A stretch of DNA of 50,937 nt from an uncultured bacterium (lineage in GTDB: Bacteria > Planctomycetota > UBA8108 > UBA1146): positions 88,706-139,642 of the forward strand of contig CAJXMG010000004.1 of the NCBI GenBank assembly GCA_913056395.1, read 5' to 3'. Both the position numbers and the translations under genes were made by a program. The notes beneath the pieces are model-generated. The model saw only the letters and a program-made list of their open reading frames with translations, was not told the DNA's origin and searched no databases. Shown piece after piece: positions 1 to 50,937 of the stretch (its first letter is position 1; the number at the start of each line of letters is the position of its first letter).

Positions 1-1
1 C

Positions 2-136
2 GAAAAGAACAAGGTTCTCGAGCATGGTCAGGCTGTCGGTATATCACCGAAGGAATGGATCCGGACATGGATCGTCAGCAGTCGCCTTGAACCGGGTTCG
101 TGGGCGATCTGGCTTGACCTTGAGGCGGAAGAATAA
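2..136 (+). CDS. C-terminal fragment of an unidentified protein (cut by left edge)
   Basis: An open frame runs from the left edge to a TAA at 134-136 and gives about 44 residues ending in ...LDLEAEE. The fragment is rich in tryptophan and charged residues. I do not recognise a family from so short a tail. It ends 5 bases before the GTG of neuC on the same strand, so the two probably share a transcript. The context suggests a surface-sugar (nonulosonic acid) biosynthesis gene, but nothing in the residues proves it. Confidence 0.5.
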   Translation, partial: EKNKVLEHGQAVGISPKEWIRTWIVSSRLEPGSWAIWLDLEAEE

Positions 137-141
137 CCGCC

Positions 142-1329
142 GTGCGTAAACTGTTGGCCTTGACCACGAGCCGTGCTGATTGGGGACACTTGTCCTCACC
201 CCTCAAAGCCCTGAGACAGGTTTCCGGGTTGCAGGTGTCACTCGCAGCACTGGGCTCACACCTTTCACCGGAGTTTGGCTACACCGTGGATGACATTCTT
301 GCGGATGGGTTTGAAGTGGATCATCGGGTCGAGTGTCTGCTCAGTAGTGACTCTGAACAGGGAATGGCGAAAACCATTGGATTGGCTACTCTCTCCCTTT
401 CAGACCTTTTCGCCAGAGAAAAGCCGGACCTGCTTCTACTGATAGCCGATCGTTATGAAATGCTTGCTCCCGCCTCTGTGGCTTTGGCTCACAAAATTCC
501 TGTGGCGCACATTGAGGGGGGAGAGGTTTCCGAGGGGGCCATCGATCACGCAGTCAGACAGGCTTTGACCTCGATGTCGCATATCCACTTTGTTCCCACC
601 GCCACTGCCCGCAAAAGGTTGCTGGCTTTTGGCGAAGAGCCGTGGCGTGTTCACCAGGTGGGAGCTCCCAGTATCGATCATCTGGTGGCTGGGAAATCGC
701 TGCCGGAAAAGGAAGTCCGGAAGACGCTGGAGTTGAGTGAGGGTATTTCTCCTCTGGTGGTCGCATGGCACCCGACCACCCTTGACGGAACTGTGGCTCT
801 GGAAACAGATCCATTTTTCGCGGCTCTCGAGACCGTTAAGGAACCCCTGATCTTCTGTTTTCCCAATGCGGATGCGGGTAGCCGGGCGATTCGGGATCGG
901 GCCCGGGAGTATTGTTCACGTCATGCCCACGCGTCGATGCACGTCAATCTTTCCCACCATCTTTACTGGGGATTGCTGAGAATCGCCAAAGGGATCGTCG
1001 GAAATTCCTCCAGCGGAATCATGGAAGCCCCGGCCATCGAATTGCCCTGTCTGAATGTAGGCCGCCGGCAACAGGGACGTGAACGCAGTCGCTGCATTGT
1101 CGATGTTCCTGCAGTCGAAGAGGAAGTCGTCACCGGTCTTGCGAAGATCTGTGACCCCGAATTCAAAGCGTCCCTGATCGGAATGACCCACGCTTATGGA
1201 GACGGAAACGCCGGGGAAAGAATTGCAGCGGTTTTGGCAGATCTTCCGAGCCACGAAGAACTGTTGTTGAAGAGAGCGATGCCCGCTGACAGGATTCCGG
1301 AAGTTCCGGAGTGGAAACCGGAAGACTGA
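142..1329 (+). CDS. neuC: UDP-N-acetylglucosamine 2-epimerase (hydrolysing), NeuC type
   Basis: This 395-residue cytosolic protein converts UDP-GlcNAc (or a related UDP-sugar) to free ManNAc-type sugar and UDP, the entry step to sialic, legionaminic or similar nonulosonic acids. Family signatures seen are an N-terminal strand followed by TTSRADWGHL, then IADRYEMLAPA, HIEGGEVSEGAIDHAVR, VGAPSIDHL, FPNADAGSR, and near the C-terminus VGNSSSGIMEAP and NVGRRQQGRERS. Length is normal for the family. The GTG start places the first strand correctly but has only a weak GGAAG-like ribosome site about 12 bases upstream. It follows a truncated gene by 5 bases and converges on murJ with only 10 bases between the two stop codons. 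The substrate's acyl or deoxy form cannot be read from sequence, so a variant making legionaminic or pseudaminic precursors is possible. Confidence 0.88.
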   Translation: MRKLLALTTSRADWGHLSSPLKALRQVSGLQVSLAALGSHLSPEFGYTVDDILADGFEVDHRVECLLSSDSEQGMAKTIGLATLSLSDLFAREKPDLLLLIADRYEMLAPASVALAHKIPVAHIEGGEVSEGAIDHAVRQALTSMSHIHFVPTATARKRLLAFGEEPWRVHQVGAPSIDHLVAGKSLPEKEVRKTLELSEGISPLVVAWHPTTLDGTVALETDPFFAALETVKEPLIFCFPNADAGSRAIRDRAREYCSRHAHASMHVNLSHHLYWGLLRIAKGIVGNSSSGIMEAPAIELPCLNVGRRQQGRERSRCIVDVPAVEEEVVTGLAKICDPEFKASLIGMTHAYGDGNAGERIAAVLADLPSHEELLLKRAMPADRIPEVPEWKPED

Positions 1330-1339
1330 AAGCTCTGGG

Positions 1340-2962
1340 TCAGCGCTTGTTTTGCGGAGTCTTGCCAGCGGCTGCGCGAATGACCATCCACATCGAGTCA
1401 ACCTCCGCCACCTTCAGCCAACGACCCACCCCTGTGGCCAACAGTACTCCCAGCAAGATCGCAGTGCCCAGAATCAGGTAAGCCCTTCCTGGAAACCCGG
1501 GGGTCCAATCGGTGAGACCCTGAATCCAGTGATGAGCCCCCTGATGCACGACGAGGATCAACAGGGTCAACTTCAGTCCCTGGCTCCAGCGAAGGCGGGG
1601 GAGAGTCAGTGATCGACGAATCAGTCCCTGCAGCGCCAGCCAGGTGAAGATTGCTGAGATGACATACGACTGGGCAATCAGGTCGGTGCTCACCTTGAAG
1701 AATCCCCCGAAGAGAATGACGCTTTGCAGGATGAGACCGAGCAGCGTGATCCCCAGCACGGCCTTGCGAAGACCAAGTGTGATGGCGGTTCTCTGCAGGC
1801 CGACATTCAGAGCTGCAAAGGGGATCGCCAGGCAGTACCAGCCCAGTATTTCTGCGGTTTTTGTTCCATCCGCGGGTGTGAATTCGCCCCACACAAAAAA
1901 GGACTGAATCACGAGACCTGCAGTGGCCAGAAGCCCGGCTCCAGCGAGTCCCCCGACAAATGCGGTCAGTCGCTGATTGCGGGTCAGCATTCTGGAGAGC
2001 TGTCCCCGTTGTCCCCGGCTGAGGAGGTCTGCGGATTCGTCGGCGGCGACGATGCCGCTGCTGACACCGATCAGTGCGATGGGAAAAAAGTGAAATCGGA
2101 AAGCGGTTTCGAGACAGGTCAGGCTTCCGGTTTCCAGACCCGAGGCGAGATGAAAGGCGAGCAGGGAGTACGATTGGATGAGAATCTGACTGAGGAGGAG
2201 AGCTCCAAAGTCGAGAAGGAAACGGCCATGACCGGGGACCTTCCAGCGCAGGGTCGGCCAGGGGATCGGGGCATGACGGGAAACATCACGAAGCATGACC
2301 AGTGCCCCCAGCAAGGCCCCTCCCAGAAAGGCCCAGATCCACCCCTGTGCCCGCTCAAGGTCAGAGACTCCCACGACCAACATGATGCTTCCGGAGGCCA
2401 GCAGAGCCAGATTCTGGAAGATCTGTGGCCTCAGAGCCTGGGGGTCCTGACGGTGGCAGTGCAGAAGGCCTCTGAAGACGGCAAAGATGGGAACGAGGGC
2501 GAGATAGGGCAGGAGGCTGCGCAGTCCACTGACTGCCTGATCCCTGTTTTCGAGGCCGGGGAAAACCGTACCGATGATCCAGTCTGCCTGCCAGGCGATC
2601 ACGGCGATGAGGGCCAGCGAAAGCAGGGTGATGGAACCCATCGCCGCTCGGGCGAATTGATGACTGGCCGTGGAATCTGCAGATTGCTGCTGCTCCCGAT
2701 AGGCCGGTGAAAAGGAGGCGGAAAGCGCTCCCTCGGAAAGCATGTCGCGGAGGATCACCGGGATTCGCAGTGCCGCCCGAAGTGCATCTGCAGTGGCACT
2801 GGCACCCAACAGGGTGGTGAGAAGAATATCCCTGAAGAGGCCGAGGATTCTGGAGATCAGCATCGTTCTGCCGAGGGGACCGACCCGACGTACCTCCGCA
2901 TCGCCCTGTTCAGTGCCCTGTTCAGTGCCCTGTTCAGTTTTTGGCGAGTTCTCAGGGGGCAT
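1340..2962 (-). CDS. murJ: Lipid II flippase MurJ (MviN family)
   Basis: This 540-residue polytopic inner-membrane protein of the MATE-like MurJ family should move lipid II across the inner membrane for peptidoglycan assembly. The start of the domain shows the family signature TMLISRILGLFRDILLTTLLG, later AFFSPAYRE-like (here SASFSPAYRE) and a long run of hydrophobic segments to the end. The open frame extends about 200 codons further upstream, but that part lies antisense to the neighbouring gene. I chose the ATG at 2962 because AAGAGGAGA lies just upstream. The N-terminus before the first membrane helix carries a threefold TEQG repeat. The gene is last in the minus-strand series and is separated from the upstream mosaic-protein gene by a strong terminator, so it probably has its own promoter in the short gap. 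Confidence 0.9.
   Translation of the reverse strand: MPPENSPKTEQGTEQGTEQGDAEVRRVGPLGRTMLISRILGLFRDILLTTLLGASATADALRAALRIPVILRDMLSEGALSASFSPAYREQQQSADSTASHQFARAAMGSITLLSLALIAVIAWQADWIIGTVFPGLENRDQAVSGLRSLLPYLALVPIFAVFRGLLHCHRQDPQALRPQIFQNLALLASGSIMLVVGVSDLERAQGWIWAFLGGALLGALVMLRDVSRHAPIPWPTLRWKVPGHGRFLLDFGALLLSQILIQSYSLLAFHLASGLETGSLTCLETAFRFHFFPIALIGVSSGIVAADESADLLSRGQRGQLSRMLTRNQRLTAFVGGLAGAGLLATAGLVIQSFFVWGEFTPADGTKTAEILGWYCLAIPFAALNVGLQRTAITLGLRKAVLGITLLGLILQSVILFGGFFKVSTDLIAQSYVISAIFTWLALQGLIRRSLTLPRLRWSQGLKLTLLILVVHQGAHHWIQGLTDWTPGFPGRAYLILGTAILLGVLLATGVGRWLKVAEVDSMWMVIRAAAGKTPQNKR
2903..2938 (-). repeat. Three perfect 12-bp tandem copies inside murJ
   Basis: The unit GCCCTGTTCAGT (plus strand) occurs three times without mismatch at 2903-2914, 2915-2926 and 2927-2938. 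In the gene it encodes TEQG repeated in the soluble N-terminal tail of MurJ, ahead of the first membrane helix. The period is a multiple of three, so copy-number change would keep the reading frame. Confidence 0.9.
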
Positions 2963-3040
2963 CGCTTCTCCTCTTTGCAGCCTCGAGGCGAATGATAGCG
3001 GATTCCCGTGGAGTATCGCTATCGACGATTGGATAGCGAC

Positions 3041-3076
3041 AAAAAAAGAGGCCCGGGAGTGATTCTCCCGGGCCTC
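3041..3076 (-). terminator. Intrinsic terminator of the 3099-6338 gene
   Basis: A perfect 12-bp GC-rich stem (3048-3059 pairing with 3065-3076) with a 5-base loop is followed, on the minus strand, by seven T residues (A7 at 3041-3047). It lies 23 bases past the stop codon of the mosaic protein and isolates murJ transcription from it. Confidence 0.93.
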
Positions 3077-3098
3077 CAATCTGCCTTGTTCCTGAAGA

Positions 3099-6000
3099 TC
3101 AGGGGCAGGGATCGTATGCGGCACAATCGAGGCTGTCCGCAGTCGGGTCCTCACCACATGCACCGAACGGATCGGGAAGGGGACCGGAACCGCTGAAGAG
3201 GCTACCCAATGCAGCAATCGCATCGGCGATGTTGATGCTGCCGTCGTCATTGGAATCGCAAGAGTCGACGCAGGTTCCCTCCGGTCCTCCGGAGAAGAGG
3301 TTGCCGAGAAGGAAGACGGCGTCGGCGATGTTGAAGGCCCCATCCGAGTTGCAGTCTCCACGCTGGAAACCACCTCCTGGGGTGACACCGCCACCCGCCA
3401 GGAAATCGCGGTAAGCCGCAACCAGAGCGTTTTGATCTCCACCATATCCACCCAACTCGAAGGAAGAGCAGATGACGCGTCCACCGTTACCGGGGATGTA
3501 GGCCGTGGTGACCCCGTAGGCGAGACCAAGGGCGTCATCGAACTGCCACACCAGACCCGCATCTCCGCCGGCCAGTTCAGCCGTGGCAGGGATCAGGATA
3601 TTGGTGAAGTCATTGGGGTTGCCGCTCGCAGCCTGGTTGTCCTGGTTGTAAGCCACATTCTGGTTGGCGGACATATCGAGGCCAAGGCCACTGTCGAGAC
3701 CATCGAGGCTGACCAGTGAATCGGTATCGTCCTGAGCGTAAGGCTCGGCGACTCCGTCGCGGTCATCGAAGGCGGAGATCGGATGCTGGAAGCTCCAGTG
3801 GTCTGCACTCTCGAAGTAGATGGCGATTCCTGCTTCCGCAAGGCTCGCAACCAGATTGGCCTCGTCCACATTGAGTTTGGCGTTGGTGGGGAAGGTACCG
3901 AGGAGGATCCAGACTTGAGAAACCTGTGCCGGATCGAGGCAGAGGTATTCGTCGATCTGCATGCGCACCAACTTGGAGTTGGCTCCCGCTGCAAGAAGTG
4001 CCTGCTGGATGGCTGCCCCGGAATCGTTGGATCCGGTATCGCCACCGTCAAAGAGGCCTTCCATGGCGATGATGATGGTGTCTTCACCGTTGTAACCGTA
4101 GTGATCGGTGGACCCGGAGGCTTCGCCGGCACCGGCAGTACAGTTGCCACGCACGACGTAGCTCAGGAAGCCCTCCGGGGGAGAAGCGTCCGAGTAGGTC
4201 GTGGCATCACCGGGAAGATTGGCGATCACGACACCGTCACGCTCGATGGTGATTCCGGTGTAGGCACTGTTGTTGAGCCAGGCCAGATCGACACTGTTGA
4301 GGGCACAGGAACTGGTGATGGTCAGATCAGTTGGGGCATTGCATTCCACAGCACAAACCTGCAGGGCCCAACTGGTGAGGGTGGCGGTTGCGGCTGTGTT
4401 GGCCACGGTCAGGGTCCAGTCACCACCGATCGTTTCACCGTCGAAATCAGCCAAAGTGCCCGGACCGGACGGAATCAGGGATCCGAATCCGTCATTGTTG
4501 CCGGTGGCGTCATCGAAGCGTCCGATCAGATCGGTTCCGGCACCGTTGTCATGCAGGCGAATGCTGGTGCCTGCCGGAGAGAGTAGGTCGATGGCCACGC
4601 CGCTCAGATCCGGTGCTGCCAGATTCATGTCCACGTCGAGGTCGTCGATGCCGATCAGCGAAGATGGATCAACACTGATGGTAAAGGTTTCGACACCATT
4701 GATGACAGCGGGCTGGGCGATCTGAACGCTCCAGCTGTCGAGGGTTCCACCTCCGGTACTGGGGAAGATATCTGCGATCACGATGGCCCAGCTGCCACTG
4801 ACCGGCTCACCGTCGAAATCGGCAAGGGAACCGGTGCCCTGGGAAAGGGCGTAGGGCTGCATGCGGACGCCACTGAAAGTGGTGTTGCTGCCGTAGGGAA
4901 CTCCTTCGTCATCGAAGATCAGGTTCATGTTGTCATCGGAGTTGTTTTCGTTCTGGTACAGACGCACCTGAGTGTTGCTGGGTGCGACCACATCGATGTC
5001 GAGGTTACCGATGAAGCCGTGGGTGATGTTCACGCCGACGTCGAGGTCATCGATGGTTCCGGTTCCGGTGACATTGATGGTGTCAAAGGTGAAGTTGGTT
5101 GCAGGGTCACCCACGTAGGCGATCGGTGCCGCCGGTGCACTGGTGCCACCGATACCGATGAAGCCGTCGAAGGAGAGGTTCGGATTCGGGAACTGGTGAC
5201 AATCCGCAGGCGGGCAACTGACGGTCAGGGTGAGATCACCCCGCTCGCCATTGAAGCCACCAATCTGGACCAGGTAGGTTTCACCGGCGATGGCATCGAG
5301 GAGGATCTCCGGCTCGCCGGATCCGACACAACTGCCGGCGTCGCAGGCCAACTCTGAAGCGGCATCCGGAGGGCAGGCAGAGGTTCCGGGGTAGATGGCC
5401 ATCTGCGGGTTGAAGTCGGCTGTACCACAAGTGGTCAACACGACGATTCCACTGCAGGAAGCGGTGTAGAGGTACCAGACGTCATTGAGATTGCTGCCAC
5501 CACAAGAGGAGGGCCCGTCGCTGGAGGCTCCCAGAGTGGTGACTGCGACGCTTCCCTCACCAATGGGGGTTGCGTCCGCACAGTTGTCATTGGCAGGCGG
5601 TGCCGCACAGAAGGGGTCACCGGTGCAGTCGTCGTCGAGGCAGTCCACAAGTCCGTCGCCATCGTCATCGCCACCGTTGTCACAGACTTCAGGGCAGAGG
5701 TTGGGCAGTCCCGGGGAATCGAGAGTGAGATCTCCGAAGGGCTGGATCTCCCAGTTACCGTTTCCATCAGGACAGCGCACGGGGTGAGCCGGGACAAAGG
5801 TGCCATCCGGGCCCAGAGTGGTGGAGCAGTAAACCAGTTCTCCACCAGTGGGAAGTCCGGTGGTCGGATCCAGAGGATTCTCGAGGAGGGCCAGGCAGTC
5901 GATGATGGAAGTCCATGGAGTGACATCGAGGACACCGTCGTCATCGGTGTCAAGGTCATCACCGGTAGCACCTGTGAATCCTTCGACGAGAAGGTGGGTG

Positions 6001-6338
6001 ACGTTGTCACTGTTTTCAAAGGCAAGATCGGTGGTCAGATTTGCGCTTCCCAGAGTGAAGGTGCTTTCAGCAGCCACAAAGATCCCGGTCAAGCCGATGG
6101 AGTTTCCGGCGAGACTGACGACGGCTTCCACAGTTCCACTGCCGGTGGAGCCATCACCGATCACGATGTAGGTGTAGGTATCCAGGCTCGAAGCCGCTGG
6201 ACCCCACAACTCAAAGTACTCATCGTTGTCTGCGCCACCCTGATCGATGCGGAATTCATTGATCGTCACCTGGGCCTGGGCCGAAACGGTGAAGACGGTG
6301 AAAAGGAGCAGGAGCACCCCTGTTAAAACTCTGTTCAT
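3099..6338 (-). CDS. Secreted mosaic protein 1: lamin-tail, PPC-like, two P-domain-like modules, Fn3, shared module, dockerin-like repeats
   Basis: This is a 1079-residue exported protein of unknown role. A signal peptide (1-22, ending SAQA) is followed by a lamin-tail-like domain (24-165, INEFRIDQGGADNDEYFEL), a calcium-type DDDGDG loop (219-240), a pre-peptidase C-like domain (248-375, DVWYLYTA and YLVQIGGFNG), two proprotein-convertase P-domain-like beta units (about 412-542 and 550-662, each with LADFDGE), an Fn3-like domain (666-748), the shared unknown module (753-983) and a C-terminal block (991-1079). That block holds two NIAD-type calcium repeats and a tail CGEDPTADSLDC. The ATG at 6338 is preceded by GGAGGAAAATCAA. 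An in-frame start 12 codons upstream lacks this site. No protease or glycosidase catalytic motif was seen, so a surface or matrix adhesin-like role is only a guess. Confidence 0.8.
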   Translation of the reverse strand: MNRVLTGVLLLLFTVFTVSAQAQVTINEFRIDQGGADNDEYFELWGPAASSLDTYTYIVIGDGSTGSGTVEAVVSLAGNSIGLTGIFVAAESTFTLGSANLTTDLAFENSDNVTHLLVEGFTGATGDDLDTDDDGVLDVTPWTSIIDCLALLENPLDPTTGLPTGGELVYCSTTLGPDGTFVPAHPVRCPDGNGNWEIQPFGDLTLDSPGLPNLCPEVCDNGGDDDGDGLVDCLDDDCTGDPFCAAPPANDNCADATPIGEGSVAVTTLGASSDGPSSCGGSNLNDVWYLYTASCSGIVVLTTCGTADFNPQMAIYPGTSACPPDAASELACDAGSCVGSGEPEILLDAIAGETYLVQIGGFNGERGDLTLTVSCPPADCHQFPNPNLSFDGFIGIGGTSAPAAPIAYVGDPATNFTFDTINVTGTGTIDDLDVGVNITHGFIGNLDIDVVAPSNTQVRLYQNENNSDDNMNLIFDDEGVPYGSNTTFSGVRMQPYALSQGTGSLADFDGEPVSGSWAIVIADIFPSTGGGTLDSWSVQIAQPAVINGVETFTISVDPSSLIGIDDLDVDMNLAAPDLSGVAIDLLSPAGTSIRLHDNGAGTDLIGRFDDATGNNDGFGSLIPSGPGTLADFDGETIGGDWTLTVANTAATATLTSWALQVCAVECNAPTDLTITSSCALNSVDLAWLNNSAYTGITIERDGVVIANLPGDATTYSDASPPEGFLSYVVRGNCTAGAGEASGSTDHYGYNGEDTIIIAMEGLFDGGDTGSNDSGAAIQQALLAAGANSKLVRMQIDEYLCLDPAQVSQVWILLGTFPTNAKLNVDEANLVASLAEAGIAIYFESADHWSFQHPISAFDDRDGVAEPYAQDDTDSLVSLDGLDSGLGLDMSANQNVAYNQDNQAASGNPNDFTNILIPATAELAGGDAGLVWQFDDALGLAYGVTTAYIPGNGGRVICSSFELGGYGGDQNALVAAYRDFLAGGGVTPGGGFQRGDCNSDGAFNIADAVFLLGNLFSGGPEGTCVDSCDSNDDGSINIADAIAALGSLFSGSGPLPDPFGACGEDPTADSLDCAAYDPCP

Positions 6339-6385
6339 TTGATTTTCCTCCAGAGTGGAACCCTCACGTACCACTCAGTTGAAGT

Positions 6386-6415
6386 CTCATAAAACCCTGA
6401 ATCTTCCTCTGTCAG
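6386..6415 (-). promoter_or_regulatory. Candidate sigma-70-like promoter of mosaic protein 1
   Basis: Reading the minus strand, CTGACA (6415-6410) is followed after 18 bases by TATGAG (6391-6386), which would give a leader of about 40 bases before the ATG at 6338. The match to consensus is partial and the organism's sigma preference is unknown. Confidence 0.3.
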
Positions 6416-6474
6416 ATGATTGTCCATCATTGATGGGAACGGTCGAAGGAACGGTTAAACCGTGGTTTGAATCC

Positions 6475-6498
6475 GTGAACCCAATAGTGAACCCATAG
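6475..6498. repeat. Direct repeat GTGAACCCA in the gap upstream of mosaic protein 1
   Basis: The gap 6339-6598 between two mosaic-protein genes holds no gene. It contains two adjacent near-copies, GTGAACCCAATA at 6475-6486 and GTGAACCCATAG at 6487-6498, about 60 bases upstream of the candidate -35 box. A regulator site is possible but unsupported beyond the repeat itself. Confidence 0.35.
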
Positions 6499-6599
6499 TG
6501 TGAAAATCACCCACATCTCATCGTAAAGGTCGAATAGGACTCTGGCAACATTCTCGGCCCTCGATCTTTCCCCAAATCCACTGTTTCAAGGCCAAATAC

Positions 6600-6639
6600 A
6601 AAAAAATGGGTGGTGAGAGGAAAGCCTCTCACCACCCAT
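6600..6639 (-). terminator. Intrinsic terminator of the 6677-10123 gene
   Basis: A perfect 14-bp stem (6607-6620 with 6625-6638) and a 4-base loop are followed on the minus strand by seven T residues (A7 at 6600-6606). It lies 38 bases beyond the stop codon of mosaic protein 2, so each large gene appears to be its own transcription unit. Confidence 0.93.
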
Positions 6640-6676
6640 CAAGCGGACCTCATGAGATCCGATTCGCCACTATGGC

Positions 6677-9600
6677 TTAGCAGCCGTTGTAAGTGTCGCA
6701 GGTCAGACCGTCGTCGGTCGGATCCTCGCCACAAACCGACGGTCCCGGATCCGCCGGTGCAGGTCCACCGGAGAAGAGGGCAGCCAGACCGTAGATCGCG
6801 TCGGCGATGTTGACGCCGCCGTCGTCGTTCTGGTCACAGCTGTCGGCACAACCACAGGGGGTACCACCGGAGAAGAGGGCAGCCAGCAGGTAAACCTGGT
6901 CGGCGATGTTGAAGCCCCCGTCTTGGTTGGTGTCACCACGCCTGAACACGGGGCCTCCGACGACGCCAGTTAGGAACTCAGCGTAGGCAAGAGACAGTGC
7001 AGACTGGTCTCCACCGTAACCACCGATCTCCCAGGACTGGACGATGGTGTTACCACCGACGGTGGTATCACTGGCGATACCGGTGTTGTACTGCGGAATC
7101 GGTGCTCCATTGGCATCGACGAGGGCGTCGTCAGAAGCCCAGACGACTCCAGCTGAAGCCACTCCGGCATCCGAACTGGCAACGGTAAACTGGTCAGTCC
7201 AGTCGATACCAGCCTGGTCCTGAGTGTAGGCCACGTCTTGGTTGGCACTCATGTCGAGTCCGACACCAGAGTCGAAACCATCCATGGAGGTGAAGGTGTC
7301 ATCTCCGTCACCGGTGTCGTAGGTGCCGTCATCGACACCGTCACGGCCATCGAAGAGGGAGGCAACGTGAAGGAATCCGAAGTGGTCTCCACCCTCGAAG
7401 TAAACGCCTTTTCCGGCTTCACCGAGGAGGGCCAGTTCGTCACCTTCGGCGGCGGTGATGCGGTAATCGTTGGGGACGGTACCGGTCAGCGCCCAGATGT
7501 TTTCAACGTCGGCGTCGCTGGCGCAAGGGTAATCGACCCAGCTGCTGCGAACGATGGCAGCGTTACGTCCGGCACCGACGAGGGCGCTGAGAAGCAACTC
7601 ACCGCTGTCCACAAGACCGGGGTCTCCGGCAGTCTGAAGTCCCTCGACTGCGAAGATCAGATCGGTCTGACCAGCGTAGGTCAAGACGGAAACGGTCACA
7701 CCCAAGGGGTTCGGACCAGCACCACAATCGGTGACCACCTCGTACTGGTAGGTGCCGTCAGCCACGCCAAGATCGACGTAAGTGGCATCGGCAGCACCCA
7801 GGGTGGCCACGGAGACGCCATCACGAAGGATCTCCTGAGAAGCGGCATTCGGATTCGGGGTCCAGTTGAGGGTCACGTCACCATTGGTGCAGTCAGCGGC
7901 ACCGGTGAGGTTGGTCGCCGGGACGCAGTCATTGATGGTGTACTCAAGGGTTCCCACGCCGGCAGCGTTGAAGGTGCCGAGGCGGATCAGGTACTCCTGG
8001 CCTGCGGTGGCAGCGAAGACGGTCTCCGCAAGGAACACATTACAGGCGGGGTTGTTGGTCGGGTTGGTACCCGCATTGACGTCATCGTTACATGCCACTA
8101 CCAGAGTCGGATCGTCGAGCAGTGTGGCATCGTAGGTGTAGACAGCCAGCATGGTGTCGGCACCGGCGATGTTGGTATTCGCACTGCAGGTGCTGACCAA
8201 AAGATCGCCATCCACGGACGCAGTGTAGCGAAGGAAGATGTCGTTGTTGATCTGGGTGATTCCGGTTCCGGGGTCACAAACAGCGAGATCGATCGGTACA
8301 CCGGTCGTGGTGGTGTAGGGCGTCACAATCTCCTGCTGGAAAGTTCCAACCGCAGCGATGGAAGCTCCACTTGGCCAGTTATTAGCGGGGGAAGTTCTCA
8401 AAGTGCAACCCGCAGAGTTGATCAGCGTTCCAGTACCATTCGGGCCAGACCATGAAGTGATCAGCACTTCCAGATCCTCGTAAGCCGGCTGAGGTGCGGT
8501 CAGGAAAGAAAGATCGGTAGAGGGCAGAATCGCCTCCACGTTTCCGTCGATCTCAATGATCCAGGATGCGGCTCCACCGGCGTCACTCCAGTTGAGGTTC
8601 CAGGTGGTGTCTCCCACGTTCTGGTCACACACGAGATTGGCGACTCCACCGGCTGATCCGCAGGTTCCGGCAACAGCAACGGAGTATCCGATGTCCATGA
8701 TGTAGCGGTTGTCGGGGAAACCGATTCCGGCGAGGGGAGTCGGGGTAGCGAGGCCACAGGAATCGTGTGAGCAGATGAAACTGGTTCCGATCTCACCGGT
8801 GGCGGCGATGTCGGTCAGTCCCATGTAAAGGCTGTTGTTGGTCGCTGTACCATCTTCAGGTGTGTAGATCTCCGCGACCAGTTTGGCGCTGGGTCCGTAG
8901 GAAGTCATGCACTGAAGAGTGTTGGAGGTTGCGCCCAATCCGTCTGGATCGATCACACCGGTTCCAAGGATGAAGTTAAAGAGAGCGTTGGCAACTGCTG
9001 GAACCTGGAACTCCTCCTCATACACCATCAGCATTCCCACATTGCTGGGGTCTGGTGTCGCAGCAACATTGGTTCCAACGACGTAGCTGAAGTTGTCGGG
9101 GTCACCGCCATTGACGTCAACGATCAGGCGGATACGAACCGGCATCGTTCCGATAGCAGGATCCGGGTCGGTATCGAATGCAGTTGTCACACACTCGACG
9201 GTGATTTCGTCACTGACTCCGTAGCCGTTGACCAGATCGAAGGATCGGTAGTAGGAAGAGTCAACCGTCAGGCCTCCAGCACCACAGGCAACACCACCAC
9301 CGATGGGAAGAACCGTCGGGATCGGCACCATGGTGCCAACAACGGTGGAGGGGCAAGGCTCGGCGATAAAGAAGCCACAGCAGATCTGGGCACTGGTTTC
9401 TCCACCGATGATACCTTCAAGGCAGATGGTATTTTGTCCAGGACCAAAACCGGTCAGGGTGTCGGTGGCTGCTCCTGCAGTCCCGTCAAGGGTTCCTGCA
9501 AGGGTACCGTTGAGGTACCAGTTGACGGTGTCGTACTGATCCTGGTTTTCCCAGGTCAAAGTCGCAGTGTCAGTCGGCTCGTCGTAAAGGCAAACGAGAT

Positions 9601-10123
9601 TGATCGGCGGGAAAACGCTGGAGAAAGTGACTTCCATATCGGTGGTTCCAACGGAAGCTGCGTCCCAGCCACCAACTCGAACGAAGTAAGTCACGCCACC
9701 GGTCACTGGGGCACTGTCGACTACGGAGCCGAAGTTGGCACACCCGGCGGTATCACCATCACAGGCGATCTCGGTCAGGGCACCGCAACCACCACCAGCG
9801 GAGTCATCGTAAAGAACGATGTCGGTGTCCAGCAGGCCGGGGTTAACACAGGTGCTCAAGGTGAGCAGGCCTGTCGAAGGTGCTGTCCAACTGAACCAGA
9901 CGTCGGACTCAACGGTTCCGGTAGGAGAACCGGCACAAGTAGAGGTGTCCGGAAGCGGCGGGTTACTGCTGGTCGCAGTGGTGTTGTCGATCGCCACCGT
10001 CACCGTACCCGGTGCGGTCAAGTTGATCGGCTGAGCATTGGCACATTCATCCGCTCCCTGTGCGCCGACGACGCCACAGGAGAGAATCATGAATGCAGCC
10101 ACCAAAAACGGTAGGTGTCTCAT
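6677..10123 (-). CDS. Secreted mosaic protein 2: PPC-like and Fn3 domains, Cys-bracketed beta domain, shared module, dockerin-like repeats
   Basis: This is a 1148-residue exported protein of unknown role. The signal peptide (about 1-21, VVGA) holds an ILSC sequence that loosely resembles a lipobox, but cleavage after VGA looks likelier. Then come a PPC-like domain (24-168, DVWFSWTA, YFVRVGGWD), an Fn3-like region (172-250), a cysteine-containing beta domain (279-482) also found in mosaic protein 3, an Fn3-like region (494-575), a second PPC-like domain (585-740), a third Fn3-like domain (741-818), the shared unknown module (820-1054) and the terminal block (1060-1148). The block has [32 protein letters not shown] and CGEDPTDDGLTC. 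The ATG at 10123 has AGGAAGG about 10 bases upstream. Domain names come from motif resemblance only. Confidence 0.8.
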   Translation of the reverse strand: MRHLPFLVAAFMILSCGVVGAQGADECANAQPINLTAPGTVTVAIDNTTATSSNPPLPDTSTCAGSPTGTVESDVWFSWTAPSTGLLTLSTCVNPGLLDTDIVLYDDSAGGGCGALTEIACDGDTAGCANFGSVVDSAPVTGGVTYFVRVGGWDAASVGTTDMEVTFSSVFPPINLVCLYDEPTDTATLTWENQDQYDTVNWYLNGTLAGTLDGTAGAATDTLTGFGPGQNTICLEGIIGGETSAQICCGFFIAEPCPSTVVGTMVPIPTVLPIGGGVACGAGGLTVDSSYYRSFDLVNGYGVSDEITVECVTTAFDTDPDPAIGTMPVRIRLIVDVNGGDPDNFSYVVGTNVAATPDPSNVGMLMVYEEEFQVPAVANALFNFILGTGVIDPDGLGATSNTLQCMTSYGPSAKLVAEIYTPEDGTATNNSLYMGLTDIAATGEIGTSFICSHDSCGLATPTPLAGIGFPDNRYIMDIGYSVAVAGTCGSAGGVANLVCDQNVGDTTWNLNWSDAGGAASWIIEIDGNVEAILPSTDLSFLTAPQPAYEDLEVLITSWSGPNGTGTLINSAGCTLRTSPANNWPSGASIAAVGTFQQEIVTPYTTTTGVPIDLAVCDPGTGITQINNDIFLRYTASVDGDLLVSTCSANTNIAGADTMLAVYTYDATLLDDPTLVVACNDDVNAGTNPTNNPACNVFLAETVFAATAGQEYLIRLGTFNAAGVGTLEYTINDCVPATNLTGAADCTNGDVTLNWTPNPNAASQEILRDGVSVATLGAADATYVDLGVADGTYQYEVVTDCGAGPNPLGVTVSVLTYAGQTDLIFAVEGLQTAGDPGLVDSGELLLSALVGAGRNAAIVRSSWVDYPCASDADVENIWALTGTVPNDYRITAAEGDELALLGEAGKGVYFEGGDHFGFLHVASLFDGRDGVDDGTYDTGDGDDTFTSMDGFDSGVGLDMSANQDVAYTQDQAGIDWTDQFTVASSDAGVASAGVVWASDDALVDANGAPIPQYNTGIASDTTVGGNTIVQSWEIGGYGGDQSALSLAYAEFLTGVVGGPVFRRGDTNQDGGFNIADQVYLLAALFSGGTPCGCADSCDQNDDGGVNIADAIYGLAALFSGGPAPADPGPSVCGEDPTDDGLTCDTYNGC

Positions 10124-10222
10124 AGGTGAAAACCCTTCCTGGTTTATGAATCCCTTACCGGAATTCGGATATCCATTGCGAAAGTCAAAAATTCCTCACG
10201 GGAATAAAACAAATCCAAAGTT

Positions 10223-10315
10223 TTGTCACAAAATCACAAGTCTTGCCGGATACCTGCATGATCGGAGAGATGCCGATCAGTCAGATCACATGAAAGAATC
10301 GCAAGTTGTCACAAA
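10223..10315. promoter_or_regulatory. Two perfect TTGTCACAAA sites upstream of mosaic protein 2
   Basis: The decamer TTGTCACAAA occurs at 10223-10232 and again at 10306-10315, 83 bases apart, in the 292-base gap 10124-10415. Its core TTGT-C-ACAA is a dyad. The gap is AT-richer than its surroundings and otherwise holds no gene. The sites could bind a dimeric regulator of mosaic protein 2, but there is no further evidence. Confidence 0.3.
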
Positions 10316-10415
10316 GTTACATTTAGCCCATTAACTTCAAATTTACCGGACATTCACCACGGGTCAAGGACCCGATCTGGACCTCACCCTCCCTCAAATT
10401 GCCCCTATGAACGGT

Positions 10416-12458
10416 TCAGGGACAATTTGCCGATTCGTCGCAGGTCAGGAGAGCTGCGTCCGTGGGATCCTCACCACAGGACCCTTCCGGTTCGGGCAGA
10501 TTGGGAGATCCGGGAACAAAGAGGTGTGTGAGCAGATAGATGGCATCTGCCAGATTGACCCCTTCGTCGTCATTGCAATCCGCAGCATCCCGGCAATCAA
10601 CCATGGGTGACCCGGGGACAAACAGTGATTCGAGCAGGTAGACCGCATCGGCAAGATTGACGGAATCGTCACTGTTGATGTCACCCCTGCGGAAGGGTGA
10701 AGCGATGTAGGCTCCCCTGAAGGAAGCAAGGAGATGGGAATCTGGATAGCCCAGATCGGAAAGTGGGATAGGGAGGTTGTTACCACAGAACGGAGCCGTG
10801 AATCGGGTGGGATCAGATTCCCCGGAGTCGTTGGTACCCAGGATCAACAAATGACCATCTGCAGTGCCGTCAGGAAGATGAAATTCGACGACCACATTCA
10901 TGCCGCATGGGAGCTGTACAGGGTTGTCCAGAGTCAGGCACATGTGGGACATTTCGAATGCGGGTATGTCGAAGGTTTGTTCATGAAGCAAATTCAGCAA
11001 GGCAGGATCGTTGATTCCGGACCCGGTCTGATCTTCATAAATTCTCAGGACGAGTGGTTGCACCGTAAAACCGGTCCCGGGATTGGAGTTTTCAATGCCG
11101 ACACGGATCGCCTCGAGGATCATGCCATTACTGAGCAGAAACGGGCTTTCACACGGGGAAAGAAGTCGCCATAACGATTGGGATTGGTGACCGGTCGCAT
11201 CGCCACAAAAAGGTGTCCCCTGAGTGATACTATCTGTATCCACACTGTGACTGATCTCAACAGTTGCGGGATCACAACCGGGTGCCAAAAGGTCGCAGCT
11301 GACGGAAGGGGTCCAACTGCTTCCTGAAAATCCTTGCGCCTCGATGCGTACCAGGGAAGGAAGGTTGGCTGTCACTCCAGCCCAACTTCCAGGATTTGCA
11401 GGCACGGTATCGACCAGTATCCCATTCACGCGAATCTCTACGCTATCTGCAGTGGTGCCCGGATCCCATGAAGCAAGAAGGGTTCCGTCACTCAAGGAGG
11501 AGCAGGAAAACCCGTTCAATGCAGGAATCAGGGTTGGGCAATCATCGTGTCCTTCGACCACTGAAATGGTGTTGCTTGAGTTGTCGACCACCCAATAGGA
11601 AGCGATACCGAATGGATCTGCAGTTGGGGCAGCAGCGGGGCGTGAACTCTCGACCCCATTGATAAAGAAACCGTGATTACTCAGATCCACCGGTGCCAGT
11701 GCGATGGAGCTTTGAGTGGATACGGAAGACAGGGTGGTGACGCGTCCAGCAAGATCATGCCCATGGGGAATGCTGAGCCGATTGCAGTCGGCTCGAAACG
11801 CCAGACCGTTTCCGAGTCCGTTACCATTGGGATGGTTCACTGAATTTCCGAGATAGGATCCATCGTTGATGGAGAGCAGGTCATAACGATCTGCAGTGAT
11901 ATCTGCTGCCCAGATGCCATCTGCTCCATCCCAGCTCAATCCTCCAATGAATCCTCCGCCCTGAATATCTGCAACTCCTACAAGTACGGGGTCCGTTCCA
12001 TCCGGATTGGATCGCCAGATTTCATTGGGGCCTGGTGGGTTGATCACTCCCCAGTAAAGCCATGTGCCGTCGGTGGTCACACCGGTCACGGAGATCCCTG
12101 CGGGAGGGTTCAGAATCGGCCCAATCGGGGCGAGGGTCAGGGCGTCGTAGACCCAGCTCTCTGCACTGAAGAGTTCGGCGACGACCAAGATGGGTTGAGC
12201 CCAGGGATTGTTGTCCGGCATGAAGCAGATGCCATAGGCACTGCTTCCGGAAAGAGGGAAGGGGCCTGCGAGAAGGTCAGAAGGGTTCATCGGGGCTGTA
12301 GAAGTCGCCGAAGTCCTGTCCTGCTCAAGCAATCCACGGGGAATCCCCTGGGCCACCACCTCCGAGGCGACGAGCCAGAATATCAGTATCGGAACAATGA
12401 CTGGAATCCGGGAAAGGATCCCCTTGCCCAATGTTCGGGCAGTAATCGTTCGTGGCAT
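10416..12458 (-). CDS. Secreted mosaic protein 3: propeller-like region, Fn3, Cys-bracketed domain, dockerin-like repeats
   Basis: This is a 680-residue exported protein. The signal peptide (1-36, VVA) is followed by a region (60-303) with repeated short GxSWDGADGIWA and VTTDGTWLYWG type blades suggestive of a beta-propeller, an Fn3-like domain (314-390), a cysteine-bracketed beta domain (395-583; CxGxNLPxxxSDLGYPD end) homologous to one in mosaic protein 2, and the terminal block (589-680) with two NLADAVYLL/NLADAIYLL repeats and CGEDPTDAALLTC. Unlike its three neighbours it lacks the shared module or calcium-loop arrays. I chose ATG 12458 because AAGGGG lies 9 bases upstream. ATG 12464 would be too close to it, and TTG 12476 precedes it. 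No enzymatic motif is visible. Confidence 0.75.
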   Translation of the reverse strand: MPRTITARTLGKGILSRIPVIVPILIFWLVASEVVAQGIPRGLLEQDRTSATSTAPMNPSDLLAGPFPLSGSSAYGICFMPDNNPWAQPILVVAELFSAESWVYDALTLAPIGPILNPPAGISVTGVTTDGTWLYWGVINPPGPNEIWRSNPDGTDPVLVGVADIQGGGFIGGLSWDGADGIWAADITADRYDLLSINDGSYLGNSVNHPNGNGLGNGLAFRADCNRLSIPHGHDLAGRVTTLSSVSTQSSIALAPVDLSNHGFFINGVESSRPAAAPTADPFGIASYWVVDNSSNTISVVEGHDDCPTLIPALNGFSCSSLSDGTLLASWDPGTTADSVEIRVNGILVDTVPANPGSWAGVTANLPSLVRIEAQGFSGSSWTPSVSCDLLAPGCDPATVEISHSVDTDSITQGTPFCGDATGHQSQSLWRLLSPCESPFLLSNGMILEAIRVGIENSNPGTGFTVQPLVLRIYEDQTGSGINDPALLNLLHEQTFDIPAFEMSHMCLTLDNPVQLPCGMNVVVEFHLPDGTADGHLLILGTNDSGESDPTRFTAPFCGNNLPIPLSDLGYPDSHLLASFRGAYIASPFRRGDINSDDSVNLADAVYLLESLFVPGSPMVDCRDAADCNDDEGVNLADAIYLLTHLFVPGSPNLPEPEGSCGEDPTDAALLTCDESANCP

Positions 12459-12715
12459 CTTCATCTTCCCCTTCAAGGACAGTGATAGAGTTCGCTTCCG
12501 CGTGAACAGAAGCGGGTTTGGGCCGCCCTTTGTCGTATAAGTGCCCCAAGATTAGCGGGGGGGGGAGTGGCAAGCGAGGGTTGAGGGACGCTTCTGACAG
12601 CTCTGTCATGAATGACAGGTCTGACATTTGGGAATGTCGATCTTCAACGAGATTCCCGGGGATCCTGATCATTGACTGTGGATTGAGAACTGCAGGTGGA
12701 CCTGAATCGGAAGAC

Positions 12716-12752
12716 AAAAAAAGGGCCCCTCTGCGGTTGCAGAGGGGCCCTT
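12716..12752 (-). terminator. Intrinsic terminator of the 12800-16177 gene
   Basis: A perfect 14-bp stem (12721-12734 with 12739-12752) and a 4-base loop are followed on the minus strand by a run of T residues (A tract 12716-12722). It lies 47 bases past the stop codon of mosaic protein 4 and before the start of mosaic protein 3. Confidence 0.92.
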
Positions 12753-12799
12753 CGCGAAGCCTCCCGGAAAAAGAAAGGCTTCATAACTTCCGGCCAAGC

Positions 12800-15700
12800 C
12801 TAGGGGCAGGGCGGGAAGGAAGCACAGTCGAGCGGATCAGTTGTGGTCGGATCGACTCCACAGCTGGTCGGTGTCGGAGCAGGTCCGCCACTGAACAGGG
12901 CTGCAAGAGCGTAGATCGCGTCCGCAATGTTGATACCACCGTCGTCGTTGGCGTCGCAGGCATCCAGACAGGTTCCGGCAGGGCCACCACTGAAGAGGGC
13001 GGCCAGCAGGAAGATGGAGTCTGCAATGTTGAATCCACCGTCAGCGTTGCAGTCACCACGGACAAACTCCGGATCGGTCGGTGTGGTACCACCACCACCG
13101 AGGGCTTCAATGATATCGGCAGCCAACAGAACCTGATCGCCACCGTAACCACCAAACTCCCAGGACTGGACGAGCACGTTACCGATCGGTGAGCCCGCAA
13201 GATCCTGGTTTTGGCTGTACGCTCCGGTGATGTAGGCACCGTTACCCTCTTGCCAGATGGCGCCGACATTCGGTCCACCTGCTTCAGGTCCTACAGTCAA
13301 CTGGTCGGTCCAGTCGTTTCCTGCAGCGTCCTGGTTGTAAGGGACGTTCTGGATTCCACTGAAGTCCACACCGAGAAGTGTGTCCAGACCACTGACACTG
13401 AGGAAGGTGTCGTCACCATCCAGAGCGGAGAGCACGCCGTCATAGCCTTCAAAGGCTCCAACGGTGGGAGCGAAGCCCCACATGTCGCCACCCTCGAAGT
13501 AAACACCGATTCCGGCTTCAACCCAAAGGGCCAGAGCATCGGAATCTGCGGTCGTCAGGGGACCATCCTCGGGGAAGGTACCACTGCAGACCCAGACGCG
13601 CTCGTAGGTGCCAATGACGTTACCCAGCTGGGAAGCCGGGAAGTCCACCACGGTCAGGAAACTGATGCCGTTGGCGGTCAAGGCTGCCTCAAGAGCTGCA
13701 GTACTGTTGATTTGTCCGAGGTCAGTTTCCGTCTTGAAGATGATGTCGGTCTCTCCGCCACTGGCGCAGGAGACATTGACAAAGACCGAAGCGGAAACGG
13801 CACTGCCGGAAGCGCAGTTACCCGTCACGGTGTACTCGTAGGTACCGTTGCTGAGAGCGTTGGAATCGGTGTAGGAAGTGGTTCCTGCAGCGAGGCCAGC
13901 GGCCAGAACAACACCGTCACGAAGCACGTCGTAGGTATCGAATCCACCGTCGTCCCAAGTCAGGCTTGAGGTGCTGGTGGCACAGCTGTAGCTGGCATTG
14001 AAGTTGCTGATGGCCGTGGCACCACAGCTGACGCTGATGTCGAGGAAGCCGTCTCCCACAACTCCGTTCCAGCCACCGACCTGAACGTAGTAGCTTTCAC
14101 CCGCGATCACGGGAATCTCGACGGAAGACATGAAGGCAGCGCCACCCGGAATGTTGGCACAGTCGTCGTCACCAGAACCGATGCAGCCAGGACCCGTCGG
14201 GCAACCGGCAAGACCGTCGTAGACGATCAGAACAGTGTCGTCGTTGGTTCCACCACCATCACAGGTTTGAATCACAGCAGTACCGTCGGCAGTTGCGGTG
14301 TAGAGGAACCAAACATCGTTGGTCATGTTGTCGTCACAGTCGATGGGGCCATCCAGAGTACTGATGGTGTTATCCCAGGCAAAGTTGCCTTCTCCCACGA
14401 GTTCTGCATTGACGCAGTCGTCGTTGGGGGCTGCCTGACATGGACCTGTTCCGATGCAGTCAGGATCGAAGCAGTCGGTCAGGCCGTCGACATCGTTGTC
14501 GATACCGTCGGAGCAGGAAATGTCATCACCTTCGAAGCAGGTCGGGAAGGTTGCGCAGTCAGGATCGAAACAGTCGGCGAGGGTGTCACCGTCATTGTCG
14601 ACGCCATCGTCACAGATCTCGGTTCCACAGGCAGCGGATCCGGCACAGTCAGGATCGAGACAGTCGACGATGGTGTCACCGTCATTGTCGATGCCGTCGT
14701 CACAGATCTCGGTTCCACAAGCAGCGGTTCCGCCACAGTCAGGATCGAGGCAGTCGATCAGGCCATCGACATCGTTATCGATTCCGTCGTCACAGATTTC
14801 TGCTCCGGGGAAGAAGATGTTGAGTGCACCGTCTCCAGTGGCACCGTTCCAGCCGCCGACCTGAACGTAGTAGCTCTCACCGGAGATGACAGGAACCTGG
14901 ACCTGAGACATGAACCCGGCTCCACCTGCGACGTTTTCACATTCGTCGTCACCGGAGGCGAGGCAGGGTGCACCAGCAGTGGGGCAACCGGCCAGGGCAT
15001 CGTAGACGATGAGGACGCTGTCAGCATTGGTACCACCACCGAGACAGGTCTCGATCACGGCAGTACCGTCAGCACTTGCGGTGTAGAGGAACCACACGTC
15101 ATTTTGCATGTTGGCATCACAGTCGTTGGGACCATCGACCAGAGAAGCTGTGTTGTCCCAAGGGAAATTACCCTCGCCGATAGCTTGGGCGGTCAGGCAC
15201 TCATCATTGTCCACAATCGGACAGAAGACCGTGCCGAGGGGGCAATCGATGTCATCGCTGCAGTCGATCAGGCCATCACCGTCGTTGTCGAATCCGTCAT
15301 CACAGATTTCAACACCGCAAATACCAATACCGCCACAGTCTGCGTCCGCGCAGTCAATGGCTCCGTCGCCGTCGTTGTCGATTCCGTCACCACAGGTGGC
15401 CGCATCGCCCTCGAAGCAGAAGGGGTCACCGATGCAGTCGGTGTCGAAACAGTCGATGATGAGGTCGCCGTCGTTGTCGATGCCGTCATCGCAGATCTCG
15501 ATTCCGCAAGGAGGAATTCCGGCACAATCGAGGTCCTGGCAGTCGATGGTTCCGTCACCGTCGTTGTCGATACCATCGCCACAGGTGGCAGAATCGCCCT
15601 CGAAGCAGTTCGGAGCTCCAACGCAGTCCGGGTCAAAGCAATCGATCAGACCATCGACGTCGTTGTCGACGCCGTCGTCACAGATTTCCGCAGCGGGGAA

Positions 15701-16177
15701 GAAGATGTTGAGTGCACCGTCTCCAGTGGCACCGTTCCAGCCGCCGACCTGAACGTAGTAGCTCTCACCGGAGATGACAGGAACCTGAACCTGAGACATG
15801 AACCCGGCTCCGCCTGCAATGTTTTCGCATTCGTCGTCACCGGAGGCGAGGCAGGGTGCACCTGCAGTGGGGCAACCGGCCAGGGCATCGTAGACGATGA
15901 GGACGGTGTCGTCATTGGTACCACCACCGAGACAGGTCTCGATCACGGCAGTGCCGGAAGAGGTGGCGGTGTAGAGGAACCACACGTCAACGGACATGTT
16001 GGCATCACAGTCGATGGGACCTTCGATCAAGGACCCTGTGTTGTCCCAGGGAAAAGTACCCTCGCCGACAGCTTCGGCGGTCAGGCACTCATCATTGAGG
16101 GGCTGTGCCCCTGCATTGCCCAGCGGAATCAGGGCCGTAATGGCCAGGATCGCCGCAAAGTAAATGAATCGCTTCAT
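12800..16177 (-). CDS. Secreted mosaic protein 4: three PPC-like domains, nine Ca-loop repeats, shared module, dockerin-like repeats
   Basis: This is a 1125-residue exported acidic protein. A signal peptide (1-24, AGA) is followed by PPC-like domain 1 (28-161), five calcium-loop repeats (164-320), PPC-like domain 2 (324-457), four more loops (459-581), PPC-like domain 3 (585-717), an Fn3-like domain (721-803), the shared unknown module (810-1029) and the terminal block (1038-1125; [24 protein letters not shown]). The loops follow ICDDGxDNDxDGxxDCxDPDC, with paired cysteines, like MopE or thrombospondin type-3 style calcium motifs. PPC 1 and 2 are nearly identical even at DNA level. ATG 16177 has AGGGAGT upstream. 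Strong calcium binding is a reasonable inference from the Asp spacing. Function is unknown, with a rod-like surface protein most likely. Confidence 0.82.
14435..14803 (-). repeat. Four Ca-loop repeats (block B) in mosaic protein 4
   Basis: Four copies of the ICDDGxDNDxDxxxDCxDPDC unit at residues 459-581, separated by 8-12 variable residues. They encode alternating Asp/Asn with two cysteines each. The DNA is correspondingly repetitive (recurrent CGTTGTCGA-like blocks on the plus strand). Confidence 0.9.
14804..15208 (-). repeat. Long direct repeat, copy 2 (PPC-like domain 2)
   Basis: This 405-base segment is nearly identical, with scattered mostly silent changes, to 15692-16096, displaced by exactly 888 bases (296 codons). 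It encodes PPC-like domain 2 of mosaic protein 4. The highest identity is in the half nearest 14804-15060. The in-frame displacement points to an internal duplication of a domain-plus-loop unit. Confidence 0.9.
15218..15688 (-). repeat. Five Ca-loop repeats (block A) in mosaic protein 4
   Basis: Five loop units at residues 164-320. Two spellings alternate: EICDDGxDNDxD and [12 protein letters not shown], often separated by FEGD. The last unit is degenerate ([14 protein letters not shown]). Together with block B this makes nine loops in one protein. Confidence 0.9.
15692..16096 (-). repeat. Long direct repeat, copy 1 (PPC-like domain 1)
   Basis: Partner of 14804-15208 at 888-base displacement. 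It encodes PPC-like domain 1 of mosaic protein 4. Divergence is concentrated near the signal-peptide end (around 15950-16050). Confidence 0.9.
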
Positions 16178-17034
16178 CTTTTTGACTCCCTTTCAGAGGG
16201 GGGTTCCAAAATACCTTCAACTCAGAATCCCAAAATACAGCGGTCATTGGGACCACCGCTTTCAGGAGTGATTTTCATGAAGTCGAAAACTGACAGGCGC
16301 GAACTCCACGACATCAGCATTCGAAATGTAAACAAAAAAGTCTCAAACCAAGCCCATGTGAAGCCGGGGTACTTTGGGAAGGCCTCATTGGCCTAATGGC
16401 CGCAATAGCGGGGTGCCCCCATCAAATGAATGGATCTGGAGAGATCCTTCACGAGCAGGGACGGGCCATTCCAGTACCCTGATTTTCACGCTCCGCAGGC
16501 TTCATAAATTCCTGTTAAATTATGGAATTCAGCCGAAGCCTAATATCGGAACTCTCCGATTGTACACATGATTTTCGGGCCTTGAGAGGGGGGAGTTGCA
16601 AAAAAACCTGTTTAGTCAGTCTTGAATGGGATGTTCAGGGCATGAAATCAGGGGATGGGGAGGATTACTCAGGGCACGCATCAATTCCTTACGCCCTCGC
16701 TGGAGGCATGAAAGCCTATGATCAGGCTCATCATCCCAATTTTTCGGATTTGATACCAGCCAGCAGGGCAGGTCGGCATTGATTGCCGGGGTTGCGGGTC
16801 ATCTGTCAGCGCTGATGGGCTTCCCTTCGATCCGCTGCTGCCATTTTGCGGAGTTTCAGCGGGCGGGTTCCCTCGATTTTGGCTTTGCACAGCCTTACCT
16901 TGTTGGCCGAACAGGTGACGGAACGAAGCTCAGGTCCCCCAAACCCACAGGAGATGGCTTCCACTGTCCAACCGGATTTCCACGTTTCCACCCCGGGTCG
17001 ACTCCCGGAGCTGGAGTGAGAAAGGCTCAAGATC
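16178..17034. other. 857-base intergenic region without a supported gene
   Basis: This gap lies between the divergently transcribed mosaic protein 4 and the ALDH7-type gene. Short open frames exist (for example 16522-16782), but none has a ribosome site with a recognisable product or sensible composition. A small inverted repeat, AGCGGT...ACCGCT, sits at 16239-16260 in the presumed control region of mosaic protein 4, and 16376-16400 has several clustered GGCC tetramers. I saw no riboswitch, tRNA or terminator. Confidence 0.6.
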
Positions 17035-18561
17035 ATGGATCGCTCTTTTCTGAAAACTCTGGGACTTCCTGAAAATCACTCGGGCGTCTTTTCTGATCAG
17101 TGGCTCGATGGGGCAGGCGGGTCTTTGACCAGCCACTCACCCATCGACGGCTCTGCCCTCGGATCGGTGACCTGCGGGTCACTGGAGGATTACGAGGCCG
17201 TCGTCAATTCGACGCATCAGGCATTTCTCGAGTGGCGCAACTGGCCCGCACCCCAGCGTGGTGAAGTGGTCCGGAGAATTGGTGAGGCACTGAGAGACTA
17301 CAAGCAGCCTTTGGGCGAATTGGTTACTGCCGAGATGGGAAAGATCCTTCCGGAGGGACTCGGTGAAGTTCAGGAGATGATCGACATCGCGGACTTCTCT
17401 GTGGGGCTTTCGAGGCAGTTGTACGGATTGTCGATGCACTCCGAGAGACCCGGTCACCGCATGTATGAACAGTGGCATCCCCTGGGTGTGGTGGGCTGTA
17501 TTACTGCATTCAACTTTCCTGTTGCTGTGTGGTCATGGAACGCCCTCGTCGCTGCAGTGTGTGGAGATGCGGTCATCTGGAAACCTTCTCCGGCGACTGC
17601 TTTGTGTGCGGTGGCAACCCATCGCATCGCCCAGGCAGTTCTCGATGACATGAAGGCTCCGCCGATTTTCGGTCTGATTGTCGGCGACGCAGATCCCGTG
17701 GGTGAGGCGATGATCGCTGATCGCCGATTGCCTCTGATCAGTGCTACCGGTTCTTGCCGAATGGGACGCAGGGTTGCCGAGGTGGTGGGACAGCGTCTGG
17801 GTCGCAGCCTTTTGGAGCTGGGCGGAAACAACGGCATCATCGTGACCGAAAACGCAGATCTGGACCTTGTCACCCGGGCAGTTCTCTTTGGAGCCTGTGG
17901 AACCTCCGGTCAGCGTTGCACGACCACTCGACGTCTCTTCATGCATGAGAGCATCGCCGACGAACTCGAATCGAGACTGCTGGATGCTTACCAGCAGGTC
18001 ACCATCGGCAACCCGCTGGATGAAGGGGTTCTGATGGGGCCCCTGATCAATGAGCAGGCAGTGGATGGAATGCTCGCTGCTCTCGAGCAGGCGAAAGCCC
18101 AGGGCGGTGAAGTGATTCTGGGTGGGGATCGTCATCAGGGTGATACACCGGCAGGGGGGCATTACGTTCAGCCGACCCTTGTCCGCGCGAAGCATGACAT
18201 GCCCATCGTTCACGAAGAAACTTTTGCACCTGTGCTGTACCTGATGCGCTATTCCGATCTGGACGAAGTCATCGGTTGGCACAATGAGGTTCCGCAGGGT
18301 CTTTCCAGTGCCATCTTTACCCGGGATGTTCAGGAGTCGGAGAGATTCCTTTCTGCTGCCGGATCTGATTGCGGTATTGCCAATGTCAACATCGGTACCA
18401 GCGGTGCAGAGATTGGTGGAGCATTCGGAGGCGAGAAGGATACCGGTGGTGGCCGTGAATCCGGATCCGATTCTTGGAAGGCCTACATGCGTCGCCAAAC
18501 ATGCACCATCAACTACTCGAAAGAGTTGCCCCTGGCTCAGGGGATCCAGTTTGGCTCCTGA
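17035..18561 (+). CDS. amaB: L-piperidine-6-carboxylate / alpha-aminoadipic semialdehyde dehydrogenase (ALDH7 family)
   Basis: This 508-residue cytosolic NAD(P)-dependent aldehyde dehydrogenase is of the antiquitin (ALDH7) type, which oxidises alpha-aminoadipic semialdehyde (in equilibrium with piperidine-6-carboxylate) to aminoadipate in lysine catabolism. Catalytic residues are in place: Asn160 in the FNFPV motif, Glu261 in LLELGGNN and Cys295 in TSGQRCTTTRR. The C-terminal stretch NVNIGTSGAEIGGAFGGEK followed by TGGGRESGSDSWK is the subfamily hallmark. Length matches the family. ATG 17035 gives a normal N-terminus, with a GAGAAAGG-type site about 9 bases upstream. The M50 protease gene follows 52 bases later with no functional link. 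No lysine-degradation partner is visible, so the physiological substrate (or a betaine- or stress-related role known for ALDH7 proteins) stays open. Confidence 0.85.
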   Translation: MDRSFLKTLGLPENHSGVFSDQWLDGAGGSLTSHSPIDGSALGSVTCGSLEDYEAVVNSTHQAFLEWRNWPAPQRGEVVRRIGEALRDYKQPLGELVTAEMGKILPEGLGEVQEMIDIADFSVGLSRQLYGLSMHSERPGHRMYEQWHPLGVVGCITAFNFPVAVWSWNALVAAVCGDAVIWKPSPATALCAVATHRIAQAVLDDMKAPPIFGLIVGDADPVGEAMIADRRLPLISATGSCRMGRRVAEVVGQRLGRSLLELGGNNGIIVTENADLDLVTRAVLFGACGTSGQRCTTTRRLFMHESIADELESRLLDAYQQVTIGNPLDEGVLMGPLINEQAVDGMLAALEQAKAQGGEVILGGDRHQGDTPAGGHYVQPTLVRAKHDMPIVHEETFAPVLYLMRYSDLDEVIGWHNEVPQGLSSAIFTRDVQESERFLSAAGSDCGIANVNIGTSGAEIGGAFGGEKDTGGGRESGSDSWKAYMRRQTCTINYSKELPLAQGIQFGS

Positions 18562-18613
18562 TTCCTGAGACGAACCAAAAAGCCTGTGGCAGGCAGGGGG
18601 GAGAAGAAGATCG

Positions 18614-19561
18614 ATGTTTGATCGCGGTGGTTTGAAGCTGGGGACCGTTGACGGCATCACCATTCGCATCCATTGGATCTTTCTCCTCTGGGGGCTCTTT
18701 GAATGGATGGCTCTCTCCCGAAGCGCACCGGGAACGGATACTTCTGCGGGAGAATCTCTCGCTTCAGGAAGCACGGTCATCTACTACCTGGTTTTTCTGT
18801 TCGCCTCGGTGTTCCTTCATGAAATGGGACATTGCCGTGCGGCGAGAAGGGTCGGCGGGAATGCCAGTGAAGTGTTGCTGTGGCCTTTGGGTGGGCTGGC
18901 AACCGTGGATATCCCCGACAGGCCTGCCAACCATTTGGCAGTGGCGATCGGTGGCCCCGTCGTCAATCTGGTTCTGTGGCTGATTCTTTTGCCATTGGCC
19001 ATTTTTTCCGGGGATGGCGTGGGTTCCTTCTTCCTGCGCATGCCCGTTTCCGATCCGCTTTCCATCGCTGCGGCGGTCAATCTGGATCTGCTGATTTTCA
19101 ACCTGCTTCCCGCGTTCCCACTCGATGGCGGCCGGATTCTTCACTCCATCGTCTGGTCGCGGCAGGGTGAGTGGAGAGCCCACAAAGTCATGATCACTTC
19201 GGGCAGGGTCGTCTCTCTCGCACTCCTGCTGATCTGGCTCACCGTGGATGGTGCGAGCGGATTTTTGCTGGCGATGGCCCTCATGATATTTGCCCAGAGT
19301 TATGTCATGTCCCGGGCGGATCGTGAAGATGAGAGTGAATGGTGGCAGGGATCTTCCGAGCCGAAGCAAAGTTGGTGGGAGCAGCAAAAGCAGCGATTCC
19401 AGGAACAACAGGAACAGAAACAGGCCCTGGAGGAATCACGAAAAAGGTCCCGGGTCGATGATCTGCTGGGGAAAGTGTCGCGGGAGGGGATCGAATCCCT
19501 GACCCCTGAAGAGAGAAAGTTTCTGGAGCAAGTCAGTCGCGAGTACGACCAGCGGGACTGA
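18614..19561 (+). CDS. Site-2-type intramembrane metalloprotease (M50 family) with C-terminal cytosolic tail
   Basis: This is a 315-residue polytopic membrane protease. The zinc-binding HEMGH is at 69-73 in the first core helix, and the second ligand motif NLLPAFPLDGGR is at 163-174. Four or more hydrophobic segments cover roughly 17-235. From about 245 a Gln/Glu-rich coiled-coil-like tail leads to a conserved-looking end (RVDDLLGKVSREGIESLTPE) of a kind also found at the C-terminus of some rhomboid and M50 proteins. Family members cleave within membranes, for example anti-sigma factors, but no such substrate is encoded nearby. The ATG has GGGGGAG about 10 bases upstream. The 3' end overlaps the convergent gene on the minus strand by 29 bases. 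Confidence 0.88.
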   Translation: MFDRGGLKLGTVDGITIRIHWIFLLWGLFEWMALSRSAPGTDTSAGESLASGSTVIYYLVFLFASVFLHEMGHCRAARRVGGNASEVLLWPLGGLATVDIPDRPANHLAVAIGGPVVNLVLWLILLPLAIFSGDGVGSFFLRMPVSDPLSIAAAVNLDLLIFNLLPAFPLDGGRILHSIVWSRQGEWRAHKVMITSGRVVSLALLLIWLTVDGASGFLLAMALMIFAQSYVMSRADREDESEWWQGSSEPKQSWWEQQKQRFQEQQEQKQALEESRKRSRVDDLLGKVSREGIESLTPEERKFLEQVSREYDQRD

Positions 19562-21359
19562 CTCTGGGCAACTCGGCATCCTGATGTTGCAGCCACCTTT
19601 GCACTTCTTCCGGATCGTGATGTAGATCTTCCAGTAAAGCGAGAATGGCTGTCCATTTGCCATCAAACCTCAGCTCCCCTTGTGACCTGGCCAATGCAAG
19701 CCACGATTCGGCGGCAACCTTCCCTGCGAGTCGGCCCCTTCGCGGAGGCTCGGCACCTTCACCGCGTAGCCAGCGCCAGGCCGCTTCGGCAGATTGGGGG
19801 AGGTGCGGTAGCGAGATCTGATTCCACATGGGCAAGTCTGAAGCGATCGGTTGTTGATCCCCCCTGATTTCAAACCAGAGTGCCTGCGGTTGAACCTGAT
19901 AGCGGCTGGCGAGAGGGTGTGAGAGTCCCTCTGGCAAGAAGACCAAAGGCCGCTGAAGGGTGTTCAGTTCTCGCAAAGTCTCCAGAACATCTTCCTTCTT
20001 CGTATCAGCAGGAAGACCGAGCCGGACAGGCAGTATTTCTCCACGAGGATCGAGCAGGGTGACATCCGGGCGCAGCTGTTCAAGCCACTGGACCGCTTCC
20101 AGGGCGATCCCCTGATCTCTTCCTCCGGTGATAACCAGTGACTCAGGGGGAACGGTTTTCAGAACAGAGGTTCCCCATTGCCGTACCACTTCGGATGAGG
20201 GTTTCCACAAGGGAGGGCTCACCAGAAATGGGATTGTGGCGGAGATCACAATTGAACTCAGGGATACGAGTAACTTTTTCGATGGTTGGAACCTTGCCAG
20301 TGATCGGTGGGCGAGTGTCAGGCTCCAACTACAGAAAACAGCTGCTGGCAGTGCACTGAACAGGGAAAAAGGATCCAGATCGGCGAGTTCGAATGGAGCG
20401 GAACCGGGAGACGAGGCCGGAGCGATGAAGGCTCCACTGGTGATGATCACAAGTAGCAGAGCAACATCTCCCGGGCGACGGAGGATGGCCCAGATCAATC
20501 CGGGAAGGGCGAATCCTGCTGCAACCAAACCCCACTCCCGAGTCGACTGGACCAGGACCTCTATGGACGGGGTCGAGATTTGCTGAAGGGATACGAGCCA
20601 CACTTCAGAGAAAGATGACCATGCAACTGAAAGAGGGAGTAGGGGTGCGGTGCCCTGCAGGACATGACCCAGCAGCAAGAAAGAAAAGAGACCGGTCAGC
20701 AGGCCCAAAAGGATGGCGACCCAGCCTCGAGAACGGACTCCCCGAATTCCCCTGTCGAACAGCATCGTCGCAAGTGAATAGATCAAGACCGGCAACATGG
20801 CGGGACCGAGTGCGACTGCCATCCCGAATGCAAGACCGACATAAAACACTCCCCGCCCCGCTTCCGCCCTCACCTGATCGGTGGTAGCCAGAAGGACTGC
20901 ACCGCTGAGAAACATCAGTGGCAACGCTCCACCCTCGATGACAAGAGTGCAAAGGCCTGGAGAGAGGCCGATGATCAAGGCTGTGGGAATGACAGTTGAG
21001 CGCGAGGCATCGAGTTGGCGCATCCAGCAAACGAGAACCGCAAACGCCAGGCAGACTTCAGTAATCTCCAAAATCTTTACAGAGAATGCGACAGGGAAGA
21101 GCAGAGCCAGGAAGCTCAGTAACCCGGATTGAATCGAAGCCGCAACAGACGGTGAAGAAGGGGCAGTCCAGTGGGAAGCGATCAGTTCTGCTGTGGGAGT
21201 GGTCTCTGGTCCAAGAGGAACCAGCAGCCAGTAAAAACAGGCCAAAAGTAAAAAGATCAAGCCTCCACGAGCGGCTGCGATGCGTCCCGCGGGCAAGGCG
21301 GTTTGACGCCAGGTGGAATCCTCAACGAGAGTCAATCTTTCCTGATCCGCAGAACTCAT
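19533..21359 (-). CDS. Polytopic membrane protein, possibly GT-C / DUF2723 (TMEM260)-like
   Basis: This 608-residue protein has about ten hydrophobic segments (30-395) and a soluble C-terminal third. By eye, the layout resembles DUF2723 (TMEM260-like GT-C) proteins: an early AELI loop, a proline-rich short helix, and after the membrane part a segment with PPESLVITGGRDQG and LEQLRPDVTLLDP. This match is my recollection of the family, not a search. The usual acidic DSGE-like loop reads PTAELI here, so catalytic competence is doubtful. Its ATG (21359) overlaps the TGA of the prenyltransferase gene (ATGA), making it the last gene of the menaquinone operon. An alternative start 8 codons upstream is less likely. 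The 3' end overlaps the opposing M50 gene by 29 bases. Confidence 0.5.
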   Translation of the reverse strand: MSSADQERLTLVEDSTWRQTALPAGRIAAARGGLIFLLLACFYWLLVPLGPETTPTAELIASHWTAPSSPSVAASIQSGLLSFLALLFPVAFSVKILEITEVCLAFAVLVCWMRQLDASRSTVIPTALIIGLSPGLCTLVIEGGALPLMFLSGAVLLATTDQVRAEAGRGVFYVGLAFGMAVALGPAMLPVLIYSLATMLFDRGIRGVRSRGWVAILLGLLTGLFSFLLLGHVLQGTAPLLPLSVAWSSFSEVWLVSLQQISTPSIEVLVQSTREWGLVAAGFALPGLIWAILRRPGDVALLLVIITSGAFIAPASSPGSAPFELADLDPFSLFSALPAAVFCSWSLTLAHRSLARFQPSKKLLVSLSSIVISATIPFLVSPPLWKPSSEVVRQWGTSVLKTVPPESLVITGGRDQGIALEAVQWLEQLRPDVTLLDPRGEILPVRLGLPADTKKEDVLETLRELNTLQRPLVFLPEGLSHPLASRYQVQPQALWFEIRGDQQPIASDLPMWNQISLPHLPQSAEAAWRWLRGEGAEPPRRGRLAGKVAAESWLALARSQGELRFDGKWTAILALLEDLHHDPEEVQRWLQHQDAELPRVSPAGRTRD

Positions 21360-22264
21360 AGATATACTTCTGCAACCATGCACAGCATGAAGATGACGCT
21401 GATAGCGATGTTGAACTCGAGAAGAGCATTCTCGATTCGCTTCAACTTGCGATACTCGGCGTTGATGCGCAGGTGTCCGATACTCAGGAGGATCGCGGTC
21501 ATCAGGGTGGCGATGAGCACTGGTAGGGAGTGATTCAGCTCAAGGTAGAGCAGCCCCATGAGAAGGATCATGACCACATGAAATGCACGTGAAATGATCA
21601 GCGATTTTGCGATCCCGAAACGTGCAGGAATGCTGTTGAGAGATTGAGCTGTGTCGACTTCCACGTCCTGACACGAATAGACGATGTCAAATCCCGAACT
21701 CCAGAAAAGTACAGCAGTACCAAGGATCCAGGGTAACGGGTTGGAGAGATCTCCCGTCAAAACAAGCCATGCACCCACCGGTGCCAATCCCAGTCCGATT
21801 CCGAGAACGGTATGGCAAAGCCAGGTCACTCTTTTGGTGTAGGAATATCCGAGGACGACGAGCAGAACGATGGGTGAGAGGAGCAGCGCCTGATCTCCGA
21901 TCCATGCGCAGGTTGCAATGAAACCGAAGATGGAGATCACGGTTGCGGTCAGCACTTGGCCCGCAGTCAGACGGCCCGCTGGAATCGAGCGATTCTCGGT
22001 TCTCGGATTTTTTCCATCGATATCGCGGTCTGCCCAGCGATTGAAAGACATGGCAGAGGTTCTTGCGAACGCGATGGCCAAGACTACCTGAAGAAAAGGG
22101 GTCCAACCGGAGGCGAGCAACTGGGAGTCCTGAAGGGAAATCGCAAGAAATGCGGCTCCGATAGCAAATGGCAAGGCAAACAGGGTGTGGCTAATCTTGA
22201 TCATTTCACCAAACTCGAAGAGTTGGTTGAGGAATCCTGCTGTTGCCTTGCTGTCCGGATTCAT
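21356..22264 (-). CDS. mqnP: UbiA-family prenyltransferase, probably MqnP of the futalosine menaquinone pathway
   Basis: This 302-residue integral membrane prenyltransferase joins a polyprenyl diphosphate to an aromatic acceptor. The two Asp-rich motifs that hold Mg-diphosphate are clear: NRWADRDID at 75-83 and YSCQDVEVD at 196-204, with eight to nine hydrophobic helices around them. UbiA homologues that attach the side chain to 4-hydroxybenzoate or, in the futalosine route, to dihydroxynaphthoate precursors look alike. I prefer MqnP because UbiX and MenG/UbiE homologues lie in the same operon and no other ubiquinone gene is present. It overlaps ubiX by 4 bases upstream (ATGA) and the GT-C-like gene downstream (ATGA). 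If the organism makes ubiquinone, the name should be ubiA. Confidence 0.8.
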   Translation of the reverse strand: MNPDSKATAGFLNQLFEFGEMIKISHTLFALPFAIGAAFLAISLQDSQLLASGWTPFLQVVLAIAFARTSAMSFNRWADRDIDGKNPRTENRSIPAGRLTAGQVLTATVISIFGFIATCAWIGDQALLLSPIVLLVVLGYSYTKRVTWLCHTVLGIGLGLAPVGAWLVLTGDLSNPLPWILGTAVLFWSSGFDIVYSCQDVEVDTAQSLNSIPARFGIAKSLIISRAFHVVMILLMGLLYLELNHSLPVLIATLMTAILLSIGHLRINAEYRKLKRIENALLEFNIAISVIFMLCMVAEVYL

Positions 22265-22878
22265 CTTTCGCTGCCCCAGCGATGGAAGAGCTCATTATCC
22301 ACACCAAGGTGGTCAAGAATCCGGCTGACGACATAGTCGACCTGTTCGATCACGCTGTCTCCCGGGTGTTGATAGAAGGTCAGCACCGGGGGCACGATGG
22401 TTGCTCCAGCCTGGGTCAAGGTCAGCAGGTTTTGCAGATGAATCTGGTTCAGTGGCGCTTCTCGCGGACAGATCACCAGGGGTCTGCCTTCCTTGAGCAT
22501 GACTTCTGCGGCGCGCTTGATTAAATTGTCGGAGATACCATGAGCCACACTTGCCACTGTGGTCATGGCACAGGGGACGATGGCCATACCGTCGATGGGA
22601 GCTGTTCCACTGGCAAAGGGTGCGTAAAAGTTTTTTTCGCCCCATTCCGTGAGGTTTTCATGTTCCATGTCCGCAAAGAGGGTTCGTGTCCCGGCAGGAA
22701 TATTCATTTCGTCATGTGTAACCAATTTGCCTGTTTTGGAGGCGACGAGGTGCACAGCATTTCCTGATTCGAGAAGAAAGCGCACCAGACGTTCAGCGAT
22801 AATCGATCCACTCGCACCACTGACTCCGATAACGAACTCGCGACGCTTTGCCTGTGGCTGGTTTTCATTGGTGCTCAT
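22261..22878 (-). CDS. ubiX: Flavin prenyltransferase UbiX (MqnQ-type partner)
   Basis: This 205-residue cytosolic flavoprotein makes prenylated FMN, the cofactor of UbiD-type decarboxylases, from FMN and dimethylallyl phosphate. The FMN-binding GVSGASG is at 18-24, and the middle of the protein has IVPCAMTTVASVAHG, followed by CPREAPLNQIHLQN, all family signatures. The length is normal. It overlaps mqnP and the upstream unknown gene by 4 bases each (ATGA), so synthesis is coupled with the prenyltransferase. No ubiD/mqnL homologue is in this window and it would have to lie elsewhere. Confidence 0.93.
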   Translation of the reverse strand: MSTNENQPQAKRREFVIGVSGASGSIIAERLVRFLLESGNAVHLVASKTGKLVTHDEMNIPAGTRTLFADMEHENLTEWGEKNFYAPFASGTAPIDGMAIVPCAMTTVASVAHGISDNLIKRAAEVMLKEGRPLVICPREAPLNQIHLQNLLTLTQAGATIVPPVLTFYQHPGDSVIEQVDYVVSRILDHLGVDNELFHRWGSER

Positions 22879-23783
22879 GATGTTTGATTCCTGTTCACGC
22901 TTTGCGAAGAAGTGGAGTCCGATTCAAGGTCTGCTGATTCGGGGCATTGATCATGGATTCCGCCGCCCGATTCGATCCATGCGCGGACCGCCTCAATACG
23001 ATTCGACTGGTGGATTTCGAGATCCCTGCGGATCGTCTCAAGGTCCCCGCGAATCCAGAACTTGCGGGTTTGTGGAGTCACTACCGTTTCAGAGACTGAT
23101 CCAATCAGCACTCCTGTGTATCGCAGGATGTTTGCGAGTGATTGGGCCGCTCGTTGTTCGACAAGATCGAGGAAAACAGTGCTGCGGTCCATCGACCAAC
23201 ACAGATCTTCCTGACCGAGGAGAAAAAGCTTCGGCTGAGGGTTTCGAATGGGGGCCTCGGATATCTTTTCGAGCAGATCCCCTGCGGGTGTCCCCGGCAA
23301 CATCACTTCAGCGAGACTCCTCATCACCCGGTCGCGCTGTTGGGTGTGGTTTTCAACTTCAGGGTCGTCATCTTCGGCAGAAAGGCTCATGTCGATGGCG
23401 CGAATCGAAGACAGTGGAATCCAGCGGGAATCGGTAGGGGTGACCAATTCGATTCGATCCTCTTCCAGTCGCGTGCGAATTGTGCGCCGGATTTTGAGAC
23501 GTGTGGATTCGAGCGAACCCGTGAACTTTCGCGCTTGAAAGCCGAGCCCAGAAACAGCTTCCATGATTTTGTTTGCTTCATCGTTGTCGCCACCACGAAG
23601 GAGCCAGCCTCCGCTGTGCTTGAGTCGGTAGGTCTCGTCAAAGAGAACCCTGCCCAGTGCAGGTGCAAAAGTTTTTGCCAGCGATCCGGCGTCTGTTTCG
23701 ATACCCGGAGGAGCTACAACATGATGTTGACTCTGTGAAGCGTGTTGTCCCGGATTGTCGGAATCGTTACTGCGAGTGCTCAT
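22875..23783 (-). CDS. Unknown soluble protein inside the menaquinone operon
   Basis: I do not recognise this 302-residue protein. It has no signal peptide or membrane helix. Low-complexity polar ends (1-30 and about 275-302, Ser/Asn/Gln-rich) flank a mixed alpha/beta core with an IRRTIRTRLEEDRIELVTP stretch near the first third and FWIRGDLETIRRDL near the end. It overlaps menG upstream and ubiX downstream by 4 bases each (ATGA), so it is locked between two quinone genes and is likely translated with them. That argues for a role linked to quinone or membrane physiology, but nothing in the residues reveals an activity. Confidence 0.72.
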   Translation of the reverse strand: MSTRSNDSDNPGQHASQSQHHVVAPPGIETDAGSLAKTFAPALGRVLFDETYRLKHSGGWLLRGGDNDEANKIMEAVSGLGFQARKFTGSLESTRLKIRRTIRTRLEEDRIELVTPTDSRWIPLSSIRAIDMSLSAEDDDPEVENHTQQRDRVMRSLAEVMLPGTPAGDLLEKISEAPIRNPQPKLFLLGQEDLCWSMDRSTVFLDLVEQRAAQSLANILRYTGVLIGSVSETVVTPQTRKFWIRGDLETIRRDLEIHQSNRIEAVRAWIESGGGIHDQCPESADLESDSTSSQSVNRNQTS

Positions 23784-24544
23784 CCCTTGACCGCCTCATG
23801 GACCGCCACGTTCCCAGGGAACAGGGGTTTCCAGCGAACAGCATGGAAGGGTGTCATCCGGATGATTTCTGCGAAGCGATCTCCGTCCGGCCAATCCTTG
23901 ACCGATTCGTCGAGGTAACTGTAGGCCTTCACACGGGAGCCGGAGAGAAGGTTCCCCAATGCGGGCAGAATCGTCCCCTGATACCAATCGGAAAAGGGTC
24001 TCAACAGGCGATTTGTCATCGGTGTGAACTCGAGGATCATCAGGCGGCCACCCGGTTTCAGAACCCTTGAAAGTTCCCTCAAGCCTGCAGGCAAATCGGA
24101 CACATTTCTCATACCGAAGCCGACCATCGCACCGTCGAATGTATTGTCCCTGAATGGAAGTCTCAGTGTGTCTGCCTGGACGAGCCGGGGGCCTCTGGCT
24201 GACCCTGACTTGTTTCTCCTCTTTCGATCCCCATTGAGCAGCATCTGCATCGAGAAATCACTGCCGATGACTTCGATCTCCGGTTCGGCCTTGATAGCGG
24301 CCATCGACAGATCACCGGTGCCACAACAGGCATCGAGTACTTTGTGACCCGGTTTCAATCTCAGGGATTGAACCGCTTTGTATCGCCACCAGATGTCGAT
24401 GTTGAAGGACAGGATTCGATTCAGAAGGTCATACCGTGGAGCGATCTCGTCGAAGAGGCCTTGAATCTTTTCCCCCGGTTTGTCGAGGAAGGGATGAGAG
24501 GCCTCGGAAGCTGGGGGAGCAGAGGAGGAGTCAGAAGTGTTCAT
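23780..24544 (-). CDS. menG: Demethylmenaquinone methyltransferase (MenG/UbiE)
   Basis: This 254-residue class I SAM-dependent methyltransferase adds the ring methyl group in the last step of menaquinone (or ubiquinone) synthesis. Motif I VLDACCGTGDLS is at 69-80. Family signatures FDEIAPRYDLLNRILSF before it and GMRNVSDLPAGLRELSRVL, LKPGGRLMILEF after it are present. The first 20 residues are a Ser/Pro-rich extension not seen in short homologues. It heads the minus-strand operon, and its start faces the plus-strand gene at 24807 across 262 bases that must hold divergent promoters. It overlaps the next gene by ATGA. Confidence 0.93.
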   Translation of the reverse strand: MNTSDSSSAPPASEASHPFLDKPGEKIQGLFDEIAPRYDLLNRILSFNIDIWWRYKAVQSLRLKPGHKVLDACCGTGDLSMAAIKAEPEIEVIGSDFSMQMLLNGDRKRRNKSGSARGPRLVQADTLRLPFRDNTFDGAMVGFGMRNVSDLPAGLRELSRVLKPGGRLMILEFTPMTNRLLRPFSDWYQGTILPALGNLLSGSRVKAYSYLDESVKDWPDGDRFAEIIRMTPFHAVRWKPLFPGNVAVHEAVKG

Positions 24545-24806
24545 CGAAGAGGCTCTTCCTTCTCTGGTCGTTCAAAAAACAAACCCTGGTTCAATCTTCC
24601 GAAGAGAATGAAAATCGCAGTGTTGCACGATCACAAAACTCCATCTTGTGACCGAAGTCCCCTGCAGGCAAGCGGATGAGAGTTTGAGGAGCATGGTTCA
24701 TGGCCGTTTTGGGTGTTAGATTGCTCTCTCTGCCGGCATGCGTTCCCGAGTGAATCGTCATTTGGGCAGATCTGTTTGTTCTGCTTGGCAGTAACCGGGA
24801 GGTGTC

Positions 24807-25754
24807 ATGATCCCCAAAGTTCAAATCGTCAAGGATGGGGAGGCCTTCGGGATCCGGTTTGCCCACCTCTCCAGACTGTCGAAAAAGGTCTCATTCAGTT
24901 TTCTTTCGGTGATTTTTCTCTCTGTATTCTTCAGTACCGCAACGGATCTTCATGCCGTTTCAGATGAAGGTGAATTGAAATGGAACCGCCCTGGGCAAGC
25001 GCTGGATCAAGCTCTGGGAAATTTGTTTCCTGTGATCGTCGTACTCGCTTTGGACTCAGATGAGGAAATCACGAACAAGCTGGCCGAAGTTCTCGGGGAA
25101 TCCTCGGTGAAGAAATCATTGGACGAGGTGGTACTTCTTCGGGATGAGTGGGTCAAAACAGAGAAGGGCTGGCAATGGAAAGTATTGCCCCCGGATCTGG
25201 ACTCCGATCAGCGCAAATCCGAGACCGCCTCTCGCCAGTTGCTGGAGCGATTGATCGTCGCTTCAGGAGGGAAAAGTGTGGTGGCGGTTTTTGATCCTTA
25301 TCTGCAAAAGGGAACCGTACTCAAAGCCTCGAAATTGAGGGCATCAAATCTTCGAAAGGCGATCCGCGCGACGACGAAGATCTGCGAGGGTTTTCGTCGC
25401 TCGAGGGGTCTTGCTGAAAAGCTTCTCGACAAATCACAGATGCAGGTTCAGGACATGCAAAATGCTGCCGCATTGAGAACGTTGGCAGGCCTTGAACGAT
25501 TCAAATTTCCAGCCAACGAACCCCTGCTCTCAAGAAGGACAAAGTTGATGGAGATGTTGGAGGAGCGGTGGAAAAAGGCCCGTTTCGAAGCTCGTGAGAT
25601 GGAAAGATCCAATCGGTTGGCCGCGGCAGCAGCCCGACTGGAAGAGATTCTCAAGGAGTTTCCCTATCCCGATTGGGAAAAGGAGATCCGCGAAGATATC
25701 GGCAGGGTCTGGCGTCGTATTCAGGGGCCCGGTGGAGGAACTCCCAACCGATGA
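24807..25754 (+). CDS. Unknown exported protein upstream of murQ
   Basis: This is a 315-residue protein with a long polar N-terminus (1-26) and one hydrophobic segment (about 28-45) that reads as a signal peptide with an extended n-region. The rest is soluble, lysine/arginine and glutamate rich, and probably helical after residue 170, with a coiled-coil-like stretch around 245-300. No known motif was recognised. The ATG has GGGAGG 5 bases upstream. Its TGA overlaps the ATG of murQ (ATGA), so the two are co-translated. Coupling to MurQ hints at a cell-wall turnover role, which is inference only. Confidence 0.7.
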   Translation: MIPKVQIVKDGEAFGIRFAHLSRLSKKVSFSFLSVIFLSVFFSTATDLHAVSDEGELKWNRPGQALDQALGNLFPVIVVLALDSDEEITNKLAEVLGESSVKKSLDEVVLLRDEWVKTEKGWQWKVLPPDLDSDQRKSETASRQLLERLIVASGGKSVVAVFDPYLQKGTVLKASKLRASNLRKAIRATTKICEGFRRSRGLAEKLLDKSQMQVQDMQNAAALRTLAGLERFKFPANEPLLSRRTKLMEMLEERWKKARFEAREMERSNRLAAAAARLEEILKEFPYPDWEKEIREDIGRVWRRIQGPGGGTPNR

Positions 25755-26716
25755 TGAACCCGCAAAATCACCCCGATTCTCCGACAGAAGAAGTGGATCC
25801 CTACGCTTCGAAAATCAACAGTGCTGAGGCGTGCTGGAATCATTTCGAAGAGCAGGAGTCGAAAGTCTTGGAAGCCCTCACTTCATGCAGGCAATCTGCC
25901 TTGGAGGCTTCTCGCTGGTGGGCACAAGCACTGGGGGGGACCGGTCGAATCATCGGCTTGGGAGCCGGGACCAGTGGCCGCCTGATCCAATTGGAAATGG
26001 CGGAGTGGGGCCCCACTTTTTCCGTGGCAGAGGAGCGTCGTCGGGCGTTGATTGCCGGAGGGGTGGAAGCATTGACGCGTGCAGTGGAGGGCGCAGAAGA
26101 CGATGGCCCGGCAGGTCGTTCTGCCATTCAGGACTGCGAAGTGAATGAGTCTGATCTGGTCCTTGGAATCTCTGCCTCCGGAGCCGCGGCTTACGTCAGG
26201 GAAGGCCTGTTGGAAGCGGAGCACAGAGGCGCGCGGGTGATGCTGATGACGAGCAATCCGCAGAGTGACTGGTTCCCCACTGACCGGGGACTGCGGCTTC
26301 TTCTCGAGACCGGTTCCGAAACAGTGGCGGGGTCCACTCGCCTGGGTGCTGCCACTGCAACGCATCGCCTGCTTCACAGGATTTCGACGATGGGTGCAAT
26401 GCGACTAGGATGGATCTATCGGGGCAGAATGATCTGCATGCAGGTCACCAACGAGAAACTCGGTCGCCGGGCACAGGCGATCGTGTCTGACCTGACAAAC
26501 CTGTCAAAAGAGCGCTCTGCAGAGCTTATCTCACTGGCAGAACAGGACTTGCGACTCGCGATCGTGACCGGGTGGCTCTCAGGAAATCTGAATTACGCCC
26601 GGGAGGTCTTAAATGCTGCAAATGGCCATTTAGGGGTCATTGAAGACCACTTGGAGTGGATCAAGGGGGACTCCCGGACCCCTGAAGAACTTGCAGCCTC
26701 GCTGAGGAAGCCCTAA
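25751..26716 (+). CDS. murQ: N-acetylmuramic acid 6-phosphate etherase (MurQ)
   Basis: This 321-residue cytosolic SIS-domain enzyme cleaves the lactyl ether of MurNAc-6-phosphate to give GlcNAc-6-phosphate and D-lactate in peptidoglycan recycling. The sugar-phosphate loop GLGAGTSGRL is at 69-78. The two glutamate regions used in catalysis are kept, AEWGPTF (Glu85) and VEGAEDD (113-118), and ISASGAAAYV (140-149) and SETVAGSTRLGAATA match the family. Other parts are divergent, so substrate could differ slightly. I start it at ATG 25751, which overlaps the upstream TGA. A longer frame upstream reads through the neighbouring gene. No murK or anmK kinase is visible nearby, so the source of MurNAc-6-P is not explained here. 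Confidence 0.85.
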   Translation: MMNPQNHPDSPTEEVDPYASKINSAEACWNHFEEQESKVLEALTSCRQSALEASRWWAQALGGTGRIIGLGAGTSGRLIQLEMAEWGPTFSVAEERRRALIAGGVEALTRAVEGAEDDGPAGRSAIQDCEVNESDLVLGISASGAAAYVREGLLEAEHRGARVMLMTSNPQSDWFPTDRGLRLLLETGSETVAGSTRLGAATATHRLLHRISTMGAMRLGWIYRGRMICMQVTNEKLGRRAQAIVSDLTNLSKERSAELISLAEQDLRLAIVTGWLSGNLNYAREVLNAANGHLGVIEDHLEWIKGDSRTPEELAASLRKP

Positions 26717-26782
26717 TTTTCACAACTCGGGCAGATCTAGCCTCCGGCAATGTCCGTAGAAGATGAAGATGAGGTTTTGCTG

Positions 26783-27055
26783 ATGAACACCCAGACTCCC
26801 GACCATTCTCCCATCGAGAAATCCCAGATCGAGAAATCCCAGAACGAGAAATCCGAGAGTGCCCAGCCGGAAAACCCGCTGCGTCAAAATGTCATCGATC
26901 CCCTGATGGAGAACGCCCGTTCGATTTCAGGGCGCGCGGCAAGCGAGATTTCCCAGGGAGCAGAGTTGATTCGTGCGAAGGTGATCCAGTCCGCTGAGGA
27001 TCTGAAGAAAGCAACTTTCGCTGATCACGTATGCAATCCGCCGAAGATGCTCTAA
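26783..27055 (+). CDS. Small acidic/polar protein with tandem pentapeptides
   Basis: This 90-residue protein of unknown function has a polar N-terminal half with three IEKSQ-like pentapeptides (11-25), then an amphipathic, probably helical half (about 38-82: NVIDPLMENARSIS, AELIRAKVIQSAEDL). No signal peptide. I prefer ATG 26783, which has GAGG about 9 bases upstream, to an ATG at 26750 with no ribosome site. It is 66 bases downstream of murQ and converges with tatD. It could be a phasin-like or stress protein, but there is no specific evidence. Confidence 0.45.
   Translation: MNTQTPDHSPIEKSQIEKSQNEKSESAQPENPLRQNVIDPLMENARSISGRAASEISQGAELIRAKVIQSAEDLKKATFADHVCNPPKML
26813..26857 (+). repeat. 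Three 15-bp tandem copies in the small gene
   Basis: Copies at 26813-26827 and 26828-26842 are identical (ATCGAGAAATCCCAG). The third (26843-26857) differs at three bases. They encode IEKSQ, IEKSQ and NEKSE. Confidence 0.92.
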
Positions 27056-27088
27056 TCCACTGACGCTCTTATCCACCGAACAGGTGAA

Positions 27089-27886
27089 TCAAGAGCGGGG
27101 CAGTCGGAACAATCTGCGACAATTCTCTGTCGTTCCCTCGAGCAACTCCCGCAGGCCCTGTCCCCTGACTTTCCCCAAAGTCCCGGCGGTATGCAGGGCA
27201 AAAACGGGTTCGTTTCTTTTTCCACGTACCTGTTGAGGTGCCAAAAAGGGACTGTCTGTTTCCAGGAGTAAACGATCTGCCGGTACGATCTTTGCCGCTT
27301 CTCTGAGATCTTCTGCTTTGGGATAAGTCACGTTTCCTGCAAAACTGATGTACCAACCCAATTCCAGAGCTCGTCTGGCTTCCTCTACCGTGCCTCCAAA
27401 GCAGTGAAAGACTCCGATCAAATCGTTACCATCCTGTTCGATCACGTCGAGTGTGTCTGACCAGGCTTCGCGGCAATGAATCACCACAGGAAGATTGAGT
27501 TTGCGAGCCAACTTCAGTTGATCCCTGAAGGCACGATCCTGAACTTCAGGTGGCACGTCTTTCCAGTAGTAGTCGAGGCCGATCTCCCCGATGGCGACAA
27601 CGTGTTCCCTGTTTTCCTCGAAGAGGGTTTCAATACCGAGAAGGGTATCCCGGTATTCAGCTTCATCGAGCTGGGAGTGGGTCGGATGCAGGCCGATTGC
27701 GGCGTGACAGAACCCGGGGTTATCCGTCGCGAGTTGAACAACTTTCTGGCTGGTCTCGAGATCGATCCCGATGTTGATGATTCCGACAAATCCCGCTTCT
27801 TTCGCTCTGGAAATCACTTCGAGTCGATCTTCATCAAAGCGGTCGAAGTACAGATGAGCGTGGCTGTCGATAGCTGGAATCTTCAA
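27089..27886 (-). CDS. tatD: TatD-family metal-dependent DNase
   Basis: This 265-residue TIM-barrel metallo-hydrolase belongs to the TatD family (3'-5' DNase activity reported for homologues; quality control and repair). Seen are SHAHLYFDRFD (metal His pair at the start), AIGEIGLDYYW, VVIHCREAW, VFHCFGGT and LLLETDSPFLAP. I place the start at TTG 27886, whose bases overlap the TGA of the upstream amidohydrolase (TTGA), with GAGG 5 bases before. The ATG 25 codons upstream would overlap that gene by about 80 bases and add a basic tail untypical of TatD. It is the second gene of a two-gene unit. Confidence 0.88.
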   Translation of the reverse strand: MKIPAIDSHAHLYFDRFDEDRLEVISRAKEAGFVGIINIGIDLETSQKVVQLATDNPGFCHAAIGLHPTHSQLDEAEYRDTLLGIETLFEENREHVVAIGEIGLDYYWKDVPPEVQDRAFRDQLKLARKLNLPVVIHCREAWSDTLDVIEQDGNDLIGVFHCFGGTVEEARRALELGWYISFAGNVTYPKAEDLREAAKIVPADRLLLETDSPFLAPQQVRGKRNEPVFALHTAGTLGKVRGQGLRELLEGTTENCRRLFRLPRS

Positions 27887-29145
27887 CGGTCCTCTTCTCT
27901 GCCAGGGGCGAAACTGGAGTCCGGGGCACTGGAGTTGATCACTCTTCCGTCGATCCAGCATGCTTGTACTGAGCCGTCGAGAGCTGCTTCAAGGGGTGAT
28001 GTATTGGCCTCGCTGTGGCTCGGTATGGAAACCGCTACCAGATCGGCAGGGTCTCCTGGTTGCAGACGACCACTTCCCAAGAGTGAACCGTGGCCGTTCC
28101 TGGCGAGCCATGATCGGGGGTGAATTGTGACCATGCGCCACAAGTCTGCCGCAGGAATCTGGGGCGCGGCTTTTCGTGCACTTTTCATCTCTTCCAGCAT
28201 GGACAGATGCCCCGCGGACAAGCGACCGTCAGTTCCGAGTAACACTTCCACACCCATTTCGAGGGCCTCCGGTGCGGGGTGGGCAGGGCGGAGGAAATAG
28301 GCGTGGGATGATGGACACCAGACCATTGCCATATTGCTCGCAGCGATTTGCCGGAACTCATCTTTGGTGCAGTGATTGCCGTGGATGATCAGCCCGGAAG
28401 AAGAGAGAGCTCCTTTGGAATCGAGATCGTCGATCCAACTTGAACCGAGTTTCCAATCGGTGGGATCTGCACCGAATCTTTTGAGGAACTCTGCTCCGGG
28501 ACCCGTCCCTTCTGTCAGCAATTCCTGCTCCCACTCTGCTTCTGCGACATGGGTCGCCCAGAGCCTATTATTGCCTGTGCAACTTTCCAGAAGGTTTGCC
28601 ATCACATGGGGGTGAACCGTGTAGGGCGAATGGGGGGAGATTGCCCGAAGTTCCCTGGAGGGATCAGAAGTTTCACCCACAAAATCGTCGATGATTTCCG
28701 CGGGGGTTTTGTCAGCAGAAAACCCTGCTTCCAGTGAGATCACTTCCCGGAAGAGAACCCGTTTGAGGTCGGAATCCTGAAGTGCATCACAGGAGTGACC
28801 CCGGGGATCGATATCAAAGACTGCAGTGGTGCCGTTGCTCAGGGATTCTTCGATTCCTGTGACCGCTGCTTCGACCAATCCCCTGTCACCGAGCTCCTTG
28901 CGGGCTTCGACGACCCCTTTCAGCCAATCCTCAAAACTGCCGGGAATCGTGTCGGAATCCCGTTCCAGGCTCAGGTCGAGATGGACATGTGAGTTCACCA
29001 GTCCACTGCTCAGGATCACCGCTCCCAGATCGATGTCACTCTCCCCGGGAGGAAGGATCTCGACGATTCTTCCATTCTCGATCACCAATCTTCCCGGAGA
29101 GGGATTCTCTTCACCGGTGAACAGGTAATCAGCTGCGATTCGCAT
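27883..29145 (-). CDS. Amidohydrolase-superfamily deaminase, candidate aminodeoxyfutalosine deaminase
   Basis: This 420-residue protein has the composite layout of the ATZ/SAH-deaminase group: an N-terminal small beta domain, a TIM barrel and a C-terminal beta return. Metal and substrate motifs: SGLVNSHVHLD (53-57 region), ISPHSPYTVHP, THVAEAEWEQE, GLIIHGNHC and LLGTDGRLSAGHLSMLEEM. Relatives hydrolyse amino groups of purine nucleosides, and one branch deaminates 6-amino-6-deoxyfutalosine in menaquinone synthesis. I favour that reading because menG, ubiX and mqnP lie 3.3 kb away, though on a separate operon. S-adenosylhomocysteine or guanine-type deamination is possible. The ATG has a weak ribosome site. 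The stop overlaps the TTG of tatD. Confidence 0.7.
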   Translation of the reverse strand: MRIAADYLFTGEENPSPGRLVIENGRIVEILPPGESDIDLGAVILSSGLVNSHVHLDLSLERDSDTIPGSFEDWLKGVVEARKELGDRGLVEAAVTGIEESLSNGTTAVFDIDPRGHSCDALQDSDLKRVLFREVISLEAGFSADKTPAEIIDDFVGETSDPSRELRAISPHSPYTVHPHVMANLLESCTGNNRLWATHVAEAEWEQELLTEGTGPGAEFLKRFGADPTDWKLGSSWIDDLDSKGALSSSGLIIHGNHCTKDEFRQIAASNMAMVWCPSSHAYFLRPAHPAPEALEMGVEVLLGTDGRLSAGHLSMLEEMKSARKAAPQIPAADLWRMVTIHPRSWLARNGHGSLLGSGRLQPGDPADLVAVSIPSHSEANTSPLEAALDGSVQACWIDGRVINSSAPDSSFAPGREEDR

Positions 29146-29299
29146 CGGTTATGTGGCCCTCTTCATGAATCCAGAGTGGGAGTCTGCTACAATGTAATTC
29201 CGTCAAGTCGTCAGAACTGACTTCACGGGAATCTTCTCGACTGAACAACCGTTTTCAGTCTGGGGGATCAGAGTCGCCGCGACCAGCCTTCAGGAGTGT

Positions 29300-29692
29300 A
29301 TGTTGACAGATCATTGCCGGATTTCGACCGCAAAGGGTTCTCCAGCTTCGTCCTTCGAAGTTGGTGGGCGAAGTTCGGGAGTCGGCTTGATTCTGTGGAT
29401 ATCGTTGATTCTCTGTGTCGGGTGTTCCGGTACTTCCCCAAAAAGGGATGCAGGAAACTCGCAGGGATCCGTGATTCCCCTGCAGCCCCGAACCACCACG
29501 GTGACCAGCCTAAGGGGAGAGACTCTGGATGATGTTGCCCACCGGACCGGATTTTCCATCTCGGTTTTGGAAGGGCTCAATCCTTCACTGGTTGACGTTC
29601 GGTTGTCCACGGGGATTGAAGTGCGCTGCCCTGTGGGCCAGCCAGGAATTCGCAGGGTCGAGCAACGGTCTTCGAAAGGGGCAAGAGATTGA
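29300..29692 (+). CDS. LysM-domain lipoprotein
   Basis: This is a 130-residue exported protein. A hydrophobic core (about 28-41) ends in LILCVGC, a plausible lipobox with the modified Cys at 42. After a short linker, residues 68-112 form a LysM-like unit (TVTSLRGETLDDVAHRTG, ISVLEGLNPSL, LSTGIEVRCPV) that should bind peptidoglycan or glycan strands. CAGGAG lies 5 bases upstream of the ATG. Its TGA overlaps the TTG start of the HD hydrolase gene (TTGA). Function beyond anchoring is unknown. Confidence 0.78.
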   Translation: MLTDHCRISTAKGSPASSFEVGGRSSGVGLILWISLILCVGCSGTSPKRDAGNSQGSVIPLQPRTTTVTSLRGETLDDVAHRTGFSISVLEGLNPSLVDVRLSTGIEVRCPVGQPGIRRVEQRSSKGARD

Positions 29693-30882
29693 ATGAGGAA
29701 AGTGCGGCGAGAGCTTCAGGCAGAATCAGGTCTGAGGAGCTGGAAAAGAGCCTGCTTGCACCCTACGCCATGTTCAGCAGTGACAGCAGGGGACGTCAGC
29801 ACCCTGAGGAAGCAGACGAGTACCGAACGATCTATCAGCACGACAGGGATCGCGTTGTTCACTGCACGGCATTCCGTCGACTTGAATACAAGACTCAGGT
29901 CTTTGCCAATCATCAGGGAGATCATTACCGAACCCGTCTGACTCATACTCTGGAAGTCGCTCAGGTATCGAGAGCTGTCGCCCGTCGACTCGGTCTCAAT
30001 GAGGATCTGGTCGAGACCATCGCTCTCGTTCACGATGTCGGCCACCCGCCCTTTGGGCATGCAGGCGAACGGGAGCTGGCCCTCTTGATGTCGAATCATG
30101 GGGGCTTCAATCACAATCGGCATGCACTGAGGGTGGTCGACCTGCTCGAGTCCAGATACCCCGCTTTCCCAGGGCTCAATCTCTCCTGGGAAGTGCGCGA
30201 ATCCATCGTCAAGCACTACGGACGATTTGACGAACCTGAATTGGATCAATTCCTGCCCGGTGAGCCACCCACATTGGAAGCACAGTTGGCGGATATCGGT
30301 GACTCTCTCGCTTATGACAGTCACGATCTGGATGACGGTCTGCGATCAGGAGTGCTGGATCTCCGGGAGTTGTCGGAGATCGATCTCTTTCGTCGGGCGA
30401 TGGAGCGGGTCAACGAAGCTTATGGTGCTGGTATCTCCAGTCGTGCACTGATCGCCCGTTGTGTCTCAGCGGTGATTTCCCAGCAGGTCAATGATCTGGT
30501 TCAGACCAGTCGTGCCCGTCTGCAACAGCATGCCGTTGGCAATGTGGAAGCGGTTCGCAAGCATGACGGCAATCTGATCGGTTTCTCGCCGGCGATGGCC
30601 GCAGACAAGGCTCAACTACAGGGCTTTCTGCAGGAGAAACTCTACCGGGATCCCTTTTGTGTACGGATGTCCCAGAAGGGTCGCCGAATGGTGGCAGCAC
30701 TTTTTGAAGAGTTTGTCCGCGAACCTGCCCAGTTGCCACCGGAGCACTTGGCTCGTTGTGCAGAGTTGGGTCGTGAACGTGCCGTCTGCGATTACATCGC
30801 TGGCATGACCGATCGCTATTGTGCCAAAGAGTATGAACGCCTGTTCCTTCCGAACAGCAGTGACCCTGGGAGAATGTCCTGA
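29689..30882 (+). CDS. Deoxyguanosinetriphosphate triphosphohydrolase-like HD protein
   Basis: This 397-residue cytosolic HD-domain hydrolase is of the dGTPase-like family, which removes triphosphate from dNTPs. Metal ligands and signatures: RLEYKTQVF, RTRLTHTLEVAQ (His86), LVHDVGHPPFGHAGE (His115-Asp116) and GGFNHNRHALR, then IADIGDSLAYDSHD-like motif (here LADIGDSLAYDSHD). The start is TTG 29689, overlapping the TGA of the LysM gene. No ATG closer to the domain is needed since residues 1-20 fit the usual polar tail. It ends with TGATG, sharing one base with ispD. Substrate specificity within dNTPs is not evident. Confidence 0.9.
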   Translation: MNEESAARASGRIRSEELEKSLLAPYAMFSSDSRGRQHPEEADEYRTIYQHDRDRVVHCTAFRRLEYKTQVFANHQGDHYRTRLTHTLEVAQVSRAVARRLGLNEDLVETIALVHDVGHPPFGHAGERELALLMSNHGGFNHNRHALRVVDLLESRYPAFPGLNLSWEVRESIVKHYGRFDEPELDQFLPGEPPTLEAQLADIGDSLAYDSHDLDDGLRSGVLDLRELSEIDLFRRAMERVNEAYGAGISSRALIARCVSAVISQQVNDLVQTSRARLQQHAVGNVEAVRKHDGNLIGFSPAMAADKAQLQGFLQEKLYRDPFCVRMSQKGRRMVAALFEEFVREPAQLPPEHLARCAELGRERAVCDYIAGMTDRYCAKEYERLFLPNSSDPGRMS

Positions 30883-31574
30883 TGAGATATTGGGCAGTGG
30901 TGGTTGCGGCAGGGGATGGATCGCGACTGGGAAAAAAAATGAGAAAGGCTGCGGTGGAGATTAGTGGGAAACCGCTGGTTTCCCATTCCGTTGCTGCAGT
31001 GAGTCAGCATCCCGCCTGTGCTGGGGGGGCTTTGGTGGTCCACAATGATGACCTTCAAGTTGCGAAAGAATGGCTAAGTGTAGGGCTTGATAAAAATATC
31101 CCATTTGAAGTTGTCGCAGGTGGAGCGACGAGACGAGAAAGTGTTTTGAACGGAGTGAATTCCCTTGTGAAGAGATGCGAGAAGGATGATTTGGTGGCCA
31201 TTCATGATGGTGCACGACCACTCCTGCATTCTCAGGATCTAAATAGTGTATTGGAAGTGGCACACGAATCTGGTGCCGCCCTTCTTGCGGAAGCGGTCAC
31301 GGATACGCTTCATCGAGGTGATAGCCACGCTTCCTGGGATGGCTTCGTCGATCGCGACCAATTGTGGCGGGCTCAGACTCCACAAATCTTTAAATATTCA
31401 AGTTTGTCGGCTGCTCTGTGCCGGAAAAATGTGGGTCAGACGGACGAAGTTGAGTGTGTCGTGGCAGGAGGGCAGTCAGTCCAGTTTGTTCAGGCTGGGC
31501 ATTTGAACCTGAAAATCACAACCCCTGCAGATCTTCATTTGGCCCAGTTGCTTCTGGAATCTCGTCGATTTTGA
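30882..31574 (+). CDS. ispD: 2-C-methyl-D-erythritol 4-phosphate cytidylyltransferase
   Basis: This 230-residue cytosolic enzyme couples MEP with CTP to CDP-ME, the third step of the MEP isoprenoid pathway. Seen are the nucleotide loop VVAAGDGSRLGKKMRKA, the GGATRRESVLNGV region, AIHDGARPLL and QTPQIF. Codons 50-110 look AT-richer and less GC-biased at third positions than neighbours, a mild oddity. The ATG overlaps the upstream TGA by one base. The 245 bases to the following porin gene hold no gene. IspF lies 1.85 kb downstream. Confidence 0.93.
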   Translation: MRYWAVVVAAGDGSRLGKKMRKAAVEISGKPLVSHSVAAVSQHPACAGGALVVHNDDLQVAKEWLSVGLDKNIPFEVVAGGATRRESVLNGVNSLVKRCEKDDLVAIHDGARPLLHSQDLNSVLEVAHESGAALLAEAVTDTLHRGDSHASWDGFVDRDQLWRAQTPQIFKYSSLSAALCRKNVGQTDEVECVVAGGQSVQFVQAGHLNLKITTPADLHLAQLLLESRRF

Positions 31575-31819
31575 GGGAGAGCTTCCGCTGCCGTGGAGAA
31601 TTTGGGGAGCAATGAATTGAATCAGGTGTGTTCTTCTCCTTGACCTTTAGGCCCATTTTGCTCAGACTTCCTACTGTTGCGGTTGCGCAACCGGAGATTT
31701 TCGAGTTTCGAAAGCTCCTGTTCAGGCAAAGGGTGACAAGATTTTCGCCCATGTCGTTCAAAAACAGCTGGGATTTCCGTTGGGGTTTCTCGGCATTTGC
31801 GGGGAAGGGGAATGACCCC

Positions 31820-33232
31820 ATGTTGAATCTTCTCAAGAGGACTCCTGCCATTCTGGGAGCTCTGATTGCTACTGCCTGTGGAGCTTTGATCTTCACCTCT
31901 TCTGTCGACGCACAGACCTCAATCGGGGGTGACGTTAAGCCTAAGCGCGCTCTTCGCCTGACGATCAGCGGTGACCTCTCACTGAGCTTCGTTGATCGCA
32001 GTTCCAGTTTTGCGGATGCTGCTCTCGGTGACGGTAATGGCGGTGCAGCCGCTCCTCTTGCCAGCTCATGGGATCCTTCTGTCAGGGAAGGATTCTTCTT
32101 TGATCCGATTTTCCACCTTGATCTTGAGGCAGAAGTATCGGAAGGCGTGGACGCAAGTATCCGTATGGGCACTCCATTCGACGCTCAGGAAAATCTTCGC
32201 AACGGTCAACCTCCGCTGGGAATTCAGGAAGCGAAGATCAGTTGGGAAGGGGCAATGTACCCTGATCTGGATCTCGATCTGGGTGTCGTCCGATACACTT
32301 TGGACCTCGCTGGTAATGGAAACCCGATGTTCCTTAGCCTCGGAAACTCCGAAAGTGCATTCGACAATCCCGGTGCTGGAGTTCTCGATTCCGGCATGCC
32401 CCAGTCCAGTTCTGCGGGTCGGGTCGATGCCCTGAATCCTGCCGGCGCAGTGGGCTACTACGATCTGGGGGAGAACTCCATCGACGTTCTCATGTTCGAC
32501 CTCTCCTCCCTTAACGACGAGTCCCTGTTTGGCTTCGTCTACAACATGCCGCTGAATACCGGTGACTACGAGGGCAGCATGTCCTTCACATGGATCAATG
32601 CCAAGAATGACGGTGGGTCTGACCTTTTCACTCTGGGCGGTGGCGCTCAGGTTTCGGGTGCGGACGGCCTCAAGTTTTACGGTGAGATGTACATCCAGAA
32701 TGGTGACTACGGATCCGGAACCGGATCGGGAACCATCGATCAGGATGCCCACGCTTTCCTTGCCGGGGTTCGCTACGATCTTCCGGACATGGATGAAGAA
32801 GCTGCTCCGTGGATCGACGTTTCATTCTGGGACTACTCCGGTGATAGTGATTCCACTGATAACTCCAACGGAAACTTCGTTTCCTACGAGTTCAATAATG
32901 ACACGATCATTCTTGAAGATTCCTACTACGGTCTCGACGTGGATACCAACTACCGTGCGTTCAAGGTCAAGGGCGGCATGAACCTTTCCCCAGAGTGGTC
33001 GATCCAGGGCACTTTCGCTTATGCGACTCTGAACTCGAATGCCGGTGGAAATGCCTCGAACCCGTCCAACAACAGCAAGAAGCTGGGTGACGAGTTCGAT
33101 GTCCGTGCCACTTACCGTGCGACCGACTTCTTAACCTTCCACATCAATGCCGGAACCTTGCAAAATGCAAAGGCCCTCGGTGTGGGTTCTGGAGTTGAAG
33201 TGATCTCTTTGACCTCAGAAGTTCGCTTCTAG
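31820..33232 (+). CDS. Predicted outer-membrane beta-barrel (porin-like) protein
   Basis: This is a 470-residue exported protein. A signal peptide (1-32; hydrophobic core, cleavage after VDA) is followed by alternating aromatic and polar strands typical of barrels, with many Tyr/Trp/Phe-Gly turns and a terminal RF preceded by a strand-like VISLTSEV, the aromatic end used by the barrel assembly machinery. Asn/Ser/Gly-rich loops (about 350-400) suggest long extracellular loops. No known porin signature was recognised, so substrate and oligomer state are open. I start at ATG 31820, which gives a clean signal peptide. A frame upstream to 31628 would add a non-signal basic tail. It has its own terminator. 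Confidence 0.7.
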   Translation: MLNLLKRTPAILGALIATACGALIFTSSVDAQTSIGGDVKPKRALRLTISGDLSLSFVDRSSSFADAALGDGNGGAAAPLASSWDPSVREGFFFDPIFHLDLEAEVSEGVDASIRMGTPFDAQENLRNGQPPLGIQEAKISWEGAMYPDLDLDLGVVRYTLDLAGNGNPMFLSLGNSESAFDNPGAGVLDSGMPQSSSAGRVDALNPAGAVGYYDLGENSIDVLMFDLSSLNDESLFGFVYNMPLNTGDYEGSMSFTWINAKNDGGSDLFTLGGGAQVSGADGLKFYGEMYIQNGDYGSGTGSGTIDQDAHAFLAGVRYDLPDMDEEAAPWIDVSFWDYSGDSDSTDNSNGNFVSYEFNNDTIILEDSYYGLDVDTNYRAFKVKGGMNLSPEWSIQGTFAYATLNSNAGGNASNPSNNSKKLGDEFDVRATYRATDFLTFHINAGTLQNAKALGVGSGVEVISLTSEVRF

Positions 33233-33257
33233 GTTTTGGAAGATTGATTTGATATTT

Positions 33258-33295
33258 AGCCCTCCGGGGGATCCCCCCGGAGGGCTTTCTTTTTT
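33258..33295 (+). terminator. Intrinsic terminator of the porin-like gene
   Basis: A perfect 13-bp stem (33258-33270 with 33274-33286) and a 3-base loop lead into TTTCTTTTTTT-like sequence (33286-33295). It starts 25 bases after the stop codon of the barrel protein. Confidence 0.94.
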
Positions 33296-33426
33296 ATTCG
33301 CCATTGGAAAATCCAAGCACTTCCCCTTTCAGACGGTCCACTGGACAACTCGCACGCTTATGATTCAGGGTCTACAATCTGCTCCAGCAAAGCGGAGTTC
33401 CTCCAAAGATCTTCAAATGGAGAATC

Positions 33427-33957
33427 ATGACAGAGATAGTTCCATCCTCGTCCGGACAACCCGCAGGCTTGAGCCAACGATACGGAATTGGCACCGACAG
33501 GCATCGATTGGAACCCGGAGAGGGGCTGATCCTTGCGGGGGTTCAGATTCCCTGCGACTTGCGGGCTGTCGCACACTCGGATGGAGATGCCGTCTTTCAT
33601 GCGGTGGCAGATGCCATCCTCGGAGCAGCGGGTGGCACTGATATCGGCGATCTGTTTGCAGACGACGATCCTCAGTGGAAGGATCTCGATTCCTCCATCA
33701 TCGTGGAGCGGGCATGCCAATGGTCTGCTGCACAGGGGTGGAAACCGGTTCAGGTGGATGTGGTCATTCATCTCGAGCGACCCAAATTGGCGGAGCATCG
33801 GGAAACGATGAAAGCATCTCTGGCTCGACAGCTTTCGATCCCCGTGGATTGTGTCGGGCTCAAGGCGAAGACCGGTGAAAGTCTGGGGCCAGTCGGAGAA
33901 GGCCGGGCCATCGACACGATGGCCGTTGTTCAATTGCAAAGAGCGGGAGAAAAATGA
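33427..33957 (+). CDS. ispF: 2-C-methyl-D-erythritol 2,4-cyclodiphosphate synthase
   Basis: This 176-residue cytosolic trimeric zinc enzyme turns CDP-ME2P into MEcPP in the MEP pathway. Metal residues: Asp24 and His26 in GTDRHRL and His58 in HSDGDAVFHAV. The strands GDLFADDD-like (here TDIGDLFADDD) and VKAKTxExLGxxGxGxA-type end (LKAKTGESLGPVGEGRA) fit. The N-terminal 18 residues are a short extension. Its TGA overlaps the ATG of cysS (ATGA). Between ispD and ispF only the barrel gene intervenes, so the two are not directly co-transcribed past the terminator. Confidence 0.94.
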   Translation: MTEIVPSSSGQPAGLSQRYGIGTDRHRLEPGEGLILAGVQIPCDLRAVAHSDGDAVFHAVADAILGAAGGTDIGDLFADDDPQWKDLDSSIIVERACQWSAAQGWKPVQVDVVIHLERPKLAEHRETMKASLARQLSIPVDCVGLKAKTGESLGPVGEGRAIDTMAVVQLQRAGEK

Positions 33958-35390
33958 CCCTCAAATTGTGGAACACCATGGCGAACGCATTGGAAGAGTT
34001 TCAGCCGATTCAGGCGGGTGAGGCTCGTATGTACAACTGCGGGCCTACGGTATACAGCGATCCGCATATCGGCAACTTTCGTTCCTTTCTGATGGCTGAC
34101 CTCTTACGCAGGGCACTCGATCAACGCGGGTTCAACACGGTCCAGATCATGAATATCACCGACGTGGGGCACCTGACCACCGACGATGTGGCGGACGCTT
34201 CCGGTGAGGACAAGCTCGAAAAGAAGGCCCGGGAAGAAGGGCTCGACCCTTTCGAGATCGCCCGTACCTATGAAGACATCTTCCACGAAAATGCGGAGCA
34301 GTTGCATCTGCGCAAGGCACATGAGTATCCGCGAGCGACCGATCACATTCCCGAGATGATTGAAATGATCGGGCAGCTGATCGAAAGGGGACATGCCTAC
34401 GAAGTGGAGGGGGTCGGAGTTTATTTCCGTGTGCACTCCTTTGAGCAATACGGATGCCTTTCAGGAAACACTCTGGACAACCTCGATTCTGGTTCACGAA
34501 TCGCTGTCGATGAAAGGAAGGAATCTCCCCATGATTTCGCTCTTTGGAAGATCGACGAAAAGCACCTGATGCAGTGGGATAGCCCCTGGGGCAGGGGGTT
34601 CCCGGGCTGGCACATCGAGTGCTCAGCGATGAGCCACAAATACCTGGGTGGAACCTTCGACATACACACCGGTGGTGAAGACAACATTTTTCCGCACCAC
34701 GAATGCGAGATCGCCCAGTCCGTTGGATCAGGAGTGGGGGAGTTTGCAAAGGTTTGGGTTCATGCCCGACACCTGCTCGTCGATGGTGAAAAGATGTCGA
34801 AGAGCAAAGGCAACTTCTTCACCATCAATGACCTCTTCGAGAAGGGGTACCAGGGTTTTGAAATTCGTTACAGCCTGATCAACAGTCATTACCGTCAACC
34901 GATGAACTTTACCTTGCAGGGACTCGAGGGAGATTCGAAGGCGATTCAACGCATCCGGACTCTCAGGGAAAAACTGGAGGAGAGGGCGACCGACTCCGGC
35001 GAAGTTTCTGAAGGTCTTCAGCAAAAGTTGACGTCTGCGCAGCAATCTTTTGATGCCTGTATCGATGATGATCTCAATGTTTCCGGAGCTCTCGGAGTGC
35101 TTCATGAAACAGTGAGGGCTTTGGGTCGGGAAGAACCGGTGGGGGCGGATGCGGCCTCCGCTCTCGAATTTTTGCGTCACTGCGACGAGATTCTGGGGGT
35201 CATCTTTGTCGGGGAATCTTCCGGAGGGGATGATTTATCGGAAGAACAGCAGGGGTGGATCGAGGAACGGGAGCAGGCCCGCAAAGACAAGAATTGGGCT
35301 CTGGCCGATCAATTACGCGATCGATTGCTGGAGTCGGGGATCCAGATTGAGGATGGGGCCGGCGGAACCACCTGGTCGCGGGTGCGCTGA
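33954..35390 (+). CDS. cysS: Cysteinyl-tRNA synthetase
   Basis: This 478-residue class I tRNA ligase charges tRNA-Cys. Zinc and ATP motifs: Cys29 in MYNCGPTVY, HIGN at 38-41 (HIGH), GWHIECSAMS, GGEDNIFPHHECE (zinc ligands), and KMSKS around 281-285 in DGEKMSKSKGN. The length and the C-terminal ALADQLRDRLLE-type helix (here WALADQLRDRLLESGI) are normal. It is coupled to ispF by an ATGA overlap and is the last protein gene before the tRNA cluster. Confidence 0.96.
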   Translation: MTLKLWNTMANALEEFQPIQAGEARMYNCGPTVYSDPHIGNFRSFLMADLLRRALDQRGFNTVQIMNITDVGHLTTDDVADASGEDKLEKKAREEGLDPFEIARTYEDIFHENAEQLHLRKAHEYPRATDHIPEMIEMIGQLIERGHAYEVEGVGVYFRVHSFEQYGCLSGNTLDNLDSGSRIAVDERKESPHDFALWKIDEKHLMQWDSPWGRGFPGWHIECSAMSHKYLGGTFDIHTGGEDNIFPHHECEIAQSVGSGVGEFAKVWVHARHLLVDGEKMSKSKGNFFTINDLFEKGYQGFEIRYSLINSHYRQPMNFTLQGLEGDSKAIQRIRTLREKLEERATDSGEVSEGLQQKLTSAQQSFDACIDDDLNVSGALGVLHETVRALGREEPVGADAASALEFLRHCDEILGVIFVGESSGGDDLSEEQQGWIEEREQARKDKNWALADQLRDRLLESGIQIEDGAGGTTWSRVR

Positions 35391-35425
35391 AAACAGCGGA
35401 ATTGGGAACGATCTTGCGGAGAGAC

Positions 35426-35454
35426 TTGCAGGAAGCGTGACAGATCGCTATCGT
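35426..35454 (+). promoter_or_regulatory. Candidate stable-RNA promoter before the tRNA cluster
   Basis: TTGCAG (35426-35431) and TATCGT (35449-35454) are 17 bases apart, followed by a GC-rich discriminator, about 20 bases before tRNA-Thr. Both boxes match consensus only in part. The position and the GC-rich discriminator are what make it plausible. Confidence 0.3.
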
Positions 35455-35474
35455 TCTCCTCGCGTGACTTTTGG

Positions 35475-35546
35475 GCTAGCGTAGCTCAGCGGTAGAGCTC
35501 CCGCCTTGTAAGCGGGTGGTCGTGGGTTCGACTCCCACCGCTAGCT
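35475..35546 (+). tRNA. tRNA-Thr (anticodon TGT)
   Basis: A 72-base cloverleaf: acceptor GCTAGCG with CGCTAGC, D arm GCTCAGCGGTAGAGC, anticodon stem CCCGC/GCGGG with loop CTTGTAA (anticodon TGT), and T arm GTGGG-TTCGACT-CCCAC. Discriminator is T and no CCA is encoded. Confidence 0.97.
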
Positions 35547-35819
35547 TTCATAAACTGCCCCTTTTGAAGGGGTTAGGGCCTGGTTAGGGCCTGGTTAGGA
35601 CCCTGGAGCCCGCCGTTGGCGATTTTCCGGCGGAAAATCGCGGGAACAAGTGCACCGAAGCGTGGCCGGAAGGCCGTCGTACAGGTGGCAGTTCCGGAGT
35701 GGCTGCGGCCATATCTGCGGCCATGTCTCAAGTGGGCTCATGTGTCCTGAAATGGGCCTGAAGCACGGTTTTGAGCAAGTTTGAGCGGTTTTGACAGGAA
35801 CAGGAAAACAGAGAGTTTG
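35547..35819. other. Spacer with direct repeats and stem-loops between tRNA-Thr and tRNA-Tyr
   Basis: 273 bases with no supported gene. 35557-35571 forms a CCCCTT/AAGGGG hairpin, and 35572-35605 holds two 11-bp copies of GTTAGGGCCTG plus a third, GTTAGGACCCTG. 35619-35641 is a perfect 10-bp inverted repeat with a 3-base loop. One plus-strand frame across 35608-35740 is open with a basic composition (ending VSSCVLK-like or AHVS depending on frame), but it has no start signal. The block is longer than the spacers elsewhere in this cluster and could be a scar of an integrated element. Confidence 0.5.
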
Positions 35820-35900
35820 GGGGGTGTGCCCGAGTGGTTAAAGGGGCTTGGCTGTAAACCAAGTGCGTAAGCTACGTTGGTTCGAATCCAACCGCCCCCA
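35820..35900 (+). tRNA. tRNA-Tyr (anticodon GTA)
   Basis: An 81-base type II tRNA: acceptor GGGGGTG with CGCCCCC, anticodon stem CTTGG/CCAAG around CTGTAAA (anticodon GTA), long variable arm TGCGTAAGCTAC, and T arm GTTGG-TTCGAAT-CCAAC. Discriminator A, and no CCA is encoded. Confidence 0.97.
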
Positions 35901-36240
35901 CTCTCTCTGTTCTCTTTTCCTCCAAAAACCCGGATTTACTTGAAAGAACCGTCTGAAAGTCGTCTCATTGCAAACTTCGCTTCGCAGCGAATCTCCGCTG
36001 ATTCGTCTTTGGGGATCGTGTCGGGTGTCGACAACTGTGCATACGATACGTGTTTGTGAAGTGGGAATCGTTTGACGCGGTGTGGATGAAGCACGGTGTT
36101 GAATGGTGTTGACGAGTGATGATGCATTGCCGATTTGCCGGCGTGCCGCGTCTCGATCTCTGTTCATGATCATGGATCTGGATGGAGGTCGCCGGCGTTT
36201 GCATGAAGGTTGGCGAAGCAGTTGAAGTGTGAAATTCAGT
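35901..36240. other. 340-base spacer between tRNA-Tyr and tRNA-Gly
   Basis: No gene or strong terminator seen. Short open frames on both strands have no ribosome site and no recognisable product. Confidence 0.6.
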
Positions 36241-36314
36241 GCGGGTGTAGCTTAGTGGTAAAGCCCCAGCCTTCCAAGCTGGTCATGTGGGTTCGATTCC
36301 CATCACCCGCTCCA
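36241..36314 (+). tRNA. tRNA-Gly (anticodon TCC)
   Basis: Cloverleaf with acceptor GCGGGTG/CACCCGC, anticodon stem CCAGC/GCTGG with loop CTTCCAA (anticodon TCC), and T loop TTCGATT. Discriminator T, and CCA is encoded (36312-36314). Confidence 0.97.
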
Positions 36315-36367
36315 AGTAATCAGGCGGGAGCGACCACAGGTTGCGACTGCGACGAGAAGAAATCAGG

Positions 36368-36443
36368 GCTGCTGTAGCTCAGCTGGTAGAGCACGTCCTT
36401 GGTAAGGACGAGGTCACGGGTTCAAGTCCCGTCAGCAGCTCCA
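36368..36443 (+). tRNA. tRNA-Thr (anticodon GGT)
   Basis: Cloverleaf with acceptor GCTGCTG/CAGCAGC, anticodon stem CGTCC/GGACG with loop TTGGTAA (anticodon GGT), and T arm CGGG-TTCAAGT-CCCG. Discriminator T as in the other tRNA-Thr, and CCA is encoded. It lies 139 bases before tuf. Confidence 0.97.
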
Positions 36444-36582
36444 GACAATCGAGCCCGCACATGGGTGCGGGGGTGAACTTAAAAGGAATACGCCGTAGCC
36501 GGGTCACGAGTGTGGCTGGGTGGGGCGGGTAAAGAGACCCTGGTGACCGTATCGCGGTCTGATAGGGCGAGGAGATTGGATC

Positions 36583-37767
36583 ATGGCGAAGGAAGTCTTC
36601 GTACGCGACAAGCCTCACTGCAACATTGGAACTATTGGTCACGTCGACCACGGAAAAACGACTTTGACTGCCGCGATCACGAACGTGCTCGCCGAGGCTG
36701 GCATGTCCGAGAAGAAGGCGTTCGACCAGATCGACAATGCCCCCGAGGAGAGGGAGCGTGGTATTACCATCGCGACCGCTCACGTGGAGTACCAGACCGA
36801 AGGTCGTCACTACGCTCACGTGGACTGCCCGGGCCACGCGGACTACGTCAAGAACATGATCACCGGTGCCGCCCAGATGGACGGCGCAATCCTGGTGGTT
36901 TCTGCTGCTGACGGTCCGATGCCCCAAACCCGCGAGCACATTCTTCTGGCTCGTCAGGTCGGTGTTCCGAAGATCGTGGTCTTCATGAACAAGGCCGACA
37001 TGGTCGATGACGAAGAGCTTCTCGAGCTCGTCGAGATGGAGATCCGCGAGTTGCTGAGCAGCTACGAGTTCCCCGGTGATGACATTCCGATCATCAAGGG
37101 TTCCGCTCTCAAGGCCCTCGAAGCACCCGGTAGCGACGCCGCTGCTCCGATCCTTGAGTTGATGAAGAACGTTGACGAGTACATCGATATCCCGGAGCGC
37201 GACTCCGAGAAGGATTTCCTCATGCCCGTGGAGGACGTGTTCTCCATCGAGGGACGTGGAACCGTGGTGACCGGCCGTGTCGAGCAGGGCATCGTCAAGA
37301 CCGGCGACGAGATCGAAATCGTCGGAATCAAAGAGACTCAGACCACCACTTGCACCGGAGTTGAGATGTTCCAGAAGACTCTCGATGAGGGTCAGGCCGG
37401 TGACAACATTGGTGCTCTTCTTCGTGGAACCAAGAAGGACGAAGTGACCCGTGGTCAGGTGCTGGCCAAGCCCGGCAGCATCACTCCGCACACCAAGTTC
37501 GAGGCAGAGGTCTACATCCTCTCCAAGGACGAGGGTGGACGTCACTCTCCCTTCTTCAACGGATACCGTCCCCAGTTCTACTTCCGGACCACTGACGTGA
37601 CCGGAAACACTGAGGTGGTGGGCGCAGACATGTGCATGCCTGGTGACAATGCCAAGATCAACGTGACCTTGATTCAGCCCATCGCCATGGACGAGGGTCT
37701 CCGCTTCGCAATCCGCGAGGGCGGCAAGACCGTCGGCGCAGGCGTGGTGAGTAAAGTCATCGAGTAA
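36583..37767 (+). CDS. tuf: Elongation factor Tu
   Basis: This 394-residue GTPase delivers aminoacyl-tRNA to the ribosome. G motifs: GHVDHGKT (19-26), [13 protein letters not shown] and NKADMV, where many bacterial EF-Tu have NKCDMV. Domains 2 and 3 follow with [19 protein letters not shown] and [24 protein letters not shown]. Its place between tRNA-Thr and tRNA-Trp matches the tufB arrangement of E. coli and many other bacteria. GAGGAG lies about 9 bases upstream of the ATG. Codon use is strongly biased as expected of a highly expressed gene. Confidence 0.98.
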
Positions 37768-37794
37768 GTCCGGCTTTGCCGGTGAGTTTGACCG

Positions 37795-37831
37795 GGAACG
37801 CCGTGGTGCCTTTTGGGTACCACGGCGTTCC
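37795..37831 (+). terminator. Long stem-loop after tuf, no T run
   Basis: A 16-bp stem (37795-37810 with 37816-37831, one G-T pair) closed by a TTTTG loop, 27 bases past the tuf stop. No T-rich tract follows, so it may be a processing or partial attenuation structure upstream of tRNA-Trp rather than a full terminator. A smaller CCGGC/GCCGG hairpin precedes it at about 37770-37782. Confidence 0.55.
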
Positions 37832-37890
37832 TGCTCCCCAAATCGCTCCAGCCGGAGTGAATCGGGAGCGAAGCGGATCTGCACGACAAG

Positions 37891-37967
37891 AGGGCAGTAG
37901 CTCCAATTGGTAGAGCAGCGGATTCCAAATCCGCGGGTTGGGGGTTCGAGTCCCTCCTGCCCTGCCA
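37891..37967 (+). tRNA. tRNA-Trp (anticodon CCA)
   Basis: Cloverleaf with acceptor AGGGCAG/CTGCCCT, anticodon stem GCGGA/TCCGC with loop TTCCAAA (anticodon CCA), and T arm GGGGG-TTCGAGT-CCCTC. Discriminator G, and CCA is encoded (37965-37967). Confidence 0.97.
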
Positions 37968-38125
37968 ACCTTTGTTGCAGAGATGCAGAGTGTGCTTGAG
38001 TTTTGAAACAGCCTGCCAGGCAGGTGTCCAGTTCACCCCGGTGTTCAGTTTAACCCGGTGGACAGGAAATCTTGCCGCGTCGTTGAACCGATCGCTTCGG
38101 CGATCCAGAGAGAGGGTCAGAGTCG

Positions 38126-38551
38126 ATGAGTTTTCGTCTCTACAAGGAGGGACAGGGCAAATGGGCACGGGGTGCTCTTGCCGTGATTCTTTTTGGCGTA
38201 GGTCTCTTCGCCGCCGTCTCCACCGCAGACTGGCTGGAAGGCAACGGTTATGGCGATGGGGATCTGTTTACGATTCCCGGGATCGAATTCGGCGTTCAGG
38301 CGCGAGCGATCTACACCATCCTCGTGTTGCTGCCGTTCTTGCTGGCGGGCATTTGGTACTACAACAAACCCAGCCTCAGTGACTTCCTCATCGAGACGGA
38401 AGCGGAGCTGGAAAACAAGGTGACTTGGCCTACCCGTGATGAGACCACTCGCAACTCGCTGGTCGTGTGTGTGACTGCAGTCATCATTCTGGGTTGGATC
38501 ATGATGGCCGATGGATTGCTTCGCACTGTTCAGGGAGTGGTCTACGGATGA
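38126..38551 (+). CDS. secE: Protein translocase subunit SecE (extended form)
   Basis: This 141-residue membrane subunit of the SecYEG channel. The conserved core lies in the last third: FLIETEAELENKVTWPTRDET followed by one helix (about 111-135). Two further hydrophobic helices precede it (15-36, 60-82), so the protein is longer than the minimal 60-65-residue bacterial form and resembles the three-helix type. It sits between tRNA-Trp and nusG as is standard. Its TGA overlaps the nusG ATG (ATGA). Confidence 0.93.
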   Translation: MSFRLYKEGQGKWARGALAVILFGVGLFAAVSTADWLEGNGYGDGDLFTIPGIEFGVQARAIYTILVLLPFLLAGIWYYNKPSLSDFLIETEAELENKVTWPTRDETTRNSLVVCVTAVIILGWIMMADGLLRTVQGVVYG

Positions 38552-39336
38552 TCGACAATTTCACCGACCACGAAGAGACGATGCCCGAGGGGGAGGAAAC
38601 GGTAGCTACCGGAGACACCGGTGATTCCGAATCCGAATCGGTGCAAGAGGATCTTGTTGCTGGCGGTGCTGACGATGCGATCGAAGATTCCGCTGATTCA
38701 GCAGAATCCCATGCAGAGGTTGAAGTGGAAGATTCCAATCCCGCCGCGATGATGTCCGGCATCATCAAGCCGGAGGAATCGGACGACGACGAAATGGCCC
38801 ATGAGTGGTACGTCGTCAAGGTGGCCAATGGCCGGGAGGACACCCTCTCGCGCAAGGTCGAGAGAAAACTGGCCCTGAGCGGTCTCGACAAGTACGTGCG
38901 GAACATTACCGTTCCGAAACAGAAAGTGATCGAGATCAAAGAGGGCAAGAAGCGGGTACGGGAGCAGAAACTCTATCAGGGATACTTCTTTATGGAGTGT
39001 CAGTTGGTGGACGAGATCTGGTACCTCCTGCGTGAAGTTCAGGGAGTGGGATCTTTTGTGGGTGGAAAAGCCGCCGACAAGCCGATGCCGATGACCCCTG
39101 AGGAAGTCAGAAAATTGAGAGACATGATGGAGCAGCGCGAAAGTGAAGCCGCTCCTGAACTGAAGATTGACGTGAAGAAAAATGATTCCGTCAAGGTCAA
39201 GGATGGTCCGTTCGAAAACTTCGAGGGTGTCGTCGAGGAGGTTCAGCCGAAGACCGGCAAGCTCCGAGTGATGGTCACGATTTTCGGACAGGACACACCG
39301 GTCGACCTGGAATACTGGCAAGTAGAGAAAACCTGA
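38548..39336 (+). CDS. nusG: Transcription antitermination factor NusG with acidic N-terminal extension
   Basis: This 262-residue factor binds RNA polymerase and links it to Rho or to ribosomes. The NGN domain starts at about 84 (EWYVVKVANGREDTL, GYFFMECQ, GVGSFVGG). The KOW domain is at the C-terminus (VKVKDGPFENFEGVV, WQVEK). Residues 1-80 are an unusual, strongly acidic, Ser/Glu-rich tail. I use ATG 38548 because it overlaps the secE stop (ATGA). A later in-frame ATG (38794) would give the minimal NusG but has no clear ribosome site, so the extension appears real. Confidence 0.95.
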   Translation: MIDNFTDHEETMPEGEETVATGDTGDSESESVQEDLVAGGADDAIEDSADSAESHAEVEVEDSNPAAMMSGIIKPEESDDDEMAHEWYVVKVANGREDTLSRKVERKLALSGLDKYVRNITVPKQKVIEIKEGKKRVREQKLYQGYFFMECQLVDEIWYLLREVQGVGSFVGGKAADKPMPMTPEEVRKLRDMMEQRESEAAPELKIDVKKNDSVKVKDGPFENFEGVVEEVQPKTGKLRVMVTIFGQDTPVDLEYWQVEKT

Positions 39337-39355
39337 TCTCGATTTTATCGAGATC
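39335..39355 (+). promoter_or_regulatory. Stem-loop between nusG and rplK, possible L1 control site
   Basis: A perfect 9-bp stem (39335-39343 with 39347-39355) with a TTT loop spans the nusG stop codon. A second, bulged CGGGG/CCCG hairpin lies near 39367-39390 just before the rplK ribosome site. In many bacteria ribosomal protein L1 represses rplK-rplA through such a leader. I could not match the known L1 motif base by base. Confidence 0.35.
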
Positions 39356-39416
39356 CCAGCGGGAGGGCGGGGTGCATGTCATGCCCCGTTCGTTGACCGC
39401 AGGATAGGCAGAGATC

Positions 39417-39842
39417 ATGGCAAAAGAAGTCACAGGGCTGATCAAATTGCAGGTCCCTGGTGGGCAGGCTACGCCGGCACCGCCGGTGGGTCCGGCGCTG
39501 GGTCAGCATGGTGTGAACATTGGTGAGTTCGTTCAGCGTTTCAATGCTGATACGGCCAGTCAGCAGGGACTGATTATTCCTGTTGTGATTACGGTCTACA
39601 ACGATCGCACCTTTGATCTGACCTTCAAGTCTCCTCCCGCAGCAGTGCTGATCAAAAAGGCCGTTGGCCTCGATAAGGGCGCCAACGATCCTGGACATGA
39701 GGTGGTTGCAAAGATCACCAACGATCAGGTTCGCGAGATTGCGGAAACCAAGAAGAATGACCTCAACGCTGCTTCTCTGGAAGCGGCCATGCTCATGATT
39801 GCAGGAACTGCACGGAGCATGGGGATAGAGGTGGAGGACTAA
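39417..39842 (+). CDS. rplK: Large ribosomal subunit protein uL11
   Basis: This 141-residue ribosomal protein binds the GTPase-associated region of 23S rRNA. Signatures: [33 protein letters not shown] and [14 protein letters not shown]. Its TAA shares a base with the rplA ATG (TAATG), so L11 and L1 are coupled. Confidence 0.98.
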
Positions 39843-40528
39843 TGCCCAAGTCGAGCAAGAGACACTCTGGCAACAAGTCCAAGGTCGATCGCCAAACGGA
39901 GATGCCTTTGGCAGAAGCAGTCAAGACGGTGATGGGCTTCCAGAAAGCCAAGTTCGACGAAACCGTCGAGGTCGCTGTTCGTCTGGGAATCGATCCACGA
40001 CAGGGTACCCAGAACATCCGCGGCGCATTCTCACTTCCGCACGGAATCGGCAAGTCGGTTCGAGTGATCGCCTTCGTCGATGGCCCCGCTGCTGAAGAAG
40101 CCAAAGCCGCTGGGGCTACTGAAGTGGGAGGCGAGGAACTCGCCGCCAAAATCGAGGGTGGCTGGTTCGATTTCGATGTTGCCATCGCTCACCCGTCGAT
40201 GATGCGGTTCGTCGGAAAACTGGGTAAGGTCCTGGGTCCCCAGGGCAAGATGCCGACCCCCAAATCCGGAACGGTGACGACGGACGTCGTGACTGCCGTT
40301 CAGGAGTTCGTGGCAGGTAAGATCGAGTTCCGCAATGACGCCGGCGGCATTGTTCATGCTCCGGTCGGTCGCCGCAGTTTCGAAGAGAATCAGTTGGTGG
40401 AAAACGTTCAGGCGTTCGTTTCCCACATCGAGAAGTTGCGCCCGACTTCGATCAAGGGCGTCTACATGAAGAAAGTTTTTATCAAGTCAACGATGTCGCC
40501 CGCAGTGGCGGTTCAGTTGGCGCAGTAG
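39842..40528 (+). CDS. rplA: Large ribosomal subunit protein uL1
   Basis: This 228-residue L1-stalk protein is the likely repressor of its own operon in many bacteria. Signatures: [47 protein letters not shown] and the C-terminal [16 protein letters not shown]. The length is normal. Only 28 bases separate it from rplJ. Confidence 0.98.
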
Positions 40529-40556
40529 GAGCCACGCAGCTGGAAAAGGAGGCCCC

Positions 40557-41087
40557 ATGGCCCGCAGGATGAAGGTGATGATGACACAGCAGTTGTCCAA
40601 TCGCCTCGATGATTCCGGAGACGTGCTCCTGGTGGATTTCTCGGGATTGAATTCTTCCGAGGATTTCGGTGCGCGAAACAAACTCCGTGAAGCGGGACTC
40701 AGCATCAATGTCGTCAAGAACTCACTCCTCAAAAGGGTGATGGACGAGAGTGGTCGCGAGTTCCCCGCTGAGACCTATTCCGGTCCCGTTGCATTGATCA
40801 ACGGAGACACGGATGCGATTACCGCAAGCAAGACGATTGCGGACATGCGCAAGGAAATGGGCAAGAAATTGCCGATCAAGGGAGGAGTCCTCGAGGGCTC
40901 CGTTCTCGGCCCCGAAGAAGCCGAGAAGTTGACGAAGATGCCAAGCGTTCAGGAAACGCAGGCAGCGGTCGTTTCCGCGATTGCCGGACCGCTGACTGGC
41001 CTGGTCGCCATTACTCAGAATCTGCTCACCGGATTGCCCGGTGTTGTTCAGGCGATCGCTGACAAACAACGAGAAGAAGGGGAGTAG
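40557..41087 (+). CDS. rplJ: Large ribosomal subunit protein uL10
   Basis: This 176-residue protein forms the base of the L7/L12 stalk. It has an N-terminal rRNA-binding domain ([30 protein letters not shown]) and a C-terminal helix (about 150-170, [19 protein letters not shown]) that binds L12 dimers. AAAAGGAGG lies about 5 bases upstream of the ATG. The 28-base gap to rplA leaves no room for the folded L10 leader found in enterobacteria. Confidence 0.95.
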
Positions 41088-41092
41088 CTGAC

Positions 41093-41515
41093 ATGTCGGA
41101 TGAAGCTGCAACCGAAGAAAAGGCACCGCCGAGCGAGAAGGTCGGAGCCATCATGGAGAGCATCAAGGGCCTCAGCGTCATGGAGCTCGTCGAGTTGAAG
41201 GACGTCCTTGAGGACGAGTTTGGTGTCAGCGCCGCGGCCATGCCCATGGGCATGCCGATGATGGCCGCTGGTGGAGACGGTGGCGGAGGCGCTGCCGAGG
41301 AGAAGACCGATTTCGACGTCGTCCTGACCGGCGACGGTGGCAAGAAGGTCCCCGTGATCAAGGCCGTCCGCGGCATCACTGGTCTGGGACTGAAGGAAGC
41401 CAAAGAGTTGGTCGAGTCCGCACCCAAGCCCGTCAAGGAAGGCGTTCCGAAGGAAGAGGCCGAGAAGCTCAAGGCCGAACTCGAAGAAGCCGGTGCTACG
41501 GTCGAACTCAAGTAG
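41093..41515 (+). CDS. rplL: Large ribosomal subunit protein bL12 (L7/L12)
   Basis: This 140-residue acidic stalk protein recruits translation factors. It has an N-terminal dimerisation domain ([19 protein letters not shown]), a Met/Gly-rich hinge with [18 protein letters not shown], and the C-terminal factor-binding domain ending [35 protein letters not shown]. The N-terminal 15 residues are longer than in E. coli. Only 5 bases separate it from rplJ. The Met/Gly-rich hinge is more repetitive than in typical L12. Confidence 0.97.
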
Positions 41516-41894
41516 TGATCGCCAGTTCCAGGATTGCAAAGTTCTGAACACGTCGCCCATGAAGTCATCCTTCATGGGATACCGGCGTTTATGGGTTATT
41601 CGGTAATTCTGGAAGTGTGAAAGCTGGGGAGCGTCCATGCGAGGGATGCCTCCCCGGGATTCGAAAGCCAGTGGTAGGCCCCGGGGGGAGTCCGGGTCTG
41701 GAAGGCTATCGAAAAGTCCCGGACAGCCGTCAACGGGTTGTCCTAGCAGTCCATCTCGCTCGGAAACCTCTGGTTTTCGTCATGAAGGTTTGCTGATCGA
41801 GGATGCATGGGTCGCATCCCCGGTCTCAGGGACTCGTGCGACTGACATCACCAAGTATCTGTGATGGAAGCACGCACGAAGGAAGCAGGTATCC
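41516..41894 (+). promoter_or_regulatory. 379-base rplL-rpoB gap rich in stem-loops
   Basis: No gene is supported. 41556-41578 is a perfect 9-bp hairpin (CCCATGAAG with CTTCATGGG, 5-base loop). 41690-41696 pairs with 41718-41724 (GTCCGGG/CCCGGAC), and several runs of C/G (41652-41690) can fold. In E. coli this gap holds an attenuator and an RNase III site, and a similar role is the obvious guess here. There is no T run for a full terminator. The last bases, AAGGAAGCAGG, serve as ribosome site for rpoB. Confidence 0.5.
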
Positions 41895-44800
41895 ATGTCG
41901 CCTGAAGAAGCGATGGCCGTGGAACACGGACCGAGACCAGCCAAGGTGTTTGGCAGTGGTTTGCGGGCTGTGCAAATCCCGAATCTGATGGAGTTGCAGA
42001 TCAATGCATACTCCCAGTTTCTGCAGAGGGATGTTCACTGGGCGGACCGGGACAACATTGGTCTTGAGTCGATCCTCCGTGAGATTTTCCCCATCAACAG
42101 TTACGACGAGTCGATCACCCTGACTTATCTGGGTTACGACCTCGGCAGCCCCCGTTACTCGGTTGACGAGTGCCGACAGCTCAAGCTGACTTACGGGGCT
42201 CCCTTCAAGATTCGTCTTCGCCTCGAGAAAGAGGGGGAGTCGCTGGAGGAAGAGGTCTACCTCGGTGAGATTCCGCTGATGATCGGTGGCGGTGAATTCA
42301 TCGTCAACGGTTCCGAGCGTGTGATCGTCAGTCAGTTGCATCGTTCCCCGGGTGTGGACTTCAGTGAAGAGCTGCACACCGGAGACATCAAGCTGCACTC
42401 GTGCCGAATCATTCCCGAGCGCGGATCCTGGGTCGAGTTCAACGTCACCAAGAAAGGTGCACTCTCGGTTCGGATCGACCAGAGCGGCAAGTTCCCCGCC
42501 TCGATGCTTTTGCGTGCCATGGACGAGGACTTTGGGTCCTCCACGGCTCTGCTTTCCCAGTTCTATGAGCTGGAGACGGTCAAGGCGAAGACGGTCAAGG
42601 ACATCGACAAGCTGATCGGAACAGAAGTCGATGGCGTGCGTACCGGCCGAGTGAGCGCCGAGGACATCCTTGACGCTGAAACCGGTGAGGTTCTGCTCCA
42701 CACCGGAGACGTCTTTACGGAAACCTTCCTCAACAGTTACTTCTCTGAGGACATGAACGCCAAGCGTGGTGGCAAGAGCAGTTTCAAGGTCTTGCCCGAG
42801 AGCTTCGACGACCTGTTCCTCAAGACGATTCGTGAAGACAACTCCATCGATCACGAAGACGCCCTGATCAAGATTTACACCCGCCTTCGCCCCGGCAACC
42901 CGCCGCAGGTAGCCAAGGCCCGTGAGCTGTTCTTCGACAAGTTCAAGAACGATGCCAAGTACCGTCTTGGCAAGGTCGGAAGATTCCGCATCAACCGCAA
43001 ATTTGGAATGGAACTTCCAGAAGATGCCCAGGTGATTCAGAAGGAAGACATCCTCGAATCGATTTCCTACATCTTCAAACTGCGCGACCGCCAGGGACAG
43101 CTGGACGATATCGACCACCTGGGTAACCGTCGTGTCAGAACCATCGAAGAACTGGCCGGAGATGAACTCCGAAAGGGATTCCTGAAACTCAAGCGCACCG
43201 TTCAGGAGCGTATGAGCATGATGGAGCCGGAGAATCTGACACCCCGTTCGGTCATCAACTCGAAAACCATCTCCAGTGCCGTCGAGTTCTTCTTCGGTCG
43301 TGGCGAGCTTTCGCAGGTGGTGGACCAGACCAACCCGCTTTCCCAGTTGACCCACGAACGCCGTCTCAGTGCGTTGGGACCCGGGGGACTGAACAGGAAA
43401 CGTGCCGGTTTCGAGGTGCGGGACGTGCACATTTCCCACTACGGCCGGATCTGCCCCATCGAGACTCCCGAGGGAACCAACATCGGTCTGATCTCCAGTC
43501 TCAGTGTGTTTGCGACCATCGACAAATACGGATTCCTGATCACGCCCTACTTCCCGGTGAAGAACGGAAAAGCGGACTTGTCCAAGACGGGAATCCAATT
43601 CCTGCGCGCGGACGAAGAGGAGAACAAGTACCTCACACCCGCAGACTCACCGCTGGATGAGAACGGCAAGTTGATTGGTGATCTGGTTCTCGCCCGCTAC
43701 AACGGTGAGTTCATCATGGTGGAACCGGGCAAGATCGAACTGATGGATGTTTCGTCCAAGCAGTTGATCGGTGTTTCGGCTGCCCTGATTCCGTTCCTCG
43801 AGCATGACGACGCAAACCGGGCCCTGATGGGATCGAACATGATGCGTCAGGCGGTGCCTTTGCTGCGCACCGATCCGCCGCTGGTTGGAACCGGTATGGA
43901 AGAGCACGTCTCCAAATACTCGGGAATGGTGCTGCGTGCGCCCAAGGACGGCACCGTGACCAGCGTCGATTCGACTCATATTGAGATTGACGGCGAGCGT
44001 CACGAGTTGCGCAAGTACCGCGGCCTCAACGAAAGAACCTGTCAGAACCAGCGCCCTTGTGTGATCCTCGAACAGAAGGTCACCAAAGGTGATGTGATCG
44101 CGGATGGAGCCGCAACCGAGAATGGCATTCTGTCCCTCGGCCGCAACGTGCTCGTCGCCTTCATGTCCTGGGACGGATACAACTTCGAGGATGCGATCAT
44201 CGTCAGTGAGCAACTGGTTCGCGACGACATCTACACCTCGATCCACATCGACGAGTTTGAGATTGAAGTTCGCGAGACGAAGCTGGGTCGCGAGGAATTT
44301 ACCCGCGATATCCCCAACGTTTCCGAGCGCGTGCTCTCCAAGCTGGATGAGCGCGGAATCATCAAGACCGGAACCCAGGTGGTTCAGGGCGACATCCTCG
44401 TCGGCAAGGTGGTTCCCAAATCGAAGAGTGAGCTCTCCCCAGAGGAGAAGCTTCTTCACGCCATCTTTGGTCGTGCAGGTGAGGACGTCAAAAATGAATC
44501 CCTGACCGTCGGTTCGGGAGTCAAGGGCGTCGTCATCGGATCGAAGAAGTTCTCCCGCAAGAATGAGATCACTCCGGAAGATCGCCGCGAGATGAAGACG
44601 AAGATGGAGAAGCTGGAGACGGAAACGTACGACCAGATCATCTTCGAGCTGGAGTCTCTCCTGGGCGAGATTCGCGATGTCACCGGGTCCTCACCTAGAA
44701 ACCCGGATACCGGCCGCGTCTTCAAGGCCGAGGAACTCTTCATGACGAGGAACGTGCACTCGGTCAAGATTGCGCTCAACCCTGAGCTGTTCCTCGGTTC

Positions 44801-45659
44801 TTCCGAGAGCAACAACCAAAAGATCAAGGACGCCCTCTTCCGTCGCTTCCAGAAGATGGAAGAACTGGAGGATTCCAGAAACCGTGAGATCAACCGCATG
44901 ACCCGAGGTGATGAACTCGCTCCGGGAGTCATCGAAATGGTCAAGGTTTGGGTCGCTACCAAGCGCAACCTTTCCGTCGGTGACAAAATGGCGGGACGTC
45001 ACGGTAACAAGGGTGTGATCTCGCGGATTCTTCCGCTGCAGGATCTGCCCTTCCTCGAAGACGGACAAATGGTTGAGGTGATCCTCAATCCGCTGGGTGT
45101 GCCTTCGAGAATGAACCTCGGACAGATTCTCGAGACCCAGCTCGGTTGGGCTGCGGACAAACTGGGATACCGTGCGGTGACCCCCGTCTTCGACGGAGCC
45201 ACCGAAGAAGAGATTCGTGAAGAGTTGACGAAGGCCGGACTGACCGACGACGGAAAGTCGGTGCTTTACGACGGCCGTACCGGTGAGCGTTTCGAGCAGA
45301 AGGTGACCGTTGGTCGCATGTACCTGCTCAAACTTCATCACCTGGTGGACGACAAGATTCATGCCCGAGCCACCGGACCTTACTCCCTCATTACGCAACA
45401 GCCGCTGGGAGGAAAGGCCAGGTTCGGAGGACAGAGATTCGGAGAGATGGAAGTGTGGGCATTGGAAGCCTACGGTGCTGCACACATCCTTCAGGAACTG
45501 CTGACGGCCAAGTCGGATGACGTCGACGGCAGGGCAAAAATCTACGAGTCGATGGTCAAGGGTGAAAATAGTCTGCAGGCAGGAACTCCTGTCTCCTTCG
45601 ACGTGCTCACCAATGAGATCAAGGGCCTGGGTCTGAACCTCGAACTGGAAAAGAAGTGA
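41895..45659 (+). CDS. rpoB: DNA-directed RNA polymerase subunit beta
   Basis: This is the 1254-residue beta subunit. The protrusion and lobe open the chain. The rifampicin pocket is at about 471-500 ([38 protein letters not shown]), where the two residues after SQ are VV in place of FM of E. coli. Downstream are [31 protein letters not shown] and the C-terminal clamp ([31 protein letters not shown]). The length lies between Bacillus and E. coli versions. The ATG has AAGGAAG about 10 bases upstream, and rpoC begins 4 bases after the stop. Confidence 0.98.
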
Positions 45660-45663
45660 TCCA

Positions 45664-48600
45664 ATGATGGAACCCGTATACGACAAGGTGAATGACTACG
45701 GAGCGGTCAACATCCGCCTCGCATCACCCACGGATATCCTCTCGTGGTCCCACGGAGAGGTGAAAAAGCCTGAGACTATCAACTACCGGACCTACCGTCC
45801 GGAAAAGGATGGACTCTTCTGCGAGCGAATTTTCGGACCCGAAAAGGACTGGGAATGTGCCTGCGGAAAATACAAGGGTATCAAGCACAAGGACATCATC
45901 TGCGACCGCTGCGGCGTCAAGGTGGCCCATTCCCGCGTTCGTCGCGAGCGCATGGGGCACATCAATCTCGCTGCTCCCGTGGTTCACATTTGGTTCTTCA
46001 AGGCGATGCCATCCCGTCTCGGCAATCTGCTGGAACTGAAGACCACCCACCTCGAGCGGGTGATCTACTACCAGGACTACATGGTTCTGGATCCGGGAGA
46101 CACGCCTCTCAAGGAGAAGCAGCTTCTGAATGAGGAAGAGTACCGCTTCGCCCGCGAGAAGTACGGAGATGAGTTCGAGGCCGACATGGGAGCGGAAGCG
46201 ATTCGCACCATGATTCGCAACCTCGATCTTCCGGCTCTTTTCGATGAGCTGAAGGAAGAGTACGAGACCACTCGTTCCAAGCAGAAGAAGGCAAGCCTGA
46301 TTCGTCGTCTCGGAATTATCCGTACGGTGATCGAATCCGGAAACAAGCCGGAGTGGATGATCCTCGAAGCGGTTCCCGTGATTCCGCCCGACCTTCGTCC
46401 CCTCGTGCTTCTCGAGAGTGGCAACTTTGCGACCAGTGATCTGAACGACCTTTACCGCCGTCTGATCAACCGCAACAACCGTCTGAAAAAGTTGCTCGAC
46501 CTGAACGCACCTGAAGTGATCATTCGCAACGAGAAGCGGATGCTCCAGCATTCTGTCGACGCACTCTTTGACAACAACCGTTGCCGTCGCCCGGTCCTCG
46601 GTTCAAACAACCGTCCGCTCAAGTCCCTGACCGACATGATCAAGGGCAAGCAGGGACGTTTCCGTGAGAACCTCCTCGGTAAGCGTGTGGACTACTCTGC
46701 CCGTTCCGTGATTGCGGTCGGCCCGGAGTTGAAACTGCACCAGTGTGGATTGCCGAAGAAGATCGCTCTGGAGCTTTTCCAGCCCTTCATCATTCGCAGA
46801 CTCAAGGAACTCGGTTACGCCGACACTATCAAGAGCGCAAAGAAGATGCTGGAGCGCAAGGACGACGAGGTTTGGGATATTCTCGAAGAGGTGACCCAGG
46901 GGCACCCGGTGATGCTGAACCGCGCACCGACCCTTCACCGCATGGGAATCCAGGCCTTCGAGCCGGTGCTGATCGAGGGTAACGCGATCCTTGTTCACCC
47001 GCTGGTCTGCGAAGGTTTCAACGCAGACTTCGACGGTGACCAAATGGCTGTGCACCTGCCGCTCTCTGTTGAAGCGCAGCTCGAAGCACAGAACCTGATG
47101 CTTTCGACCAACAACATTTTCTCGCCGGCACACGGCAACCCGATCATCGCGCCTTCCCAGGATATCGTGATGGGTTGTTACTACCTGACGGTCGCCAAAG
47201 AAGAAATGTTGGGGCACGACATCATTTTCTCGAGCACTGAAGAGGTTCATACCGCACTCGGTGCCGGAAAAATTCACGGCCACGCTCTGGCCAAGGTTCG
47301 TTTGCCGGAAGGCAAGGTGGTCTACAATTCCTTCGGAAAAGTGGAGTCACCCGACGAGCACGGTTTCTACCGTACAACCCCCAGTCGCATCATCTTCAAT
47401 GATCTTCTCGATCATGAAGACATGCCGTTCTACAACTTCGCGCTCGCCAAGTCTGATCTGAAGTCGGTCATCGCTGACTGCTTCCGGATTCGCGGTCGCC
47501 GTGCCACCCTCAAGTTCCTTGATGACATGAAGGATCTGGGATTCAAGGCGGCCACCCGCTCCGGTCTCTCTTTCAGCCTTGCTGACTTGAGAACCCCGGA
47601 ACAGAAGTTGAATGAGCTGGAGAAGACTCAGAGTCAGGTCGATCTGATTCAGCAGCGTCACCAAGATGGTGTGATCACCAACGACGAACGCAGCAGTCAG
47701 ATCATCGACAAATGGACCCAAACCACCAACGTGGTGGGTGAGATGCTGATGCAGCGTCTCAAGGAAGACACCCGTCCCGGTGACGAGTACGTCAATCCCA
47801 TCTTCGTCATGGTGGATTCCGGTGCACGGGGATCCGTGACCCAGATTCGCCAGTTGGCAGGTATGCGCGGACTGATGGCAAAACCCTCCGGTGAAATCAT
47901 CGAGACGCCCATCAAGGCGTCCTTCCGTGAGGGTCTGAAAGTTCTGGAGTACTTCTCCTCAACTCACGGTGCCCGTAAGGGTCTGGCTGATACCGCACTG
48001 AAGACCGCGGACTCCGGTTACCTGACCCGCAAACTCGCGGACGTCGCCCAGAATGTGGTCGTCAATGAGTTGGATTGCGGAACCCGCAACGGACTTTCCA
48101 AGAAAGCGCTCAAGCGCGGTGAAAAGGAAGCGATTCCTCTGGCCGCAAGGATTCGCGGGCGTACCTCTGTCACCGAGATCAAGGATCCGGTTTCCGGAGA
48201 AGTGATCGTCGAGGCGGATGGTCTGATCACTCCGCAGATTGCGGACCGTATTCAGGATCTGGGCTACGAGCGGATTCTCGTTCGCAGTCCCCTGACCTGC
48301 GACAGTCCTCTGGGTGTGTGCGCCAAGTGTTACGGAATGGACCTTTCCAGCGGCAAGCTGGTCGAGCAGGGCCTGGCAGTGGGAATCGTTGCTGCCCAGT
48401 CGATCGGTGAGCCCGGTACCCAGCTGACGATGCGGACCTTCCACATCGGGGGTGTGGCTTCGAAGTCGGTTCAGGAATCTTCCGTCAAGGCGAACAACGC
48501 CGGTGAAGTGGTCCTCAAGGAGGCCAGCCACGTCGTCAACCAGGAGGGTCAGGATGTGGTCATCAGTCGACGGGGTCTTCTGACCATCGTCAAGGATGGC

Positions 48601-50049
48601 AAGGAACTGGAAAGCCACGAGCTGAGTCTCGGTACGATCCTTCACGTCAAGGAAGGTGCCACTGTCCGCAAGGGATCGGCCCTCTTTGACTGGGATCCTC
48701 ACTCCGTGTCGATTCTGACCGACGTCGTCGGATACGCAAAGTTTGAGGACATCGTTGAGGGGGCAACCCTGAACGTTGAGATCGACCCGGTTTCGAATCA
48801 GGAACGCAGAATCATCTCTGAGCACAGGGGCGAAATGCAGCCGCAGATTCGAATCTGCAGTGACAAGGCTGGCCAGGAAACTGTTGCCGCTTACCCCGTA
48901 CCCGAGAAGGCGATGATCCAGATCGCGGACGGTGACAAGGTGGCCCCGGGTGACCTGCTGGCAAAATCTCCCCGTCAGGCTTCCGGTACCCAGGACATCA
49001 CCGGTGGACTGCCGCGAGTCACGGAGATCTTCGAGGTTCGCAAGCCGAAAAATCCGGCTGTGATCGCCGAAGTGGATGGAATCGTTGAGTTCGGTGAGAA
49101 GAAACGCGGCAAGGTGATCATCAATGTGGTTACCGAGAATGGAGAGATCCACGAGCACGTGATCCCCTCCGGCAAGCACTACCGCGTGACCAAAGGAGAC
49201 CAGGTGGTCCATGGTCAGCCGCTCACCGACGGTGACAAGGTCCCCAAAGACATCCTTCGTGTTGAGGGAGCTGAAGAAGTTCAGCGCTACCTTATCGAAG
49301 AGGTCCAGGGCGTTTACCTGTCCCAGAACGTGACCATCAATGACAAGCACATCGAAACCATCGTTTCCCAAATGATGCGCAACGTGATGATCAGGGAAGC
49401 GGGTGACAGTGAGTTGCTGCCCGACACCGTGATTGACCGTCATCGCTTCCGCAAGATTTGCGAAGAGATGGCTGAGAACGGAATGATGCCTCCGACCGCC
49501 GAGCCGATGCTTCAGGGCATCACCAAGGCTGCGGTTCAGTCGGACAGTTTCATCTCTGCTGCGAGTTTCCAGGAGACGACCAAAGTTCTGACGGAAGCAG
49601 CACTCAGCGGCAAGAAGGATCGTCTCGTCGGCCTCAAGGAGAATGTGATCATGGGTCACATGATTCCGGCAGGTACCGGTTACCGCAGTTACTTCGACAA
49701 GGGTGTTCGCCACCTCGGGGAACCACCCGTACCGGCAAAGCCCGAGTTGGAGTCTGTTCTGATCGGTGATCCGGCGACCGCGGAGGAGGAGGGGGCTGAA
49801 AAGTCCGCTTCTGCAGATCCGTTGAGGGACTTCCTGATGGGCAATGATGTCAAGGTTGAGGCTCCCGAAGAGGCTGCTGAAACGCCAGATACCTCTGAAA
49901 TTGCTCAGGAGCCCGCTTCTGAGCCGGTTCTGAGTGATGACGAGATTCAGCCCCATCCGGATCTTCTGATCGGGGGAGAACCTTCTGTCCCCGAAGAGTC
50001 CGGTGAGGAAACTCCAAATTCGGAAGACGAAAACAATTCTGAGGGTTAG
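45664..50049 (+). CDS. rpoC: DNA-directed RNA polymerase subunit beta-prime
   Basis: This is the 1461-residue catalytic subunit. The N-terminal zinc site is [20 protein letters not shown] (about 62-81). The Mg-binding [12 protein letters not shown] is at about 454-465, the second zinc cluster is [13 protein letters not shown], and [18 protein letters not shown] marks the trigger-loop side. The last 70 or so residues form an acidic, Ser/Pro/Glu-rich tail that is longer than the E. coli end. Two consecutive ATG codons open the gene. I use the first. rpsL follows after 144 bases. Confidence 0.98.
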
Positions 50050-50057
50050 TATGAGGG

Positions 50058-50084
50058 GCCGCTCCGGGGGTAAACCGGGGCGGC
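50058..50084 (+). other. Stem-loop in the rpoC-rpsL gap
   Basis: GCCGCTCCGG pairs with CCGGGGCGGC (one G-T pair) around a 7-base loop, 8 bases past the rpoC stop. No T tract follows, so it may be an attenuator or processing site before the rpsL operon. The rest of the 144-base gap holds a palindromic AGCGGCCGCT and no gene. Confidence 0.45.
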
Positions 50085-50193
50085 GAGTCGATTCCAGCGG
50101 CCGCTGAGAGCTGTTCAGGAATCCTTCGAGACCAGAAAAGGGTGCGCGATTTGATCACGATGATCGGATTGCAATGTCCCTGAAAGAGAACGA

Positions 50194-50565
50194 ATGCCAA
50201 CGATCAATCAGTTGGTCCGCAAGGGCCGCAAAGACAAGTTGAAGAAGAGCAAGTCTCCGGTGCTGGACCGTTGTCCGCAGCGCCGCGGAGTTTGCCTCAA
50301 GGTTCACACCATGACTCCCAAGAAGCCGAACTCGGCATTGCGCAAGGTGGCTCGTGTCCGCCTTTCCAATGGCAAGGAGATCACGGCTTACATCGGGGGT
50401 GAGGGACACAACCTTCAGGAGCACTCCATCGTGCTCGTCAGAGGAGGACGTGTGCGTGACCTTCCCGGGGTTCGTTACCACGTGGTTCGAGGCACACTCG
50501 ACTGCTCCGGTGTGGATGACCGGAAGCAGGGACGCTCCAAGTACGGTAAGAAAAACAAGAAGTAG
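50194..50565 (+). CDS. rpsL: Small ribosomal subunit protein uS12
   Basis: This 123-residue decoding-centre protein. Signatures: [42 protein letters not shown] and the [17 protein letters not shown] loop. The Lys of the TPKKPNS segment that is mutated in streptomycin resistance has its wild-type form. It leads the str operon with rpsG 14 bases later. Confidence 0.98.
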
Positions 50566-50579
50566 CGGGGTAGAGAATC

Positions 50580-50937
50580 TTGGCCAAGCGCAAGAACAAG
50601 GTCGTGAAACAGAAGTTCCGTTCAACGCAGCGGTTCCAAAAACCCGACCCAAGGTACAACAGCATGGTGGTGACAAAGTTCATCAACCGTCTCATGTGGG
50701 ATGGCAAGAAAGCCATCGCCCGTGGCATTTTCTACGATGCCATGGACCTGCTCGGGAAAAAGGTCAGCGACGCAGAGCCGCTGGACGTCTTCCTGACAGC
50801 GGTACAAAACGTCATGCCACAGGTAGAGGTTCGTTCTCGCCGAGTGGGTGGTGCCACTTATCAGGTTCCGGTGGAAGTGACTCGCCGCCGTGCACAGGCT
50901 TTGGCCCTGCGCACCATCGTCGAGACTTGCCGTGGAC
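50580..50937 (+). CDS. rpsG: Small ribosomal subunit protein uS7 (cut by right edge)
   Basis: The first 119 residues of S7, which nucleates the head of the 30S subunit. Seen are RNKVVKQKF-like start (RKNKVVKQKFRS), DPRYNSMVVTKFINRLMWDGKK, and VEVRSRRVGGATYQVPVEV followed by RRRAQALALR. The start is TTG 50580 (frame reads AKRKNK) with GGGGTAGAGA upstream. No ATG lies in a suitable place. The gene runs off the window. Confidence 0.9.
   Translation, partial: MAKRKNKVVKQKFRSTQRFQKPDPRYNSMVVTKFINRLMWDGKKAIARGIFYDAMDLLGKKVSDAEPLDVFLTAVQNVMPQVEVRSRRVGGATYQVPVEVTRRRAQALALRTIVETCRG

What the first reader, a model, noticed from the sequence alone, without database searches (positions are those of the whole stretch)
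3390..4082. Unassigned 220-235-residue module shared by mosaic proteins 1, 2 and 4
The same module precedes the terminal block in three of the four proteins (3390-4082, 6962-7666, 13091-13750). Common features: a TDIIF/TDLIF-type first strand, a VW.L.GTFP motif, YFEGGDxWGF, a DGV, DGDDTF.S..GLDS..GLDMS.NQxVAY.QD block, DWTDQ, and a final V.SWE.GGYGGDQ. The alternation of a hydrophobic strand, helix and then catalytic-looking Asp/His/Glu suggests an alpha/beta fold loosely like class I glutamine-amidotransferase-like or ThuA-like domains, but the usual Cys-His nucleophile pattern is not evident. I know of no name for it. Its place always follows an Fn3-like domain.
Basis: partly seen in the sequence, partly recalled or inferred. 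Interest (0 to 1): 0.75.

Follow-up and report, generated by a model that had tools for sequence, protein, structure and literature searches.

The report
Cysteine-less glutaminase-fold module in planctomycete proteins
Three neighbouring secreted proteins of a marine planctomycete share a roughly 230-residue domain that no family database searched here names; a confident structure prediction shows the fold of the glutamine-splitting 'GATase' enzymes without their catalytic cysteine and histidine, so it is a new branch of a known fold, probably a binding or assembly part rather than a new kind of enzyme.

Summary
A module of about 230 residues recurs in window proteins 1, 2 and 4 (38-46% identity, E down to 6e-47), between an Fn3-like domain and a dockerin-like tail. 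No Pfam or NCBIfam model fits it, even at E<10 over 35 members. The own genome has 7 copies and each of the 16 genomes of the taxonomic family has 6-24. Elsewhere in Planctomycetota it is nearly absent: one genome in the order, and two of another family whose copies follow PAD_porph deiminase domains.

AlphaFold2 is confident (pLDDT 90, pTM 0.91). Foldseek puts it in the class I glutamine-amidotransferase-like fold: GH42 domain B, GMP-synthetase and ADC-synthase glutaminases, IFT52, ThuA.

The GATase triad is not kept: no column holds Cys or His in more than 22 of 52 divergent copies. Glu-Gly-Gly-Asp stands near the nucleophile elbow (E in 49/52, D in 50/52); S-x-E (48/52, 47/52), D (50/52) and Y (48/52) are also conserved.

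Best reading: a lineage-expanded, GATase-incompetent accessory domain that binds a ligand or partner in tail-bearing secreted proteins. The ligand is unknown.

The parts
3390..4082 (-). Module copy 1 in protein 1 (GATase-like fold); profile envelope 3396-4088
6962..7666 (-). Module copy 2 in protein 2; profile envelope 6968-7672
   Evidence: 46% identity to copy 1, E 6e-47
13091..13750 (-). Module copy 3 in protein 4; profile envelope 13097-13756
   Evidence: 38% identity to copy 1, E 3e-27
3099..6374 (-). Protein 1, 1091 aa: N-terminal region, weak GBD_T9SS_assoc, P_proprotein domains, Fn3-like, module, dockerin-like tail; hydrophobic signal-like start at the second possible start codon
   Evidence: Pfam P_proprotein E 5e-21
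6677..10123 (-). Protein 2, 1148 aa: GBD_T9SS_assoc, further unassigned region, Fn3-like, module, dockerin-like tail
   Evidence: GBD_T9SS_assoc E 9e-9
12800..16177 (-). Protein 4, 1125 aa: nine acidic double-disulfide repeats, Fn3-like, module, dockerin-like tail
   Evidence: NF033662 E 5e-71
4140..4331 (-). Fn3-like domain before module copy 1
   Evidence: profile; predicted all-beta, block pLDDT 94-98; Foldseek hits to Fn3 domains
7721..7918 (-). Fn3-like domain before module copy 2
   Evidence: seed segment
13814..14011 (-). Fn3-like domain before module copy 3
   Evidence: seed segment
3102..3368 (-). Dockerin-like C-terminal tail of protein 1
   Evidence: Dockerin_1 E 0.006, below cut-off; own tail profile
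6680..6946 (-). Dockerin-like C-terminal tail of protein 2
12803..13066 (-). Dockerin-like C-terminal tail of protein 4
   Evidence: Dockerin_1 E 0.053
3801..3812 (-). E855-S-A-D858 of protein 1 (Glu-x-x-Asp after strand 4, region of the GATase nucleophile elbow)
   Evidence: E in 49/52, D in 50/52 divergent copies; placement at the elbow inferred from predicted secondary structure
3456..3464 (-). S971-F-E973 of protein 1 (S-x-E after the last strand, where GATases carry H-x-E)
   Evidence: S in 48/52, E in 47/52 copies; equivalence to H-x-E inferred
3600..3602 (-). Position of the Asp kept in 50/52 copies (Asn925 in protein 1, an exception)
3648..3650 (-). Tyr909 of protein 1 (Tyr in 48/52 copies)

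Best explanation
The module is a secreted domain of the class I glutamine-amidotransferase-like fold that has lost (or never had) the Cys-His-Glu glutaminase site. In place of the nucleophile it keeps an acidic, Asp/Glu-rich constellation at the carboxyl ends of the parallel strands. It most likely acts as an accessory domain that binds a ligand (glycan, peptide or metal) or a partner subunit, in large exported mosaic proteins whose dockerin-like tail sorts or tethers them outside the cell. Shown: recurrence, absence of a family in the libraries searched, predicted fold, absence of any conserved Cys or His, conservation of the acidic set, restricted distribution with expansion. Inferred: that the conserved residues form one pocket, that the pocket binds rather than catalyses, and that the tail tethers.
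For: Fold: AlphaFold2 pLDDT 90.1, pTM 0.91. Foldseek PDB hits are mostly GATase-like: GH42 domain B 5xb7 E 3e-6, ADC synthase 8hx6, GMPS GATase 7yc6, IFT52 5fmr, ThuA 1t0b E 7e-4; GH42 domain B is a trimerization domain (PMC8233224, PMC7105311). Profile-profile scores against GH42M (33.9; best of 40 block-shuffled controls 26.5) and ThuA (28.7; best control 23.4) exceed every control and pair strand 3 - helix - strand 4 in register. No glutaminase chemistry expected: best Cys and His columns 22/52 each. Conserved E97, D100, Y151, D167, S213, E215 (module numbering) over subfamilies joined to subtilase, P-domain, C-type lectin, FG-GAP and PAD_porph domains. Accessory role: a similar position across unrelated catalytic or binding partners. 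Orthologues of protein 1 keep the module at 52-95% identity, in most comparisons more than the adjacent Fn3-like domain, and form one clade across the genera sampled.
Against: Profile-profile probabilities are low in absolute terms (16-44% local) and the GATase family itself scores within its controls. TM-scores are moderate (about 0.4-0.6). No coordinates could be inspected, so clustering of the conserved residues is inferred from strand ends only. The strict conservation of acidic residues could equally mean an active enzyme. No ligand or partner was identified.
Confidence: 0.6

Rival explanations
1. The module is an active hydrolase or metalloenzyme with a re-invented acidic active site (Glu near the nucleophile elbow, with Asp167, Asp100 and Ser213-x-Glu215) on the GATase-like scaffold.
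For: Near-invariant E97, D100, D167, Y151, S213 and E215 over copies of very low mutual identity, several placed after strand ends where GATase-fold active sites lie.
Against: Always attached to other domains, often complete enzymes (S8, PAD_porph); found repeatedly beside other non-catalytic accessory domains; protein 1 itself has Asn at the Asp167 position; nearest structural hits include the non-catalytic GH42 domain B.
Confidence: 0.15
2. The module is a purely structural oligomerization or spacer domain, like the GH42 trimerization domain, with conservation due to folding or calcium stabilization.
For: Best Foldseek hits are GH42 domain B; GH42M also gives the best profile-profile score; Asp-rich DGDDTF and GLDMS loops could bind calcium.
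Against: Several of the most conserved polar residues lie after strand ends, as in a functional site, and survive in the shorter subtilase- and PAD-linked forms that lack parts of the Asp-rich loop.
Confidence: 0.2
3. The repeat of the module within one gene neighbourhood reflects recent tandem duplication of whole genes with no separate function.
For: Proteins 1, 2 and 4 lie close together with the same Fn3-module-tail end.
Against: Copies are only 38-46% identical; protein 1 has its own orthologous clade across genera and other copies group with their counterparts in other species; the block ahead of the Fn3-like domain differs between proteins.
Confidence: 0.05

Closest known systems
GH42 beta-galactosidase domain B (Pfam Glyco_hydro_42M, PF08532)
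   Same: Best Foldseek match (5xb7 E 3e-6, TM about 0.6 by query) and best profile-profile score, strand 3 - helix - strand 4 in register; non-catalytic GATase-like domain attached to other domains.
   Different: No Pfam match; not attached to a GH42 barrel; extra Asp-rich insertions; conserved E-x-x-D and S-x-E; the family's genomes have no PF08532 match at all.
ThuA-like domain (PF06283)
   Same: Same fold (1t0b E 7e-4); weak in-register profile match; common in relatives of the same class.
   Different: No Pfam ThuA match; the ThuA hit in the own genome near two extra module copies (G000:C3:114955) lies in a separate open reading frame; motifs differ.
Class I glutamine amidotransferase (PF00117)
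   Same: Fold (7yc6, 8hx6, 1qdl); E kept at the S-x-E (H-x-E) position (inferred mapping).
   Different: No conserved Cys or His; profile match no better than shuffled controls.
OST48 and IFT52 N-terminal GATase-like domains
   Same: Foldseek hits for IFT52 (5fmr) and for oligosaccharyltransferase complex chains 6s7t_G and 8b6l_N, which I take to be OST48; recalled as non-catalytic users of the fold in protein assemblies.
   Different: Eukaryotic, no sequence similarity detected.

Membership tests
Class I GATase-like fold | Three-layer alpha/beta fold with GATase topology | tested here: met
   AlphaFold2 pLDDT 90, pTM 0.91; most Foldseek hits with E<=0.001 are GATase-like domains
Class I glutamine amidotransferase (enzyme) | Catalytic Cys at the nucleophile elbow and His of the H-x-E motif | tested here: not met
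   No Cys or His column above 22/52; E-G/S-G/A-D and S-x-E instead
Class I glutamine amidotransferase (enzyme) | Match to Pfam GATase PF00117 | tested here: not met
   No GATase hit for any of 35 members at E<10; profile-profile at control level
GH42 domain B (PF08532) | Pfam match above cut-off | tested here: not met
   profile-profile above 40/40 controls but local and modest
GH42 domain B (PF08532) | Homotrimer formation through contacts with a catalytic barrel | not testable with these tools
   no GH42 barrel in the proteins; oligomeric state unknown
ThuA (PF06283) | Pfam match above cut-off | tested here: not met
   profile-profile above controls but weak
Dockerin type I (tail, PF00404) | Duplicated Ca-binding loop-helix with Pfam match above cut-off | tested here: inconclusive
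   Window tails below cut-off (E 0.002-0.05); some relatives above it (L114 E 1e-9, L106 E 4e-7); two main helices predicted
Dockerin type I (tail, PF00404) | Cohesin partner in the same genome | tested here: inconclusive
   Weak PF00963 matches in all 16 family genomes, over cut-off in 14; binding not testable

The most novel reading that the evidence does not exclude
The module is an active enzyme of a new class, a GATase-fold hydrolase whose cysteine nucleophile has been replaced by a Glu/Asp-based site, displayed in many copies outside the cell by one planctomycete family.
Probability: 0.12. Interest if true: 0.7.

Novelty: new member of a known kind. Interest (0 to 1): 0.38.

Why it matters
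It is a domain family without a Pfam or NCBIfam model, present in all 16 sampled genomes of one marine planctomycete family in 6-24 copies each and joined to proteases, lectin-like and beta-propeller domains, with a distant form joined to deiminases. Naming it removes a dark region from these secretomes. The conserved acidic set on a cysteine-less GATase scaffold gives a concrete target for asking what degenerate GATase domains bind.

Tried and rejected
PDB sequence searches: the only hit, agmatine deiminase 2jer at E 0.06, vanished with the better profile, rejected as chance. Distant members gave no Pfam, NCBIfam or PDB hit of meaning. No relative found in plasmids by tblastn with a PAD-linked module or in viral contigs with alignment A2. 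Global profile alignment to GATase and ThuA was uninformative; to GH42M it was collinear over the whole length but of low probability. Foldseek against viral structures gave mostly generic GATase-like or Rossmann hits. Literature searches for a described equivalent found nothing on this domain.

Full report
WHAT IS THERE. Proteins 1 (3099-6374), 2 (6677-10123) and 4 (12800-16177), all on the minus strand, end in an Fn3-like domain, a module of about 220-235 residues, and a dockerin-like tail of about 90 residues. Protein 3 (10416-12476) has the tail but not the module. Copies 2 and 4 match copy 1 at 46% and 38% identity (E 6e-47 and 3e-27).

IS IT KNOWN. Pfam and NCBIfam give nothing for the module in the full proteins or in 35 members scanned singly at E<10; the scattered weak hits there (best E 0.025) agree on no family. 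A six-sequence profile gave one weak PDB hit, which the 35-sequence profile did not reproduce.

WHERE IT OCCURS. The own genome (2.77 Mb in 57 contigs, about 95% complete) has seven copies. All 16 genomes of the taxonomic family have 6-24. One genome of the same order has one. In a sample of 392 genomes of the phylum only 20 match. One of these 20, G021 at E 7e-4, is a match of about 40 residues and is probably chance. G046 and G209, from another family, match weakly at first, but iterative profiles bring their copies to E 1e-29 to 1e-37. Record titles of related loci name marine Planctomycetota such as 'Planctomycetia bacterium TMED53'. The copies form old orthologous groups: protein 1's own group spans several genera, and the subtilase-linked copy groups with those of G046 and G209, although long branches make that join uncertain.

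COMPANY IT KEEPS. Other copies sit in proteins with subtilase S8, PKD, P_proprotein, GBD_T9SS_assoc, C-type lectin and FG-GAP domains; in G046 and G209 all four proteins carry a PAD_porph deiminase domain ahead of the module. An Fn3-like domain precedes the module in 80 of 88 readable copies, and the tail follows directly in 72 of 93. AlphaFold2 of Fn3-module-tail predicts an all-beta domain, the module and a tail with two main helices (pLDDT 84.6), and Foldseek of that model returns Fn3 structures.

FOLD. AlphaFold2 on the 35-row alignment gives pLDDT 90.1 and pTM 0.91. Foldseek against the PDB returns GATase-like domains almost throughout: GH42 domain B (E 3e-6), ADC synthase, GMP synthetase GATase subunits, anthranilate synthase, oligosaccharyltransferase chains, IFT52, ThuA. 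The exo-mannosidase hit 7bob carries a GH42-type trimerization domain (PMC8233224). By sequence profile the module beats 40 of 40 block-shuffled controls against GH42M and against ThuA, but not against GATase proper. The best-aligned part is the strand 3 - helix - strand 4 unit; this is support, not proof, of common descent.

SITE. In 52 copies below 75% mutual identity the most conserved polar positions (module numbering, +758 for protein 1) are E97 (49), D100 (50), Y151 (48), D167 (50), S213 (48) and E215 (47), together with G68, P71 and Y95. No Cys or His column exceeds 22 of 52. From the predicted secondary structure E97-D100 close or follow strand 4 and S213-E215 follow the last strand, the places where GATases carry the Cys elbow and H-x-E. 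That mapping is inference, since coordinates could not be inspected.

MECHANISM. I take it to be a non-glutaminase GATase-like accessory domain that binds a ligand or partner (0.6). A structural or oligomerization role (0.2) and an active acidic-site hydrolase (0.15) remain open. The tail recurs about 105 times in the own genome (counted by hand) and cohesin-like domains occur in all family genomes, so tethering or sorting outside the cell through the tail is plausible, untested.

VERDICT. Limits: no UniProt, InterPro or AlphaFold DB search was possible, so a described equivalent there cannot be excluded, and distribution outside Planctomycetota was only sampled through plasmid and viral collections and one pattern-based scan of genomes.

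Noticed in passing
whole genome G000; window tails at 3102-3368, 6680-6946, 10419-10694, 12803-13066: The dockerin-like C-terminal tail occurs about 105 times in the 2.77 Mb genome, which suggests a general sorting or attachment tag for secreted proteins of this lineage. Most copies fall below Pfam's Dockerin_1 detection (37 found).
   Followed up: partly
L230 843-2108 (-), L231 1069-1989 (+), L232 567-1916 (-): Weak cohesin (PF00963) matches in all 16 family genomes. In the own genome the cohesin-like domains lie in proteins that also end in the dockerin-like tail, hinting at a cohesin-dockerin-type surface assembly in planctomycetes.
   Followed up: partly
L107, L108, L109, L110 (G046, G209): PAD_porph-type deiminase domains followed by the GATase-like module in two genomes of another planctomycete family, a second architecture for the same module.
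   Followed up: partly
L042, L066, L070, L072: Record titles say Bacillota or Proteobacteria, but L042 and L070 match contigs of genomes G013 and G010 in the same planctomycete family by length and position, so those titles appear misassigned. L066 was not traced.
   Followed up: partly
window 12800-16177: Protein 4 holds nine acidic double-disulfide repeats (NF033662, E 5e-71) between three near-identical repeated segments.
   Followed up: no
L111 3371-6332: In G008 one module copy is split over two overlapping reading frames (profile positions 1-73 in one, 115-218 in the next), a frameshift or an assembly error. L057 shows a similar split.
   Followed up: no
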